NCBI RefSeq assembly: GCF_018881795.1
Contig: NZ_JACVPQ010000001.1
Span: 510,718 to 574,717, forward strand
DNA from: Polynucleobacter sp. MWH-Jannik1A5
Lineage (GTDB): Bacteria; Pseudomonadota; Gammaproteobacteria; Burkholderiales; Burkholderiaceae
Length of the DNA: 64,000 bases
Reading direction: 5' to 3'
Shown: positions 1-64,000 of the stretch, in pieces
Position numbering within the stretch: the first letter of the stretch is position 1
Layout: every line of letters starts with the position of its first letter
Notes under the pieces: generated by a model
Database searches by the model: none
Seen by the model: the letters and a program-made list of their open reading frames with translations, nothing else
What the model was told of the DNA's origin: nothing
Program-made: the position numbers and the translations under genes

Positions 1-1056
1 GACGCCTTACGCTTTACATTTGCTTCTTTAGCCTCGCTGGGTCGAAATATCAACTTCGATCAAAAGCGTTGCGAAGGCTATCGCAATTTCTGCAACAAAC
101 TTTGGAATGCCACGCGCTTTGTTCTCATGAACTGCTCCGGCAATGATGAGGACAACGGTCTAGCGCCTTGTGACAACCAATGCGGCCCAGAGGGGTATCT
201 AGATTTTTCAGCCGCCGATAAATGGATTGTTTCCCAACTCCAAAGAACTGAGGCCGATGTAGCCAAGGGCTTTGAAAACTATCGCTTTGACAATATTGCG
301 AGCAGCATTTACCAATTCGTATGGGATGAGTACTGCGATTGGTACTTGGAACTCGCCAAGGTGCAGCTACAAACGGGTACGCCCGCTCAGCAGCGCGCTA
401 CGCGTCGCACCCTATTGCGCGTTCTGGAAACGATCTTGCGCATGGCGCATCCATTGATCCCATTTATCACCGAGACACTTTGGCAAACCGTTGGGCCGAA
501 GTCCGGTAAAGAATTGGCCAAGCAAGCTAAGCAGACCATTGCACTCCAGCCTTACCCCGTTTCTCAACCAGAAAAGATTGATGAGCAAAGCGAAGCTTGG
601 GTAGCGCAGGTTAAAGCGATTGTGGATGCGTGTCGAAATCTTCGTGGCGAGATGCAAGTTCCACCAGGTCAAAAAGTGCCGCTTTGGATATATGGACCAC
701 AAGCATTCCTAGAAAAAGCCACGCCTTATTTAACAGCGCTAGCAAAGTTAGCTGAAGTCAAAATCTACAGCGATGAATCCGCCTTAGAAAAAGACGCTCC
801 AGGAGCGCCTATTGCGCTAGTTGGTGATATTAAGCTCTTGCTAAAGATTGAAGTAGATGTTGCCGCTGAGCGCACTCGCCTTGGCAAAGAGATTGAGCGC
901 TTAGCCAATGAGATTAATAAAGCCAAGGGCAAACTAAGCAATGAAAGCTTTGTCGCTCGCGCACCAGCTGACGTGGTTGCTCAGGAAAAGCAACGTCTTG
1001 CTGGTTTTGAACAAAATCACGAGAAACTTGTAGCACAATTAGAGCGTCTGAAATAA
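1..1056 (+). CDS. valS: Valine--tRNA ligase, C-terminal part (5' end outside window)
   Basis: The reading frame is open from the first base of the window and stops at TAA 1054-1056, so only the last ~351 residues are present. The fragment starts inside the end of the class I catalytic core (it reads [19 protein letters not shown]) and runs through the alpha-helical anticodon-binding domain. It ends in about 65 highly charged residues rich in K, E and R. That matches the C-terminal coiled-coil arm found in valyl-tRNA synthetases and not in leucyl or isoleucyl enzymes. The enzyme charges tRNA-Val in the cytoplasm. The HIGH and KMSKS motifs lie upstream of the window. galU follows 31 bases downstream on the same strand. 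Identity is firm; the true start cannot be seen. Confidence 0.96.
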
Positions 1057-1087
1057 TCAGCAGCCAAATAAAGCGATTGGAAGCCAT

Positions 1088-1972
1088 ATGCCGTTAAGCA
1101 CCAAAGCCGTCACCAAAGCAGTCTTTCCTGTTGCGGGCTTGGGTACCCGATTTTTACCAGCAACGAAAGCTAGCCCGAAAGAAATGTTGAATGTGGTGGA
1201 TAAGCCCCTCATTCAATATGCCGTGGAAGAGGCAATTGCTGCCGGCATTACTGAAATGATTTTCGTGACTGGTCGCAGCAAACGTGCCATTGAAGATCAC
1301 TTTGACAAAGCATATGAGCTCGAAGCTGAATTAGAGGCTAAAAATAAGCAGGCTCTTCTCGATATCGTTCGTAGTGTTAAGCCTAGCCACGTAGATTGCG
1401 TATATGTTCGCCAACCTGAAGCGCTTGGATTAGGTCATGCGGTTTTGTGTGCAGAGAAGTTGGTGCGTGATGAGCCATTTGCCATCATCTTGGCGGACGA
1501 CTTGTTAGATGGTCAACCTCCGGTTCTCAAGCAAATGCTAAAAGTTTTTGAAGAGCAAAATGGATCTGTAGTAGCGGTTGAAAAGATTGATCCTGCCAAG
1601 AGCAGCTCTTATGGAATCGTTTCTGGCGCCGAAGTCGCCAAAGGCATCTATCGCCTGAACGGCATTGTGGAAAAGCCACAACCAAAGGACGCGCCTTCTA
1701 ATTTGGCAGTAGTAGGACGTTATGTTCTCTCATCCGATATCTTTACTCATATTCGCAATCTCAAGCCTGGTGCAGGTGGAGAGATTCAGCTGACCGATGC
1801 GATTGCCTCTTTACTCAAAGAAGAGCCAGTATTTGCTTATGAATACGATGGCGTACGCTATGACTGCGGCAGCAAGCTGGGCTACCTCAAAGCATCTGTC
1901 GAGTTTGCCCTGCGCCACCCCGAAGTCTCTGCTGACTTTGCTGCTTACCTTAAGAGCCGTTCATTGACTTAA
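1088..1972 (+). CDS. galU: UTP--glucose-1-phosphate uridylyltransferase
   Basis: This 294-residue protein makes UDP-glucose from UTP and glucose-1-phosphate, the precursor for LPS core, exopolysaccharide and other glycosyl transfers. The N-terminal nucleotide-binding signature [12 protein letters not shown] is at about residues 16-27, followed by the SPKEML motif. ILADDLLD near residue 135 and the [10 protein letters not shown] motif near residue 237 are also typical. Length is normal for bacterial GalU. The ATG at 1088 places the signature at the usual distance from the N-terminus. It follows valS closely, and a strong bidirectional hairpin ends the unit before the convergent tusA. Confidence 0.97.
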
Positions 1973-1990
1973 ATTTTTATTGGCGGAATA

Positions 1991-2019
1991 AAAAAGGCAG
2001 AGATCTCTCTGCCTTTTTT
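1991..2019. terminator. Bidirectional rho-independent terminator between galU and tusA
   Basis: An 8-base stem GGCAGAGA (1996-2003) pairs with TCTCTGCC (2006-2013), flanked by A5 on the left and T6 on the right. The tight centre probably opens into a larger loop. The A and T tracts mean it can end galU transcripts on the plus strand and tusA/alaS transcripts on the minus strand. Confidence 0.88.
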
Positions 2020-2036
2020 ATTGTGATTGAAAGCTA

Positions 2037-2282
2037 CTACCTGCGCTTCATGAAAAATACCAATACATCGCCCTCAGTAGTGCTGGCAATTAGCTCGTTT
2101 CCAGTTTGTTTAGCAAAAGCCGGAAAGTCGTGAGCAGCACCAGCATCGGTTGCCTTGATCTTTAAGACTTCACCAGACTGCATGGTTGCCAAAGCTTTCT
2201 TGGTGCGCAGGATAGGCAATGGACAGTTCATGCCAATGGCATCTACTTCTGCATTAAAGGCAATGTTCACTGATTCATTCAT
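2037..2282 (-). CDS. tusA: TusA/SirA-family sulfurtransferase
   Basis: This 81-residue protein has the hallmark CPLP motif with the persulfide-carrying cysteine at residue 20 ([15 protein letters not shown]), followed by the short beta-alpha-beta-alpha-beta fold typical of TusA/YedF/SirA proteins. Family members relay sulfur for tRNA 2-thiouridine, molybdopterin or Fe-S metabolism. Which of these applies is not shown by the sequence. Its ATG overlaps the alaS stop codon (ATGA, 2279-2282), so it is translationally coupled behind alaS. It shares a terminator with convergent galU. The family call is firm; the exact TusA role is inference. Confidence 0.88.
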
Positions 2283-4903
2283 TTACTTGCTACCCAATCT
2301 TTAACGCCTGCCAAAGCAGCGCCTAACTTACTTGGATCAGTGCCGCCGGCCATTGCCATTTCTGGTTTGCCGCCACCTTTACCACCCACTTGCTGCGCAA
2401 CGAAGTTCACGAGATCACCTGCCTTCACTTTGCCAATCGAGTCAGCGGTTACGCCAGCAATCAAGCTCACTTTACCCCCTTGAACTGATGCCAACACAAT
2501 GGCGGCAGTCTTGAGCTTAGCTTTGAGAGCATCCATAGTTTCACGAAGCACACCCGCATCTGCGCCATCCAGACGAGCAGCAAGCACTTTGATGCCATTG
2601 ACGTCAATTGCTTGTCCAGCCAACTCATCACCCTGGCTTGCGGCTAGTTTGGAGTTCACTTTTTCTAACTCACGCTCAGCTTGGCGCAGGCTTTCTTGGA
2701 GCTGTGCCACACGATTCACTAAATCACCCGGATGGGTTTTCAGAATCGCTGCAGCTTCATTAATTTTGTCTTCCAAGCCTTGCAAGAACTGCAATGCATT
2801 ATTACCAGTCACTGCCTCAACGCGACGAATGCCAGCAGCAACACCGCCTTCAGAAACAATCTTTAAGCTACCAATATCTCCGGTACGTGATACGTGCGTG
2901 CCACCACAGAGCTCTTTAGAAGAGCCGATCTCGAGCACGCGCACCTCATCACCGTACTTCTCCCCAAAGAGCATCATGGCGCCTGTCTTTTGCGCATCAT
3001 CCAAAGACATAACCTTGCCTGAAGTTGCTGTATTTTCCAAAATCTCTTGGTTAACAATATCTTCAATGCGGCGGATTTGCTCCGCAGTTATCGGTGCGTT
3101 GTGCGTAAAGTCAAAACGGGTCTTATTGGCATCCACTAAAGAACCTTTTTGCTGAACATGATCGCCCAATACTTCACGCAATGCTTTATGCAAGATATGC
3201 GTCGCGCTGTGATTGCGCATCGTATCGGTTCTTTGTTGGGTATCCACGATTGCATTGAGTACATCACCCACTTTGAGCTCGCCCTCAAGTACTTCGCCCT
3301 GATGACCAAATACATCCGCTTGAATCTTGAAAGTATCCTCTACGGCAAAACGGATACTTTCATTACGGAGTTCGCCTTTGTCGCCAACCTGACCACCAGA
3401 TTCTGCGTAAAAAGGAGTGTTATCTAAAACAATCACGGCCGCATCACCCGCTTTAACGGATGACACTGCTGAACCATCCACATAAAGGGCAGTCACTTGA
3501 GCACCCTCATGTTTTAAGGTGTCGTAGCCATGAAACTGGGTAGGTGTACCCTTGTAATCTAAGCCTTGGGCCACTTTGAACTTACCAGCTGCCCTAGCTT
3601 GATCGCGTTGCTTTTGCATCGCTACTTCAAAGCCCTCGCCATCCACTGTCACGCCACGCTCACGACAAACGTCAGCCGTTAAATCCAACGGGAAGCCAAA
3701 AGTGTCATGCAAGCGGAATGCAGTTTCACCATCAACTACTTTTGCACCGCCAGCTAGAGCACCATCCAAAATTTCCATGCCGTTAGCAATCGTTTGGAAG
3801 AAGCGCTCCTCTTCTTGCTTGATAACTTCACTGACTTTATCTTGCGCAGCACGCAACTCTGGATAGGCATCACCCATCTCTTTAACAAGCGCTGGAACCA
3901 ACTGATAGAAAAATGGTTTACGAGCACCGAGTTTATAACCGTGACGAATTGCACGACGCGCGATACGACGCAGAACATACCCACGCCCAGCATTACCCGG
4001 AATCACGCCATCCACTACGATGAAGCTACATGCGCGAATATGGTCAGCGATTACTTTAAGTGAGGGACTGTTCGCATCACAATTTTCACCCCCAGCAGCG
4101 TCTACAGCTTCCTTAGAAGCCTTGAGTAGATTGACGAAGAGGTCGATTTCATAATTGGAGTGAACATGCTGCAAGACTGCCGCAATACGCTCAAGACCCA
4201 TGCCCGTATCAACACTTGGCTTAGGCAGCGGATGCATCACGCCTGCTTCATCTCGGTTGAACTGCATGAACACGTTATTCCAAATTTCGATATAACGATC
4301 ACCATCTTCATCTGGGCTTCCAGGAGGGCCGCCAGCAATATGATCGCCATGATCGTAAAAAATTTCAGTACAAGGTCCACATGGGCCTGTATCACCCATC
4401 ATCCAAAAATTGTCTGATGCGTAACGCCCACCCTTGTTGTCACCAATGCGAATGATGCGATCGACTGGAATGCCAATCTGCTTATTCCAAATCTCAAAAG
4501 CTTCATCGTCTTCTGCGTAGACGGTAACCAAGAGTTTTTCTTTGGGCAATTTAAAAGTCTGAGTCAATAAGTCCCAGGCAAATTGAATGGCTTCCTTCTT
4601 GAAATAGTCCCCAAAAGAGAAATTTCCGAGCATTTCAAAAAAGGTGTGATGGCGGGCGGTATAGCCCACGTTATCTAAGTCATTGTGTTTTCCACCTGCC
4701 CGGATGCACTTTTGGGCAGTCGTGGCACGGTTATAGGGGCGCTTATCAAAACCTAAAAACACGTCCTTAAACTGGTTCATACCTGCATTGGTAAATAGCA
4801 GGGTTGGATCATCCCCCGGAACTACCGGGCTGGACGGGACGATTTGGTGGCCTTTTTGGGCGAAGAAATCCAGGTAAGCCTGGCGAATTTGGGAGACTTT
4901 CAT
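2279..4903 (-). CDS. alaS: Alanine--tRNA ligase
   Basis: An 874-residue class II synthetase that charges tRNA-Ala and edits mischarged Ser/Gly. The N-terminal catalytic domain begins [15 protein letters not shown] and contains [10 protein letters not shown] and the class II motif regions. The editing domain carries the zinc-site motifs [11 protein letters not shown] and CGGTHV. A C-terminal C-Ala domain ends in a Gly-rich stretch ([18 protein letters not shown]). Length and domain order are standard. The start ATG at 4903 has no Shine-Dalgarno sequence but sits 7 bases after a GATAAT hexamer, so the mRNA may be leaderless. tusA overlaps its 3' end by 4 bases. Confidence 0.98.
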
Positions 4904-4939
4904 GCCGATAATTATCGCATTGGCACTAGCCTAGGGCAA
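4904..4939 (-). promoter_or_regulatory. Probable alaS promoter with start codon at or near +1
   Basis: On the minus strand TTGCCC (4939-4934) is followed by a 17-base spacer and GATAAT (4916-4911), then 7 bases to the alaS ATG. Transcription would begin at or within a base or two of the A of ATG. This is the best-formed member of the leaderless-like set in the window. Confidence 0.68.
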
Positions 4940-5025
4940 ACGCTAGGTAAGAAGCCCCAAACCTGCCTTACAATCCCACAACATCAATAAAAATCGGCAG
5001 TTAAGTCGACAACAAGGAGAGCAAC

Positions 5026-5487
5026 TTGAAAATTCGCAATCAACGGGATTTTGGGGCCGGGATCATGTATATGGTCATTGGCCTCTTCTTCGCCATCATG
5101 GCCACAAACTACCCAATGGGAACTGCTGCCAAAATGGGTCCAGGCTATTTCCCGTTCTATTTAGGCATCTTAATGTTCCTATTAGGCCTTTTAGTGGCAG
5201 TTAAGGCCTTTGGTGCCAAAGCAGCGATTGAATCCATCCCTAAATTTAATTGGCGCATCATGGCGCAAATTACTGGCGCAGTAGTGCTTTATGGCTTATT
5301 GCTTCCACGCATGGGATTCTTGGTTGCCATAGTCGTATTGGTTTTTGTTGCCGCTAGCGCCAGCAGAGAATTTACCTGGAAAGGTACTGCTATTAATGCA
5401 GCCTTCTTAGTGACATTTACTTATTCAGTTTTTGTGTTGGGCCTGAAACTTCAGTTCCCACTCCTGCCTGTATTCCTACAACAATAA
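5026..5487 (+). CDS. tctB: Tripartite tricarboxylate transporter, small membrane subunit TctB
   Basis: A 153-residue membrane protein with four predicted hydrophobic segments in the TctB arrangement: one near residues 12-30, a second after KMGPGYFPFYLGI, and two more in the second half. In TTT systems TctB pairs with the large permease TctA and a periplasmic binding protein TctC to import carboxylates such as citrate or related acids. The substrate here is unknown. The start is a TTG at 5026, supported by a strong AAGGAGA at 5014-5020, 5 bases upstream. tctA begins 19 bases after its stop. No tctC is beside the pair. Confidence 0.88.
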   Translation: MKIRNQRDFGAGIMYMVIGLFFAIMATNYPMGTAAKMGPGYFPFYLGILMFLLGLLVAVKAFGAKAAIESIPKFNWRIMAQITGAVVLYGLLLPRMGFLVAIVVLVFVAASASREFTWKGTAINAAFLVTFTYSVFVLGLKLQFPLLPVFLQQ

Positions 5488-5506
5488 CGAACCGGGACTC
5501 TGAAAA

Positions 5507-7009
5507 ATGGATTTATTTGCTAACTTAGCTCTCGGTTTTGATACCGCGTTCACGCTACAAAATCTTCTGTACTGCCTGATCGGCTGTATCTTGGGAACAT
5601 TGATTGGCGTACTGCCAGGCCTTGGCCCAATTGCAACGATTGCGATGCTGTTGCCTGCCACCTATGCGCTGCCTCCAATTGCCGCCTTAATTATGTTGGC
5701 TGGTATTTACTATGGCTCACAATATGGTGGATCGACCACTGCGATTTTGCTCAACATTCCGGGGGAGACGTCGTCGGTGGTAACTGCGATCGATGGCTAC
5801 CAAATGGCCCGCAATGGCCGAGCCGGTGTTGCCTTGTTTACCGCGGGTACCGCCTCCTTCTTTGCAGGTTGCGTAGCTACTTTGGTATTGGCAGCTTTTG
5901 CAGCGCCGCTTTCCCAACTCGCATTTAAGTTCGGTCCCGCCGAGTACTTCTCGTTAATGGTCTTGGGCTTAATTGGTGCAGTGGTATTGGCATCCGGCTC
6001 CTTGATCAAAGCGATTGGCATGATCATCTTGGGTCTCTTAATGGGCTTGATTGGTACCGACGTGAACTCTGGTGTGTCACGCTACGCATTTGATATTCCT
6101 GAGCTCAGCGATGGTATCGGCTTCGTTGCAGTTGCCATGGGCGTATTTGGCTTTGCAGAAATCATGGGTAACCTTGAGAAGACCGGTGACGACGAGGGTT
6201 TCCTCAATAAGCTCACCAGCATGGTACCCAGCAAGAACGATTTGAAGCGCATGGTTCCATCGATTTTGCGCGGCACAACGATTGGTTCTGTTTTGGGAAT
6301 TCTGCCAGGCGGTGGCGCTGCATTAGCCGCATTTGGCGCCTACTCTGTTGAGAAGAAAACCTCCAAGTACAGCAATGAATTCGGCAAAGGTGCGATTGAG
6401 GGTGTTGCCGGTCCTGAAGCAGCAAACAATGCTGCTGCTCAAACCTCATTCATTCCATTGCTCACATTGGGTATCCCACCAAATGCGGTGATGGCTTTGA
6501 TGGTTGGCGCAATGACCATTCATAACATTCAACCAGGTCCACAGGTAATGACCAGCAACCCAGCTTTGTTCTGGGGCCTGATCGCCTCCATGTGGATTGG
6601 TAACGTGATGTTGATTCTCTTGAACTTGCCTTTGATTGGTATTTGGGTAAAGCTCTTGAAGATTCCTTATCGCTTCCTCTACCCAGCAATTTTGGTGTTC
6701 TGCTGTATCGGCGTGTACACCGTAAATAACACTGTGTTTGATGTTTATGTAACCGCAGGCTTTGGCTTGATTGGTTACCTGTTCTTCAAATTGGGTTGCG
6801 AACCACCTCCATTGTTGTTGGGCTTCGTACTTGGACCAATGATGGAAGAGAACTTCCGTCGCGCCCTACTGTTATCCCGTGGTGACTTCTCCACTTTTGT
6901 AACCCGCCCACTTTCCTTAGGTCTACTCATTGCAGCAGCCCTTCTGGTAGTGATCGTGGCTCTGCCAGCAGTGAAGAAGACTCGCGAAGAGGCGTTTGTG
7001 GAAGATTAA
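5507..7009 (+). CDS. tctA: Tripartite tricarboxylate transporter, large permease TctA
   Basis: A 500-residue, very hydrophobic protein with roughly a dozen membrane segments. It contains the conserved TctA signatures GVLPGLGPIATIAMLLP near residues 38-54, YYGSQYGGSTTAILLN shortly after, and a second repeat-like motif GILPGGGAALAAFGAY near residues 264-279. It forms the transport channel of a TTT-family secondary carboxylate importer together with TctB. The pair is co-oriented and tightly spaced, followed by a terminator. The binding protein that decides the substrate must be encoded elsewhere, which is common in Burkholderiales where tctC paralogs are dispersed. Substrate therefore cannot be assigned. 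Confidence 0.94.
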   Translation: MDLFANLALGFDTAFTLQNLLYCLIGCILGTLIGVLPGLGPIATIAMLLPATYALPPIAALIMLAGIYYGSQYGGSTTAILLNIPGETSSVVTAIDGYQMARNGRAGVALFTAGTASFFAGCVATLVLAAFAAPLSQLAFKFGPAEYFSLMVLGLIGAVVLASGSLIKAIGMIILGLLMGLIGTDVNSGVSRYAFDIPELSDGIGFVAVAMGVFGFAEIMGNLEKTGDDEGFLNKLTSMVPSKNDLKRMVPSILRGTTIGSVLGILPGGGAALAAFGAYSVEKKTSKYSNEFGKGAIEGVAGPEAANNAAAQTSFIPLLTLGIPPNAVMALMVGAMTIHNIQPGPQVMTSNPALFWGLIASMWIGNVMLILLNLPLIGIWVKLLKIPYRFLYPAILVFCCIGVYTVNNTVFDVYVTAGFGLIGYLFFKLGCEPPPLLLGFVLGPMMEENFRRALLLSRGDFSTFVTRPLSLGLLIAAALLVVIVALPAVKKTREEAFVED

Positions 7010-7033
7010 TTCCCGCCACCTCTCCAGAAACAG

Positions 7034-7058
7034 GCCCGCAGCAGTTTGCGGGCTTTTT
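7034..7058 (+). terminator. Rho-independent terminator after tctA
   Basis: GCCCGCA (7034-7040) pairs with TGCGGGC (7047-7053), followed by T5. It ends the tctBA unit. A TTG in frame with glnS lies inside this hairpin and was rejected as a start for that reason. Confidence 0.88.
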
Positions 7059-7059
7059 C

Positions 7060-7093
7060 TTTATGGGCCAAGGGTTTTCTCTACAATGTGGCT
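7060..7093 (+). promoter_or_regulatory. Probable glnS promoter, -10 immediately before the start codon
   Basis: TACAAT at 7082-7087 is followed by 6 bases and then the glnS ATG at 7094. The -35 region is weak (TTTATG at 7060-7065 with a 16-base spacer). No Shine-Dalgarno sequence is present, so a leaderless mRNA is likely. Confidence 0.55.
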
Positions 7094-8866
7094 ATGTCAC
7101 AAGATAGCAAACCCTCTAAAGCCAATGCCGGCGCTGTAGCCGAACCGTCTAACTTCTTACGTCAGATCATTGATCATGACTTAGCAAGCGGCGCTTTTTC
7201 ACAGCGTACTAATTTAGCTGGTGAGGCTATCCCTTCAATCATCACTCGTTTCCCGCCTGAGCCAAATGGCTACCTACATATTGGCCACGCCAAAAGTATT
7301 TGCCTGAACTTTGGCTTGGCTGCTGATTACAACAATCAATCTGGCGGTGCGCGCTGCAATATGCGTTTGGACGATACCAACCCAGTCAAAGAAGATGTTG
7401 AGTACGCTGATAGCATTTTGGATGCAGTGAAGTGGCTAGGATTTGATTGGGGAACTCACCTCTATCATGCAAGCGATTACTTTGATCGCCTCTATGAGTT
7501 TGCCGAAATCTTGATTGAAAATGGCAAAGCGTATGTTGATAGTCAGAGTGCTGATGATATCCACACCAATCGCGGCAACTTTGGGCAAGTAGGTAAAAAT
7601 AGTCCTTTTCGCGATCGTAGCCCAGAAGAAAATCTCAAGCTATTCCGCGAGATGCGCGATGGAAAATTCAAAGATGGTGAGCATGTTCTTCGCCTAAAGA
7701 TTGATATGGCGCATCCGAATATCGTGATGCGTGACCCTGTGGTTTATCGCATCCGCCATACCGATCACCACCGTACCGGCAGCAAGTGGTGCATCTACCC
7801 CTTATACGACTTTACCCATTGCATCTCTGATGCGCTAGAGAACGTCTCCCATTCCATATGCACACTGGAGTTTGAGAACAATCGTCCGCTTTATGACTGG
7901 ATTGTGAATTCTCTAAAAGAATTAGGCGTATTTAAAGATCCAGTGCCACATCAATACGAATTCGCTCGCCTCAATCTGACTTATACGATCACCAGCAAAC
8001 GCAAGTTATTGCAGCTAGTTGAAGAAAAGCATGTTGAGGGCTGGGATGATCCGCGTATGCCAACCATCGTAGGTATCCGTCGTCGCGGCTATACCCCTGA
8101 AAGTATTCGTTTGTTCTGTGAGCGAATTGGCGTTTCTAAGGCAGACAGCTGGATTGATATGAGCACTCTTGATCAAGCGCTTCGCGATGATCTTGAAGTC
8201 AGAGCACCACGCGCTACTGCAGTACTGAAACCACTCAAGCTTGTAGTGGAAAACTTTGATGCCTCAGCAAAAGAGGCATGCTCTGCACCACGTCACCCCA
8301 ATCATCCAGAATGGGGTAATCGTGAGTTTAATTTCACACGCGAGTTGTGGATTGAAGCAGATGACTTTATGCAAGAACCAATCAAGGGCTTCTTTAGACT
8401 GTATCCACCAATTGGTGATCAGTCTGGCAGTCGTGTGCGCTTACGCCATGGCTTTGTAGTCGAGTGCACAGGCTTTGAAACTGATGCTCAAGGCAATGTG
8501 ACGCAAGTAAACGTTACCCACTTCCCAGACAGCAAGAGCGGGACGCCAGGCTCCAATAATTACAAGGTCAAAGGTAATATTCATTGGATTAGCGCTGCCG
8601 AGGCTATACCTGCAGAAGTGCGTCTTTATGACCACCTCTTTAGCGACCCTCATCCAGACAGCGGTGATAAGAATTTCCTGGATGCAATCAACTCAAACTC
8701 CAAGCAAACCATTGCTGCTTATTTAGAGCCCTGCATGAAAGATGCTAAGCCTGAAGATCGCTTTCAGTTTGAGCGCCACGGTTACTTTGTTGCCGATCAA
8801 AAAGATTGCCAACCTGGCAAGCCAGTATTTAACCGTACGGTTGGCCTTAAGGATTCTTGGAAATAG
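7094..8866 (+). CDS. glnS: Glutamine--tRNA ligase
   Basis: A 590-residue class I synthetase that directly charges tRNA-Gln. The HIGH motif sits in FPPEPNGYLHIGHAKS (HIGH at residues 62-65). The KMSKS-equivalent is TSKRK at residues 300-304, within YTITSKRKLLQL. The C-terminal half forms the two anticodon-binding beta-barrels. I chose ATG 7094 because the alternative upstream TTG (7046) lies inside the tctA terminator and would add residues not seen in the family. A TACAAT box ends 6 bases before this ATG. Its last 20 bases overlap the 3' end of the convergent SDR gene. Presence of glnS implies a direct rather than only transamidation route to Gln-tRNA. Confidence 0.97.
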   Translation: MSQDSKPSKANAGAVAEPSNFLRQIIDHDLASGAFSQRTNLAGEAIPSIITRFPPEPNGYLHIGHAKSICLNFGLAADYNNQSGGARCNMRLDDTNPVKEDVEYADSILDAVKWLGFDWGTHLYHASDYFDRLYEFAEILIENGKAYVDSQSADDIHTNRGNFGQVGKNSPFRDRSPEENLKLFREMRDGKFKDGEHVLRLKIDMAHPNIVMRDPVVYRIRHTDHHRTGSKWCIYPLYDFTHCISDALENVSHSICTLEFENNRPLYDWIVNSLKELGVFKDPVPHQYEFARLNLTYTITSKRKLLQLVEEKHVEGWDDPRMPTIVGIRRRGYTPESIRLFCERIGVSKADSWIDMSTLDQALRDDLEVRAPRATAVLKPLKLVVENFDASAKEACSAPRHPNHPEWGNREFNFTRELWIEADDFMQEPIKGFFRLYPPIGDQSGSRVRLRHGFVVECTGFETDAQGNVTQVNVTHFPDSKSGTPGSNNYKVKGNIHWISAAEAIPAEVRLYDHLFSDPHPDSGDKNFLDAINSNSKQTIAAYLEPCMKDAKPEDRFQFERHGYFVADQKDCQPGKPVFNRTVGLKDSWK

Positions 8867-9743
8867 TTTTTAGAAAATGTCCTACGCTTGGATAGCGTAG
8901 TGGTGTTTTTAACTCAGGTAAGCGAGCGTTAGTTACTCTACGAGACTCGCGCATAAATGACCACAGCATTGGGCTAACGATTTTCTGCAATTCATTACCA
9001 GGCAATCGAGTCGGTCTTTCTAGCCCAAAGGCATCTGCGACTTCATCAAAGTAATCGCCCATCTTCGTTTCGCCACCATCGCAGGCATTAATGATGCGCT
9101 GAGGTTTTCCGTGATACACCGCCGCACACACCAATCTAGCTAAATCATCGCTGTGAATATGATTGGAGTAAGCATCTTCCTCAGGTAGCAACGCCGGAGT
9201 TTGAGATTCCAAGCGCTCTATTGGCAAACGATCAGCGGCATAAATACCAGGGACACGCAAAATCGTTACCGCTACACCATTTGCAGGCCCCCACAAGCGA
9301 ATTGCTTGCTCAGCATCCACCCTTCTTTTGGCACGCTCGCTTTGGGGGTTTACCGGAGTAATTTCACTCACCTTTGCACCCCGATGATCCCCATAGACAC
9401 CTGTAGTACTGATATAGATCAGGCGCCTGACGGCATTAGAGCCTTGGGCTAAAATTCGAATTAGGTTGCGGGTTCGGCAATCGCGATTTCCACTATTTTG
9501 AGGTGGTGCCAAATGAATCACGGTTTGCGCTAAACCGGCCAGGCGCCATAAAGACTCTGGTTTATCCAGGTTACCCAAAATAGGAGTCGCGCCTACCTCC
9601 CTCAACTCCTGAAAGCGACCCTGCTGAGAAGTAAGTGCAAAAACACGATGGCTTCGCGATAGCTGCTTGGCTACCCGAAGACCAATATCTCCGCAGCCAA
9701 TAATCAGGATTGAAGGTTTACCAAAAGATTGCATAAGTGACAT
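8847..9743 (-). CDS. SDR-family NAD(P)-binding protein (YeeZ-like epimerase/reductase)
   Basis: A 298-residue Rossmann-fold protein. The N-terminal dinucleotide-binding motif IIGCGDIGLRVAKQL is at about residues 14-28, and ISTTGVYGD near residue 113 holds the expected active-site region of extended/atypical SDRs. It resembles the YeeZ-like group of NAD-dependent epimerase/dehydratase proteins, whose substrate is generally unknown. It lies between convergent glnS (20-base overlap at 8847-8866) and the divergent ferredoxin-reductase gene 27 bases away. Family assignment is good; no function beyond NAD(P)-dependent chemistry should be assumed. Confidence 0.82.
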   Translation of the reverse strand: MSLMQSFGKPSILIIGCGDIGLRVAKQLSRSHRVFALTSQQGRFQELREVGATPILGNLDKPESLWRLAGLAQTVIHLAPPQNSGNRDCRTRNLIRILAQGSNAVRRLIYISTTGVYGDHRGAKVSEITPVNPQSERAKRRVDAEQAIRLWGPANGVAVTILRVPGIYAADRLPIERLESQTPALLPEEDAYSNHIHSDDLARLVCAAVYHGKPQRIINACDGGETKMGDYFDEVADAFGLERPTRLPGNELQKIVSPMLWSFMRESRRVTNARLPELKTPLRYPSVGHFLKTISKNP

Positions 9744-9770
9744 CGTAACGATTTATTGAAAGGAATGAGA

Positions 9771-10811
9771 GTGTCTTATCAAGTCACGCTCAAAACGAGC
9801 GGCAAACAATTTACCGTCAATCCAGATGAGAATGTCCTGGAGGCCGCTCTACGTCAAGGAATCAATTTACCCTATGGCTGTAAAAATGGTGCCTGTGGCT
9901 CCTGCAAAGGCAAAGTCGTAGAGGGTCAAGTGACCCACGGACAGCATAGCGAAAGTGCTCTTAGCAAGGCTGACGAAACCGCTGGTGGGATTTTGTTTTG
10001 CTGCTCCCACCCTCAATCCGATCTCCTCATTGAAGCCCGTGAAGTTCAAGGGGCTGGTGATATTGCTATTCGTAAAGTACCTTGTCGCGTTAATACCATT
10101 AGCAAACCAAGCGACGATGTCGCCATTCTGAAGCTGCAGTTGCCTGCCGCCGAACGCTTTCAGTTTCTAGCCGGTCAGTATCTTGAGTTTCTTCTAAAAG
10201 ATGGTCAGCGTCGCGCTTACTCTATTGCCAATGCACCCGAACAAGAGGGTCCGCTTGAGTTGCATATTCGCCATTTACCTGGCGGTTTATTTACTGACTT
10301 TGTATTTGGCGCCGCTATGCCTGCTTTAAAAGAAAAAGATATCTTGCGCTTTGAAGGGCCCCTGGGAAGTTTCTTTTTAAGAGAAGACTCTAAGAAACCC
10401 ATCATCTTTGTCGCTGCTGGCACCGGCTTTGCGCCCATCAAATCCATCATCGAACAAATGCGAGCCAAGAAGATTCATCGACCAATTCATCTTTACTGGG
10501 GTGGACGTCGCCCTGGTGATTTGTATTTGAGCGACTTATGCCAATCCTGGGAAAAAGAGATAGCCGACTTTAAATACATACCGGTAATTTCAGATGCACT
10601 CGCAGAAGATGGCTGGCAAGGTAGATCGGGTTTTGTACATCAAGCTGTGATGGCTGATCATCCCGATATGAAGGGCTTTCAAGTCTATGCTTGTGGTGCC
10701 CCGGTCATGGTCAATGCCGCCAGAAATGACTTCTCAGCCAAGTGTCAACTGCCGGAGGAAGAGTTCTTCGCAGACTCCTTCACTAGCGCAGCAGATTTAG
10801 CAACGGCTTAG
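9771..10811 (+). CDS. 2Fe-2S ferredoxin / FNR-type flavin reductase fusion (CDP-6-deoxy-glucoseen reductase-like)
   Basis: About 346 residues. The N-terminal plant-type ferredoxin domain has cluster cysteines at 37, 42 and 45 (YGCKNGACGSCKG), with a later cysteine pair in LFCCSHP. It is followed by a ferredoxin-NADP reductase-like module with the flavin motif RAYSIAN and the nucleotide motif AAGTGFAPIKS. It should pass electrons from NAD(P)H via flavin to the 2Fe-2S centre and on to an unknown partner. Burkholderiales homologs are annotated as AscD-like CDP-6-deoxy-delta-3,4-glucoseen reductase, but no deoxysugar genes are nearby, so that name should not be taken literally. GTG 9771 was chosen because AAAGGA (9759-9764) lies 6 bases upstream; ATG 9765 is too close to that site and TTG 9756 precedes it. 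Confidence 0.84.
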   Translation: MSYQVTLKTSGKQFTVNPDENVLEAALRQGINLPYGCKNGACGSCKGKVVEGQVTHGQHSESALSKADETAGGILFCCSHPQSDLLIEAREVQGAGDIAIRKVPCRVNTISKPSDDVAILKLQLPAAERFQFLAGQYLEFLLKDGQRRAYSIANAPEQEGPLELHIRHLPGGLFTDFVFGAAMPALKEKDILRFEGPLGSFFLREDSKKPIIFVAAGTGFAPIKSIIEQMRAKKIHRPIHLYWGGRRPGDLYLSDLCQSWEKEIADFKYIPVISDALAEDGWQGRSGFVHQAVMADHPDMKGFQVYACGAPVMVNAARNDFSAKCQLPEEEFFADSFTSAADLATA

Positions 10812-10883
10812 GAACCACAAAGTCAAATCAGCGGGATAATAGATACCTTATTTACCCTTATTAACTTATCCACCCATACCAGC

Positions 10884-12077
10884 ATGAATAAGCCACTTCA
10901 GACTATTGATACCCACTCAGTCATGTTTATTACCCCACGTCCAGAGGTAGTAATGGTTGAAGGTGAGGGCTCATGGCTAACAGATAACAATGGCAAACGC
11001 TACTTGGACTTCCTGCAAGGCTGGGCGGTGAACTGCTTGGGCCATGGAAATCCAGGAATGATTGAAGCGCTGAATGCACAAGCAAAGAAGTTGATCAATC
11101 CAAGTCCTGCGTTCTATAACGAGCCCATGATTGGTTTATCAAACCTACTTACAGAAAATAGTTGCTTTAACAAAGTATTCTTTGCTAATAGCGGAGCTGA
11201 GGCTAATGAAGGCGCTATTAAATTAGCCCGCAAGTGGGGTCAGCTTCATAAAGCTGGTGCCTTTGAAATCATCACCTTTGATCATAGTTTCCACGGACGC
11301 ACATTAGCGACGATGAGCGCTTCCGGTAAGCCAAACTGGGATACGATGTTTGCGCCACAGGTCGCAGGCTTTCCAAAGGCAGACTTAAATGATTTGGAGT
11401 CTGTGAAAAAACTGGTAACCGATAAAACAGTTGCAGTCATGCTCGAGCCAGTACAGGGTGAAGGTGGCGTTATTCCCGCCACGAAAGAATTTATGCGTGA
11501 ACTGCGTAAGTTCACCAAAGAAAACAACATTCTTTTAATTGCTGATGAAGTGCAAGCGGGCTGTGGCCGTACCGGCACCCTCTTTGCCTACCAGCACTAT
11601 GGCATCGAGCCAGACATTATGACTTTGGGTAAAGGTATTGGTGGAGGAGTTCCATTGGCAGCCTTATTGGCTACCGATGCTGTGGCTTGCTTTGTACCTG
11701 GCGATCAAGGCGGGACCTATAACGGCAACCCCTTAATGACCGCTGTAGGGATTAGCGTCATTGAGCAACTTTTAGCCCCAGGATTTTTGGATAGCGTTAA
11801 AGCCAAAGGTGAATTGCTTAAATCTGAATTGCTCAAGCTGGTAACCGAGTTCAATCTGGAAGGTGAGCGTGGTGAAGGATTATTAAGGGCCTTAATGCTT
11901 GGAAAAGACATTGGTCCAAAGCTAGTTGAACTTGCGCGTGATCGTAACCCTGAAGGTCTGTTGATCAACTCCCCAAGACCTAACTTATTACGCTTTATGC
12001 CGGCTTTGAATGTGCCTGATGATGAGATTCGTCAGATGTGCAATATGCTGCGTGAGTTACTGAAAGAGGTAGCTTAA
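10884..12077 (+). CDS. argD: Acetylornithine aminotransferase-type class III PLP enzyme
   Basis: A 397-residue class III aminotransferase. [16 protein letters not shown] (about residues 101-116) binds the PLP phosphate. [15 protein letters not shown] holds the cofactor aspartate. Lys250 in TLGKGIGGG forms the Schiff base. The sequence pattern and length fit ArgD, which converts N-acetylglutamate semialdehyde to N-acetylornithine and often also acts in the diaminopimelate pathway. argG and argF lie in this window but about 22 kb away, so there is no arginine operon. Close relatives include ornithine or succinylornithine aminotransferases, so exact specificity is inferred. Confidence 0.88.
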
Positions 12078-12102
12078 AACCAGCCGTAATATAGCTGCCT
12101 AT

Positions 12103-12819
12103 TTATTCACCAAGGTAGGCAGTTTTTACTCTTGAGTCTTCTAGCAATTCCTTGCCAGACCCATCGAGAGTAATCAAACCACTCTCCATCACATAAGCAC
12201 GATCTGCCATCTGTAGAGCTAAGCGTGCATTTTGCTCTACTAGCAAAATAGTCATCCCGCTCGCGGATAGACTGCGAACAACATCAAAAATTGTCTCGAC
12301 CATGATGGGTGACAAGCCCATAGATGGCTCATCCAACAGCAATAACTGAGGCTCGGCCATCATTGCCCTGCCCATTGCTACCATCTGCTGCTCACCACCA
12401 GACAGCGTGCCTGCCAACTGAGATAAGCGCTCTTTGAGCCTTGGAAAATACGAGTACACCTCTTCTAGTTTGAGATCGATATCTTTAGGGTTTGTCTTTA
12501 AATAGGCGCCCATCTGGAGATTCTCCAAAATCGTCATGCGCTTAAAGACACCTCGCCCTTCCGGCACCATACCCAGACCTAGGCGAACCAATTCATAGGC
12601 AGGCAACTTTTTAGTTTCTTGGTTTACAAAATGAATCTCACCAGCCGATGGAGTTAGCAAACCAGAAATTGCTTTTAGGGTTGAACTTTTTCCTGCACCA
12701 TTCGCTCCAATCAAGGCAACAAGTTCGCCTTGATTGACATGCAGATCAATTCCTTTAACAGCATTGATGCCGCCATAGGATACCTTGAGATCTTTTACAT
12801 TCAACAAAGTACTCATCAT
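12103..12819 (-). CDS. livF: Branched-chain amino acid ABC transporter ATP-binding protein LivF
   Basis: A 238-residue ABC ATPase with Walker A GANGAGKSS near residues 38-46, signature LSGGEQQMVAMGRA, and Walker B LLLLDEPSMGLSP. The size and the GEQQ-type signature are those of LivF, the second ATPase of high-affinity branched-chain amino-acid importers. Its ATG at 12819 overlaps the livG stop in an ATGA arrangement (a second ATG follows directly), so it is translationally coupled. It is the last gene of the livHMGF unit. No clear terminator is visible in the 26 bases before convergent argD. Confidence 0.94.
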   Translation of the reverse strand: MMSTLLNVKDLKVSYGGINAVKGIDLHVNQGELVALIGANGAGKSSTLKAISGLLTPSAGEIHFVNQETKKLPAYELVRLGLGMVPEGRGVFKRMTILENLQMGAYLKTNPKDIDLKLEEVYSYFPRLKERLSQLAGTLSGGEQQMVAMGRAMMAEPQLLLLDEPSMGLSPIMVETIFDVVRSLSASGMTILLVEQNARLALQMADRAYVMESGLITLDGSGKELLEDSRVKTAYLGE

Positions 12820-13595
12820 GCAGCTCCTTGCCCAAGATAAGCCTTAATGACTTCAGGATGTGTGCGCACGTCGGCAGGTTTTCCTGAGGCAATCACTTTG
12901 CCGTAATCGAGGACGGTCAGACTATCGCAAATGCCCATTACCAAACTAACGTCATGCTCAATCAGTAAAATGGTTTTGCCATCAGCGCGAATGCGCAGCA
13001 ATAACTCACGCAACTCAAGTTTTTCAGTGGCATTCATGCCGGCAGCAGGCTCATCCAGAGCTAGGAGCTTAGGCTCAGTGGCCAGAGCCCTAGCGATCTC
13101 CAAACGACGCTGATGCCCATATGAAAGGTTGCGCGCCTGCATATTGGCAAACTCACCAAGGCCAACATAATCTAGAAGTTTTCGAGCCTTTTCTCTGATT
13201 GAGCGCTCTTCACGCTTGGTCGATGGAAAACGAAAGATCGCGCCTAGCAAACCAGCTTTAGTGCGGCAATGGCAACCTACCATCACATTTTCTAAAACAG
13301 ACATTTCACCGAACAGGCGAATGTTTTGGAATGTTCGAGCCAGACCAGATTTAGTGACTTCAGATACAGACTCTGGAAAATAGGATTGGCCATCGAATAA
13401 AAAGATTCCTGAGTCTGCAGGATACAAACCAGTGATGACATTAAAAAAGGTTGTCTTACCAGCACCATTGGGACCGATCAATCCGACGATTGAATCATGC
13501 GCCACCTGCAAGCCAACAGAGTCCAGCGCTTGTACACCCCCAAAGCGCTTTGAAACATCCGTGACATCAAGAAGCAAGTGATCGGAACTCGTCAT
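12816..13595 (-). CDS. livG: Branched-chain amino acid ABC transporter ATP-binding protein LivG
   Basis: A 259-residue ABC ATPase when started at ATG 13595. Walker A GPNGAGKTT is at about residues 41-49, signature LSYGHQRRLEIARAL in the middle, and Walker B LLALDEPAAGMN after it. This is the LivG-type partner of LivF. The start is supported because its ATG overlaps the livM stop by one base (TAATG, 13593-13597). A longer version from 13619 would only add eight residues read from the livM 3' end. It is cytoplasmic, at the membrane complex with LivH and LivM. Confidence 0.94.
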   Translation of the reverse strand: MTSSDHLLLDVTDVSKRFGGVQALDSVGLQVAHDSIVGLIGPNGAGKTTFFNVITGLYPADSGIFLFDGQSYFPESVSEVTKSGLARTFQNIRLFGEMSVLENVMVGCHCRTKAGLLGAIFRFPSTKREERSIREKARKLLDYVGLGEFANMQARNLSYGHQRRLEIARALATEPKLLALDEPAAGMNATEKLELRELLLRIRADGKTILLIEHDVSLVMGICDSLTVLDYGKVIASGKPADVRTHPEVIKAYLGQGAA

Positions 13596-14683
13596 TACCT
13601 TGCCCCACTCTTTTGCCAAATGCCGCCTGGACGATAGAGCATGATCAAAATTAAAGCCAAGCCATAAATGAGTTGGCGAATGATTTCTACATCAACAATC
13701 ACGTGACCAAATAAAAACTGCTGAACCGGCTGAGCAATGCCGCGTAATACTTCCGGAAATACCGCCAATAGTATGGCGCCCAAAATCACTCCTGGAATAT
13801 GTCCGATACCCCCTAAAACCACCATAGCCAAGACTACGATGGACTCCCAAAGAGTGAATGACTCCGGAGAAACAAATCCCTGAAAAGCTGAAAACAGCAC
13901 TCCTGCCACACCAGCAAAAGAAGCGCCGATAGCAAAAGCGAGTAATTTCATATTACGAGTATTAATACCCATCGCTTTAGCGGCAATCTCGTCTTCACGA
14001 ATCGCAATCCAAGCGCGCCCAATACGGGAATCCTGTAGATGTAAACAAACAATGGCTACTGCAATTGCCAGCGCAAGAAATAAGTAAAACACTAAATACA
14101 AACCGGGGATTTGTATAAAACCTAAATCCAAGGGCTTTGTAAATGAAATGCCAAATAATTGAATCGGATCAATTCCAGAAATTCCCTTAGGACCGTTGGT
14201 GAGATTTAAAGGGCGGTCTAAGTTATTCATAAAGATGCGAATAATTTCACCAAAACCCAAAGTAACAATCGCCAAGTAATCTCCGCGCAATTGCAAAGTA
14301 GGTAGACCTAGGATCAATCCAAATAGGGCTGCCAAAATAATCGAGAACACGGCAACCATCCAAGGTGAAAAGTGCATACCCTCCGGAAAGCTCGCCGCAA
14401 TACTTACAAACTGAGTTGGCAGATGGGGAGACGCCAATAAAGCAAAGCTATAGGCGCCTAATGCATAAAAGGCGATGTAACCTAAATCCAAAAGACCTGC
14501 AAAACCAACAACTACGTTTAAGCCTAAAGCAAGAACGATATAAAGCAAGGCAAAGTCGAGCACCCGAACCCAATAGTTACCACCACCTGCACCTACCACC
14601 CAAGGCAGGAGCAGTAAAGCAATGGCTCCGAGCCATAGATAGGCAGAACGACTCAAGCGATTGGTAAAAAGGTTTTTAAGCAC
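13595..14683 (-). CDS. livM: Branched-chain amino acid ABC transporter permease LivM
   Basis: A 362-residue inner-membrane permease with about ten hydrophobic segments. LGLNVVVGFAGLLDLGYIAF near residues 52-71 is the conserved LivM signature. The cytoplasmic coupling region around SRIGRAWIAIREDEIAAKAMG contacts the ATPases. It overlaps livH by 8 bases upstream and livG by one base downstream, so the four genes are a single translational chain. Confidence 0.94.
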   Translation of the reverse strand: MLKNLFTNRLSRSAYLWLGAIALLLLPWVVGAGGGNYWVRVLDFALLYIVLALGLNVVVGFAGLLDLGYIAFYALGAYSFALLASPHLPTQFVSIAASFPEGMHFSPWMVAVFSIILAALFGLILGLPTLQLRGDYLAIVTLGFGEIIRIFMNNLDRPLNLTNGPKGISGIDPIQLFGISFTKPLDLGFIQIPGLYLVFYLFLALAIAVAIVCLHLQDSRIGRAWIAIREDEIAAKAMGINTRNMKLLAFAIGASFAGVAGVLFSAFQGFVSPESFTLWESIVVLAMVVLGGIGHIPGVILGAILLAVFPEVLRGIAQPVQQFLFGHVIVDVEIIRQLIYGLALILIMLYRPGGIWQKSGAR

Positions 14684-15611
14684 GATCCGAAACCTTCTCG
14701 CCCAATAAACCAGTCGGTCGCAAAACCAAAACCAAGATTAATACCAAGAAAGCAAAAATATCCTGATAGTTGGATCCAAATACTCCACCAGTAAGCTCGC
14801 CAATATATCCGGCGCCTAATGATTCAATCAGGCCTAAGAGCAGACCACCCAACATGGCACCCTGTAAATTTCCGATGCCACCCAGAACGGCAGCAGTAAA
14901 TGCTTTAAGCCCTGGAATGAACCCCATGTAAAAATGGACATTGCCATAGTTGCTGGCAATCATAACTCCCGCTAAACCTGCTAATGCGCCACCCAACATA
15001 AAGGTAATGGAGATCACGCGATTGGGATTGACGCCCATGAGCGCAGCAATTTGGGTTTGCTCGGCAGTAGCGCGCATTGCCCTACCAAGCTTTGTTTTTT
15101 CTACCAAGAACAATAAGCCAGCCATCACCGCCAAAGCAACTATGATGATCACGATTTCTTTTCCAGTAATCGTCGCGCCACTGCCCCATAAATCAATGGG
15201 AGCTGACGGTAGTAATTGTGGATAGGTCATAGGATTGCGTGACCAAATCATCATCGCAATCGTTTGCAACAAAATAGACATACCAATAGCAGATATCAGT
15301 GGTGCCAAGCGCGGTGCATTACGCAGAGGTCGATAAGCAATTCGCTCAATCCAATAGCTCAATCCAGCGCAGACCGCCATCGTCACAGGCAAAACAATCA
15401 GAAGCGTGAGCCAGCCGGGCAAGTCACTGGTCAAGCTCAAGATCAAACGCAATAAGGAAAGCGAAACCATTGCGCCAATCATCAATACTTCGCCATGGGC
15501 AAAATTGATAATCCCCAGCACCCCATAGACCATGGTGTACCCCAAGGCGATCAAGGCATAGATGCTGCCAAGCACCAAGCCATTGATGATCTGCTGAAGA
15601 AGGATATCCAT
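14676..15611 (-). CDS. livH: Branched-chain amino acid ABC transporter permease LivH
   Basis: A 311-residue inner-membrane permease with 8-9 hydrophobic segments. The N-terminus reads QQIINGLVLGSIYALIALGY, and GIINFAHGEVLMIGA is the classic LivH signature. The loop RAMRATAEQTQIAALMGVN is the ATPase-coupling region. It is the first gene of livHMGF and lies just after a strong hairpin that separates it from the binding-protein gene. Confidence 0.94.
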   Translation of the reverse strand: MDILLQQIINGLVLGSIYALIALGYTMVYGVLGIINFAHGEVLMIGAMVSLSLLRLILSLTSDLPGWLTLLIVLPVTMAVCAGLSYWIERIAYRPLRNAPRLAPLISAIGMSILLQTIAMMIWSRNPMTYPQLLPSAPIDLWGSGATITGKEIVIIIVALAVMAGLLFLVEKTKLGRAMRATAEQTQIAALMGVNPNRVISITFMLGGALAGLAGVMIASNYGNVHFYMGFIPGLKAFTAAVLGGIGNLQGAMLGGLLLGLIESLGAGYIGELTGGVFGSNYQDIFAFLVLILVLVLRPTGLLGEKVSDRA

Positions 15612-15640
15612 TAGGTATGTAAATTTATTGGGGCTTGATA

Positions 15641-15674
15641 AAAAAATAGCACCGCAGAAGCGGCGCCATTTTTT
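15641..15674. terminator. Hairpin between livK and livH (attenuating terminator)
   Basis: A 15-base arm (15641-15655) pairs with 15660-15674 around a 4-base loop, with one mismatch-like G-T/A-C position and A6/T6 flanks. On the minus strand it follows livK and precedes livH by about 30 bases. It would cut most transcripts after livK, so that the binding protein is made in excess of the membrane complex. It also has terminator form on the plus strand. Confidence 0.82.
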
Positions 15675-15686
15675 ATTGGGGTGTCA

Positions 15687-16865
15687 TTACATCTTAATGA
15701 CATCAAGAACATTTTTCTTCTTATCTTTGAAGTCGTATAAGGTGATCACGCCTTCTTTCATATCACCCTTATTATCAAAAGCAATATTACCTACTAAGCC
15801 CTGCATTTTCGTATCAGGCATAGCAGCCAAAATCTTTGCAGGATCAGTTGAGTTTGAGCGCTTCATAGAATCTACCAAGACATAGACGGCATCATAAGTA
15901 AATGGCGCATAAATCTGTACATCTGAATTAAAGCGCTCTTTGTAACGCTTCTGGAAGTCAGCTCCTTGAGCCATCTTTGACAAGGCCATACCCGCTTCAG
16001 AACAAGTCACATTCACCACTGCATCACCAGCCAACTCAGCAAGCTTCTCGGTGCACATGCCATCACCACCAACAACCTTTGCCTTAATACCAAGCTCAGC
16101 AGCCTGTTTTGTTAGTGGGCCACCGGTCGCATCCATACCGCCATACATGATGACATCTGGTTTGCTACCCTTAATCTTCGTCAAGATGGCCTTGAAATCA
16201 GTTGCCTTGTTATTACTTGCTTCGCGAGTAACGACTTTTATGCCCGCCGCTTTGATGGTTTTCTCAAATTCATCAGCCAGGCCTTTGCCGTACTGAGTAG
16301 AGTCATCAATGATGGCTACCGTTTTTGCCTTCAAGGTATTCGCAACATAATTAGCCAAGGCTGGGCCTTGTTGTGCGTCGGTTGCTACTAAGCGATAAGT
16401 CGTCTTAAATCCTTGTTTGGTGTAATCAGGATTCGTTGCTGATGGTGATACCTGGGTAATACCTGCATCGCTATAAATGCGTGAGGCAGGAATACTGGTC
16501 CCAGAATTTAAGTGTCCTACTACGCCAACTACTTTGGCATCCACCAGCTTTTGAGCGACTTGAGTAGCAGTCTTTGGATCTTCAGCATCATCTTCAGGCA
16601 CTAAAGTCAGCACTACTTTTTTTCCATCAATCGTTAAGCCTGCCTTATTAATTTCTTCGAGAGCTAAGCGCGCGCCATTCTCATTATCTTTACCCAAGTG
16701 CGCAATAGGCCCAGTCAAAGGAGCGACATGCCCAATCTTCACTTCGATACCATCCGCGGGAGCTGCCGCAGACTTCTCGCCACCTTTGCCGCAAGCGGCC
16801 AATAGGAACGCTGAAACCGCTAAAGCAATAGCACTTCTTGTAAAGCCAATTTTAGGTTTGTTCAT
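15687..16865 (-). CDS. livK: Branched-chain amino acid ABC transporter substrate-binding lipoprotein
   Basis: A 392-residue type I periplasmic binding protein. The signal peptide ends in the lipobox LLAAC with the acylated cysteine at residue 25, so it is a lipoprotein. The mature part begins with a small Gly/Ala linker, then VKIGHVAPLTGPIAHLGKDN, typical of Leu/Ile/Val-binding proteins. ATG 16865 was chosen because AGGAG lies 6 bases upstream on the minus strand and it removes an unlikely 11-residue extension. It lies 29 bases after ispH, with livHMGF downstream across a hairpin. Ligand could be leucine-type amino acids or another amide or amino acid. Confidence 0.9.
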   Translation of the reverse strand: MNKPKIGFTRSAIALAVSAFLLAACGKGGEKSAAAPADGIEVKIGHVAPLTGPIAHLGKDNENGARLALEEINKAGLTIDGKKVVLTLVPEDDAEDPKTATQVAQKLVDAKVVGVVGHLNSGTSIPASRIYSDAGITQVSPSATNPDYTKQGFKTTYRLVATDAQQGPALANYVANTLKAKTVAIIDDSTQYGKGLADEFEKTIKAAGIKVVTREASNNKATDFKAILTKIKGSKPDVIMYGGMDATGGPLTKQAAELGIKAKVVGGDGMCTEKLAELAGDAVVNVTCSEAGMALSKMAQGADFQKRYKERFNSDVQIYAPFTYDAVYVLVDSMKRSNSTDPAKILAAMPDTKMQGLVGNIAFDNKGDMKEGVITLYDFKDKKKNVLDVIKM

Positions 16866-16894
16866 GTACAGCTCCTCTGTTATGAATAGATACT

Positions 16895-17836
16895 TCAATC
16901 AACTAAATTTTTGGGTAAAGAAAAGGTGACATCTTCGACTACGCCATCAAGTGCGCGGACATGTCGCGGACCAAACTCCTGAATGCGACTCACAATAGAC
17001 TGCGCCAAACTTTCTGGGGCAGAAGCGCCCGCCGTCAAACCAACTCGCTTTTTGCCAGCAAACCATTCTGGTTTAAGTTGCTCTGGGGAATCCACCATGT
17101 AGGAGGGAACGCCAAGCTTTTCAGCCAGCTCTCGCAAGCGATTAGAGTTCGAGCTTGAGGTGCTACCCACCACAATAACAACCTCAACTTGAGGTGCCAT
17201 AAATTTCACAGCATCTTGACGATTCTGAGTGGCATAACAAATATCTTGTTTGCGAGGTTGGACAATATTGGGAAACTTTGTCGTTAAGGCCTCAACAATT
17301 TCTTTGGTCTCATCAACGGAAAGTGTTGTTTGGGTAACAAAAGCCATTTTCTCATTTGCTGAAAATGGTAACGCGCCCACATCGTCGAGCTTCTCAACCA
17401 AAAATACGCCTTCTTTTACTTGACCCATGGTTCCCTCAACCTCTGGGTGCCCAGCATGACCGATCATCAAAACGGTATAGCCCTCTTTACACATTTTGAC
17501 GACCTCAAGATGGACCTTGGTGACCAAAGGACATGTGGCGTCGTAGACCTGCAAACCTCTTGCTTCAGCATCTTTGCGCACTTCTTGAGAAACACCGTGA
17601 GCGCTAAATACAACAATGCCACCCTTGGGAACTTCATGCAATTCATCTACGAATACCGCGCCCTTATCGCGCAGCTCATTAACTACATATGCGTTATGCA
17701 CAATTTCATGACGCACATAAATTGGCGCACCAAAACGATTAAGAGCCTCATTGACAATATTGATTGCACGATCGACGCCCGCGCAAAAACCACGCGGTTG
17801 CGCCATCAAAATTTCTGCGTTATTGGAATCACTCAT
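16895..17836 (-). CDS. ispH: 4-hydroxy-3-methylbut-2-enyl diphosphate reductase
   Basis: A 313-residue IspH/LytB, the last enzyme of the MEP isoprenoid pathway, giving IPP and DMAPP with a 4Fe-4S cluster. The three cluster cysteines are in [12 protein letters not shown] (Cys18), [12 protein letters not shown] (near residue 100) and [10 protein letters not shown] (near residue 200). The conserved [15 protein letters not shown] block binds the diphosphate. It starts 3 bases after the fkpB stop, the common fkpB-ispH pairing of proteobacteria. Confidence 0.97.
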
Positions 17837-17839
17837 CTT

Positions 17840-18286
17840 TTACAGAATTGCCACAATCTCAGCTTCAAAAGTTACTGGCCTACCCGCGAGAGGATGATTG
17901 AAATCAAACCATGCGCCCTCATCATCAATCGATTGCAAAACACCTGCATATTGAGCGCCCCCTGGGGCGTTGAACTCGATTACATCCCCAGGATTAAATT
18001 CCACGTCGTCATCGCGACCTTCCTTTAGCGCCTTAAGAGAAACCCATTGCACTAAATCCTCTTTGCGCTCGCCAAAACTTTCTTCAGGAGCAAGTAGCGC
18101 ACTTTTTTTCTCGCCAACACTCAAACCAAGTAAAACTTTTTCGAAACAAGGAGCAAATTGTCCAGACCCCATCAAAACCGTCGCAGGTCGATCGACAAAA
18201 GTATTGATGTAATCCTCCCCACTAGGCAAAGTGAGTCGATAGTTGAGAGTCAAGTAGGAGTTAGGCAAAACAGTAAGCTTAGTCAT
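17840..18286 (-). CDS. fkpB: FKBP-type peptidyl-prolyl isomerase, SlpA/FkpB-like
   Basis: A 148-residue protein of the SlyD/SlpA group. It has an FKBP fold split by an insert-in-flap domain in the middle, with TLPSGEDYINTFVDRPATVLMG at the N-terminus [positions about 19-40] as the FKBP core and ALLAPEESFGERKEDLVQWV-like sequence in the flap. It lacks the His-rich tail of SlyD, which supports FkpB/SlpA. It is probably a cytoplasmic prolyl isomerase and chaperone. The ATG at 18286 sits 6 bases after TACAAT on the minus strand, without a Shine-Dalgarno sequence. ispH follows 3 bases downstream. Confidence 0.88.
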   Translation of the reverse strand: MTKLTVLPNSYLTLNYRLTLPSGEDYINTFVDRPATVLMGSGQFAPCFEKVLLGLSVGEKKSALLAPEESFGERKEDLVQWVSLKALKEGRDDDVEFNPGDVIEFNAPGGAQYAGVLQSIDDEGAWFDFNHPLAGRPVTFEAEIVAIL

Positions 18287-18321
18287 AAGGTGATTGTATC
18301 TAGGCCGGCGCTAGCTGTGCA
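18287..18321 (-). promoter_or_regulatory. Probable fkpB-ispH promoter, overlapping the radC start region
   Basis: Minus-strand TGCACA (18321-18316), a 17-base spacer, TACAAT (18298-18293) and 6 bases to the fkpB ATG. The site overlaps the first codons of divergent radC, so the two genes may interfere. Confidence 0.58.
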
Positions 18322-19012
18322 CTCCCCCATCACGGGCTGGCCCAAAAATGAGCAGCCCAGAGAAAAGCTTCGCGCAAATGGAGCTGCGGCACTTTCTGAT
18401 GCCGAACTGCTGGCTATTTTTCTACGAGTGGGCGTCAGGGGGAAAAGTGCTGTAGCCCTCGCTAAGGACCTACTACATCACTTTGGGAGCCTTCCACGGC
18501 TACTGGCCAGCAGCCCTCAAGAATTAACCCAAATTCACGGCATGGGTCTATCTAAGTGGTCTCAAATTCAGGCGGCTTATGAGCTTGTGAAGCGAAGCTT
18601 GGAGGATGGTCTTACCCAGGACCCCATCTTTTCATCACCCAACCATGTTAGAGAGTTCTTGCAGGCCAAAATTGGCCGCCTCCCCCACGAGGTCTTTCTC
18701 TGTCTTTACTTAGATTCCCGCCTGCACCTTATTGAATGTCAGGAGCTTTTTAGGGGCTCCATTGCCCAAACTGCTATTTACCCCCGAGAGATCCTCAAAG
18801 AGGCCCTAGCAAAAAACGCCAGCGCCCTGATCGTGGCTCATAACCACCCTAGCGGCAATCCATTGCCTAGCGGAGCAGATCAAGAACTGACAAAGTTGCT
18901 CGCAGATGCACTCCAATTGGTAGATATTCAACTCTTGGATCACTGCATTGTGAGTGGTAGCGGTTTTTTCTCTTTTTCTGATGCAGGCCTTATGGAAAAA
19001 GCTAATAAATGA
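18317..19012 (+). CDS. radC: RadC-family JAMM/MPN domain protein
   Basis: About 231 residues from GTG 18317. An N-terminal helix-hairpin-helix-like region (REKLRANGAAALSDAELLAI, GLSKWSQIQAAYEL) is followed by the C-terminal MPN metallohydrolase-like domain with the metal motif HNHPSGNPLPSGAD. Despite the name, a DNA-repair role is not well supported for this family. GTG 18317 gives the usual RadC N-terminus (HSPITGWPKNEQPREKL). Longer frames reach back into fkpB on the opposite strand, and GTG 18290 is a possible alternative. Start confidence is moderate, family confidence high. Confidence 0.86.
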   Translation: MHSPITGWPKNEQPREKLRANGAAALSDAELLAIFLRVGVRGKSAVALAKDLLHHFGSLPRLLASSPQELTQIHGMGLSKWSQIQAAYELVKRSLEDGLTQDPIFSSPNHVREFLQAKIGRLPHEVFLCLYLDSRLHLIECQELFRGSIAQTAIYPREILKEALAKNASALIVAHNHPSGNPLPSGADQELTKLLADALQLVDIQLLDHCIVSGSGFFSFSDAGLMEKANK

Positions 19013-19119
19013 TAGTAAACACTAACTTATTGGCTTATTTTAGATATTTGAGTGTCTTGGAAACGTAAATCCCGTGCACTCAAGACAATTAGAGCTAGCC
19101 CAAAATAGGCTGGGACTGA

Positions 19120-19125
19120 TACAAT
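19120..19125 (+). promoter_or_regulatory. Candidate -10 box for rpmB-rpmG
   Basis: TACAAT at 19120-19125 gives a short leader of about 25 bases that includes GGAG (19146-19149) before the rpmB ATG at 19157. The -35 region is weak. Confidence 0.45.
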
Positions 19126-19156
19126 CTTCTTTTTTCGCAATTAATGGAGTTATGTC

Positions 19157-19390
19157 ATGGCAAAAGTTTGCCAAGTCACTGGGAAGAAGCCGATGGTTGG
19201 CAACAATGTATCCCATGCAAACAATAAAACGAAGCGTCGCTTTTTGCCGAATTTGCAAAACCGTCGTTTCTGGGTTGAATCTGAAAACCGTTGGATTAGC
19301 TTGCGCTTAACCAATGCTGGTTTGCGCGTTATCGACAAGAACGGCATCGATGCTGTGTTGTCTGATCTCCGTGCACGTGGCGAAATTTAA
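19157..19390 (+). CDS. rpmB: 50S ribosomal protein L28
   Basis: A 77-residue basic protein with the full L28 pattern: [20 protein letters not shown] at the N-terminus and [18 protein letters not shown] in the middle. The length is standard for proteobacterial L28. The CxxC zinc-binding form is absent, as in most proteobacteria. GGAG lies 7 bases before the ATG. rpmG follows after 11 bases in the usual rpmB-rpmG operon. Confidence 0.98.
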
Positions 19391-19401
19391 GGAGCGCACA
19401 A

Positions 19402-19569
19402 ATGGCTAAAGGCGGCAGAGAAAAAATTAAGTTAGAGTCATCAGCAGGTACTGGTCACTTCTACACTACTTCAAAAAACAAGCGTACAAAGCCTGAGAAA
19501 ATGGAGATCATGAAGTTCGATCCAACCATTCGCAAGCACGTTGCTTACAAAGAAACAAAGTTGAAGTAA
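19402..19569 (+). CDS. rpmG: 50S ribosomal protein L33
   Basis: This short gene encodes 55 residues beginning [19 protein letters not shown], followed by [20 protein letters not shown] and ending in YKETKLK. This is the zinc-free L33 form. GGAG at 19391-19394 serves as ribosome site. It is co-transcribed with rpmB and closed by a strong terminator. Confidence 0.98.
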
Positions 19570-19586
19570 TTACTACTTCAGCAAAT

Positions 19587-19617
19587 AAAAAACCCGCTAC
19601 ATCAGCGGGTTTTTTAT
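19587..19617. terminator. Terminator after rpmG, shared with convergent desaturase
   Basis: AACCCGCT (19591-19597 region) pairs with AGCGGGTT (19604-19611) with an A6 tract before and T6 after. It can serve both converging genes. Confidence 0.88.
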
Positions 19618-19632
19618 TGTCTACAAATTCAC

Positions 19633-20826
19633 TTAAGCGTAACGACGCAATCTCAAAGAGAACTCACGTAAGCTAGTTAAGCCACTCTCTTCTGCACGCT
19701 GACACCAAGCGTGCAACTGAGAAAGTAATTGCTCTTTGGTAGATGAAGAGCGACTCCAGATAGCTTGCAACTCACGACGCATTTCAATCATCTTACGCAA
19801 TTGGGCGTTGCTTGCCATTAACTCTTCCAGCTTTAATTTCTCTTGCTCAGTTAAACGAGACTCATCTTTAGCCAGCCAGATGCGAGCATCACTTAAGTGT
19901 GCCGCTAAGACCTGCATGTGTTGAACTTCATTGCTAAAGAAACTACGCAATGTCTTGCTATAGCGAGCCATGATTTCATAGCGATTTGCAATGATGGCTT
20001 CGAGCGTATGTTGGTCGGCAGGACGCAAATCACTCAGCACCGGTTTAGGGGGAGTCTTTTTCACGGTCGCCAAACCAACAGCACTCATGATCTGGATATA
20101 CATCCAACCGATGTCGAACTCATACCATTTATTCGATAGCTTTGCGCTGGTTGCAAAAGTGTGATGATTGTTGTGCAGTTCTTCACCACCAATCAGAATT
20201 CCCCAAGGAATAATATTTGTGGAGGCATCTTCGCAATCGAAGTTGCGATAGCCCCAGTAGTGACCAATGCCATTAATCACACCAGCAGCAGTGATTGGAA
20301 TCCACAACATTTGGACTGCCCAAACTGTTAGGCCAATCGCGCCAAATAAAAATACATCGACGATGAGCATGATCGCAACGCCCTGCCAAGAAAACTTAGA
20401 GTAGATATTGCGCTCAATCCAGTCATTTGGAGTGCCATGCCCAAACTTATCGAGAGTCTCTTGATTGGCGGCTTCTTTTTTATACAGCTCGGCGCCACGA
20501 GAAAGTACTGTGTTGATTCCCAAAACCTGAGGGCTATGTGGATCATCTACAGTTTCACATTTCGCATGATGCTTACGATGAATCGCAGCCCACTCTTTGG
20601 TCACCATACCGGTTGTTAACCAGAGCCATAAACGGAAGAAATGAGAAACAATGGGGTGAAGATCTAAAGCACGGTGCGCTTGGCAACGGTGCAAGAAAAT
20701 AGTGACAGCAGCAATCGTGATGTGAGTGGCTATCAGGGTGAAAACAACAATCTTCCACCAAGACCAATCCAAATATCCACTGGCAAGCCAGTGGAGGAGT
20801 AAATCAAAACCTGAAACTGTATTCAA
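19633..20826 (-). CDS. Membrane fatty-acid (acyl-CoA) desaturase
   Basis: A 397-residue membrane desaturase with the three histidine boxes of the stearoyl-CoA desaturase class: HRCQAHRALD near residue 46, HRKHHAKCE near residue 83, and EELHNNHHTF in the second half. These bind the di-iron centre. Hydrophobic pairs flank the boxes. A charged helical extension of about 130 residues follows the last box, longer than in simple desaturases. It probably introduces a double bond (delta-9 type) into membrane acyl chains. The start is a TTG at 20826 preceded by AGGGA 7 bases upstream. No in-frame ATG precedes the first membrane segment. It lies 28 bases after the methyltransferase gene. Confidence 0.88.
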   Translation of the reverse strand: MNTVSGFDLLLHWLASGYLDWSWWKIVVFTLIATHITIAAVTIFLHRCQAHRALDLHPIVSHFFRLWLWLTTGMVTKEWAAIHRKHHAKCETVDDPHSPQVLGINTVLSRGAELYKKEAANQETLDKFGHGTPNDWIERNIYSKFSWQGVAIMLIVDVFLFGAIGLTVWAVQMLWIPITAAGVINGIGHYWGYRNFDCEDASTNIIPWGILIGGEELHNNHHTFATSAKLSNKWYEFDIGWMYIQIMSAVGLATVKKTPPKPVLSDLRPADQHTLEAIIANRYEIMARYSKTLRSFFSNEVQHMQVLAAHLSDARIWLAKDESRLTEQEKLKLEELMASNAQLRKMIEMRRELQAIWSRSSSTKEQLLSQLHAWCQRAEESGLTSLREFSLRLRRYA

Positions 20827-20854
20827 AAGGGATTCCCTAAAGAGGTCTAAACCT

Positions 20855-22414
20855 TTATTTTAGTTCTTTAGGGGCCTTCTTGGTTTTGACCTTAGTCTCT
20901 TTTTGCTCGTCTTTTTCGGATTCAGGGGTTGGCACGGCAGCTTTCTTTTGGAAAACTGCACCAAAAAAGCCGTCTGTTCCATGAATATGTGGCCATAGCT
21001 GCCACCACGGGTTGTCTGGGCTGCACCCTAAAGGCAATTTTTCCTTTGGAAACAATGGCTTAAGAACTTCTGCAGCAGGAACGACCTCAAATTGCGGGTG
21101 TTTTGCCAGAAAATCCTCAGCAATCGCCTGATTCTCTTGAGGTAATAGGCTGCAGGTTGCATAAACTAGTCGTCCACCTGGCTTTAATAGCCGGGCAGCC
21201 GAGTGCAAGATGCTCATTTGCTTTTGATTTAATTCCAAAACGCCCTCTGGGGTTTGGCGCCATTTCAAATCCGGATTTCTTCGTAGAGTACCCATACCAC
21301 TGCAAGGGGCATCTACTAGAACCCTATCAATCTTTCCGGCAAGGCGCTTGATCTTGGCGTCGTTCTCACTATCAATCCACACTGGATGCACATTAGAAAG
21401 GCCGCTACGGGCTTGTCTTGGCTTCAAGTTCGCCAAACGGCGCTCGGATGTATCTAAAGCGTACAAACGCCCTGTAGAGCGCATGATGGCTCCAATTGCC
21501 AAAGTCTTACCCCCAGCACCAGCGCAAAAGTCCACAACCATTTCACCACGCTTTGGTGCAAGCAGATAAGCCAAGAGTTGACTGCCTTCATCTTGCACTT
21601 CAAACATGCCTGCTTTAAACCCAGCTGTATTCTGCAATGCAGGCTTACCCATAATGCGCACACCATCGGGCGCATACGGTGTTGGAATTGCTTGATAGCG
21701 CCCACCCAATGCATTCATCTGCGCGAGCAATTCCTCGCGATTGGTTTTCATAGTATTCGCACGCAAATCTAACAGCGCTGAATGCATTAAAGATTTCGCA
21801 AGTTCTTCACGAGTATCTTCACCAGGATATTTACCAAATGCATCCCATAACCACTCTGGTAAATTATTGCGCACGAGTGGATTTAAAGCGGCGGGATCAA
21901 CCGTTGCAAAACGTTGCAACCATTCATACTCACCCGCTTTTAATACATGGGCTAAATCGGCAATAGCGCTCTCAGCACGGTTGGCAGAACCCAAACCACC
22001 TTCAGACAAAGCGGACAGCAAACCTAATAGGGCTAAGCGTCTAGCCTGCGAGCCTTCACCGCTTGAGGCAAATTGTGAGAACTCATTTTTACGACGCAGA
22101 ATCGCAAATGCACTTTCCGCAATCAAAGCACGGTCACGATTTCCAAGCTGTTTCTCTTCTCTGAAATAACGACTGACTACTCGGTCGGCCGGCTGCTCAA
22201 AACTGAGCAACTCTGGAAGCAAGCGCTCCAGATGAATTGCATGTTGTGGCAATGCTTTTGCATTGGAAAAATTCTTTTGACCTTCGGGCGCAATTAAATT
22301 ACCACTAGCATTGCGACGCTCAGGGCGCCGCAATGGATCTTTCGATTTCGCTGCGTAACTTTTGTGGGGGGCTAGTCTGCTACCAGATCTACGGGGTGGA
22401 CGTTCTGCACTCAT
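20855..22414 (-). CDS. RsmB/NOP-family SAM-dependent RNA (cytosine-5) methyltransferase
   Basis: A 519-residue protein. The SAM-binding motif VVDFCAGAGGKTLAIGAIM, the motif IV VDAPCSGMGTLRRNPDLKW with its catalytic-cycle cysteine, and motif VI ATCSLLPQENQ with the nucleophilic cysteine are all present. The N-terminal ~80 residues are basic and Ser/Arg/Pro-rich. The region around LERLLPELLSF may be the NusB-like part. The target cannot be read from sequence: it could be 16S rRNA, as in RsmB or RsmF, or another RNA. Burkholderiaceae often keep a second, genuine rsmB near fmt, so I do not assign a symbol. Its ATG overlaps the purN stop by 4 bases. Confidence 0.87.
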   Translation of the reverse strand: MSAERPPRRSGSRLAPHKSYAAKSKDPLRRPERRNASGNLIAPEGQKNFSNAKALPQHAIHLERLLPELLSFEQPADRVVSRYFREEKQLGNRDRALIAESAFAILRRKNEFSQFASSGEGSQARRLALLGLLSALSEGGLGSANRAESAIADLAHVLKAGEYEWLQRFATVDPAALNPLVRNNLPEWLWDAFGKYPGEDTREELAKSLMHSALLDLRANTMKTNREELLAQMNALGGRYQAIPTPYAPDGVRIMGKPALQNTAGFKAGMFEVQDEGSQLLAYLLAPKRGEMVVDFCAGAGGKTLAIGAIMRSTGRLYALDTSERRLANLKPRQARSGLSNVHPVWIDSENDAKIKRLAGKIDRVLVDAPCSGMGTLRRNPDLKWRQTPEGVLELNQKQMSILHSAARLLKPGGRLVYATCSLLPQENQAIAEDFLAKHPQFEVVPAAEVLKPLFPKEKLPLGCSPDNPWWQLWPHIHGTDGFFGAVFQKKAAVPTPESEKDEQKETKVKTKKAPKELK

Positions 22415-23046
22415 AATTTAAAAAATTGCGACTCCGGGGGTTGTAACTTCACTTGATTACCTTCAATTCGCAATCGTCCATCAAGGAACCATTTTACGGC
22501 TCGCGGGTAAATTTGATGCTCAGCAGTCAAAACTCGAGCTGCCAAGGTATCTGCATTGTCCCCCTTAAGCACTGGAACTGAGGCCTGACAAATAATCGGC
22601 CCCTCATCTACGCCCTCATTCACAAAGTGGACAGTAGCGCCATGCTCCTTGACTCCAGCCTCTAAGGCCCGCTCATGGGTATGTAAACCTGGGAAGGCGG
22701 GCAGCAGGGCTGGGTGGATATTGATTAAGCGACCCTCAAAATGACGGATAAATCCAGGGGTCAAAATTCTCATAAATCCGGCAAGAACCACTAAATCTGC
22801 CCCCAAGGCATCGATCTTCTGAATGAGGGCTGCATCGAAAGACTCACGGCTAGCGTGTTCTTTGTGCTCGATTGCAAATGCTGGGATGCCCTGCGAGCGA
22901 GCAAAATCAAGGCCCTTAGCCGCTGAGTGATTCGCTATCACCCCGGCAAAAGTGACTGGCCATTGCTCTTTTTGAGCGGTTTTGACGATGGCCTCGAAAT
23001 TAGATCCGCGGCCCGAGATTAAGGTAACGATAGAAGGCATGCCCAC
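22411..23046 (-). CDS. purN: Phosphoribosylglycinamide formyltransferase
   Basis: A 211-residue GAR transformylase that uses 10-formyl-tetrahydrofolate in the third step of purine synthesis. GRGSNFEAIV at the N-terminus binds the phosphoribosyl group. RLINIHPALLPAFPG contains the HPALLP motif with the catalytic histidine, and the conserved asparagine and aspartate are present. It is divergent from ribF, with only 33 bases between the start codons. The RNA methyltransferase gene overlaps its stop. Confidence 0.96.
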   Translation of the reverse strand: MGMPSIVTLISGRGSNFEAIVKTAQKEQWPVTFAGVIANHSAAKGLDFARSQGIPAFAIEHKEHASRESFDAALIQKIDALGADLVVLAGFMRILTPGFIRHFEGRLINIHPALLPAFPGLHTHERALEAGVKEHGATVHFVNEGVDEGPIICQASVPVLKGDNADTLAARVLTAEHQIYPRAVKWFLDGRLRIEGNQVKLQPPESQFFKL

Positions 23047-23048
23047 AA

Positions 23049-23054
23049 TATAAT
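23049..23054 (+). promoter_or_regulatory. Candidate -10 box for ribF in the 33-base purN-ribF gap
   Basis: TATAAT at 23049-23054 lies on the plus strand. Transcription would begin near 23061 and leave a leader of about 19 bases before GTG 23080. The -35 would fall inside the purN coding sequence. Confidence 0.45.
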
Positions 23055-23079
23055 TGATGGCTACCCTGAAAGCGATTTT

Positions 23080-24030
23080 GTGAACGTATTCCGTGGCCCC
23101 ACCCAGTTTTCTGCAGGACCTGCTTGTGCCCTAACCATCGGTAATTTCGATGGCGTGCACAGGGGTCATCGCGCCCTGCTAAAGGAACTTGTCGATGGCG
23201 CCAAGAATCGAGGCTTGGTCAGCTGCGTCATGACCTTTGAGCCGCATCCAAAAGAATTTTTCTCCCCAGAACAAGCACCACCCCGCATTCTGAATTTACG
23301 TGACAAATTGGCAGCGCTTGCTGATCTCGAAATTGATCGGGTGGTTGTTGAGCATTTCAATGCCGCTTTTGCGAAGCTCACCCCAGAAGAATTTGTTTCT
23401 GAAATTATTGTTAAACGCCTGAATGCCAAATGGATTTTGATTGGCGATGATTTTTGCTATGGCGCTAAACGCGCAGGCAACTTTGCCAGCTTAAAAGCTG
23501 CTGGTGAAAAATATGGTTTTGAAGTGTCTAGCATTCAAACGATTCAAGAAGATGGTGAGCGTATTTCTAGCTCTGCTCTACGTGCCGCCCTTGCAAGTGG
23601 CGACATGCAGCTTGCTGAAAAATTATTGGGTCGCCCCTACGGAATCTCTGGTCACGTTATTCATGGACAACAGCTCGGTCGTCAATTAGGGTTTCCAACT
23701 TTAAACTTAGCTGTTGCCAATCACTTGCATCATCGCAAACCAGCAACAACAGGAATCTTCACTGCACAAGTTTTAGGCTTGAGCGATAAGCCTCTGCCAG
23801 CAGTGGCTAGCCTGGGCGTTAGGCCTACAGTCGAAGATGAAGGCAGGGTATTACTAGAAACCCATATTTTTGATTACAACGAGGATGTATACGGAAAAAT
23901 CATTACCGTAGAACTCTTAGAAAAAATCCGCGATGAGGCGAAGTACCCAGACCTCGAAACCCTTACACAAGCGATTGCAGCAGATGCAGCGCATGCCAGA
24001 AATTATTTCCAGAAAAAAGCTTATGTCTGA
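23080..24030 (+). CDS. ribF: Bifunctional riboflavin kinase / FAD synthetase
   Basis: A 316-residue enzyme that converts riboflavin to FMN and then FAD. The N-terminal nucleotidyltransferase domain carries [15 protein letters not shown] near residues 21-35. The C-terminal kinase domain starts about residue 185 and carries [15 protein letters not shown] with the PTxN motif. A GTG at 23080 is used because it is the earliest start fitting the family N-terminus (VFRGP). Its stop overlaps ileS by 8 bases, the conserved ribF-ileS-lspA order. Confidence 0.96.
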
Positions 24031-26884
24031 AAAAGAAAACTCTTATCCCGTCAATCTATTAGATACCTCCTTTCCAATGCGAGGAGATCTAGCTAAGCGC
24101 GAACCACAGTGGGTAGCTGGCTGGCAAAAAAATAAGCTCTACGAAAAAATTCGTGCGGCACACGCCAATCAACAGAAGTTCATCTTGCATGATGGCCCTC
24201 CATATGCAAACGGCGATATTCATATTGGTCATGCTGTTAATAAGATTCTGAAAGACATGATCGTGAAATCTCGCTGGCTCATGGGATTTGATTCTGTATA
24301 TGTACCAGGCTGGGATTGCCACGGCATGCCAATTGAAATTCAGATAGAAAAAGAATTTGGTAAAAATTTACCAACTGCTGAGGTTCAATCTAAGGCGCGC
24401 GCCTACGCGCATGTCCAGGTTGAGAAACAGAAAAAAGATTTTGAGCGCTTAGGCGTTCTGGGGGATTGGAATAACCCCTACCTCACCATGAACTTCCGTA
24501 ACGAAGCTGATGAAATCCGCGCTCTTGGGAAGATCTGGGAAAAGGGCTATGTCTTCCGTGGATTAAAGCCGGTGAACTGGTGTTTTGATTGCGGCTCTGC
24601 ACTCGCAGAGGCTGAAGTGGAATATCAAGATAAAACTGATCCAACGGTTGATGTTGGCTTTGCATTTGATGATGCACAACGTCCACAACTAGCAAAAGCC
24701 TTTGGACTTAGTGAGCTACCTAATAAGCCAGGTCAGATCGTTATTTGGACAACAACACCTTGGACAATTCCTGCCAACCAAGCAATGAATGTTCACCCAG
24801 AGCTCACTTATGCGCTGGTCGATGTTGGGGATAAATTATTAATCCTCGCAAAAGATCGCGTTGAAACTTGTTTGCAAGACTATGGCCTTGAAGGCAACGT
24901 GATAGCTACTTGTCAAGGCGCTCAGTTAGCAAATATTTCTTTCTGGCACCCATTAGCACCTTTGCATGAAGGCTACAAGCGCCTATCCCCAATCTATACA
25001 GCTGAATATGTCACACTCGATACGGGTACCGGCATTGTTCACTCCGCACCCGCATACGGCGAGGAAGACTTTAAATCCTGCAAAGCCAATAAGCTTGCTG
25101 ACAAAGATATCCTGAATCCTGTCATGGGCAATGGTGTGTATGCATCTTGGTTGCCGCTATTTGCAAATGAATATATTTGGAAAGCGAATCCCAAGATTGT
25201 TGAAGCCATGCGTGAAGCAGGCAGTCTCTTACGCGATAAAACGTATACGCACTCATACATGCATTGCTGGCGCCATAAGTCTCCCATTATTTATCGCGCT
25301 ACCTCACAGTGGTTTGCGAGCATGGATAAGAAACCCTCTGATGGCAAAGCCAGCTTGCGTGAGACTGCACTAGCAGGTATTGAGAACACTGAGTTCTTCC
25401 CTGCCTGGGGCAAGCAACGCTTAAACAGCATGATTGCTAATCGTCCTGACTGGACTTTGTCACGTCAGCGCCAATGGGGCGTACCAATGGCTTTCTTTGT
25501 ACACAAGGAAAGTGGTGAGCCACATCCGCGTACCGTTGAACTACTTGAAGAAATCGCTAAGCGTGTAGAAAAAGAAGGTATAGAAGCTTGGCAGAAACTA
25601 GAAGTTGCCGAGTTATTGGGTGAAGAAGCGGCTCAATACGAAAAAAACCGTGACACCTTAGACGTATGGTTTGATTCCGGCACAACGCATTGGCATGTCA
25701 TTCGTGGCTCACACCGTGATGAGCTGTTAACTACTGACGCTGAAACACCAAATGGTCGATTGGCTGACTTATACCTTGAGGGCTCTGACCAACATCGCGG
25801 CTGGTTCCACTCCTCTTTGCTTACTGGCGCCATGCTTGATGGCAAACCGCCATACAAAGCGCTCTTGACTCACGGCTTCACTGTGGATGGTCAAGGACGC
25901 AAGATGAGTAAGTCTGTGGGCAATGTGATCGCACCTCAACAAGTAGCGGATAAGCTTGGTGCAGAAATTATTCGTCTTTGGGTGGCTTCTACCGACTACT
26001 CAGGCGAGATGACCATTTCAGATGAAATTCTCAAACGCGTGACTGAGAGCTATCGTCGCATTCGAAACACCTTACGCTTCTTGTTGGCTAACCTGTCAGA
26101 TTTTGATCCTAGCAAGCACACCATGCCTGCAGGCCAATGGCTCGAGATTGACCGCTATGCTGTTGCGCTTGCCAATGCATTGCAGAATGATGTGGAAGCC
26201 CATTACAAGGCATATGAATTCCAGCCTGCAGTTGCACGCATGCTGACTTTCTGCTCTGAAGATTTAGGTGGCTTCTACTTAGATATTCTGAAGGATCGTC
26301 TCTACACCAGCGCGCCAGATTCTCCAGATCGTCGCGCCGCACAGAACGCTTTATTTCATATCACTCGCAATCTCTTGAAGTGGCTATCTCCATTCCTATC
26401 CTTCACTGCAGAAGAAGCATGGAAAGATTTCCCACATGGTTCTGGTAGCAAACCTTCTGAATCGATCTTTATGGAAGAATTTGGCCAGTTCCCGCAAATT
26501 TCTCACGCCGATGAATTGCTAGCAAAATGGAGTCGCATTCGCGAAATTCGCTCCGAGGTCACCAAAGCAATTGAAGTTGAGCGCGAGGCTGGCAATGTGG
26601 GCTCATCTTTGCAGGCCGAACTGACAATCAAAGTGGGTGATGTCGACTTTGCGATTTTGCATTCGCTTGAAGATGACTTACGCTTTGTCACCATCACCTC
26701 TAGTGCCAATATTGAGTTGAGTAATGCAGGCTTAGAGGTATTGGTACGTGGCAGCCAATATAAAAAGTGTGGTCGTTGCTGGCATCACACCAAAGACGTA
26801 GGAAGCAGCTCTGATCATCCAGAATTATGTGGTCGCTGTATTAGCAACCTATTTGGCGATGGCGATCACCGCCTCTTTGCTTAA
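24023..26884 (+). CDS. ileS: Isoleucine--tRNA ligase
   Basis: A 953-residue class I synthetase. [18 protein letters not shown] carries the HIGH motif near residue 65, and KMSKSVGN the KMSKS loop. The CP1 editing domain lies between ([12 protein letters not shown]). The C-terminus has a zinc-finger pair, CGRCWHH and CGRC. ATG 24023 was chosen over an upstream in-frame ATG at 23933, which would extend back into ribF with non-family sequence. The 8-base overlap with ribF suggests coupling. lspA follows after 11 bases. Confidence 0.98.
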
Positions 26885-26895
26885 GATCTATTCAT

Positions 26896-27387
26896 ATGAA
26901 AAGCCTTGCTCTTCTTCGCTATCTAGCAATCGCCGTTATCGTGCTCTTGCTGGACCAATTGAGCAAGTGGTCGGCGCTAAGTAATCTACAAATGGGCGTT
27001 CCTGAACCAGTTCTGCCTTTTATGAACTGGCTACTACTCTTTAATCCAGGCGCAGCGTTTTCATTTCTAGCAGAGGGTTCAGGCTGGCAACGCTGGTTTT
27101 TTACCATTCTTGGTTTAGCGGCATCGATTTACATTATTTGGCTGCTATATCAAAGCCAAAGCGACAAACTGCTTTGCATAGCCCTGAGCCTCATCTTGGG
27201 CGGAGCTTTAGGCAACGTCTTAGATCGGGTCATGTATGGCGCTGTAGTGGACTTTATTGACCTGTATTACGCTAATTGGCATTGGCCAGCATTCAATATC
27301 GCTGATAGTGCTATCTGTATTGGTGCCGCCCTCATCATATGGGGCGAATTACGCAAGTCATTTGGCAAATCCCCTCAATCCCATTAA
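26896..27387 (+). CDS. lspA: Lipoprotein signal peptidase (signal peptidase II)
   Basis: A 163-residue inner-membrane aspartyl protease with four membrane segments. It cleaves prolipoproteins before the lipidated cysteine, for example the liv binding lipoprotein in this window. Conserved stretches are LDQLSKW near the first segment, FNPGAAFSFL, GNVLDRVMYGAVVDFID with one catalytic aspartate, and FNIADSAI with the other. Standard size. It sits between ileS and coaBC. Confidence 0.97.
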   Translation: MKSLALLRYLAIAVIVLLLDQLSKWSALSNLQMGVPEPVLPFMNWLLLFNPGAAFSFLAEGSGWQRWFFTILGLAASIYIIWLLYQSQSDKLLCIALSLILGGALGNVLDRVMYGAVVDFIDLYYANWHWPAFNIADSAICIGAALIIWGELRKSFGKSPQSH

Positions 27388-27396
27388 GCTGGCGCC

Positions 27397-28608
27397 ATGC
27401 AATCACTTTTAAATAAGAAGATCGTCCTCGGAATCTCTGGCGGCATTGCAGCCTATAAGGCTCCAGAGCTTGCACGCCAATTAATGCAAGAAGGCGCATC
27501 AGTACAAGTTGTGATGACTGAAGCCGCACAACAATTTGTAACGCCAGTGACCATGCAAGCGCTCACTGGCAATCCGGTGTATCTGAGTCAATGGGATAGC
27601 ACCATTCCCAATAATATGGCTCACATTGAGTTATCACGTTCAGCAGATGCGATTTTGATTGCGCCAGCTAGTGCTGATCTAATGGCCAAGCTTTCTTTGG
27701 GTTTGGCTGACGACTTATTAACTACTCTATGCCTCGCGAGAGATTGCCCGCTTCTGCTAACCCCCGCAATGAATAAGCAGATGTGGGATCATGCAGCTAC
27801 CCAAAGAAGCGCGCAAAGACTGGCGGCCGATGGCGTTACCTTGTTGGGGCCAGCTAGTGGCTTTCAGGCGTGCGGTGAAGTCGGTATGGGTCGCATGCTC
27901 GAGCCTGCAGAAATTACCGAACAAGTCATTGCCTTCTTCCAGAAAAAATCTTTAGCTGGCAAAAAAGTATTGATTACTGCTGGCCCTACTTTTGAAGCGA
28001 TTGATCCAGTACGTGGCATTACCAATCACAGCTCAGGAAAGATGGGTTTTGCAATTGCAAGGGCCGCTGTTGAGGCTGGCGCTCAAGTGCACCTTATTGC
28101 TGGCCCCTGCGATCTCGAGACGCCACTATTGGCAACGGGTCAAATTATCCGCACTAACGTAGTTAGCGCAAAAGAAATGCATGCGGCCACAATCAATGCA
28201 ACTGACTGCGATGTCTTCTTTGCAGTCGCCGCTGTTGCTGACTGGGGAATCGCAAAACCAGCCAAAGAGAAAATAAAACGTCAAGGCAATCAAGCGCCAA
28301 ACCTAGAGTTTGTAGCAAACCCTGACATTCTGCTAGATATTGCCAAATCGGTGAAGAGTAAGAGTGGCAAGCCTTACCCTTATTGCGTTGGCTTTGCTGC
28401 CGAATCAAATGACCTAGAGAAGCATGCTGATGAAAAGCGTAAGCGTAAAGGCATCCCAATGATTGTTGGCAATATCGGCCCGGACACCTTTGGCAGCGAC
28501 CTCAATCAATTAATTGTTATTGACGCTAGTGGCAGCAAGAAAATTGCCAAAGCAGAAAAACTGCAATTAGCGCGCCAACTCATTCAGTTAGTTGCCAAGA
28601 AAATTTAA
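27397..28608 (+). CDS. coaBC: Bifunctional phosphopantothenoylcysteine decarboxylase / phosphopantothenate--cysteine ligase
   Basis: A 403-residue CoaBC (Dfp) of coenzyme A synthesis. The N-terminal flavoprotein half holds [26 protein letters not shown] and the catalytic-cysteine region [13 protein letters not shown]. The C-terminal synthetase half starts near residue 190 with [18 protein letters not shown] and NHSSGKMG. It lies 9 bases after lspA and 47 before dut. panB, another CoA/pantothenate gene, is 20 kb away. Confidence 0.97.
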
Positions 28609-28655
28609 GTAGCACCCCCACTTTTTTACTTACATTCCCCGTTTTAGGAAATTCC

Positions 28656-29105
28656 ATGCAATCCCTCCAAGTCAAAATTCTCGATGAACGTATGCGCGAT
28701 CAGCTGCCAACTTATGGCACACCTGGCAGTGCTGGACTCGATCTGCGCGCTTGTATTGATGAGGCAATCGAAATTGCCCCAGGTCAAACAGTTCTTGTAC
28801 CAACTGGCTTGGCAATATATGTAGAAGATCCAGGCTATGCAGCCTTCATTCTCCCGCGCTCAGGCTTAGGTCATAAACACGGCATCGTACTAGGCAACCT
28901 AGTGGGCCTAATCGATTCTGACTACCAGGGTCAACTGATGGTGAGCACCTGGAATCGCGGATCAACCCCATTCAAATTGGAGCCGATGGAGCGCTTAGCT
29001 CAATTGGTGGTGATGCCGGTACAACAGGTAGAGCTCAAAATAGTTGAAGAGTTCACTGAAAGCAGTCGTGGTGCTGGCAGCTTTGGAAGTACCGGCAGAG
29101 CTTAA
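28656..29105 (+). CDS. dut: Deoxyuridine 5'-triphosphate nucleotidohydrolase
   Basis: A 149-residue trimeric dUTPase that removes dUTP and supplies dUMP. All five motifs can be read: [27 protein letters not shown], the RLAQLVV region, and the C-terminal [10 protein letters not shown] that closes over the active site. It follows coaBC, the conserved proteobacterial pairing. The deaminase gene starts 5 bases after its stop. Confidence 0.97.
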
Positions 29106-29109
29106 TCAC

Positions 29110-29655
29110 ATGAATCGCCGTGGCGCATTAATTTGCTTATGTGGCATTGGCTTAGCTGGCCTCACACGAGGCGCACTAGCAAAGGCCGATCTTTCTTCAA
29201 TTCCAATGAGGAGTCATGAAGTTGCAATGCGTGCCGCGATCGCTATGGCAGCACAAAATCAAGCCTACCCATTTGGGGCCGTCATTACTGATGCGAAGAC
29301 TGGCGCGATACTTGCTAAAGGCGTTAATCAAACTTTTGACAATCCACTGCTCCACGGTGAAATATCTTGCATCAATAATTACATCGCTCAGAACGGTAAT
29401 AAAAATTGGGCGGATATAGTTTTATATACAACCGGAGAGCCTTGCCCTATGTGCATGAGCGCCCTTATCTGGGCAGGTATTGGTGGCGTTGCCTACGGAA
29501 GCTCAGCTGCCACAATTAAAAAATCAGGCATTGATATTTTTACCTTTAGTGCTAAAGACATCAATCAAGGAAACGGCTTTAGCCGGACGCAATTACTGGG
29601 CGGCATTCTTGAGCCAGAATGTAATGCATTATTTCTTAACCGAAAACGGTCTTAA
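29110..29655 (+). CDS. Nucleoside/nucleobase deaminase with twin-arginine-like signal peptide
   Basis: A 181-residue protein of the cytidine/deoxycytidylate deaminase superfamily. Zinc ligands are in HGEISCINNY (His-x-Glu) and PCPMCMSALIW (Cys-x-x-Cys), arranged as in guanine deaminase/TadA relatives. ATG 29110 gives an N-terminus MNRRGALICLCGIGLAGL followed by an Ala-x-Ala-like cleavage region (GALAKADL). That looks like a Tat signal peptide and suggests export, which is unusual for this family. A longer start at 29044 lies inside dut in another frame and is unlikely. It is distinct from the tRNA deaminase TadA, which has no signal. Substrate is unknown. A terminator follows. Confidence 0.8.
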   Translation: MNRRGALICLCGIGLAGLTRGALAKADLSSIPMRSHEVAMRAAIAMAAQNQAYPFGAVITDAKTGAILAKGVNQTFDNPLLHGEISCINNYIAQNGNKNWADIVLYTTGEPCPMCMSALIWAGIGGVAYGSSAATIKKSGIDIFTFSAKDINQGNGFSRTQLLGGILEPECNALFLNRKRS

Positions 29656-29672
29656 GTAAATTAATCAATAAG

Positions 29673-29699
29673 AAAGCCACCCGTAGGTGGCTTTTCTTT
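29673..29699. terminator. Bidirectional terminator between the deaminase gene and the 77-residue ORF
   Basis: AAAGCCACC (29673-29681), a 4-base loop, GGTGGCTTT (29686-29694), then a T-rich tail. It is usable from both converging sides. Confidence 0.86.
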
Positions 29700-29713
29700 T
29701 AAGCATCAATTGC

Positions 29714-29947
29714 TTACTTGCGAATATGCGCTTTACGAGCTGCATCTTGCGACATGCCTGCACCAGCGCCTTCACGAGATTCTTTTTCAGCAGTAATTTC
29801 TTTGCGGCGCTCTTTGCATGAGCCTGCAATTTCTTGCAGTGCTTTGCGAGCACGTGCAGCAGAAGCTTTAATGCCTTTACCTTGAAACTTTTCATTTTCA
29901 GCTTTATAAGTTTCAAAAGCTTCTAGTAATTTATCGTGATGAGACAT
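29714..29947 (-). CDS. Small basic helical protein of unknown function (77 aa)
   Basis: A 77-residue protein rich in Ala, Lys, Glu and Arg. The middle reads KGIKASAARARKALQEIAGS and the rest is charged and probably helical or coiled-coil, with one cysteine. There is no signal or membrane segment. I recall similar short proteins in other Burkholderiales, sometimes grouped with histone-H1-like basic proteins, but I cannot confirm this. The start is well supported: AAGGA lies 4 bases before ATG 29947, and a terminator follows the stop. It lies 39 bases downstream of clpA on the same strand, so it may be read through from clpSA. An overlapping Lys-rich frame on the same strand (29665-29916) is a shadow. 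Confidence 0.75.
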   Translation of the reverse strand: MSHHDKLLEAFETYKAENEKFQGKGIKASAARARKALQEIAGSCKERRKEITAEKESREGAGAGMSQDAARKAHIRK

Positions 29948-29986
29948 ATTTTCCTTTTTTGGTTTTGTATTTATTAAATTGGTTAA

Positions 29987-32293
29987 TTAAATTTCTTCAG
30001 CCGGTGCTACATCAGCTTTAGTGCGCTTTCCTGGTAATACTGGTGCATCAAAGTTCAGCAGAACCTTGCCATCAGAATCAATATCTACATCCACATGCCC
30101 GCCTTGAGCCAACTTGCCAAAGAGCAATTCATCGGCAAGCGCTTTACGCACAGTATCCTGAATAATGCGCTGCATTGGGCGAGCACCCATTAACGGATCG
30201 AAGCCATGCTTAGCCAAATGTGCACGCAACGCTGGGCTGAAAGTCGCGTCCACCTTCTTCTCATGCAGCTGCTCTTCAAGCTGCATTAAGAACTTATCGA
30301 CCACGCGCATGATGATGGACTCATCCAACGCTTTGAAAGAAACGATGGCATCCAAACGATTGCGGAACTCCGGTGTAAAGAACTTCTTGATATCCGCCAT
30401 CTCGTCACCAGACTCACGGGCATTGGTAAAGCCGATGGTAGATTTCTGCATCGCCTCAGCACCAGCATTGGTAGTCATGATGATGATCACATTACGGAAG
30501 TCAGTCTTGCGACCATTGTTATCTGTCAGGGTTCCATGATCCATTACCTGCAAGAGAATATTAAAGATATCAGGATGAGCTTTTTCAATTTCATCAAGCA
30601 AGAGAACGCAATGAGGCTTCTTATTGACAGCCTCAGTTAGCAAGCCGCCTTGATCAAAGCCAACATAACCTGGGGGCGCACCAATCAAGCGACTTACTGC
30701 ATGGCGCTCCATATACTCAGACATATCAAAGCGCAGCAGCTCAATACCAAGGATGTAAGCGAGCTGTTTAGCCACCTCGGTCTTACCAACCCCAGTAGGG
30801 CCAGAGAACAAAAATGATCCAATTGGGCGGTCGATCTTTCCAAGACCTGCGCGCGTCATCTTAATGGCGCTAGCTAAGGCCTCGATTGCAGGGTCTTGAC
30901 CAAACACTACGCTCTTAATGTCGCGATCCAATGTCTGCAGCTTGCTGCGGTCATCCACAGTAACTGACTGTGGCGGTATGCGCGCAATCTTCGCTACGAT
31001 CTCTTCAATCTCCGGACGACCAATCGTTTTCTTCTGCTTGGACTTTGGCAAGATACGCTGCGCTGCTCCGGCTTCATCGATGACATCAATCGCTTTGTCC
31101 GGCAAATGCCGATCATTGATGTAGCGAGCGGAAAGCTCTGCAGCAGCAACCAAAGCGCCAGCAGCATACTTCACGCTGTGATGCTCTTCAAATCGCGACT
31201 TCAACCCGCGCAGAATTTGTACAGTTTGATCTACGGTTGGCTCTACTACATCCACCTTTTGGAAGCGACGTGAAAGGGCAGCATCTTTTTCAAAAATACC
31301 GCGGTACTCAGTAAAGGTGGTTGCGCCGATACATTTGAGCTGGCCATTAGACAGTGCAGGCTTTAATAAATTACTTGCATCCAGAGTTCCACCAGATGCC
31401 GCGCCTGCGCCGATCAGCGTATGAATCTCATCGATAAACAAAATACCGTGGGCATGATCTTTAAGAGACTTGAGAACGCTCTTCAATCGCTGCTCAAAAT
31501 CACCACGGTATTTAGTGCCCGCTAAAAGCGCGCCCATATCTAAGGAGTAAACCGTTGCATCGGCCAAAATATCAGGGACATCACCCTTCACAATTCTCCA
31601 AGCCAATCCCTCAGCAATCGCTGTTTTGCCTACACCGGCCTCACCAACCAACAATGGGTTGTTCTTACGGCGACGGCATAAAACTTGAATGACACGCTCT
31701 ACCTCGCTCTCGCGCCCAATTAATGGGTCAATCTTGCCTTGACGAGCCATCACGTTGAGATTCTGCGTGTACTGTTCCAGGGGGCTTTCTTTACCAGAGG
31801 AACCGGCATCCTCAGTCTCCTGAGAAGGCTCAACCGGTTTTACATGCTCAGATTGATCCTTACGCACGCCATGACTAATGAAGTTCACTACGTCTAATCG
31901 CGTGACACCTTGCTGTTGCAAGAAATACACCGCGTGCGAATCTTTTTCACCAAAGATGGCAACTAATACATTTGCACCAGTCACTTCTTTCTTGCCATTG
32001 GACGTGGACTGCACATGCATGATGGCACGCTGAATAACACGCTGAAAACCTAATGTAGGTTGCGTATCCACCTCATCATTGCCGGGCACGACAGGCGTGT
32101 TGTCATTGATAAAGTTTTTGAGTTGCGCGCGTAGCTCTGCAATATTGACCGCACAAGCCTTTAAAACCTCAACAGCAGTGGCGTTATCTAATAAGGCCGC
32201 CAGCAAATGCTCGACCGTAATGAACTCATGTCGCGATGCCCTTGCGTCAACAAACGCCATGTGCAAACTCACTTCTAATTCTTGGGCAATCAT
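29987..32293 (-). CDS. clpA: ATP-dependent Clp protease ATP-binding subunit ClpA
   Basis: A 768-residue two-ring AAA+ unfoldase that feeds substrates to ClpP. The N-terminal domain ([14 protein letters not shown] on) binds ClpS. D1 has Walker [16 protein letters not shown] near residue 210, and D2 has [15 protein letters not shown] near residue 490. ATG 32293 was chosen: it overlaps the clpS stop (ATGA) and has GGAGGA 3-4 bases upstream, inside the clpS end. The six-residue longer version has no support. The C-terminus is an acidic/basic tail ending AEEI. Confidence 0.97.
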
Positions 32294-32637
32294 GCTTCCT
32301 CCATAGTGCACTGTAGTGGGTGACCCGCTTCACGGGAGAGTTCAATTACTTGATGCACTTTCGTGGCAGCGACATCGCGGGTAAATACTCCGCAAACGCC
32401 CTTGCCTACTAAATGCACTTGCAACATGATGCGTGTAGCTGTTTCATGATCTTTATTAAAATACTCCTGAATCACCATCACCACAAATTCCATTGGCGTG
32501 TAATCGTCATTCAATAGTAAAACTTTATACATTGAAGGCGCTTTAACTTGCTCGACCTGCTTTTCGAGAAGAATAGTGTCTTCAATATATGGATTACTGG
32601 GGTTACCAGTAGTGGGATTTTTTGGTGCGCGACTCAT
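32290..32637 (-). CDS. clpS: ATP-dependent Clp protease adaptor ClpS
   Basis: A 115-residue N-end-rule adaptor that delivers substrates to ClpA. The core [20 protein letters not shown] holds the conserved NDDYTPM degron-pocket motif, and [16 protein letters not shown] follows. ATG 32637 gives a normal flexible N-terminus. A longer GTG start at 32655 would overlap the -10 box. TAGAAT (32650-32645) ends 7 bases before this ATG and there is no Shine-Dalgarno sequence, so clpS may be translated from a leaderless mRNA. clpA overlaps by 4 bases. Confidence 0.95.
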
Positions 32638-32650
32638 GAGAAACATTCTA
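32638..32650 (-). promoter_or_regulatory. Candidate -10 box placed directly before clpS
   Basis: TAGAAT at 32650-32645 on the minus strand, then 7 bases to ATG 32637. The -35 is weak. It is part of the leaderless-like set. Confidence 0.48.
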
Positions 32651-32783
32651 AACACAGATATTGAAACTTTAATTTCCTAGGGTCTTGTTGCGAAAACCAC
32701 GCAAAAACCCCTCTTAAACCCATATTGGGGCATTTTTCGATAAAAAAAGGGGTATTAACTGGGGGGTATGGGCATATAACTCC

Positions 32784-32812
32784 TTGACACCCCTCCAAAA
32801 AGGGCAAACAAT
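32784..32812 (+). promoter_or_regulatory. Sigma-70 promoter of the cold-shock gene, with long leader
   Basis: TTGACA (32784-32789), exactly 17 bases, AACAAT (32807-32812). Transcription would begin near 32819, leaving a leader of about 100 bases before ATG 32923. A long 5' leader is a known feature of cspA-type mRNAs. The 285-base gap between clpS and this gene holds no gene. It does contain several G or C runs (32727-32730, 32749-32752, 32761-32766) and an imperfect hairpin near 32703-32737. Confidence 0.75.
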
Positions 32813-32922
32813 CAGGGGGTAGGCTTCAAGAGAGGTTCTATTTAGGCGTGTTGTGGATTGAGACTGATTAAAAAGTATTTACCCTCATCACGGTTGTTTT
32901 AAGTTTATGTAATGGAGTTCGC

Positions 32923-33126
32923 ATGGCGACCGGAATTGTTAAGTGGTTCAATGATGCAAAAGGTTTTGGCTTTATCAAACCTGATGATGGTGAAGAAGAG
33001 TTGTTCGCGCATTTCAGCGCAATTACTATGCCTGGGTTCAAAACCCTTAAGGAAAACCAAAAGGTAACGTTTGACATTACCCAAGGCCCTAAAGGCAAGC
33101 AAGCTACCAATATCCAAGCGGCTTAA
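32923..33126 (+). CDS. Cold-shock domain protein (CspA family)
   Basis: A 67-residue nucleic-acid-binding protein. [15 protein letters not shown] carries RNP1 (KGFGFI), and ELFAHFSAI the RNP2-like stretch, where most CspA proteins have VFVHFSAI. It should be an RNA chaperone. GGAG at 32911-32915 is the ribosome site. Overlapping reverse-strand frames (32868-33117) are shadows. Whether it is cold-induced or constitutive cannot be read from sequence, though the long leader favours post-transcriptional control. Confidence 0.96.
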
Positions 33127-33145
33127 TAGTCCTTAGATCATTATT

Positions 33146-33177
33146 AAAAACCCAGGATTCGTTCCTGGGTTTTTTTT
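33146..33177 (+). terminator. Terminator after the cold-shock gene
   Basis: CCCAGGA (33151-33157), loop TTCGT, TCCTGGG (33163-33169), then T8. A5 precedes the stem. Confidence 0.9.
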
Positions 33178-33197
33178 CGTCTGCAATTTGCCTCACT

Positions 33198-33210
33198 TAA
33201 AATGCACAAC
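33198..33210 (+). promoter_or_regulatory. Candidate -10 box directly before the DUF192 gene
   Basis: TAAAAT at 33198-33203 overlaps an in-frame ATG at 33202 and lies 7 bases before ATG 33211. It supports 33211 as the real start on a leaderless mRNA. The -35 is not clear. Confidence 0.5.
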
Positions 33211-33663
33211 ATGCCTATTCCAAAAAACAATTTCATCAAACTATTTACCGCGCTCATTTTCTTTTGTTCTAGCTTTGCGTTAGCTCAAGTCAACACAGGC
33301 CTGCCCACTATTGAACTCAAGGCTGGCATATACCGCATTCAGGCTGAGTTAGCCGATACTCCTAAGACAAGAGAAGTGGGGCTAATGAACCGCACTAGCA
33401 TGCCAACCAATTCTGGAATGCTGTTTGTGTTTGAACAAAAAGCAGGTCATTGTTTCTGGATGAACAACACCAAGATCCCACTATCTATTGCATTCATTGC
33501 GGATGATGGAAAGATTGTGAACATTGAAGAGATGCAAGCAGAGACAACCAATAACCACTGCCCTAAAGTAGCAGTGCGTTTCGCATTAGAAATGAATAAA
33601 CAGTGGTTCTCAGAAAGAGTGATTGTGCCGGGAACGATAGTGACTGGCTTGCCGAAGAGGTAA
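33211..33663 (+). CDS. DUF192 family secreted protein
   Basis: About 150 residues. A signal peptide (basic MPIPKNNFIK, then LFTALIFFCSSFALAQ) predicts export to the periplasm. The mature part holds the DUF192 pattern REVGLMNRTSMPTNSGMLFVF and CFWMNNTKIPLSIAFI. The function of this family is unknown in most bacteria. I prefer ATG 33211 over 33202 because the latter falls inside the -10 box. It stands alone between two terminators. Confidence 0.87.
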   Translation: MPIPKNNFIKLFTALIFFCSSFALAQVNTGLPTIELKAGIYRIQAELADTPKTREVGLMNRTSMPTNSGMLFVFEQKAGHCFWMNNTKIPLSIAFIADDGKIVNIEEMQAETTNNHCPKVAVRFALEMNKQWFSERVIVPGTIVTGLPKR

Positions 33664-33682
33664 AGGTAATAGTGGGTAATAA

Positions 33683-33712
33683 AAAACGCAGACCGAGGTC
33701 TGCGTTTTGTTT
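33683..33712. terminator. Terminator between the DUF192 gene and ppnP
   Basis: AAAACGCAGACC (33683-33694) pairs with GGTCTGCGTTTT (33697-33708-region). The T-rich tail is on the plus side and the A-rich side serves the minus strand. Confidence 0.85.
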
Positions 33713-33727
33713 TTCGGCAATGCTTAT

Positions 33728-34033
33728 TTATTCAAAGTGACAAACATAGTGCACAGGTTGCTCAGCACGAATAATGAAATAACCGCCTTTTTCCACTTCC
33801 CAACTTTGACCCGCCTTGAATTCTTGCTCCGGAGCGCCATTGATGCTGACAAAAGCGGTGCCATCAACCACTTCCATCACTTCTTTAGTGCTTAAGTCAA
33901 AACGCAAAGTGCTTGGCAATACAACGCCAACTGACTTACGCACACCATTTGGCAATGTCACGGTATGAGAAACACATTTACCATCGAAAAATACATTGGC
34001 TTTTTTGCCGACTGAAACTTGATCAAATTGCAT
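33728..34033 (-). CDS. ppnP: Pyrimidine/purine nucleoside phosphorylase PpnP-like protein
   Basis: A 101-residue single cupin-like domain matching the YaiE/DUF1255 family (now PpnP). It includes SVGVVLPSTLRFDLSTKEVMEV, a KAGQSW segment and a C-terminal PVHYVCHFE, comparable to SYLCRY in E. coli. Characterised members split nucleosides with phosphate to give free bases and (deoxy)ribose-1-phosphate. It lies downstream of argG with a 54-base gap on the same strand and has a terminator on its 3' side. Confidence 0.87.
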   Translation of the reverse strand: MQFDQVSVGKKANVFFDGKCVSHTVTLPNGVRKSVGVVLPSTLRFDLSTKEVMEVVDGTAFVSINGAPEQEFKAGQSWEVEKGGYFIIRAEQPVHYVCHFE

Positions 34034-34087
34034 GCTGATTCTTTCTATTCTGTTTAGCTCTAATCGTTTATTTGAATTTTCTTTTCG

Positions 34088-35320
34088 TTATTTCTTAGCG
34101 CGCTTGCGCTTTGCTGTTTCAGCAATACGCATACGCAAGGCATTTAGCTTGATAAAGCCGCCAGCATCCGCCTGGTTATATGCGCCGCCATCATCATCAA
34201 AAGTCGCAATATTTTGATCAAACAAGGTATTGGCTGAATCACGCGAGATCACAGATACAGAACCTTTGTAAAGTTTCAAGCGAACAACGCCATTGACAGC
34301 TTGTTGAGTATGGTCAATCAACGTTTGCAAAGCTAAGCGCTCTGGCGCCCACCACAAGCCGTTATAAATCAAGCTTGCATAGCGTGGCATCAAATCGTCC
34401 TTCAAGTGAGCTACCTCACGATCCAGGGTGATACTTTCAATACCACGATGGGCCTTGAGAAGAATGGTGCCACCAGGAGTTTCGTAGCAGCCACGACTCT
34501 TCATGCCAACAAAACGGTTTTCCACCAAATCCAGACGGCCAATGCCATGCATACCACCAATACGGTTTAATTCAGCGAGCAACTCGTGTGGCTTATAGGC
34601 TTTGCCATTAATTGCGACAGGATCACCTGCTTTAAATTCAATTTCAATAATTTCTGAGGCATCTGGCGCTTTCTCAGGAGAAACCGTCCAACGCCACATA
34701 GATTCTTCCGCTTCAGCATTCGGGTTTTCTAGATGACGGCCTTCATAGCTGATATGTAATAAGTTGGCATCCATAGAGTATGGTGAGCCGCCTTGCTTAT
34801 GCTTCATCTCAACTGGAATGCCATGCTTTTCAGCATAGGCCATTAACTTCTCGCGCGAGAGAAGATCCCATTCGCGCCAAGGAGCAATCACTTTAATTCC
34901 TGGCTCTAAGGCGTAGTAGCCCAACTCAAAACGTACTTGGTCATTACCTTTACCAGTAGCGCCGTGAGATACAGAATCAGCACCTGTTAAACGAGCGATT
35001 TCAATTTGACGTTTTGCGATCAATGGGCGGGCAATTGAAGTGCCTAATAAATATTCGCCTTCGTAAATCGTATTTGCACGGAACATTGGAAAAACAAAGT
35101 CGCGCACAAACTCTTCACGCAAGTCATCGATAAAAATATTTTCTGGCTTGATGCCGAATTGCAAAGCCTTGGCACGTGCCGGCTCCAGTTCTTCGCCCTG
35201 ACCCAAGTCAGCCGTAAAGGTAACAATCTCACAGCCGTAGGTATCTTGAAGCCATTTCAAAATCACGCTGGTATCTAGGCCACCGGAATACGCTAAGACT
35301 GCTTTTTTAATATCGGACAT
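34088..35320 (-). CDS. argG: Argininosuccinate synthase
   Basis: A 410-residue enzyme joining citrulline and aspartate with [18 protein letters not shown] near residues 9-23 is the N-type ATP pyrophosphatase loop, and [19 protein letters not shown] and [15 protein letters not shown] are conserved substrate regions. The C-terminus is basic ([11 protein letters not shown]). argF lies about 50-100 bases upstream on the same strand, so the two urea-cycle-type steps ornithine to citrulline to argininosuccinate are probably co-expressed. Confidence 0.97.
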
Positions 35321-35420
35321 TTTTTATTCAATCAAAAATTAACTAAAACTTACTGAGACAACACCGAGACAAATTACTTCGTATTTTATTGCTTACGTTT
35401 TCTTACTTATGCTTTATTGC

Positions 35421-36368
35421 TTAATCCAAACGACCGCAGAGCAGATACTCCATCAATGCCTTTTGGACATGCAGACGATTTTCCGCCTCTTCCCACACAA
35501 TACTTTGCGGGCCGTCAATGACTCCAGCCGAAACCTCTTCGCCACGATGGGCTGGCAAGCAGTGCATAAATAAAGCATCTGGCTTAGCTAAAGACATTAA
35601 CTCCTCATCCACCATCCAGTCTTGGAAAGCATTCATGCGGGATGTGTTTTCATCTTCGTAACCCATGCTGGTCCAAACATCGGTAGAAACGAGATCGGCA
35701 TCTTTACAGGCATCTTTAGGATCAGCGCAAATTGTTAAATGCTTTGCTGCGTTCGGTGTCAAGCGCGCTGGATCCAACTGATAACCATCAGGTGCAGAGA
35801 AGCGCAATTGAAAATCCAAGCACTCAGCAGCCTGCAACCAGGTGTAGGCCATGTTGTTAGCATCGCCCACCCAAGCCACGGTTTTTCCTTGAATTGGCCC
35901 ACGCGCTTCAACAAAGGTAAAGATGTCAGCCAAAACTTGGCATGGATGAAATTCATTTGTGAGGCCGTTAATGACTGGAACGCGCGAATTCGAGGCAAAG
36001 CGCTCAATAATCTCCTGACCAAAGGTACGAATCATGATGATGTCAGTCATTCGTGAAATGACCTGTGCAGCGTCCTCTACAGGCTCGCCACGACCTAACT
36101 GAGTATCGCGGGTGTTCAGGTATACGGCATGCCCACCAAGCTGGTGAATACCCGCCTCAAAGGACAGGCGTGTACGGGTGGAATGCTTCTCAAAAATCAT
36201 CGCCAAGGTACGGTCATGCAGTGGGTGCCAAGTTTCATAACTTTTGAATTTAGCTTTGAGCCATGCGGAACGCTTGAGCAAATAGTCGTATTCCTCACGA
36301 GTGAGGTCAGAAAACTGCAGGTAGTGCTTTACCTGACCGGGCACTTGCGGCTTTGCCAAGGATGTCAT
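35421..36368 (-). CDS. argF: Ornithine carbamoyltransferase
   Basis: About 315 residues from ATG 36368. KHYLQFSDLTREEYDYLL begins the family fold. EKHSTRTRLSFE carries the carbamoyl-phosphate motif STRTR, FHPCQVLADI the HPCQ motif, and MHCLPAHRGEEV the ornithine-side HCLP motif. ATG 36368 (MTSLAKPQ) gives the family-typical N-terminus. ATG 36401 or a TTG at 36413 would add 11-15 residues without a clear ribosome site. argG follows 100 bases downstream. Confidence 0.95.
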   Translation of the reverse strand: MTSLAKPQVPGQVKHYLQFSDLTREEYDYLLKRSAWLKAKFKSYETWHPLHDRTLAMIFEKHSTRTRLSFEAGIHQLGGHAVYLNTRDTQLGRGEPVEDAAQVISRMTDIIMIRTFGQEIIERFASNSRVPVINGLTNEFHPCQVLADIFTFVEARGPIQGKTVAWVGDANNMAYTWLQAAECLDFQLRFSAPDGYQLDPARLTPNAAKHLTICADPKDACKDADLVSTDVWTSMGYEDENTSRMNAFQDWMVDEELMSLAKPDALFMHCLPAHRGEEVSAGVIDGPQSIVWEEAENRLHVQKALMEYLLCGRLD

Positions 36369-36520
36369 AGTTGAGCTTTCTACTAAAGTTTTGGCTTGCA
36401 TTTTTTTCTTCAAACATTCGGCTGCACGAAAATAGTTCCTAAAGTCATATTACGGCCAACTCAGGCTGTTAAGCTAGAGGGCTTAGTAATACTATTTTCT
36501 ACAACCATCATTACGCGAAC

Positions 36521-36835
36521 TTGAACCACAAAAAGCTTTTCATTCAAGGCATTACCACTTCTGGCAAACCATTTCGGCCCAGCGATTGGGCGGAGCGTCT
36601 GTGCGGGGTGATGGCTACTTTTCGCCCTCCCGGTGACTCCGGGGACCCTCGCTTCACTTATTCGCCCTACGTCAGACCAGTGCTTATTGCTAAAGTGAAA
36701 TGCGTTGTTATTGATACCAGACTGGGGGACCTAGATCCTAGAGCGCTAGACTTTGTCATGAACTTTGCCAAAGACAATAGCCTACCGATCGAAGAGGCAT
36801 GTGAATTCAACCCAGCAGCCCCGACCCAGCCTTAA
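36521..36835 (+). CDS. DUF3579 family protein
   Basis: A 104-residue protein containing the block FIQGITTSGKPFRPSDWAER and a later DFVMNFAKDNSLPIEEACEF, characteristic of the DUF3579 family seen mainly in betaproteobacteria. The function is unknown. There is no signal or membrane segment. The start is a TTG at 36521, the only early start in frame, without a clear Shine-Dalgarno sequence, so the start is uncertain. It is divergent from argF and convergent to rpsT, a position I recall as conserved in Burkholderiaceae. Confidence 0.82.
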   Translation: MNHKKLFIQGITTSGKPFRPSDWAERLCGVMATFRPPGDSGDPRFTYSPYVRPVLIAKVKCVVIDTRLGDLDPRALDFVMNFAKDNSLPIEEACEFNPAAPTQP

Positions 36836-36866
36836 AAACAAAAACCCGCTCTGATGAGGAGCGGGC
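36834..36866 (-). terminator. Terminator of rpsT
   Basis: On the minus strand GAGCGGG is formed by 36851-36845 and pairs with CCCGCTC (36865-36859), followed by a T-rich tract toward 36834. It also touches the 3' end of the DUF3579 gene. Confidence 0.84.
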
Positions 36867-36869
36867 TTA

Positions 36870-36888
36870 GGTCGAAACTACTTCGACC
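36870..36888. repeat. Perfect inverted repeat before the rpsT terminator
   Basis: GGTCGAA (36870-36876) and TTCGACC (36882-36888) with a 5-base loop. It lies in the rpsT 3' region next to the terminator and could stabilise or process the transcript. No T tract adjoins it. Confidence 0.7.
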
Positions 36889-36908
36889 AGCCTAAAACTA
36901 AAACTGTA

Positions 36909-37175
36909 TTACGCTGCCATCGCCTTGATGGCTGCAGACAAACGTGACTTCTGACGAGCAGCAGTATTTTTGTGAGCAATCTTTTTGTCAGCAATCTTGT
37001 CGATTGTTGATTGAGTTGCTGCGAATACTTTTGCAGCAGCCGCTTTATCACCAGTTTCAATCGCTTTACGAACTGCCTTAATGGAAGTGCGGAGTTTTGA
37101 ACGCAAACTGGAGTTATGTTCGTTTTGTTTTACTGCTTGGCGTGCACGCTTGCGCGCTTGTGCTGTATTGGCCAT
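36909..37175 (-). CDS. rpsT: 30S ribosomal protein S20
   Basis: An 88-residue basic helical protein beginning [20 protein letters not shown], the standard S20 pattern, and ending [12 protein letters not shown]. It binds 16S rRNA in the 30S body. GGCAAGG lies about 9 bases upstream of the ATG. It is a single-gene unit, divergent from murJ and closed by its own terminator. Confidence 0.98.
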
Positions 37176-37314
37176 CTTTAAACCTTGCCTCTATAAATTG
37201 CAAAATGCGATTAGTTAAAAATCTTGCGGACTTGCCAGATTCATAAGCAAGCTCGCCAAAACCCAAGATTTTACCTTAAAGGGGCAAAAAAGCCCAGTCG
37301 ACCAATAAATAGGT

Positions 37315-37326
37315 GAAAATCGGCTC
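37315..37326 (+). promoter_or_regulatory. Candidate -10 box directly before murJ
   Basis: GAAAAT (37315-37320) followed by 6 bases and ATG 37327. The -35 is weak and there is no Shine-Dalgarno sequence. Confidence 0.4.
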
Positions 37327-38880
37327 ATGAATCTGCTTTCTGCCGCTGCCAAGGTTAGCTCCCTGACCATGCTGTCCCGAATTACGGGCCTGCTTCGGGA
37401 AACCCTGATTGCCCGTAGTTTCGGGGCTTCCGAGTGGACAGACGCCTTTAATGTGGCTTTTCGACTACCCAATCTACTGCGCCGGCTATTTGCTGAAGGG
37501 GCCTTTTCCCAGGCTTTTGTGCCAATTTTGGGGGAAATTTCGACAAATGAGGACCAAAACAAGGCCAAAATCCTCATTAATGCGGTCGCCACGCTCTTAT
37601 TTTGGGCTTTGCTCCTCACGGTATTGCTGGGCGTAATTGGCGCCCCATTGCTCATTTTGGTCATTGCTACAGGCTTTAAAGGGGGTCAGGCTTATGACGC
37701 TAGCGTTGTCATGACCCGCATCATGTTCCCTTATATCGGGCTGATTTCCATGGTCTCACTCTCAGCCGGCATTCTGAACACCTATCACCGGTTCGCAATT
37801 CCGGCTTTTACCCCTGTTTTGCTGAATCTCGCTTTAATCGGTAGCGCCATCTTTTTGGCACCACATTTAGATCAACCTATTTATGCCTTAAGCATTGGTG
37901 TCTTATGCGGTGGCGTTTTGCAATTGGCCATTCAGGTTCCGGCACTCTCTCGTATTGGGCTTTTACCTCGCATTGGTTTGCTGCCTGGGGCGATCAAAGC
38001 AGCCTTCTCTAATCCGGATGCAAGACGCGTACTCAAGCTAATGGGGCCCGCAGTATTTGCTGTATCCGTTGCGCAAATCTCCCTCATCATTAATACCAAT
38101 ATCGCTTCACGCTTACAAGCAGGTAGCGTGTCATGGCTCTCCTATGCAGACCGTTTAATGGAATTTCCAACTGCACTATTGGGTGTAGCCCTTGGCACAG
38201 TTCTGTTACCCAGCCTCAGCAAAGCGAATGCCAAAAACGATCTAGTGCACGCCGGTGAACTTTTGATTTGGGGCTTGCAGCTTACCTTCCTGCTAGCAGC
38301 GCCTGCAGCAATTGCTCTATTTATTTTTGGCGAACCTTTGGCTGCAGTTTTGTATCACTACGGCAAATTCAATGCGCTAGATGTGTTGATGACGCAACGT
38401 GCACTCGCGGCCTATGGCGTCGGACTCATTGGCTTAATCCTGGTCAAGATTTTGGCGCCTGGTTTTTATTCGCGCCAAGATATCCGAACACCCGTCAAAA
38501 TTGGACTGCTTGTTTTGGTAGCAACCCAATTAGCTAATCTGGTTTTTGTTCCCTGGTTTGGCCATGCAGGCCTTGCACTTTCAGTTGGGATGGGCGCCTG
38601 CCTGAACGCCGCCCTACTTTGGATTGGCCTACATCGCCGCGGAGCCCTTCCTAGTTCAGCCTGGACTAAATACCTGGGACAACTGCTATTTGCCCTTATT
38701 CCCTTCGCGGCAGTACTTTTTTACGCTGCAGGGGCACACAATTGGATCGCCCTGCAGGCTGAACCGTGGCTGCGCATTGGTCTATTGTCCGCATGGTTAG
38801 CTGCTGCAGCAATTGTTTACTTTGTATCCCTGGGCTTAGTTGGAATTCGCTGGCAAAAATTCTTGCGTCATGCAAAATAG
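37327..38880 (+). CDS. murJ: Lipid II flippase MurJ
   Basis: A 517-residue MOP-superfamily membrane protein with about 14 hydrophobic segments. The N-terminus LLSAAAKVSSLTMLSRITGL and the block ARSFGASEWTDAFNVAFRLP are the MurJ/MviN signature. It moves lipid II across the inner membrane for peptidoglycan synthesis. The SirB1-like gene begins 5 bases after its stop, so the two are probably co-transcribed. The start ATG lies 6 bases after a GAAAAT hexamer. Confidence 0.96.
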   Translation: MNLLSAAAKVSSLTMLSRITGLLRETLIARSFGASEWTDAFNVAFRLPNLLRRLFAEGAFSQAFVPILGEISTNEDQNKAKILINAVATLLFWALLLTVLLGVIGAPLLILVIATGFKGGQAYDASVVMTRIMFPYIGLISMVSLSAGILNTYHRFAIPAFTPVLLNLALIGSAIFLAPHLDQPIYALSIGVLCGGVLQLAIQVPALSRIGLLPRIGLLPGAIKAAFSNPDARRVLKLMGPAVFAVSVAQISLIINTNIASRLQAGSVSWLSYADRLMEFPTALLGVALGTVLLPSLSKANAKNDLVHAGELLIWGLQLTFLLAAPAAIALFIFGEPLAAVLYHYGKFNALDVLMTQRALAAYGVGLIGLILVKILAPGFYSRQDIRTPVKIGLLVLVATQLANLVFVPWFGHAGLALSVGMGACLNAALLWIGLHRRGALPSSAWTKYLGQLLFALIPFAAVLFYAAGAHNWIALQAEPWLRIGLLSAWLAAAAIVYFVSLGLVGIRWQKFLRHAK

Positions 38881-38885
38881 GATTT

Positions 38886-39728
38886 ATGCCAACACAACAA
38901 CTCGACTATTTCACCTCCTTAGTTGCCGAAGACGAACACTTCCCTTTAACTGAGGCCGCAATTGCTGTTGCACAGCATGCTTATCCCGATTTGGATGTAC
39001 AAGGGCTGCTAGATAAGCTCGATCAATTGGGTAATAAATTAAAGTCGCGCGTCACACCCGATACATCACCGATTCAGCGCCTACAAATTCTGAAGCATTT
39101 CTTTTATACCGAGCTGGGTTTTGGACCCAACCCCAATGATTTTTATGCGCCCGAAAATTCGTACTTGCATTACGTACTCGAAAATCGTCGAGGGATTCCA
39201 ATCTCCTTAGCCATTCTCATGATGGAGTTAGGAAATCAAATTGGTTTAAAGATTCGAGGGGTTTCATTTCCGAATCACTTCATGATGCGTATTTCCCTGC
39301 AACAAGGCGAAGTGATTATGGACCCCTTAACCGGCGAATCCTTCTCAAAAACTCAACTACAAGAAATGTTAGATCCTTATTTGGATGCCAAAGGATATCG
39401 AGGCGAACTCAGTCTCCCGCTCAATATCTTCCTGCGTGCGTCTAGTTCTAGGGAAATTCTGTCGCGCTACCTAAGAAACCTGAAAATGATTTACTCAGAG
39501 CATGAACGCTGGGAACGTCTACTGGGAATTCAAGAGCGGCTGGTGATTCTGCTTCCAGACTCTGTCGAAGAGATTCGTGACCGCGGCTTAATCTTTGCTC
39601 AGCTGGAGTATTTGCGTCCAGCCTTGGAGGATATGCATCGTTATCTCAGCGAAGCTCCTGAAGCTGAAGATGCAAACGATATTCGCGAGCATATTGCTAC
39701 GCTCGAAAGCCAAACCAAACTGCATTAA
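38886..39728 (+). CDS. SirB1-family transglutaminase-like / TPR protein
   Basis: A 280-residue protein. NRRGIPISLAILMMELGNQI and SFPNHFMMRI are the SirB1 (transglutaminase-core 2) pattern, and the last ~80 residues look like a TPR-type helical repeat (LEYLRPALEDMHRYL). The molecular function is unknown; relatives sit near prmC or murJ in many proteobacteria. ATG 38886, with AGGA just upstream, replaces a longer frame that begins inside murJ. It converges with the DedA gene, 8 bases away. Confidence 0.85.
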   Translation: MPTQQLDYFTSLVAEDEHFPLTEAAIAVAQHAYPDLDVQGLLDKLDQLGNKLKSRVTPDTSPIQRLQILKHFFYTELGFGPNPNDFYAPENSYLHYVLENRRGIPISLAILMMELGNQIGLKIRGVSFPNHFMMRISLQQGEVIMDPLTGESFSKTQLQEMLDPYLDAKGYRGELSLPLNIFLRASSSREILSRYLRNLKMIYSEHERWERLLGIQERLVILLPDSVEEIRDRGLIFAQLEYLRPALEDMHRYLSEAPEAEDANDIREHIATLESQTKLH

Positions 39729-39736
39729 GAAAGCAT

Positions 39737-40381
39737 TTAGTTTTTCTTGCGCTGAAAAATTTTATAGAGAGCAGCCAGTACCACTGGTATCGCTGCCGCA
39801 CCAATACCAATCAATACAATCACATTCAGGTTTTGGCGAATCACTGGAATATTTCCAAAGAAATAACCGGCAATCACCAAGCTAAATACCCAGAGTAAAG
39901 CGCCAGTAATATTAAATAGCTGAAAGCGTGAGAAGTTCATTTCTGAAACGCCAGCAACAAACGGCGCAAAGGTTCTGATGATGGGTAAAAAACGCGCAAC
40001 AATGATGGTCTTACCACCATGCTTTTCATAAAAAGCGTGTGTTTTTAATAACGCGCCCTGGTCAATCCAGCGAGATCGACTACTAAAGACCCTTTTACCA
40101 ATCCAGCGACCAATGAAATAGTTCACGGTATTGCCCGCAATGGCTGCAATTAATAAGCCGATACATAAAGTCCAAATATTGAAATGCTCAGTAGCGCAAT
40201 AAGCACCAGCAATAAATAAGAGTGAATCGCCAGGTAGAAATGGTGCAATCACCAAACCCGTCTCTGCAAAAACAATCGCAAACAATAGGCCGTAAGCCCA
40301 AGGACCATATTGCTGAATGACCACATCAAGATGTTTATCAATATGCAGCAATAAATCGCCTAATTGCAAAAGGGTATCCAT
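39737..40381 (-). CDS. DedA-family membrane protein
   Basis: A 214-residue inner-membrane protein. ETGLVIAPFLPGDSLLFIAG and RFLPIIRTFAPFVAG are the two half-repeat signatures of DedA proteins, with further hydrophobic segments at the C-terminus. Members act in membrane homeostasis and several flip undecaprenyl phosphate or phospholipids. The precise substrate here is unknown. It is divergent from miaA (58-base gap). Confidence 0.92.
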   Translation of the reverse strand: MDTLLQLGDLLLHIDKHLDVVIQQYGPWAYGLLFAIVFAETGLVIAPFLPGDSLLFIAGAYCATEHFNIWTLCIGLLIAAIAGNTVNYFIGRWIGKRVFSSRSRWIDQGALLKTHAFYEKHGGKTIIVARFLPIIRTFAPFVAGVSEMNFSRFQLFNITGALLWVFSLVIAGYFFGNIPVIRQNLNVIVLIGIGAAAIPVVLAALYKIFQRKKN

Positions 40382-40404
40382 TCACTCGCTCTCTAATTTA
40401 TGGG

Positions 40405-40439
40405 TTGTTGCGGATATTAACAGGCTCTTATAATCAGGT
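40405..40439 (+). promoter_or_regulatory. Probable miaA promoter, -10 five bases before the start
   Basis: TTGTTG (40405-40410), an 18-base spacer, TATAAT (40429-40434, a perfect -10), then 5 bases to ATG 40440. There is no Shine-Dalgarno sequence, so the transcript could be leaderless or start inside the first codons. A later in-frame ATG at 40467 is an alternative start. Confidence 0.62.
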
Positions 40440-41444
40440 ATGCCAACTGAACCTTACATTCAGCCTATGCATGCTCTAAATGAAGCCCCCATTCTTTGCA
40501 TTGTTGGGCCAACTGGTGCAGGCAAAACCCATCTCGCCATGTCTTTGGCTGAGTATGCCAAATCCATTGGTTTAACGATTGAACTCATCAGCATGGATTC
40601 TGCGCTGGTCTATCGAGGTTTAGATATCGGTAGTGCTAAACCTACCAAGACTGAACAAGCAGCAGTGATTCACCATCTAATTGACATCATCGACCCAACT
40701 GAAGTGTATTCAGCAGCGCGCTTTGCCAAGGATGCAAATCGTCTCTGCGACGAAATTCGTGAGCGCGGAAATATTCCTGTGGTTGTTGGTGGAACAATGC
40801 TGTATTGGCGCGCTTGGGCACATGGTCTTTCCTCACTGCCGCCAGCCAATCCAGAAATTCGCGCCCGCTTAGATGAAGAGGGAAAAACTATCGGCTGGCC
40901 TGCGATGCACGACAAGCTAGCAACAGTCGATCCCAACACTGCAGCTCGCTTGAAACCCAATGACTCTCAACGTGTTCAACGTGCGCTAGAAGTTTTTGAA
41001 ATTACAGGCAAGCCCATGTCAGAACTGCTGGCTGACTCACCAAGTGAAGATGGTAGAGAAGGCTCCGCAATTCCATCATGGATTGATTTAGTTTCACTAG
41101 AGCCTAGTGATCGCAAACGATTGCATCTCAATTTAGAAAAACGCTTTGATGAGATGCTCACTGCTGGATTTATAGATGAAGTCAAAGCTCTACATGCCAA
41201 TCCTGGATTACATGCTGATCTTCCGGCAATACGATCTGTCGGCTATCGCCAAGCATGGGAATTTCTGAATGGCGAAATTGATGCTGAACAAATGCGTTAT
41301 AAGGCATTGGCAGCAACCAGGCAGCTAGGAAAGCGTCAGCTTACTTGGCTACGCGCGATTGAGGGAAGAAAAACATTTGACCCCTTCAACGCCGAGGAAA
41401 TGAAGGCGGCCGTAGACTACTGCAAGAAAAACCTAAAGAAGTAA
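40440..41444 (+). CDS. miaA: tRNA dimethylallyltransferase
   Basis: A 334-residue enzyme adding the dimethylallyl group to A37 of tRNAs reading UNN codons. IVGPTGAGKTHLAMSLAE is the P-loop, SMDSALVYRGLDIGSAKPT the next conserved block, and KRQLTWLRA the C-terminal motif. The first nine residues are weakly conserved, so initiation at Met10 (40467) is possible. It converges with purM, 17 bases away, without an obvious terminator. Confidence 0.96.
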   Translation: MPTEPYIQPMHALNEAPILCIVGPTGAGKTHLAMSLAEYAKSIGLTIELISMDSALVYRGLDIGSAKPTKTEQAAVIHHLIDIIDPTEVYSAARFAKDANRLCDEIRERGNIPVVVGGTMLYWRAWAHGLSSLPPANPEIRARLDEEGKTIGWPAMHDKLATVDPNTAARLKPNDSQRVQRALEVFEITGKPMSELLADSPSEDGREGSAIPSWIDLVSLEPSDRKRLHLNLEKRFDEMLTAGFIDEVKALHANPGLHADLPAIRSVGYRQAWEFLNGEIDAEQMRYKALAATRQLGKRQLTWLRAIEGRKTFDPFNAEEMKAAVDYCKKNLKK

Positions 41445-41461
41445 GTGGGCAGTAATTGCTC

Positions 41462-42514
41462 TTAAATAACAATCGTTTGCGGAGCATCTTTTGGACGCTC
41501 AACTACTTCACCTACCGTCCAAGCTTTTAGACCTTGCGCAGTCAATGACTTGATCGCAGCATCCGCTTGATCAGGAGCAACAATAACCACCATGCCGATG
41601 CCGCAGTTAAATACGCGTACCATTTCTGCATCAGCTACGCCACCCTTCATTTGCAACCAACGGAAGAGCTCTGGCATTTGCCAACTATCGCGATGCAAAA
41701 CAGCTTGAGTATTTTCTGGTAGCACACGCGGTACGTTATCAACCAAACCACCTCCAGTAATGTGGGCCATACCTTTTACATTAATTTCAGAAATTAACTT
41801 CAGGAGGGGCTTCACATAAATTTCAGTAGGCGCCATCACTACATCACCCAATGGGCGACCACCTAAATCATCGCTTGGCTTTGCGCCAGCGCGCTCAATA
41901 ATTTTGCGTACCAATGAGTAACCATTGGAGTGAGCACCACTAGATCCAATTGCTAATACAACGTCACCTGGAACAATCGTCGCACCAGTAATGATTTTGG
42001 ATTTCTCAACTGCGCCGACTGCAAATCCAGCGAGATCATATTCACCTGGTGGGTACATTCCCGGCATTTCCGCAGTCTCTCCACCAATCAATGCACAACC
42101 CGATAATTCGCAACCTTTAGCAATACCACCCACAACCGTTGCCGCCGTATCGACAGTCAACTTGCCGCAAGCAAAATAATCTAAGAAAAAGAGGGGTTCA
42201 GCACCCTGGACAAGAATGTCATTCACACTCATGGCTACCAAGTCTTGACCAATGGTTTCATGACGATTCCACTCAAAAGCCAGCCTGAGCTTAGTGCCTA
42301 CGCCATCTGTTCCTGACACCAATACCGGCTCTTTATAGCGCTTAGGCACCTCAAACAGCGCTCCAAAGCCGCCAATTCCAGCCAATACACCCTCGCGCAT
42401 GGTCTTTTTAGCCAACGGCTTAATCCGATCAACTAAAGCGTCCCCAGCGTCAATATCAACGCCAGCGTCACGGTAAGAAAGGCCATTTGAGGAGGAATTA
42501 GTAGGTGAAGTCAT
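41462..42514 (-). CDS. purM: Phosphoribosylformylglycinamidine cyclo-ligase
   Basis: A 350-residue AIR synthetase of purine synthesis. [35 protein letters not shown] and the C-terminal FNCGIGMVV are family motifs. purN of the same pathway is 19 kb away. The ATG at 42514 lies 12 bases after TAATAT (42532-42527), which pairs with CTGACG (42554-42549) at a 16-base spacing, so a short leader is likely. It is divergent from the AI-2E-type permease. Confidence 0.97.
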
Positions 42515-42526
42515 ATCGGAGCCGGA

Positions 42527-42554
42527 ATATTAGTCAAAAATGCTACTTCGTCAG
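42527..42554 (-). promoter_or_regulatory. Probable purM promoter
   Basis: CTGACG (42554-42549), a 16-base spacer and TAATAT (42532-42527) on the minus strand. It is located in the 73-base gap to the divergent permease gene. Confidence 0.5.
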
Positions 42555-42587
42555 TAGAATCATTGAATTCTAGAGGATTGAAGCAAG

Positions 42588-43577
42588 ATGGCCGAAATTT
42601 TTACCCCTTTTCTCACTGCATTCATTCTTGCGTACGCCCTACGCCCTGTTTGCCTGTGGCTTGAGCAGCATCGCCTGCCTCGCGCGCTAGCCGCTGCGAC
42701 CAGCATGCTGATAGGGCTTTGTCTCGTTTTTTTCATCTTGAGCCTTTTAATCAGCCTTCTCAAGTATGAAATTCCTCTCATTAAGGCCCAACTACCGGAT
42801 TGGATTGCCAATACTCAAGCCTGGCTGGGCCCAAAACTCAGTGATTTGCATATTAATCCCGACTGGGGAACCCTCAAAACCAGTGCTACACAAAAAATCA
42901 CCGAGCACATTAATGACAATGCCGACAGCTTGATGACTTCTGTCGTCAGCACCGTACTGATGTCCGGCAGCTCAGTCATTGCAGGCTTTGTAAATGCAGT
43001 GCTGATCATTTTTGTAATGTTCTATTTACTAATGGACTGGAACCACTTTTTCAGTCTCATTAAAGGACTAGTTCCTGTGCGTGCACAAGAAACAGTTCAT
43101 CACTTAGCCATGCATACCGATGGATTACTTTCGCAATACTTGCGCGGTATGTTGATTGTTATTTCTATCATGGCGATTTATTACAGTGCGGGCTTGAGCT
43201 TCATTGGCGTCAAAGGTGCGGCAGCACTTGGTGTATTTACTGCACTCATGATTGTGATCCCGTATATCGGCATCACCGTAGGCCTTACGCTTGCAGTTTT
43301 ATCAGCGCTTCTCCAATTTGGTCCAGGCACTGAAATTGTTGGGGTACTGATCTTGTTTGGCATCGGGCAATTTTTAGAAGGCTTTTTCTTAACGCCTCGC
43401 TTAGTGGGTGAGCGCATTGGTTTGCACCCTGTTGCAGTCTTGTTTGCCTTGCTGTTGTTCGGCAAGCTCTTCGGCTTCTTTGGTGTCTTGCTGGCATTAC
43501 CTATCAGCGCTGTCAGCTTAGTCCTAGTCAAGTATCTTTGGTCTATCTATACGCAAAGCTCTTGGTATCAAAAATAA
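42588..43577 (+). CDS. AI-2E family transporter / PerM-like permease
   Basis: A 329-residue membrane protein with 7-8 hydrophobic segments, including pairs near residues 5-20 and 30-55 and a long C-terminal run. The pattern FLEGFFLTPRLVGERIGLHP is the conserved C-terminal signature of this family. Some members export autoinducer-2 or Na+, others are uncharacterised, so no substrate is assigned. It is followed by hda after 11 bases, an arrangement I know from purM-permease-hda blocks in proteobacteria. Confidence 0.9.
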   Translation: MAEIFTPFLTAFILAYALRPVCLWLEQHRLPRALAAATSMLIGLCLVFFILSLLISLLKYEIPLIKAQLPDWIANTQAWLGPKLSDLHINPDWGTLKTSATQKITEHINDNADSLMTSVVSTVLMSGSSVIAGFVNAVLIIFVMFYLLMDWNHFFSLIKGLVPVRAQETVHHLAMHTDGLLSQYLRGMLIVISIMAIYYSAGLSFIGVKGAAALGVFTALMIVIPYIGITVGLTLAVLSALLQFGPGTEIVGVLILFGIGQFLEGFFLTPRLVGERIGLHPVAVLFALLLFGKLFGFFGVLLALPISAVSLVLVKYLWSIYTQSSWYQK

Positions 43578-43588
43578 GTTTGGTAGTA

Positions 43589-44344
43589 ATGAATACACCT
43601 TCGCTTCCAAAACAATTTGCACTGGATATTAGTCACTCACCTAAAGCGAGTCTGGAAAACTATCTCCCCGGAAAAGATCTCGCACTGATTTCTGCGTTAA
43701 AAAATATCGCGCACTCTTGGGGAAAATCGAGTAGCGAAGTTTCTAGCAACCCATTAAATCAACGTTGGATTTATTGGTGGGGGCCTGAGGGCTCTGGGCG
43801 CACACACTTGCTAGAGGCCATCGAAAATGCTGCCAAAAATGCTGGTCTTGAACATGTTGCTCTTACGCCATCAGAACCCACATCCTGGGTTCGACTCGAA
43901 GAAAATATGAGTTCACTGGCACAAAGTAATACGCCCTCAGTCATTACAGTGGATGACGTTGATCAATTAGATGAGCGCCTCGTGGGATCGTTATTTCGGA
44001 TTCTGAATACGGTGCAAGCGAGCAAAGCGCTGCACATTTTTATGGCTGGTTCAGCCGCCCCCGCCGCCCTAGAGCTTCGAGAAGACCTGCGAACCCGTCT
44101 GGGCTGGGGTTTGGTGTTTCAGACACAGCTTTTGGATGATGATGAGAAAATACAGGCATTAGGTGAGGCAGCCAAAGCGCGAGGACTGGTTTTATCGCCC
44201 GATGTATTGCCTTGGTTATTAAGCCGCTTCTATCGGGATATGCCCAGCTTAATGGCCTTAATTGATGCCTTAGATGCTTACTCTTTAGAAACAAAACGTG
44301 CTGTAACCTTGCCGCTTGTCCGCGAGCTCTTGCAGCCTAAATAA
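43589..44344 (+). CDS. hda: DnaA-related regulatory inactivator Hda
   Basis: A 251-residue AAA+ protein without the DnaA DNA-binding domain. IYWWGPEGSGRTHLLEAIEN holds a Walker A variant with Arg in place of the usual Lys, as in known Hda proteins. VITVDDVDQLD is Walker B. Hda with the beta clamp promotes hydrolysis of DnaA-ATP and limits re-initiation. The N-terminal KQFALDI may be the clamp-binding motif. ATG 43589 excludes a 17-residue extension that overlaps the upstream gene. Confidence 0.91.
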   Translation: MNTPSLPKQFALDISHSPKASLENYLPGKDLALISALKNIAHSWGKSSSEVSSNPLNQRWIYWWGPEGSGRTHLLEAIENAAKNAGLEHVALTPSEPTSWVRLEENMSSLAQSNTPSVITVDDVDQLDERLVGSLFRILNTVQASKALHIFMAGSAAPAALELREDLRTRLGWGLVFQTQLLDDDEKIQALGEAAKARGLVLSPDVLPWLLSRFYRDMPSLMALIDALDAYSLETKRAVTLPLVRELLQPK

Positions 44345-44362
44345 TTTATTACATATTCATTC

Positions 44363-45043
44363 GTGACCCAGCTAGCCCTTTTCGATTTAGACCACACCCT
44401 GTTGCCCTGCGATAGTGATTATGAATGGGGCCAATTTTTGGCTCGTATTGGTGTTGTTGACAGCGAATACTACGCTCGGCAAAACGAACGTTTTTATCAA
44501 GACTATAAAGAGGGCAAACTTGATATTCATGAATTTCTACGCTTCGCCTTAAAGCCACTATCCGAACACTCGCGCGCTCAACTCAAAGAATGGCATGACG
44601 CTTTTATGAAAGAGGTGATTAACGGTCAACTTCGGCAAGAAGCACTTGATTTAGTTAAGCGACACCAAGATGCTGGTGATCTTTGCTGCGTGATAACGGC
44701 TACTAATAGTTTTGTGACTCGCCCAATCGTAGAAAGTTTTGGCATTGAACATCTGATTGCTACAGAGCCAGCTACCGCCGATAACCAGCCTTTGGCCAAC
44801 TATACCGGCGAAGTGAAGGGTACCCCTAATTTTCGCGAAGGCAAAATTCAGAACCTACATAACTGGTTGGCTAATCAAAAGCTTTCATTAGATCGCTTGC
44901 CCTACAGTTATTTTTACTCCGACTCGATGAACGATCTACCTTTACTTGAAAAAGTGAGTCATCCAGTTGCTACTAACCCAGATGATCGCCTTCGCAATGA
45001 AGCCAAGCAGCGCAACTGGCCCATTCTTGAATTGTTTGCATGA
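44363..45043 (+). CDS. HAD-superfamily subfamily IB hydrolase
   Basis: A 226-residue phosphatase-like protein. The nucleophile motif FDLDHTLLPCDSDYEWG is at residues 7-23, the Thr motif is in CCVITATNSFV, and the metal motif is YSDSMNDLPLL. It resembles the SerB/CicA-type IB group, acting on a phosphorylated small molecule that cannot be named. The start is a GTG at 44363, 5-8 bases after an AT-rich stretch and without a Shine-Dalgarno sequence. It ends in ATGA overlap with pcnB. Confidence 0.88.
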   Translation: MTQLALFDLDHTLLPCDSDYEWGQFLARIGVVDSEYYARQNERFYQDYKEGKLDIHEFLRFALKPLSEHSRAQLKEWHDAFMKEVINGQLRQEALDLVKRHQDAGDLCCVITATNSFVTRPIVESFGIEHLIATEPATADNQPLANYTGEVKGTPNFREGKIQNLHNWLANQKLSLDRLPYSYFYSDSMNDLPLLEKVSHPVATNPDDRLRNEAKQRNWPILELFA

Positions 45044-46440
45044 TCACTAAATTTATCAAACGTATTTTGCGGCGTGACCCGATGGTCAAGCACACCCAGG
45101 CAAACAATACTGGTGCGCCGAAACGTATTCCCAAAAAATCGCATCGTATTGACCCTCACCTGCTTTCCAAAAATGCAGTCAAGGTGACTCACACTTTGCA
45201 ACAAGCAGGTTATGAAGCATTTATCGTTGGTGGCGCTGTACGCGATCTTGCGCTTGGCATTAGCCCTAAAGATTTTGACGTTGCAACCAATGCAACACCA
45301 GATCAAGTACAAAGACTATTTCGTAAAGCCCGTCTTATTGGGCGCCGCTTTCAGATTGTTCACGTAACCTTTTTTGGTAAGGGTCATCCTGAAATCATTG
45401 AGGTATCGACCTTCCGCGCCTTGCTGGATAACGCTGGAGATCATGTCGCAGAAAGCGGTCGCATTCTGCGCGATAACGTCTGGGGCTCACAGGGTGAAGA
45501 TGCGGCGAGACGTGATTTCACGATCAATGCCATGTATTACGACCCATCCTCTGAGACCGTACTTGACTATCACGGCGGTATGGCGGACATGCAAAAGAAA
45601 ACGTTGCGCATGATTGGTGATCCAGCCAAACGCTATCGCGAGGATCCTGTGCGCATGCTCAGAGCAGTTCGATTTGCTGCCAAAACTGGCTTTGAATTAG
45701 ACAGCGCTACGCGCGCACCAATTGCCAAACTTGGCAAGCTACTAAATGATGTTCCTTCTGCCCGACTCTTTGATGAAATCCTCAAGCTCCTGATGTCAGG
45801 CTACTCTTGGCGCGCTATACAAGGCTTAAAGGAGGCCGGACTCCATCATGGCTTACTGCCATTACTGGATCACATTCTGGATGAGGGTGAAGACTCCAAA
45901 GGTGCTAATGATTTTGTAAAGCTTGCATTAGCCAACACGGATGAACGAATCCAATCCGGCAAAAGTGTTTCAGCTGGCTTTTTATTTGCCACCTTACTTT
46001 GGCCGGATCTTTTGAAGAATTGGAAAGCCAATTCTAGTAAAGGTATGGCGAATATCCCAGCCCTGCATGATGCTATGGATGACACGATTGCCACCCAAAG
46101 CAGTGGTATGACTATTCAAAGACGCTTTGAGAGTGATATGCGGGAGATTTGGTCTATGCAGCCGCGCTTTGAAAGACGCGTAGGTCGCTATCCTTACCGC
46201 CTCATAGAATCCCCTCGCTTTCGTGCGGGTTATGACTTTATGTTGCTTCGCTGCGCCACTGGCGAACTAAATCCCGCTATCGGCCAATGGTGGACAGACT
46301 TCATTGCGGCAGATCCGGCGGGGCAAGACGAGCTCATGGCTAGCGCTAAAAATGAATCCGGGAACAGCCCTACCCCAGCCAAAAGACGCCGCCGCAGAAA
46401 GCCAAAATCAGCGCTGCCACCAGAGGGTGCAGCAAGCTAA
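45040..46440 (+). CDS. pcnB: Poly(A) polymerase I
   Basis: A 466-residue class II nucleotidyltransferase. EAFIVGGAVRDLALGI and DFDVATNATPDQVQRLF form the active site, and GRRFQIVHVTF follows. A strongly basic C-terminal tail (KRRRRRKPK) is typical of PcnB and separates it from CCA-adding enzymes. It polyadenylates RNA and promotes decay. It starts within the stop of the HAD gene (ATGA), as in the conserved Burkholderiales block hda-HAD-pcnB-folK-panB. Confidence 0.93.
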   Translation: MITKFIKRILRRDPMVKHTQANNTGAPKRIPKKSHRIDPHLLSKNAVKVTHTLQQAGYEAFIVGGAVRDLALGISPKDFDVATNATPDQVQRLFRKARLIGRRFQIVHVTFFGKGHPEIIEVSTFRALLDNAGDHVAESGRILRDNVWGSQGEDAARRDFTINAMYYDPSSETVLDYHGGMADMQKKTLRMIGDPAKRYREDPVRMLRAVRFAAKTGFELDSATRAPIAKLGKLLNDVPSARLFDEILKLLMSGYSWRAIQGLKEAGLHHGLLPLLDHILDEGEDSKGANDFVKLALANTDERIQSGKSVSAGFLFATLLWPDLLKNWKANSSKGMANIPALHDAMDDTIATQSSGMTIQRRFESDMREIWSMQPRFERRVGRYPYRLIESPRFRAGYDFMLLRCATGELNPAIGQWWTDFIAADPAGQDELMASAKNESGNSPTPAKRRRRRKPKSALPPEGAAS

Positions 46441-46492
46441 GCAGACTTAGAGAAATTTCAGTAAAGTAGTTTCATCTCTAGTTTGGAATTCT

Positions 46493-47020
46493 ATGGCACG
46501 GGCATATATCGGATTTGGCGGGAATATTGGTGACACGCGTCAGCTTATTACTGATGCCATTGTTTGCCTGGCATTGCGCTCCGAACTCCAAATTCTGGCA
46601 AAAAGCTGTTTTTATCAAAGTGCTCCGGTAGAAGCGACTGGCGGTGATTACATTAATGCCGTCATTGAAGTCGAAACTGAATTAACGCCTTATGGCCTAT
46701 TGCATGTATGCCAAACGATTGAACAAGAGTTTGGTCGCGAGCGGCCCTACGCAAATGCCCCTCGCACTCTTGATCTCGACATTCTCTCGTTTGAAGGGGT
46801 GACCCAGAATGAAACGGAGTTAATGCTTCCTCACCCCAAGATCATTGAGCGTTCGTTTGTACTTCTACCCCTCCTTGAAATAGCCCCCGAAATCTTTTTG
46901 CCGCAGTGGGGAGAACTCAAAGCCTATTTACCCAATGTTGCCCACCAAAGAATCGAAAAACTCCCCTGCAGGAACTGTAATTGCGGGGAAAAAGACGTTT
47001 ATAGCCAATCGGCGCATTAA
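46493..47020 (+). CDS. folK: 2-amino-4-hydroxy-6-hydroxymethyldihydropteridine diphosphokinase
   Basis: A 175-residue HPPK of folate synthesis. AYIGFGGNIGDTRQL opens the fold, and RPYANAPRTLDLDIL contains the conserved R-x-x-D-L-D-I signature that binds ATP/Mg. The last ~25 residues include a Cys-rich piece (CRNCNC) not common to the family; it looks like a lineage-specific tail. It lies 52 bases after pcnB, with panB following after 17 bases. Confidence 0.94.
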   Translation: MARAYIGFGGNIGDTRQLITDAIVCLALRSELQILAKSCFYQSAPVEATGGDYINAVIEVETELTPYGLLHVCQTIEQEFGRERPYANAPRTLDLDILSFEGVTQNETELMLPHPKIIERSFVLLPLLEIAPEIFLPQWGELKAYLPNVAHQRIEKLPCRNCNCGEKDVYSQSAH

Positions 47021-47025
47021 TTCAT

Positions 47026-47037
47026 TAAACTCTCGCC
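47026..47037 (+). promoter_or_regulatory. Candidate -10 box directly before panB
   Basis: TAAACT (47026-47031), 6 bases, then ATG 47038. No Shine-Dalgarno sequence is visible. It overlaps the 3' end region of folK. Confidence 0.38.
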
Positions 47038-47856
47038 ATGGGTTACTTACAAGGCGATAAGCCAATCACAATTACTAAGCTCCTCGCAATGCATGCTGAG
47101 GGTGAAAAAATTTCTATGCTCACTGCATATGATTCAACCATGTCCGCACTCCTGAATCGTTGTGGAGTGGAAACCATTTTGGTTGGCGACTCTCTAGGCA
47201 ATGTGATTCAGGGGCACTCCAGTACAACACCCGTTACCGTAGGGCAGGTGGCTTATCACACCGAGTGTGTGGCTCGCGCAAATACCCATGCGTTTTTGAT
47301 TGCCGACCTCCCATTTGCGAGCTACGGTGATCCAGTACAAGCTTTGGAGTCTTCTGCTGAGCTGATGCGTGCCGGTGCAGATATGGTGAAACTTGAGGGT
47401 GGCGGTGACTGGCAGGTAGATATCATCCGTCACTTAGTAGAGCGTAGTGTGCCTGTGTGTGCACACTTAGGCCTATTGCCACAATCCGTTCATGTATTGG
47501 GTGGCTATAAGGTACAAGGTAAATCAAAAGATGCGGCTAGTGTGATGCTCGAACAAGCACTTGCTTGCCAAGCAGCAGGAGCACAAATGGTAGTACTTGA
47601 AGCTATTCCTTCATCGCTAGGCGAAAGAATTACTGCCGAATTACATATCCCCACGATTGGAATTGGCGCTGGCCCAGATTGCTCTGGTCAAGTGTTGGTA
47701 CTGCAGGATATGTTGGGTATCAGCCCAGGCAAACCACCGAAGTTTGTCAAAAACTTCATGGATGGCCATCACTCAGTCGAAGCTGCTATTAAGGCTTACG
47801 TACGTGAAGTGAAGTCCGGGAAATTCCCCGGACCTGAACATGGCTTTGCAGGCTAA
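47038..47856 (+). CDS. panB: 3-methyl-2-oxobutanoate hydroxymethyltransferase
   Basis: A 272-residue ketopantoate hydroxymethyltransferase, first committed step of pantothenate synthesis. [18 protein letters not shown] near residues 46-63 and [10 protein letters not shown] are family motifs, with [14 protein letters not shown] in the C-terminal half. No panC is adjacent in this window. It converges with dnaJ (26-base gap, no strong terminator seen). Confidence 0.96.
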
Positions 47857-47882
47857 TTGCCTGCCAGCCTACACACTAGTTA

Positions 47883-49019
47883 TTAACTAAAGAAACTCTT
47901 TACGCCGTCAAACCAACCCTTTTGCTGAGGGCTATGTTTGTCACCGCCGGATTTCAGGCTGTCATCAAACTTCTGCAGCAATTTCTTCTGCTCATCGGTC
48001 AGCTTGACTGGAGTCTCCACCAATACATGAACAAAAAGATCACCTACCAAGGTTGAGCGCAAGCCTTTAATGCCTTTGTTACGCAAACGGAATGTCTTAC
48101 CAGTTTGGGTACCTTCGGGAATTGGAAACTCAACGCGCCCTGCAAGCGTAGGCACTTCTATTTCTCCGCCGATGGTTGCGGTTGCAAAGGAGATAGGCAT
48201 TTGTACGTGCAAATCACTACCATCACGTTCAAAAACCTTATGGGGTTTGACTCGCACTTCTACATATAGATCGCCAGAAGGTCCGCCGTTAATGCCTGGC
48301 TCGCCGTTACCAACAGAACGCACACGCATGCCATCATCGATACCTGCTGGTATTTTGATTTCGAGTGTTTTTTGTTCTTTGTGTTTTCCAGTGCCATGAC
48401 AAGTTTTGCAGGGCTTCGGAATGTACTCGCCTGTGCCGCGGCACTTAGGGCAAGTTTGTTGCATAGAGAAGAAGCCTTGTTGAACGCGCACCTGACCATG
48501 CCCACCGCAGGTTGTGCATGTTTCTGCTTTCGTTCCTGGCTCAGCGCCAGTGCCATGACATGGCTTGCAATTGCTCCAGCTTGGAACGCGAATTTGGGTT
48601 GTATACCCCTCAGCTGCTTGCTCAAGGGTAATGTCCATGTTGTAGCGCAGATCAGCGCCTTTATAGACTTGTGGACCAGACTGGCGACCGCCGCCTTGCC
48701 CAAAGATATCTCCAAAGATATCTCCAAACGCATCAGCAAAACCGCCACCACCAAATCCGCCGCCGCCAAAACCACCGCCCATAGAAGGATCAACACCAGC
48801 ATGACCATATTGGTCATAAGCAGCGCGCTTATTGGGATCGGTTAAGGTTTCATATGCTTCCTTAACTTCTTTAAATTGGGCTTCAGCCGTTTTGCTATCG
48901 GGATTGCGATCTGGATGATGCTTCATCGCCATCTTTCGATAAGCCTTTTTCAGCTCATCATCACTGGCACCTTTTGCTACACCAAGCACTTCATAAAAAT
49001 CGCGTTTACTTTTAGGCAC
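47883..49019 (-). CDS. dnaJ: Chaperone protein DnaJ
   Basis: A 378-residue type I Hsp40. The J-domain has the HPD motif in [14 protein letters not shown] (about residues 29-42). A Gly/Phe-rich linker follows ([20 protein letters not shown]). Four zinc-finger repeats CxxCxGxG are visible ([32 protein letters not shown]), then the client-binding C-terminal domains. It stimulates DnaK ATPase. It is 100 bases downstream of dnaK, with a perfect hairpin in the gap. Confidence 0.97.
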
Positions 49020-49048
49020 GGCCTATTCCTCTCAACAACCTGAATGGC

Positions 49049-49073
49049 ACAAGTCGGCACGAGGCCGACTTGT
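49049..49073. repeat. Perfect 10-base inverted repeat between dnaK and dnaJ
   Basis: ACAAGTCGGC (49049-49058), a 5-base loop, GCCGACTTGT (49064-49073). On the minus (coding) strand no T tract follows it, so it looks more like a processing or stabilising hairpin than a full terminator. Confidence 0.75.
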
Positions 49074-49119
49074 TATTTAAGTACATCAAAACTACGTCAA
49101 TGAATGTCTGATTTCAGAA

Positions 49120-51057
49120 TTACTTCTTGTCATCAACCTCTTTGAAATCCGCATCAACAACATCTGCATCAGGAGCTTGGCCAGGAGCTGCGCCGCCTGG
49201 AGCTGCACCAGCAGCAGCGCCACCCGCTTTAGCTTGCTCAGCAGCCATAACCTTTTCGCCCAACTTCTGACTTGCTTTACCCAATGCTTCTGTTTTTGCT
49301 TCAATCGCTTCTTTGTCACTACCTTTAATAGCTTCATCCAAGTCCTTGAGGGCTGCTTCAATCGCTTCTTTCTCAGCAGCTTCTAAGCTGGCGCCATGCT
49401 CTTCCAAGGCCTTCTTGGTTGAGTGAGCCAATGCATCGGCAGTATTGCGGGCAGTAACCAGCTCTAATGCTTTCTTATCTTCAGCGGCATTGGCTTCAGC
49501 ATCTTTCACCATGCGTTGAATCTCTTCCTCGGTCAAGCCAGAGTTTGCCTTGATGGTGATCTTGTTCTCTTTACCAGTCGTTTTATCTTTTGCAGTTACG
49601 TGCAAGATACCGTTGGCATCGATGTCAAAGGTCACTTCAATTTGTGGCATACCGCGTTGTGCCGGAGCAATGCCTTCAAGATTAAATTCACCAAGCAATT
49701 TGTTAGCTGCAGCCATCTCACGCTCACCTTGGAAGCACTTAATGGTTACAGCAGGCTGGTTATCTTCTGCAGTGGAGTAAACCTGTGAATGCTTAGTAGG
49801 AATGGTTGTGTTCTTCGGAATCATCTTGGTCATTACGCCGCCAAGAGTTTCGATACCCAATGACAATGGGGTAACGTCCAAGAGCAATACGTCTTTACGA
49901 TCGCCAGACAATACGGAACCTTGAATTGCCGCACCAACAGCAACTGCTTCATCTGGGTTAACGTCTTTACGAGGCTCTTTACCAAAGATTTCTTTTACCT
50001 TGTCCTGAACTGCAGGCATACGGGTTTGACCGCCGACCAAAATAACATCGTCGATATCTGCTACGTTTACACCAGCGTCTTTAATGGCAGTCAAGCAAGG
50101 ACCAGCTGTTCGCTTGATCAACTCTTCTACCAAAGACTCCAGCTTGGCGCGGGTCAACTTCAAGTTCAAATGCTTAGGACCGCTAGCGTCAGCTGTCACG
50201 TATGGCAAATTGATTTCTGTTTGTTGTGCAGATGACAATTCGATCTTGGCCTTTTCAGCCGCATCTTTTAAGCGCTGTAATGCCAATACGTCTTTACTCA
50301 AATCAACGCCTTGTTCTTTCTTGAACTCCGCAATGATCCAGTCAATGATGCGTTGGTCAAAGTCTTCGCCACCCAAGAATGTGTCGCCGTTGGTTGAGAG
50401 CACTTCAAATTGCTTCTCGCCGTCAACGTTGGCAATCTCGATAATGGATACGTCGAATGTACCGCCACCCAAGTCATACACAGCGATCTTGCGATCTACT
50501 TTGTCTTGCTTATCCAAGCCAAAAGCCAATGCAGCAGCAGTAGGCTCGTTGATGATGCGCTTTACGTCCAAGCCAGCAATACGGCCAGCATCTTTAGTAG
50601 CCTGGCGCTGGCTATCGTTAAAGTAAGCAGGAACAGTAATAACCGCCTCTGTCACTTCTTCGCCGAGATAGTCTTCGGCAGTTTTTTTCATCTTGCGCAA
50701 AATTTCGGCGGACACTTGTTGTGGTGCCATTTTCTTGTCGCGCGCTTCAACCCAAGCATCACCGTTATCAGCGGCAATAATTGAATAAGGCATCAAGCTA
50801 ATGTCTTTTTGCACTTCAGGATCTGTAAATTTACGACCCATCAAACGCTTCACTGCGTAGATGGTGTTTTTAGGATTCGTCACTGATTGACGTTTTGCAG
50901 GCGCACCAACCAATACTTCGCCATCCTCAACATAAGCGATGATGGATGGAGTTGTGCGAGCGCCTTCTGCGTTTTCGACAACCTTAGGTGCATTGTTTTC
51001 AACGACTGAAACACATGAATTTGTGGTTCCTAAGTCGATACCGATAATCTTTCCCAT
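49120..51057 (-). CDS. dnaK: Chaperone protein DnaK (Hsp70)
   Basis: A 645-residue Hsp70. [13 protein letters not shown] is at residues 5-17, [13 protein letters not shown] is the second phosphate motif, and [14 protein letters not shown] the third. The substrate-binding domain and helical lid are complete. A Gly/Ala-rich linker leads to the tail [15 protein letters not shown] lies 8-9 bases before the ATG. A sigma-32-type promoter lies about 60-85 bases upstream, behind a terminator-like hairpin that isolates it from grpE. It works with GrpE and DnaJ encoded on either side. Confidence 0.98.
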
Positions 51058-51115
51058 AATTGCTCCAAAAAATTAAATTGTTTGTTGTACTAATGAATAT
51101 TTCGATAAGCAGTAA

Positions 51116-51141
51116 GTGGGGTCTAAAAAAGCGATTTCAAG
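51116..51141 (-). promoter_or_regulatory. Sigma-32 (heat-shock) promoter of dnaK
   Basis: On the minus strand CTTGAA (51141-51136), 14 bases, CCCCAC (51121-51116) followed by TTA. This matches the RpoH consensus (CTTGAA, 13-16 bases, CCCCAT). Predicted leader is about 50 bases, ending with GGAG before ATG 51057. Confidence 0.85.
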
Positions 51142-51153
51142 GGCCTGAATAGC

Positions 51154-51179
51154 AAAAAAGGCAGAAATCTGCCTTTTTT
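51154..51179 (-). terminator. Terminator-like hairpin between grpE and dnaK
   Basis: AAAAAAGGCAGA (51154-51165) and TCTGCCTTTTTT (51168-51179) form a perfect 12-base stem with T6 on either strand. It lies 35 bases after the grpE stop and just before the dnaK heat-shock promoter. Confidence 0.85.
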
Positions 51180-51213
51180 ATGCCTTTTTTGGGGTTTTAC
51201 CCCGATTTTCTAT

Positions 51214-51762
51214 TTATTTAGGGGCGCTAACCGTCACCAAAGCAGGTCTGAGGACCCGATCTGCCACGGTATAGCCACGCTGCAGAACTGAAACCACGGT
51301 ATTTGGCTCTTGCTCAGATGGCACCGAAGCGATAGCCTGGTGGTGATGGGGGTCAAATTTATCCCCAACCGCAGGGTTAATTTCGGTCATACGACCTTTT
51401 TCAAAGGCTGAGAGCAATTGCTTAAGAGTGATCTCTAGACCTTCTTTAAATGCCTTGGCGTCACCAGCATCAGTACTCAATGCTGCATAGAGACTATCGG
51501 TCACTGGCACTAAATGCTCAGCAAAACTTTCGATGGCAAATTTATGGGCCTTGGCAATATCCTCTACAGCGCGACGACGAATATTTTCACCCTCTGCTTT
51601 TGCACGTAAAAAATTATCTTGAAGCTCGCCAATCTTTTGATTGAGATCTGCAATTTCTTGCTCAGGCGTTTTTACGGCTGGCGTTTCTGCTGCAGTTTCG
51701 GCAGCTGGCTCAGCTGCTAGATTCTCTTGTTCTGGAGATGGGTTTTGATTTTCTTGTGTCAT
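51214..51762 (-). CDS. grpE: Nucleotide exchange factor GrpE
   Basis: A 182-residue exchange factor for DnaK. The first ~40 residues are acidic and low-complexity ([20 protein letters not shown]). A long coiled-coil helix follows, with [19 protein letters not shown], and the C-terminal beta domain holds [12 protein letters not shown] and [20 protein letters not shown]. It has two possible promoters: a sigma-32 type at 51833-51808, and a TAAAAT box ending 7 bases before the ATG. Confidence 0.97.
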
Positions 51763-51775
51763 GGACGCTATTTTA
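51763..51775 (-). promoter_or_regulatory. Second, start-proximal -10 box of grpE
   Basis: TAAAAT at 51775-51770 and 7 bases to ATG 51762. The -35 is weak. It could supply a leaderless housekeeping transcript beside the heat-shock one. Confidence 0.42.
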
Positions 51776-51807
51776 CTTTTCTTTAAAGATGGCTATTACT
51801 TTGTAAT

Positions 51808-51833
51808 ATGGGGTCGATTAATATAATTTCAAG
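51808..51833 (-). promoter_or_regulatory. Sigma-32 (heat-shock) promoter of grpE, inside the end of hemH
   Basis: CTTGAA (51833-51828) contains the hemH stop codon. After 14 bases comes CCCCAT (51813-51808) then AT. It is near-perfect RpoH consensus. Predicted leader to ATG 51762 is about 38 bases. Confidence 0.87.
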
Positions 51834-52923
51834 ACTTTGCTCTTTCGGCCAACTCGGCTCTTTCAGCGCGCTTAGCTAATTCAGCCTCTGACTCCGTTCC
51901 CAAAGACCAACCCTGCAAATGATGGTGGGCAATATCGCTCAAGGCATTAATCCACTTGGGGTTGCTGTTCAAGCAGGGAATGTAGCGATAATCCTTACCG
52001 CCATGCTCCAAGAAGATTTCCCGAGCTTCCATAGCAATCTCCTCAAGCGTCTCCAAACAATCCGCCGGAAATCCTGGGCAAAAAATATCCATGCGTTGAC
52101 AACCTTCTTTAGCCAGCTTTTCAATCGTTGGAGCTGTGTAAGGTTTCAACCACTCGGCTTTACCAAAGCGAGATTGGAAAGTAACAAGGTATTGACCTGG
52201 CTCTAAACCAAGAGACTCCCCAAGCAGACGTCCAGTTTTTAGACACTCACAATGGTAAGGGTCACCCTTCATCAAATTGCGTTTTGGTAATCCGTGAAAT
52301 GACATCACAAAGCGATCGCCTTTAGCAAAGTCAGGGCGCCCATCTTTATCCCAGCTACTCAACACTTGATCGCGCAACGCAGCAATATAGGAAGGGTTGT
52401 CGTGATAGTGCTTTACCAAGCGCAATTCAGGTTGATCTCGCCAAGTACTCAAAACACGAAAGACTTCATCGAAGCTAGATGCTGTAGTGGTAGCTGAATA
52501 TTGAGGATACAAAGGTAGCACTAATAAACGCTCCATGCCTTGCGCCTTAAGGCCCTCAAGGGCAGACTGGGTAGAGGGTTGCCCATAACGCATCGCCAAA
52601 TCAACTAAGACCGCGTGACCCTCATTTGCAAATTTATCACCCAGTTCTTTTGCCTGAAGACGGGAGTAATGCATTAAAGGCGAACCCAATTTTGGCAACC
52701 AGATAGAAGCATATTTTTTTGCTGAGGCACTACTACGAATTGGCAAAATAATGCCATTCAAAATGCACCACCAAATAATGCGCGGAATCTCCACTACACG
52801 CGGATCAGAAAGAAATTCTTTTAAATAAGCGCGTACTGCTTTTGCTGTTGGGGCTGACGGCGTTCCCAAGTTCAATACTAAGACTGCAGTTTTAGATGCG
52901 CGTAGATGCGGGTTTGGATTCAA
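51829..52923 (-). CDS. hemH: Ferrochelatase
   Basis: A 364-residue enzyme inserting Fe2+ into protoporphyrin IX. LVLNLGTPSAPTAKAVRAYL opens the fold, and FSFHGLP-like MSFHGLPKRNL and FCPGFPADCLETLEEI carry the catalytic histidine and conserved glutamates. The C-terminus ends in a charged Ala/Glu/Arg repeat (AELAKRAERAELAERAKS) that is not part of the catalytic fold. The gene sits between hrcA and grpE, and its last codons overlap the grpE heat-shock promoter. Confidence 0.95.
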   Translation of the reverse strand: MNPNPHLRASKTAVLVLNLGTPSAPTAKAVRAYLKEFLSDPRVVEIPRIIWWCILNGIILPIRSSASAKKYASIWLPKLGSPLMHYSRLQAKELGDKFANEGHAVLVDLAMRYGQPSTQSALEGLKAQGMERLLVLPLYPQYSATTTASSFDEVFRVLSTWRDQPELRLVKHYHDNPSYIAALRDQVLSSWDKDGRPDFAKGDRFVMSFHGLPKRNLMKGDPYHCECLKTGRLLGESLGLEPGQYLVTFQSRFGKAEWLKPYTAPTIEKLAKEGCQRMDIFCPGFPADCLETLEEIAMEAREIFLEHGGKDYRYIPCLNSNPKWINALSDIAHHHLQGWSLGTESEAELAKRAERAELAERAKS

Positions 52924-52963
52924 GATGTTTGTCTCTAGTTAATTAATAGGTATAGATCGAGGA

Positions 52964-53974
52964 TTAGGAACTCAGCGCCCCGGACAATAATTTTGAGGTG
53001 ATATCGACAATGGGAATCACTCTGTCATAAGCCATACGCGTTGGCCCAATGACACCAAGCGTACCCACTATCTGCCCATCAACGCTATATGGGGCGCTGA
53101 TCACAGCTAGATCCTCGTATGGCAATAAGTCGCTCTCACCCCCAATAAAGATCTGAATGCCGTCGGCATGACTGGATACATCAAGCAATTGCATCAGCAC
53201 TGATTTTTGCTCCAACATGTCAAACATCTTGCGTAACTTATCTAAGTTAGAACTTAAATCTCCGACATTTAACAAGCGGCGCTCTCCAGACAAAACCATA
53301 TCACCACGACCCATGTCGTAATCAGCAACACCACTTTGAAGAGCTAACGCCATTAATCCAGAAATATCTGTGCGCAAATTATCCAAGTCGGATTTCAAAT
53401 GCAGTCGCACTTGATCAAAACTTTTACCGGCAAAATGGGTGTTGATAAAGTTGCCTGCCTCAATGAGTTGACTTGGCGTGTAATCTTGTGTGGTCGGCAA
53501 TATGCGATTCTGCACATCACCTTCTGGCGTCACCATAATTAATAAGATCTTGCCTTCGCCTAAGCGCAAAAACTCAATATGCTTAAAAACCTGGGCACGC
53601 TTCGGGGTCATCACTACCCCAGCGAAATGGGTCAAGTTCGACAAAATCTGTGCCGCTGAGGTCATGACTCGCTGCGGGGAATCCGGCAAGAGGCCTTTTT
53701 CAACCTCGCGGGCAGCTACTTCCTCCAAAGGACGCACTGTCACCATGGTATCCACGAATAAACGATAGCCTCTTGGCGTAGGAATTCGGCCAGCAGAGGT
53801 ATGAGGGCTGGTCACTAGGCCCATATCCTCCAAATCCGCCATGACATTACGGATGGTGGCTGCTGAGAGATCTAAGCCCGAATACCTAGACAGAGTGCGG
53901 GAGCCTATAGGCTGACCCTCCTCGATATAGCGCTCGATGAGGGTTTTGAGAAGGGCGCGGGAACGTTCATCCAT
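52964..53974 (-). CDS. hrcA: Heat-inducible transcription repressor HrcA
   Basis: A 336-residue repressor. The N-terminal winged helix has [19 protein letters not shown] near residue 35, and the rest is the GAF-like dimerisation and regulatory part. HrcA binds CIRCE elements (TTAGCACTC, 9 bases, GAGTGCTAA). I saw no CIRCE near grpE, dnaK or dnaJ in this window, so its target is probably elsewhere (groESL in many relatives). It precedes hemH by 40 bases on the same strand and is divergent from nadK. Confidence 0.95.
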
Positions 53975-53999
53975 GGTGGAAGGGATTTTATGCCTATGG

Positions 54000-54011
54000 T
54001 TTAATCGTTAT
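54000..54011 (+). promoter_or_regulatory. Candidate -10 box directly before nadK
   Basis: TTTAAT (54000-54005), 6 bases, then ATG 54012. There is no Shine-Dalgarno sequence. It lies in the 37-base gap to divergent hrcA. Confidence 0.42.
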
Positions 54012-54917
54012 ATGTTAAGCCCATCCCCAAATTCCACCAAGAAGGCATTTAGCCGGGTTGCACTTGTCGGCAAATTCCATGCTGAGGGCATTGATGAGCA
54101 CCTCAAGGACCTCGCTGCACTGGTTAAAGGCCTGGGTTGCCAGGTATTTCTGGAGGCGGCTACAGCCCAGCACTTGGGTCTCAAAGAATTCCCCACTAAA
54201 ACTGCAGAAGCCTTTGCTGGAGCAATTGATTTGGTCGTAGTTCTTGGGGGTGATGGCACGATGCTAGGAATTGGTCGTCAGCTGGCGGGAAGCAATGTGC
54301 CGCTGGTTGGCATCAATATGGGGCGTCTGGGATATATGACCGATATTCCTATTCAGTCGGTACAAGATACTCTGCCAAAAATTATTGCTGGTGAATACGA
54401 AGCGGATGCTCGCACATTGCTTGATGCGGTTGTATTACGTAAAGGCAAAGAAATTAATCGTGCATTAGCGCTAAATGATGTGGTCGTAAATCGCTCCGGA
54501 ATTTCCGGGATGGTGGAATTAGCGGTTCACGTCAATGGCTCTTTTATGTACAACCAACGATCCGATGGTTTAATTGTGTCGACCCCAACCGGCTCGACCG
54601 CTTACGCCCTCTCAGCTGGCGGACCCATTTTGCATCCCCGTGTTGCTGGCATTTTGCTAGCGCCGATTGCGCCTCACTCACTCTCCAACCGTCCAATTGT
54701 TTTGCCACAAGACTCTGTCACCGTAATTGAGGTAGTTGACGGACGAGAAGTTATTGTCAATTTTGATATGCAATCACAAACGGATTTACAAACAGGTGAC
54801 AAGATTGAGGTTCGCCAATCTGAAAAAACGATTACTCTTTTGCACCCGCGCAGTCATAGCGACTACAAAACCTTGCGCGAGAAGCTGCACTGGAATGAGT
54901 ACCCATCGACATTCTGA
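54012..54917 (+). CDS. nadK: NAD kinase
   Basis: A 301-residue enzyme making NADP from NAD. VVVLGGDGTMLGIGRQL carries the GGDGT motif, NMGRLGYMTDIP the next conserved block, and STPTGSTAYALSAGGPI the third. ATG 54012 (MLSPSPN) is preferred: the longer frame from 53937 overlaps the hrcA start codons on the other strand. recN follows after 26 bases, a conserved pair. Confidence 0.96.
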   Translation: MLSPSPNSTKKAFSRVALVGKFHAEGIDEHLKDLAALVKGLGCQVFLEAATAQHLGLKEFPTKTAEAFAGAIDLVVVLGGDGTMLGIGRQLAGSNVPLVGINMGRLGYMTDIPIQSVQDTLPKIIAGEYEADARTLLDAVVLRKGKEINRALALNDVVVNRSGISGMVELAVHVNGSFMYNQRSDGLIVSTPTGSTAYALSAGGPILHPRVAGILLAPIAPHSLSNRPIVLPQDSVTVIEVVDGREVIVNFDMQSQTDLQTGDKIEVRQSEKTITLLHPRSHSDYKTLREKLHWNEYPSTF

Positions 54918-54943
54918 TGTCGAGTTTTTTGCTACGCTAATAC

Positions 54944-56614
54944 ATGCTTCAAACCATCTCACTTCGTGACTTCGTCATCGTTGATCAGCTAGAGCTAGAT
55001 CTCACCAACGGATTTACTGTACTTACAGGCGAAACGGGTGCTGGTAAATCCATCCTCTTAGATGCCCTTAGCTTGGCACTTGGTGAGCGCGCCGATAGCA
55101 GCCAAATACGAGAGGGCTGTAACCGAGCAGAAATCTCCGCCCTCTTTCGCATTGAGCTAGACCAGTCTAAAGAGTTGGGTAAATGGCTTGATGAGCAAGG
55201 CTTTCCACAAGAGGATGATGGTCAAAGCTTGGTACTCAAGAGAACTGTCGAAGCCAATGGTCGTAGTCGCGCCTTTATTAATGGCAGTGTTGCTACTTTG
55301 ACGCAACTACGTGAAGCCGGCGATCAATTAGTAGATATTCATGGTCAGCATGCTCATCAACTCTTACTCAAGGGTGGTGCTCAAAGAGAGCTCCTCGATA
55401 GTCATGCAGGATTAATTCCCATTGCTGCCGATGTAGCAAAAGCATTCAAAACGCTTGCAGATTCTCGTCGTCGACTAGAGCAGGCAGAAAATGCAGGGCA
55501 AGATGTTGAGCGCGAACGTGAGCGTCTTCAGTGGCAATTGGAAGAACTCACTGAGCTTTCCCCGCAAGAAGGTGAATGGGCAACTATTCAAAGTGAGCAC
55601 GCTCGCTTAGCGAATGGAGCAAAACTCATTGGCGGCTGTCAAGAAGCAGTTGACCTGTTGAGTGAAGCTGATAATTCCCTAGAAACTACCCTATCTAAGG
55701 TGTGCGGAAATATCAGCGCACTTGCAGAGCACGACTCCAGCCTTAGCGACATTAGCCAATCGCTTGAGTCAGCAAGTATTCAGCTAGATGAGGCGATTCA
55801 TGGACTAAATCGCTACTTACAAAAAATAGACCTAGACCCGGCTCGACTTGCACAAGTGGAAGAGCGCATGCAAGCATTACATAGTGCAGCTCGTAAATAC
55901 CGCACTGAAACTGATGAGCTACCAAAGCTTCTTCTGGATACAGCAGAAAGGCTTGATGCCCTAACAGCCTCTCAAAATATTGAGGTGCTGCGCGATCAAG
56001 TAAAGCAAGAAGAAGGGGCTTACTTAAAACTAGCAAAACAACTGACTCAGAAGCGTAGCAAGGCCGCAAAAGAGCTGGGTGATTTAGTAACAAGCGCCAT
56101 GCAAGATTTATCCATGGCAGGCGGTCGTTTGGAGATTGCCCTGATACCACTGAATGAAGGTGGATCACATGGCTTAGAACAAATTGAATTCCTAGTGGCA
56201 GGCCATGCCGGCAGCACACCTCGCTCACTTGCAAAAGTAGCTTCCGGCGGTGAGTTAGCTCGTATTAGTTTAGCCATCAGCGTTATCACCAGCAAAGCCT
56301 CATTCACTCCGACCCTCATATTTGACGAGGTTGATGCTGGCATTGGTGGAGCGGTTGCTGAAACCGTGGGTAAGTTATTACATCAACTGGGCCAATCCCA
56401 CCAAATCCTATGTGTGACCCATTTACCGCAGGTGGCTGCCCAAGGCAATCATCACTTCAAAATCAGCAAATCACAAAGTGGTGAGAAGACGGTTTCCCAA
56501 GTGCAAGTCTTGGGTAGAGCAGAGCGAGTTGAAGAAGTCGCCAGAATGCTTGGCGGCGCGACTATTACTGATACCACCCGCCGTCATGCTCGTGAGTTGT
56601 TAGAGCAAAACTAA
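54944..56614 (+). CDS. recN: DNA repair protein RecN
   Basis: A 556-residue SMC-like ATPase for double-strand break repair. Walker A GETGAGKSILLDALSLA is at about residues 29-45, coiled coils fill the middle, and the signature ASGGELARISLAI with Walker B LIFDEVDAGIGG lies near the C-terminus. Size is normal. It is convergent with glnE (27-base gap). No LexA box was recognised upstream, though I could not search systematically. Confidence 0.96.
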   Translation: MLQTISLRDFVIVDQLELDLTNGFTVLTGETGAGKSILLDALSLALGERADSSQIREGCNRAEISALFRIELDQSKELGKWLDEQGFPQEDDGQSLVLKRTVEANGRSRAFINGSVATLTQLREAGDQLVDIHGQHAHQLLLKGGAQRELLDSHAGLIPIAADVAKAFKTLADSRRRLEQAENAGQDVERERERLQWQLEELTELSPQEGEWATIQSEHARLANGAKLIGGCQEAVDLLSEADNSLETTLSKVCGNISALAEHDSSLSDISQSLESASIQLDEAIHGLNRYLQKIDLDPARLAQVEERMQALHSAARKYRTETDELPKLLLDTAERLDALTASQNIEVLRDQVKQEEGAYLKLAKQLTQKRSKAAKELGDLVTSAMQDLSMAGGRLEIALIPLNEGGSHGLEQIEFLVAGHAGSTPRSLAKVASGGELARISLAISVITSKASFTPTLIFDEVDAGIGGAVAETVGKLLHQLGQSHQILCVTHLPQVAAQGNHHFKISKSQSGEKTVSQVQVLGRAERVEEVARMLGGATITDTTRRHARELLEQN

Positions 56615-56641
56615 AGTAACTACATCCAGTCACAAGGTCTT

Positions 56642-59455
56642 CTAGCTCACATTAGAGGGCGCTTTAAATATTTCCATCCAAAGGGCTTGCACAGCATCTC
56701 TAGCTGCGATGAATTCAGATTCCTGTTCAAGGTCGACGCGCGTTTTTTCAGCGCCATCCAAACGCAATCGATGTTGGCGTGCCCTCAATAAGCGATAAGC
56801 ATTGCCAACAGATTGCGCAGCTTCTGGAGTAATTAAACCCATCTCACCAGCAATCTGCAATAAGGCAATATTGCCGAGATTACCAACCAATTTTGGATGT
56901 TGATGGGCATAGGCAAGAACCAAGAACTGCACAATAAATTCAATATCCACCATCCCGCCAGCATCATGCTTTAAATCAAATACAGGGTTGGCATTAGGAT
57001 GGCCTGCATGAACTTTGCGGCGCATTTCTAAAATTTCGGAGCGGAGCTGCTCAATATTTCTTGACTGACTTAATACTTCAGAGCGAACAGCGTCAAAGAA
57101 TGAACCCACTATTGGATTGCCAGCTGAGAAGCGTGCCCGAGTCAGAGCCTGATGCTCCCAAACCCAAGCAGCATTATCACCTTCGCGAAGTTGATACTTT
57201 TTAAAGGCCTCTGCATTCGTCACTAAAAAGCCGGCAGACCCATTAGGGCGAAGACGAGTATCAATCTCAAATAAGCTGCCAGTAGAGGTAAATGCAGTAA
57301 GCCAATTAATCATTCGCTTTGCTAAAAGAGCATAGATTTCTTGTGCCGCATAATCAGCCTCATCTGCCTGGTACAAAAAAATAATGTCCAAGTCCGAGGC
57401 ATACCCCAGCTCTTTACCGCCTAGCTTTCCATAAGAAATAATGGCGAATGGTGGGTTGGTATCGGCAGGTAAATCGAACTTCTTTACTACGCTAGGCCAG
57501 ATACGCTCAAAGGTGGTCTGCAGAATTAAATCTGCGAGCGCCGATAAATGATCACTTACCCGCTCCACCGGCAGCGCTTGCTGAACACCAATCCCGAGAT
57601 CGGTTAAGAGCGTAATAAAAGTTTCGTTGTGATGAGTCACGCGCAAAATATCCATTGCTTGCTCAGAACCATCGCCCTCGGCCATCACATCATCAAGCTG
57701 CATATTGAGATTGGATCGAACTTCACTCCAATACTTTGCCGGATCCTCGATTAAAGCCCTCTCAGCCTGAGAATTCAGTAAGTAATCCAGAAGATGTGGA
57801 TGGCGTGTCAAATATTGAGCACCCCATTGGGATGACTTCAGCAAATCCAATACATTTGACAGAGCCCTTGGGTACTCAGCCAGAATGGAAAGATAGGCAC
57901 TGCGCCTAGCGATCGCTTCAAGTAAGTCAAAAAAACGTAACAGCGTTTGATCGGCGTGCGCTGAGATGGATCCATCCCCCTGAAGGCGCTCCGCAGCCTT
58001 ACACATTAAATTATCAAAAATTAAGCGGCTTTTTTCTGGCAACAATTTTTGTTTTGGACTATCCACCCAAGCCTGCCAGCGAACACATGAGTTAGGGAAA
58101 AATGTTTGATCAGGGACCCAACCTAAAGCTAATGGCGCGATTTCGAGGCGGGCGCCATCATCCAGTAAAAAAGCTTTTTCAAATAACTGCGCAACATGAT
58201 TTTGGTGACGATCTAATTCAGTCATGAATGCATTGACTTGCGCATTCTGCTCTTGCATCGATATTGCTAAGCGTGAGCGTGCATCCTCATCATCCGGAAG
58301 GTAATGGGTTTGCTGGTCATCCCAAACTTGAATGCGATGTTCTAAACGTCTTAAGAAAATATAAGCTTCTTGCAATGACTTCACTTCATCAGCAGGCAGG
58401 ATGCCGCAATTCTTGATCAGCTCGAGCACCTCTAAACTAGGGCGCACTCTAAAGCGCGGGTCTGTGCCGCCTCTCATTAATTGGAACATTTGCGCTAGAA
58501 ATTCAATTTCCCGAATGCCGCCGCGCCCTAATTTAATATCGCGTGAACGCCCCTGATGACCTGAGGATCTTTTTTCAGCCTCAGCCTGAATTTGTGCATG
58601 AAGATCACGAATAGAGGCAATCACACCGTAGTCCAAATGCCTGCGATACACAAAGGGGCGAATCAGTTGATCAAGCTCTTTCTGGCAATGCGCAAAGTCT
58701 GGAGACCCTGGGAGCGGGGCAATCAATCTACCTTTAATCCAGGCATAGCGCTCCCACTCCCTACCTTGGACAAATAGATATTCCTCGAGCATGTCCAAGC
58801 TGCACACCAAAGGTCCCGAATCTCCATTGGGACGAAGACGCATATCAACCCGGAACACAAACCCATTGGCATCGTGCTCAGCAAGCAACTTGATTAAGCG
58901 CTTACCCATACGAGTAAACCACTCGTGATTAGACAAACTCTTAGGTCCGCCAGTAGTGTCACCTTCATGCTCGTATAAAAATATTAAATCGATATCCGAA
59001 GAGAGGTTTAGCTCAAGACCACCTAGCTTGCCCATACCAACAACCATGAGAGGCATTTCAGATTGGGTCGTATTGCTCCAAGGTATTCCAAAACGATTTT
59101 TGAGATCTTCCCGAACAAAAGCAATTGAAGCAGAGACTGCTAACTCAGCAAAATGACTCAGCGCATGGGTAACCTCATGCAAGTCAGCAAAACCATTTAA
59201 ATCCCGAAAAGCCACCCACAGCATCAAACGCTGCCTTGCTAAGCGCAAATTAGCCATCCACTCAGCCTCGTCCTGCTCAACCGATGAAGGTCTTACATGG
59301 CACTCTTCTAGCAGCTGCCTAATGCCTTGCAAATCAACCTTTTTTTGCCCCTGTAAGCGGAGCCACTCCATCCACTCAGGACGCGCGCTTAGCCAGCGTC
59401 GCGCATAAGTCGAATGCTGCTCCAAAAAATCGATTTGATAGGAAAAATCATTCAT
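56642..59455 (-). CDS. glnE: Bifunctional glutamine synthetase adenylyltransferase/adenylyl-removing enzyme
   Basis: A 937-residue protein that adds or removes AMP on glutamine synthetase under PII control. The N-terminal half has a nucleotidyltransferase motif GKLGGLELNLSSDIDLIF (adenylyl-removing domain), and the C-terminal half has GKLGGKELGYASDLDIIF (adenylyltransferase domain), each followed by a helical domain. Both active-site D-x-D pairs are intact. It is divergent from yhdP with a 79-base gap, a conserved neighbourhood. Confidence 0.97.
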   Translation of the reverse strand: MNDFSYQIDFLEQHSTYARRWLSARPEWMEWLRLQGQKKVDLQGIRQLLEECHVRPSSVEQDEAEWMANLRLARQRLMLWVAFRDLNGFADLHEVTHALSHFAELAVSASIAFVREDLKNRFGIPWSNTTQSEMPLMVVGMGKLGGLELNLSSDIDLIFLYEHEGDTTGGPKSLSNHEWFTRMGKRLIKLLAEHDANGFVFRVDMRLRPNGDSGPLVCSLDMLEEYLFVQGREWERYAWIKGRLIAPLPGSPDFAHCQKELDQLIRPFVYRRHLDYGVIASIRDLHAQIQAEAEKRSSGHQGRSRDIKLGRGGIREIEFLAQMFQLMRGGTDPRFRVRPSLEVLELIKNCGILPADEVKSLQEAYIFLRRLEHRIQVWDDQQTHYLPDDEDARSRLAISMQEQNAQVNAFMTELDRHQNHVAQLFEKAFLLDDGARLEIAPLALGWVPDQTFFPNSCVRWQAWVDSPKQKLLPEKSRLIFDNLMCKAAERLQGDGSISAHADQTLLRFFDLLEAIARRSAYLSILAEYPRALSNVLDLLKSSQWGAQYLTRHPHLLDYLLNSQAERALIEDPAKYWSEVRSNLNMQLDDVMAEGDGSEQAMDILRVTHHNETFITLLTDLGIGVQQALPVERVSDHLSALADLILQTTFERIWPSVVKKFDLPADTNPPFAIISYGKLGGKELGYASDLDIIFLYQADEADYAAQEIYALLAKRMINWLTAFTSTGSLFEIDTRLRPNGSAGFLVTNAEAFKKYQLREGDNAAWVWEHQALTRARFSAGNPIVGSFFDAVRSEVLSQSRNIEQLRSEILEMRRKVHAGHPNANPVFDLKHDAGGMVDIEFIVQFLVLAYAHQHPKLVGNLGNIALLQIAGEMGLITPEAAQSVGNAYRLLRARQHRLRLDGAEKTRVDLEQESEFIAARDAVQALWMEIFKAPSNVS

Positions 59456-59497
59456 CCCCTCATCTTAATCTGACCTTGAAAACCCCAGTCCAGAAGC

Positions 59498-59534
59498 TTG
59501 GCGATCAAGCCAAGGCTGACGGATAATAGAGGGC
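59498..59534 (+). promoter_or_regulatory. Probable yhdP promoter, -10 directly before the start codon
   Basis: TTGGCG (59498-59503), an 18-base spacer, GATAAT (59522-59527), 7 bases, ATG 59535. A short AGGG is present (59529-59533) but too close to the ATG for standard use. Confidence 0.52.
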
Positions 59535-62500
59535 ATGCTGCAAAACATTATTCCGCCTCGCCTCAAGAGCGCAATAGCCAAACGTACTGAAGGTTCGAGT
59601 CGGGCTTGGCGTAAGCGTGCCCTGATTTTGGCTGGCATTGTTTTGGCCATTTTTGTACTTGGGCATGTAGGCGTTCGTTTTGTTCTTTGGCCGCAAATTG
59701 AGAAATCCAAAGAATCGGTTGAAAGACTGATTAGCGCTCGAATCGGCACCGATGTTTCGATGGATTCTCTACGTGTTTCCTGGACTGGCATTAGACCTAA
59801 TTTTGAAATCGATGGCCTGCGCTTTAATGGTCCAGAAAAAACAAAACCACTTTTATTCATACAAAAGATTAATGGTCAATTAAGTTGGTCCTCTTTTTAT
59901 CATCTTGCGCCCTACTTTCATGAGTTAAATTTTGAAGGCGCTGAAATTCATGCGCAACGCAACACTAAAGGCGTTGTCACCATTGCTGGAATCTCAATTG
60001 ATGGCAAACCCAATGACTATTCAGCTGAGAATTGGCTCTTTGCTCAAAATGAAATTCGTGTGAATGACGTCAAGTTTTTTTGGGATGATCAATTTAAAAA
60101 GAAGGCGAGCACTTCGGTAGACATTCAAAGTCTCACACTTAGCAATGGCATCCGTAGTCACAAAGGCTCACTGAGTACGACGACTCCATGGAATAAAGGG
60201 CCGCTCTTAATTGATATTGACTTAGTTCATCACATCGGCGGCCAAGCGGGTAATTGGCGAGATTGGATTGGAACCATCTCTTGGAATTTAAACGCGCTTC
60301 AACTTGGCCAAATTGGCAATGATTTTTCTCTACCATTAAGCACTTTAGAAGGTGTGCTCAGCTCTAATGGGAAATTAAAAATTGATAATGGCAAGCCAGA
60401 TGGTGGAGACATTTATCTTGCTGCTGACAACTTAACAGTGCAACTTTCCAAGAATGAGGATGCAATTGCCCTCGGAAGATTGGAAACCAACCTCACCCAA
60501 GAGACGGTCGATGGGCTTATCGCAGTGACTACTAAGACTTTTGCGTGGCGAGATATTGATAGTCCAAAAACTACTCCACTAGATCATCTCAGTCCGATGA
60601 CTTTCCGGTGGAGACCGCCGGCTGCAGATGGAGAAATTAAGGAATTTGGATTTTCATCGCCCAAGATTTTGGTAGAGGATGTTGCGCTTTTTGCAATGAA
60701 TTTACCGCTGTCAAAAAAAGTTCACCAATGGATCAAAGCATCACAAGCAGATGGTGAGCTACAAGATCTAGATATCAAATGGTCTGAGAGTAAATCTGCG
60801 TTATCGGCACTCAATATTCCTGGTGGATGGTTTAAATCAAATAAGCTAGACTTTTCTGTCAGCGGAAAATTAGTGAACGTTGGTTTTGTTGGCTTTAATA
60901 AATCGATGCCTTCCGTTTCCAATTTATCGGGATTTCTTACTGCAGACCAAAGCAAGGGCACTTTCTCGATAGAATCCGCCAATTTAGGAGTGGAAATCAG
61001 CAACCTACTGGTTGATCCCAAAATAAATCTAAATAAAGCTGCTGGCCAAATTTCCTGGTCAAAACAAAAAGGGAATTGGGTGATTAATGCTAAGCAGTTG
61101 GCGCTTAGCAACCCCGAGATTTCGACAACACTCAATTTGAATTACATTATTGGCGAAGCTAAAAAACCTGACTTCATGACCTTAGATATGGACTTTGCAC
61201 AAGCCAATCTAAAAACAGCTTATCGCTATTTACCAGTCGGCATGGGCGTCGAGGCTAAAACTTATTTAAGCAAGGCCTTTGATGCAGGAACTATCAATAA
61301 AGGAAGTTTGCACATTAAGGGTGATCCCAATGAAGTGCCCTTCTCTAAAGTAGGCTCAGGAGAGTTCACTCTCAACCTGCCTATTAATGGCGCTACCTTT
61401 AGCCCAGTACCCTCTACCGCAACAGCGCAGGGTGTTTGGCCTGCATTCAATAAAGTCAATGGCGCTATTAATATGCAGAATGCCAACTTTACCGTTGACA
61501 TTGATCAAGCGAGTTATAAACAAGTTGCGCTGAGTAAGTTTCATGCCGAAATTCCAAGCGTTAGCGCAAAGCAACTAATGCTGACAGTAAACGGCGAGGC
61601 GCAAGGCGAAGCATCACAACTATTGGACTACCTCTTTGCCTCGCCAGTAGGTAAAAAACAGGTTGAGCTTGAGCGTAACTTAAAAATAGCAGGCCCTACC
61701 AAGCTCAATCTTGGCATGAAAATTCCACTGTCCGGAGGTCTTGAGACCAACACAGATGTTCAATTAAGCTTTCCTGGTAACCGAGTGCAATGGGCTGACA
61801 TGCCCCCTTTTGAGAATCTCAAGGGCAAAATTCGGATTACCGAAGTGAATCCAGAATTTGAAGATATTACCGCTCAGTTCCTTGGTGGTGATGTCAAGAT
61901 CTCAAGCGCGACCTCAAATCAGGTCAATCAAAGCTACAACATTTCCGGCAATATTTCGGCAAACTTTATCAAAAATTACTTTGCAAAAGATAGTTCAATG
62001 CAGGCATTTCCAATCCTGCAGGCGATGAGTGGCGTAGCTAGATATGACGGCATCATTAAATTTACTAAGGGCAATAGTGAAACTAACCTAAAGATTGATA
62101 TGCGCGACTGGGGTAGCTCGGCCCCTGCCCCCTTGAAAAAACAGGCTGGGGCTTTAATGTTTGGCCAAATCAATCTCAAAACATTTGCTAAAACAAAAGC
62201 AAATTCACGCCGCCTTACTTGGGATGGGAAAATCGGAGACGCCTATTTCATTCAAGGTGAAATTACTGATGACGATACCCTTCGTCATACTGTAGGCATA
62301 GGAGCTCCTGCTACACCCCCTCAGCAAGGCTTTGCCCTAAACCTCGTCAGTAATGAGTTGAATTTAGATGCTTGGAAAGAATTCTTGGGAAGTCAAACCA
62401 ACAATAAATCCACGCCTAACTCCACTGCTACAAACAGCATCCAAGTTTCTGCCCAGATTAAGCAGCTGACCTTATTTGATCGTATCTGGCAGGACTTAAA

Positions 62501-63689
62501 CTTGGCGGCAACCAGTAAAAATTCTTCCTGGCAACTACGTTTGCGGGGATCCCCTCAAATTGCCGGCAATATTCAATACCAGCCTGCCAATCAAGCTCAG
62601 GGCAGCGACTTGATTAGTGGAAAACTTGTGCGTCTGAAGATTCCTGAAGCAGTAATTGCTGCCCCCACTTCAACCCCAATAAAGCAAACTCAAAAAACTC
62701 CGGCGCCTAAAAATAAGATTGAGCCAGAATCTATTCCCAGTATTGATTTAACCATTGATGATTTTGATTGGGATAAAGCTCAGCTTGGTCAGGTAAGAAT
62801 TAAAACCAGAACCACGGGCAACACCCTCAATATTGACTCCATTCAATTTAACAACCCACAAGGTAGCTCAACTACAACTGGTCGTTGGGTTGGCGCTTCG
62901 CAAAATACCCCTGCACACACCAACTTAAATATTGATTTGGATATTAAGGATGCAGGCCAGATTATTGGTCACTGGACCAATCAAAAGTCAGTAGAGGGCG
63001 GGCAAGGAAAGTTGACAATCAATGCAGATTGGGATGGATCTCCATTTAACCCTCAATATGAGACCCTGGCAGGTAAGGCAAATTTAAATCTGGAAAAAGG
63101 TCGCCTTATAGAGGTTAACACTAGCGGAGCAAAACTCCTTGACGTTCTTAGTTTGCAGAGTTTATTTAAGTTTGCCACCTTGGATCTTAAAGGCAGTCTA
63201 GGTAACATTGTTACTAAAGGCACTCCGTTTAATACTATTGACGCCTCTTTTGATATCAATGCTGGAGTGGCACAAACCAAGCAATTCACGATGGGTCTAG
63301 ATCAAGCAAGAGTTGCCATGACTGGACAAATCGATATCCCCAAGAAAACACAGGATCTGCGCGTCACAATCTTTCCAACGATTGATGCCACAGCCGGCTC
63401 TTTAGCTGCATTTGCTATCAACCCTATCGTAGGGCTTGGTGCGCTGGTTGGACAGTATCTGATTACCAGCCAAATTAACAGAAATCTACAGTCCGACTAT
63501 TTAGTACAAGGCTCCTGGGATAACCCAGAGGTAATTCCGCTTGACCAGAAGGGTCAACCCATTGATTCCAAAACCTTGAATACTATTCGCAGTAAAGATT
63601 TACTTAAAGAACAAACTAAACCGGACAATCCCTCAGGGCCACAAAGCAATCCAAGTAATCCTGGTAATCCCAATAAAACTTCCAATTAG
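59535..63689 (+). CDS. yhdP: YhdP family protein (AsmA-like, phospholipid transport to the outer membrane)
   Basis: A 1384-residue protein with one N-terminal membrane anchor (about residues 28-50, ALILAGIVLAIFVLGHVGV) and a very long periplasmic part rich in beta-strand repeats. It ends in the AsmA-like C-terminal module (GKLTINADWDGSPFNPQYET; IDIPKKTQDLRVTIFPTIDA). It belongs to the YhdP/TamB group of bridge-like lipid transporters. In E. coli, YhdP with TamB and YdbH carries phospholipids to the outer membrane. The last ~45 residues are Pro/Asn/Ser-rich and probably disordered (NPSGPQSNPSNPGNP). It is followed by a nitrilase-family gene after 6 bases, the common yhdP-nit order. Confidence 0.91.
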   Translation: MLQNIIPPRLKSAIAKRTEGSSRAWRKRALILAGIVLAIFVLGHVGVRFVLWPQIEKSKESVERLISARIGTDVSMDSLRVSWTGIRPNFEIDGLRFNGPEKTKPLLFIQKINGQLSWSSFYHLAPYFHELNFEGAEIHAQRNTKGVVTIAGISIDGKPNDYSAENWLFAQNEIRVNDVKFFWDDQFKKKASTSVDIQSLTLSNGIRSHKGSLSTTTPWNKGPLLIDIDLVHHIGGQAGNWRDWIGTISWNLNALQLGQIGNDFSLPLSTLEGVLSSNGKLKIDNGKPDGGDIYLAADNLTVQLSKNEDAIALGRLETNLTQETVDGLIAVTTKTFAWRDIDSPKTTPLDHLSPMTFRWRPPAADGEIKEFGFSSPKILVEDVALFAMNLPLSKKVHQWIKASQADGELQDLDIKWSESKSALSALNIPGGWFKSNKLDFSVSGKLVNVGFVGFNKSMPSVSNLSGFLTADQSKGTFSIESANLGVEISNLLVDPKINLNKAAGQISWSKQKGNWVINAKQLALSNPEISTTLNLNYIIGEAKKPDFMTLDMDFAQANLKTAYRYLPVGMGVEAKTYLSKAFDAGTINKGSLHIKGDPNEVPFSKVGSGEFTLNLPINGATFSPVPSTATAQGVWPAFNKVNGAINMQNANFTVDIDQASYKQVALSKFHAEIPSVSAKQLMLTVNGEAQGEASQLLDYLFASPVGKKQVELERNLKIAGPTKLNLGMKIPLSGGLETNTDVQLSFPGNRVQWADMPPFENLKGKIRITEVNPEFEDITAQFLGGDVKISSATSNQVNQSYNISGNISANFIKNYFAKDSSMQAFPILQAMSGVARYDGIIKFTKGNSETNLKIDMRDWGSSAPAPLKKQAGALMFGQINLKTFAKTKANSRRLTWDGKIGDAYFIQGEITDDDTLRHTVGIGAPATPPQQGFALNLVSNELNLDAWKEFLGSQTNNKSTPNSTATNSIQVSAQIKQLTLFDRIWQDLNLAATSKNSSWQLRLRGSPQIAGNIQYQPANQAQGSDLISGKLVRLKIPEAVIAAPTSTPIKQTQKTPAPKNKIEPESIPSIDLTIDDFDWDKAQLGQVRIKTRTTGNTLNIDSIQFNNPQGSSTTTGRWVGASQNTPAHTNLNIDLDIKDAGQIIGHWTNQKSVEGGQGKLTINADWDGSPFNPQYETLAGKANLNLEKGRLIEVNTSGAKLLDVLSLQSLFKFATLDLKGSLGNIVTKGTPFNTIDASFDINAGVAQTKQFTMGLDQARVAMTGQIDIPKKTQDLRVTIFPTIDATAGSLAAFAINPIVGLGALVGQYLITSQINRNLQSDYLVQGSWDNPEVIPLDQKGQPIDSKTLNTIRSKDLLKEQTKPDNPSGPQSNPSNPGNPNKTSN

Positions 63690-63695
63690 ATTGTT

Positions 63696-64000
63696 ATGAG
63701 CACATCAGCAAACTCTGCAAACCTCAAAGTTGCATCTATTCAAATGGTGTCAACCCCAAACTTGCAAGAGAACCTTTCTACTGCAAGTCGACTAATAGCG
63801 GCCGCAGCAGTAGATGGCGCAAAATTAGCCGTTCTTCCAGAATACTTTTGTCTCATGGGGCTCAAAGACACTGATAAGGTATCTGCTCGTGAACGTTTTG
63901 GCAGCGGCCCCATTCAAGAGCAACTCTCGCAGATTGCAAAAGAGAATAACCTTCACTTGGTGGCTGGCACTATTCCTCTAGAAGCAAAAGAACCTAACAA
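63696..64000 (+). CDS. Carbon-nitrogen hydrolase (nitrilase family), N-terminal part (3' end outside window)
   Basis: The frame opens at ATG 63696 and runs off the window end, giving ~101 residues. LKVASIQMVSTPNLQENL is the typical start of the Nit1/Nit2-like branch, and AKLAVLPEYFCLMG holds the first catalytic Glu of the Glu-Lys-Cys triad. In related genomes the gene beside yhdP is an amidase-type hydrolase, possibly of the omega-amidase or deaminated-glutathione amidase group; this is inference. It follows yhdP by 6 bases and is probably co-transcribed. Confidence 0.9.
   Translation, partial: MSTSANSANLKVASIQMVSTPNLQENLSTASRLIAAAAVDGAKLAVLPEYFCLMGLKDTDKVSARERFGSGPIQEQLSQIAKENNLHLVAGTIPLEAKEPN

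Follow-up and report, generated by a model that had tools for sequence, protein, structure and literature searches.

A zinc-dependent deaminase with a predicted Tat-type export signal encoded next to dut in a Polynucleobacter genome

A gene encoding a deaminase with a Tat-type signal (29110..29655, + strand; 181 amino acids plus a stop codon) was identified in the window, the stretch of 64,000 nucleotides of Polynucleobacter sp. MWH-Jannik1A5 that was analysed. The product is probably a zinc deaminase that is exported by Tat, cleaved and left soluble in the periplasm, where it would deaminate a small amino-heterocycle. Computational analysis showed the gene and its fold, intact motifs at the active site, a conserved Tat-type signal and Tat genes in the genome. 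A sequence-only reading of the window had described a twin-arginine-like export signal with a hydrophobic core and an Ala-x-Ala-type site, on a deaminase in which HGE and PCPMC are intact. This description was confirmed, the signal consisting of MNRR, the hydrophobic core and Ala-Leu-Ala.

Locus, reading frame and signal peptide

The deaminase gene begins with an ATG at 29110, 4 bases downstream of the stop codon of dut (28656..29105, + strand), which encodes dUTPase, and its own stop codon ends at 29655. A terminator-like hairpin with a T-rich 3' arm (29670..29698, + strand; -15.2 kcal/mol, z -4.5) is located 3' of the deaminase gene, and dut and the deaminase gene are thus probably co-transcribed in one operon. 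By eye, dut was found upstream of the deaminase gene at 12 of the 14 orthologue loci. The dut gene of one genus member (G033, C1:1205684-1206120) was matched as two slightly overlapping pieces, as if frameshifted. A small gene for a histone H1-like Hc1 protein (29714-29947, - strand; PF07432, 43.6 bits) lies between the deaminase gene and clpA, and the neighbours of the deaminase gene in this genome of 2.0 Mb are accordingly dut, the Hc1-like gene and clpA.

An earlier start is unlikely because the upstream frame is closed 0-3 codons before the ATG in six orthologues. A later start, after the twin arginines, which the sequence-only reading had named as evidence against itself, is also unlikely: position 33, Met in the window protein, holds I, T, R or L in other orthologues, and Met40 is already within helix 1 of the structure model. 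No alternative start codon is conserved among the 14 genus orthologues.

The N-terminus of the product is MNRRGALICLCGIGLAGLTRGALAKADLSS. The signal peptide, predicted by eye and by rule, comprises residues 1-24 (29110..29181, + strand) and contains MNRR, an h-region, R20 in the c-region and A-L-A, followed by K25. Seven residues (M1, R3, R4, A6, L7, C9 and C11) are identical in 14/14 genus orthologues, and residue 5 occurs in seven forms (G, N, S, R, Q, H or K). The codons of Arg3 and Arg4 include CGC, CGT, CGG, CGA and AGA, and Lys is never found at these positions. The second residue after the twin arginines is Ala, whereas the consensus residue is Phe. The h-region is strongly hydrophobic on the Kyte-Doolittle scale (2.48 in the window protein, up to 2.64). 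Arg20 is present in 11/14 orthologues, and A-x-A or V-x-A followed by Lys is present in 12/14, the two copies without a clean site being those of L014 and L016. In eight intact orthologues, pN/pS was 0.30 over residues 2-25 and 0.21 over residues 26-150, values that are rough because synonymous sites are near saturation. The signal and the mature domain are nevertheless both under purifying selection, the signal less so.

The signal was scored with a rough TATFIND-like rule. The rule was passed by all 11 orthologue rows of alignment A1 and by none of the 16 TadA-like homologues of the genus. The window contains 90 stop-to-stop frames that reach 100 codons or more, many of them non-genes; with starts tried only within 60 codons of the first, the deaminase ORF alone passed. 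Two distant relatives (L044 and L048) were passed wrongly, as their RR is inside the catalytic domain. No Tat-signal model was present among the Pfam and NCBIfam matches of 11 orthologues at E up to 10, a search in which HMMER filters may drop short models. The genome of the window contains two TatA/B-type ORFs and tatC, which are adjacent at C1:953784-955225. It also contains a molybdoenzyme-like (molybdenum hydroxylase-like) ORF (L168:979-3192, - strand), the sole PF02738 match in the genome, which has the N-terminus MTTNTNTSRRHFVIG and looks like an ordinary Tat substrate.

Distribution within and beyond Polynucleobacter

An orthologue was found in 14 of 186 Polynucleobacter genomes and was not found in the other 172. 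Orthologues were defined as matches aligned from residue 1 with E at most 7.6e-23, the next matches being TadA-like (E 5e-15 or weaker). Eleven of the 14 copies are intact, including that of Polynucleobacter hirudinilacicola (L035), which shows 78% identity. Two copies from two species are broken: the G031 copy stops at codon 41, and the G034 copy contains Ser in place of Cys115 and has lost its C-terminus. The remaining copy (G153) is a contig-end fragment of 54 codons. No trace of the gene was detected around dut in 17 gene-less genomes of the genus (L132-L148) at E up to 1, the only match near dut being a chance match of 23 residues in L144. In the closest of these genomes (L132, dut 99% identical), the end of the Hc1-like gene is located ~84 bp after the dut stop codon, versus ~612 bp in the genome of the window. 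The orthologues of L014 and L016 sit at two other sites. Presence or absence at one site, together with these two other sites, is consistent with acquisition through recombination or with clean loss on several occasions.

The gene is rare outside the genus. A scan of 398 genomes of the family (E 1e-16) gave 8 matches, seven of the genus and one other with 41% identity and an internal stop. A scan of 398 genomes of the phylum (E 1e-25) gave 2 matches, the window's own and L116, whose N-terminal region contains MDRRRVTSGLLL. Scanning one genome per species with two short patterns gave at least 551 relatives; the best 80 loci were kept, of which 66 were examined. Among these 66 loci, Tat-type N-termini were recognized by the rule in a Nitrosomonadaceae genome (58% identity), Streptomyces, Kitasatospora, Methylocystis, Methylocapsa, another Beijerinckiaceae genome, Acetobacter nitrogenifigens and one Granulicella. 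Others that failed the rule were judged Tat-type by eye in an Obscuribacterales genome, Labrenzia alba and two more alphaproteobacteria (L042, L063, L057 and L058). The N-termini of L039 and L101 look Sec-like. The more distant relatives among the 66 loci are mostly without a Tat-type N-terminus, and no signal was seen in the three upstream frames read for an Alcaligenaceae MAG (L038, 58% identity). Homologs without the extension, which the sequence-only reading had counted as evidence against itself, do exist in L038 and in many more distant relatives, which partly speaks against that reading. The phage records gave no match to the deaminase, and the plasmid records gave 5 matches, each with less than 60% identity and with coverage of the query below 80%.

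A tree was built from 68 mature domains (58 scan loci and 10 genus rows) with the signal excluded. The near-identical L005, the duplicates L035 and L036, and L065, L081, L104, L105, L108 and L109 were left out. The clade of the window protein (17 rows, support 99/95) spans Betaproteobacteria, an alphaproteobacterium and Streptomyces/Kitasatospora, and contains 14 rows with a Tat-type signal, 2 with another export signal and 1 with none. A second clade (12 rows, 100/97), which includes Methylocystis, Methylocapsa and kin, and Acetobacter, contains 11 Tat rows and 1 other. Both belong to a larger clade of 39 rows (100/96) with 27 Tat, 3 other and 9 none, whereas only 1 of the 29 rows outside it is Tat. 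The Tat label, assigned partly by eye, requires 7 changes on the tree versus a shuffled mean of 21.9; with labels assigned by the rule only (24 rows, L044 and L048 dropped), 8 changes are required versus 19.9. Such clustering, to which near-copies in the tree also add, would be expected if the signal were for the most part inherited, with some gains or losses.

The signal also contains a Cys-Leu-Cys sequence (codons 9-11; 29134..29142, + strand). Both cysteines are invariant in 14/14 orthologues, and their codons in the genus include both TGC and TGT. A Cys-x-Cys pair (CLC or CFC) is present within the signal of all 14 genus copies and of the Nitrosomonadaceae copy. In the second clade, the pair precedes the twin arginines in 5 of 11 Tat rows (L052, L053, L055, L056 and L062), and the other six were not flagged for it. 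The pair is placed just after RR in the Betaproteobacteria sampled and just before RR in Methylocystis. In L064 it stands before NRQ, which replaces NRR, and L116 has CRCHC at that place. A signal-less relative with an uncertain start (L076) also has the pair. It is a speculative and improbable idea that these proteins form an undescribed, multi-phylum family of Tat-exported deaminases acting outside the cytoplasm, in which the Cys-x-Cys of the signal helps to load zinc or to proofread the protein before it is exported.

A DUF2165 membrane protein was considered as a partner and rejected; it is a lead only, noticed post hoc. The genome of the window gave no match to it. A DUF2165 gene adjoins the deaminase gene in one Polynucleobacter genome (G117, L014:2131-2628) and at three Beijerinckiaceae loci (L057:2373-2867, L061:2456-2947 and L060:2-229), and in none of the other deaminase loci searched. 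The deaminases of L014 and of the Beijerinckiaceae loci fall in different clades. DUF2165 was found in 5/14 genus genomes with the deaminase versus 8/172 without it (Fisher p 0.001, with kinship and metagenome origin ignored), and in 13/20 genomes with deaminase relatives. By eye, katG-like genes were seen near the deaminase gene in a Polynucleobacter locus (L016:3161-3541) and a Nitrosomonadaceae locus (L037:4425-6539).

Deaminase domain, proposed mechanism and alternatives

The mature deaminase domain comprises residues 25-181 (29182..29652, + strand). PF00383 was matched with 65.8 bits (cut-off 25), and both motifs of the superfamily, H-x-E (H82/E84) and P-C-x-x-C (C112/C115), are present. 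H and E of H82-G83-E84 (29353..29361, + strand) are invariant in 68/68 rows of alignment A2; by the established roles of these residues in the family, H82 is a zinc ligand and E84 the catalytic glutamate. The sequence P111-C112-P113-M114-C115 (29440..29454, + strand) contains the two zinc-ligand cysteines, and its invariance in A2 is partly due to selection because one of the search patterns was EPCPMCM. A structure model from 11 sequences was poor (pLDDT 61) and was replaced by one from 68 mature domains (mean pLDDT 96.5, pTM 0.92), which matched PDB structures with Z of 18.3-21.5 among the 50 rows listed. The matches include TadA (21.5), guanosine deaminase (21.0), yeast cytosine deaminase (19.7), NE0047 guanine deaminase (19.2) and Msd (18.9). 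Judged by the PF00383 profile, the motifs and the modelled fold, the product is a member of the zinc-dependent deaminase superfamily. The fold does not fix the substrate, since guanosine, guanine, cytosine and tRNA-adenosine deaminases are all close to it.

The genome contains two other PF00383 matches, a TadA-like ORF (C1:1410315) and one in a 395-codon frame, which by its size was taken for a putative RibD. The sole match to the purine/uracil permease family (PF00860) in the genome is a SulP-type transporter, and six phosphoribosyltransferase-family matches were found. At the deaminase locus and in the PF00860 permease search of the genome, no neighbour or pathway singled out salvage, detoxification or a substrate. 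The neighbourhoods of other relatives, inspected by eye and partly checked, revealed no common pathway.

In enzymes with the deaminase fold, a zinc-activated water and a glutamate strip the amino group from a small heterocycle. For the window protein we infer actual export, cleavage, catalysis, the kind of substrate and the benefit as follows. Synthesis, zinc loading and folding of the deaminase would all take place in the cytoplasm, and the Tat translocase would then move the folded protein through the inner membrane by means of its MNRR signal. Cleavage after Ala-Leu-Ala would leave a soluble deaminase in the periplasm. There, Glu84 would activate a water molecule bound to the zinc, and this water would take the place of the amino group on the substrate, with release of ammonia. 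The substrate would be a small amino-heterocycle and is probably a nucleoside or a free base. The likeliest benefit would be the conversion of external bases or toxic base analogues, perhaps with a gain of ammonium, before they reach the cytoplasm. Salvage or detoxification by the predicted periplasmic deaminase is plausible.

The sequence-only reading had proposed a Tat-exported nucleobase deaminase suited to an oligotrophic freshwater bacterium. Its export part stood: Tat export is well supported, since the signal is conserved both within the genus and in other phyla, Tat genes are present in the genome and the controls agree. Its freshwater framing is not specific, since Tat-bearing relatives occur in Methylocystis, Methylocapsa, Streptomyces, Kitasatospora and Acetobacter.

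The location of the enzyme could be explained differently. Export by Sec, or an uncleaved signal that anchors the enzyme in the membrane facing the periplasm, is unlikely. It is favoured by an h-region whose hydrophobicity would suit Sec, by the absence of a clean AxA site in L014 and L016 and by the Sec-like look of the relatives L039 and L101. It is opposed by the Arg-Arg pair, invariant and never Lys in 14/14 orthologues, by Arg20 in the c-region of 11/14, and by the established expectation that zinc enzymes of the deaminase fold will fold in the cytoplasm. Tat export makes sense in this respect because the deaminase can acquire zinc and fold before it is moved. Relatives of this deaminase are generally regarded as cytoplasmic, those with solved structures included, and the close relative L038 has no extension; the window protein might then be a cytoplasmic enzyme whose N-terminus is a membrane tether or a remnant. 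This is decidedly improbable, given that the extension is under purifying selection (pN/pS 0.30 in eight orthologues, synonymous sites being near saturation) and that Tat-type signals recur in relatives from other phyla.

Two further alternatives concern function. The product also matches the toxin family MafB19-deam of Pfam (PF14437, 50.0 bits, cut-off 27), but a secreted deaminase toxin directed against other cells is very improbable: PF00383 scores higher (65.8 bits), no second, delivery domain was found in the Pfam results, and the gene lies among dut, a histone-like gene and clpA. In PMC3482391, deaminase toxins are treated as modules of polymorphic toxins and immunity proteins are listed for them, which also speaks against a toxin. 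The same paper mentions Wolbachia deaminase toxins without immunity genes (PMC3482391), and a missing immunity gene would therefore not exclude a toxin. The least probable alternative is a TadA-like tRNA/RNA deaminase that happens to be exported, for although TadA structures are the top fold matches by Z (21.5), the TadA model gave 48.7 bits against a cut-off of 150, and a separate TadA-like gene is present in the genome at C1:1410315.

For the preferred reading, a periplasmic deaminase of small amino-heterocycles, the retention of a predicted Tat signal in a lineage that spans Pseudomonadota, Actinomycetota and a few other groups would imply deamination of bases or nucleosides outside the cytoplasm. 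Extracytoplasmic deamination would be relevant to the recycling of nutrients and to base-analogue resistance. When the reaction takes place outside, products or analogues can be prevented from entering the cell, and ammonium would also be freed. According to PMC4472781, Bifidobacterium with an engineered secreted cytosine deaminase was 100 times less sensitive to 5-fluorocytosine than with the non-secreted form, which indicates that location alone can change the outcome.

Comparison with known deaminases

The best sequence match among solved structures is the guanine deaminase of Bacillus subtilis (1wkq, 1tiy), with E 6.9e-15 (profile 1.5e-18). The zinc motifs are alike, with HAE in the B. subtilis enzyme and HGE in the window protein. 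The match starts at residue 2 of 1tiy, which is thus without an N-terminal extension, unlike the window protein. We take Asp114, which binds guanine, and Glu143 to be the substrate residues of the B. subtilis enzyme. The alignment extends no further than residue 151 of the 181 in the query and stops before Glu143, and Asp114 aligns beside a gap, near the variable Ile143 of the window protein.

The guanosine deaminase of Arabidopsis (7dbf, 7dc9) is the top Foldseek match (E 5.6e-11, TM 0.80; Z 21.0). It is a plant enzyme with ~22% identity, and the domain that was modelled excludes the bacterial signal. Yeast cytosine deaminase (1uaq, 1ox7, 8vll; Z up to 19.7) is eukaryotic and has the LHGEIS and PCxMCxxAxIW blocks in common with the window protein. 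The sequence alignment ends before its C-terminal substrate gate (residues Trp152 and Asp155). NE0047 guanine deaminase (2g84) and Msd of Mycobacterium smegmatis (5xko) have the fold in common (Z 18.5-19.2) at 20-25% identity, and we know of no Tat signal in either.

TadA, the tRNA adenosine deaminase, also has the fold in common (Z up to 21.5), but the window protein is below the TadA equivalog cut-off of NCBIfam (48.7 vs 150 bits), and a Tat-type N-terminus was found in 0/16 TadA-like proteins of the genus. The equivalog cut-off for the anti-phage dCTP deaminase of NCBIfam was likewise missed (27.1 vs 400 bits), and the dCTPase model of PADLOC gave 16.8 bits, covering residues 81-129 only. 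No published Tat-exported deaminase of this kind was found in the literature searched, which left most subscription journals outside its coverage. By its sequence, the window protein is a known kind of enzyme with a new feature, a Tat-type export signal.
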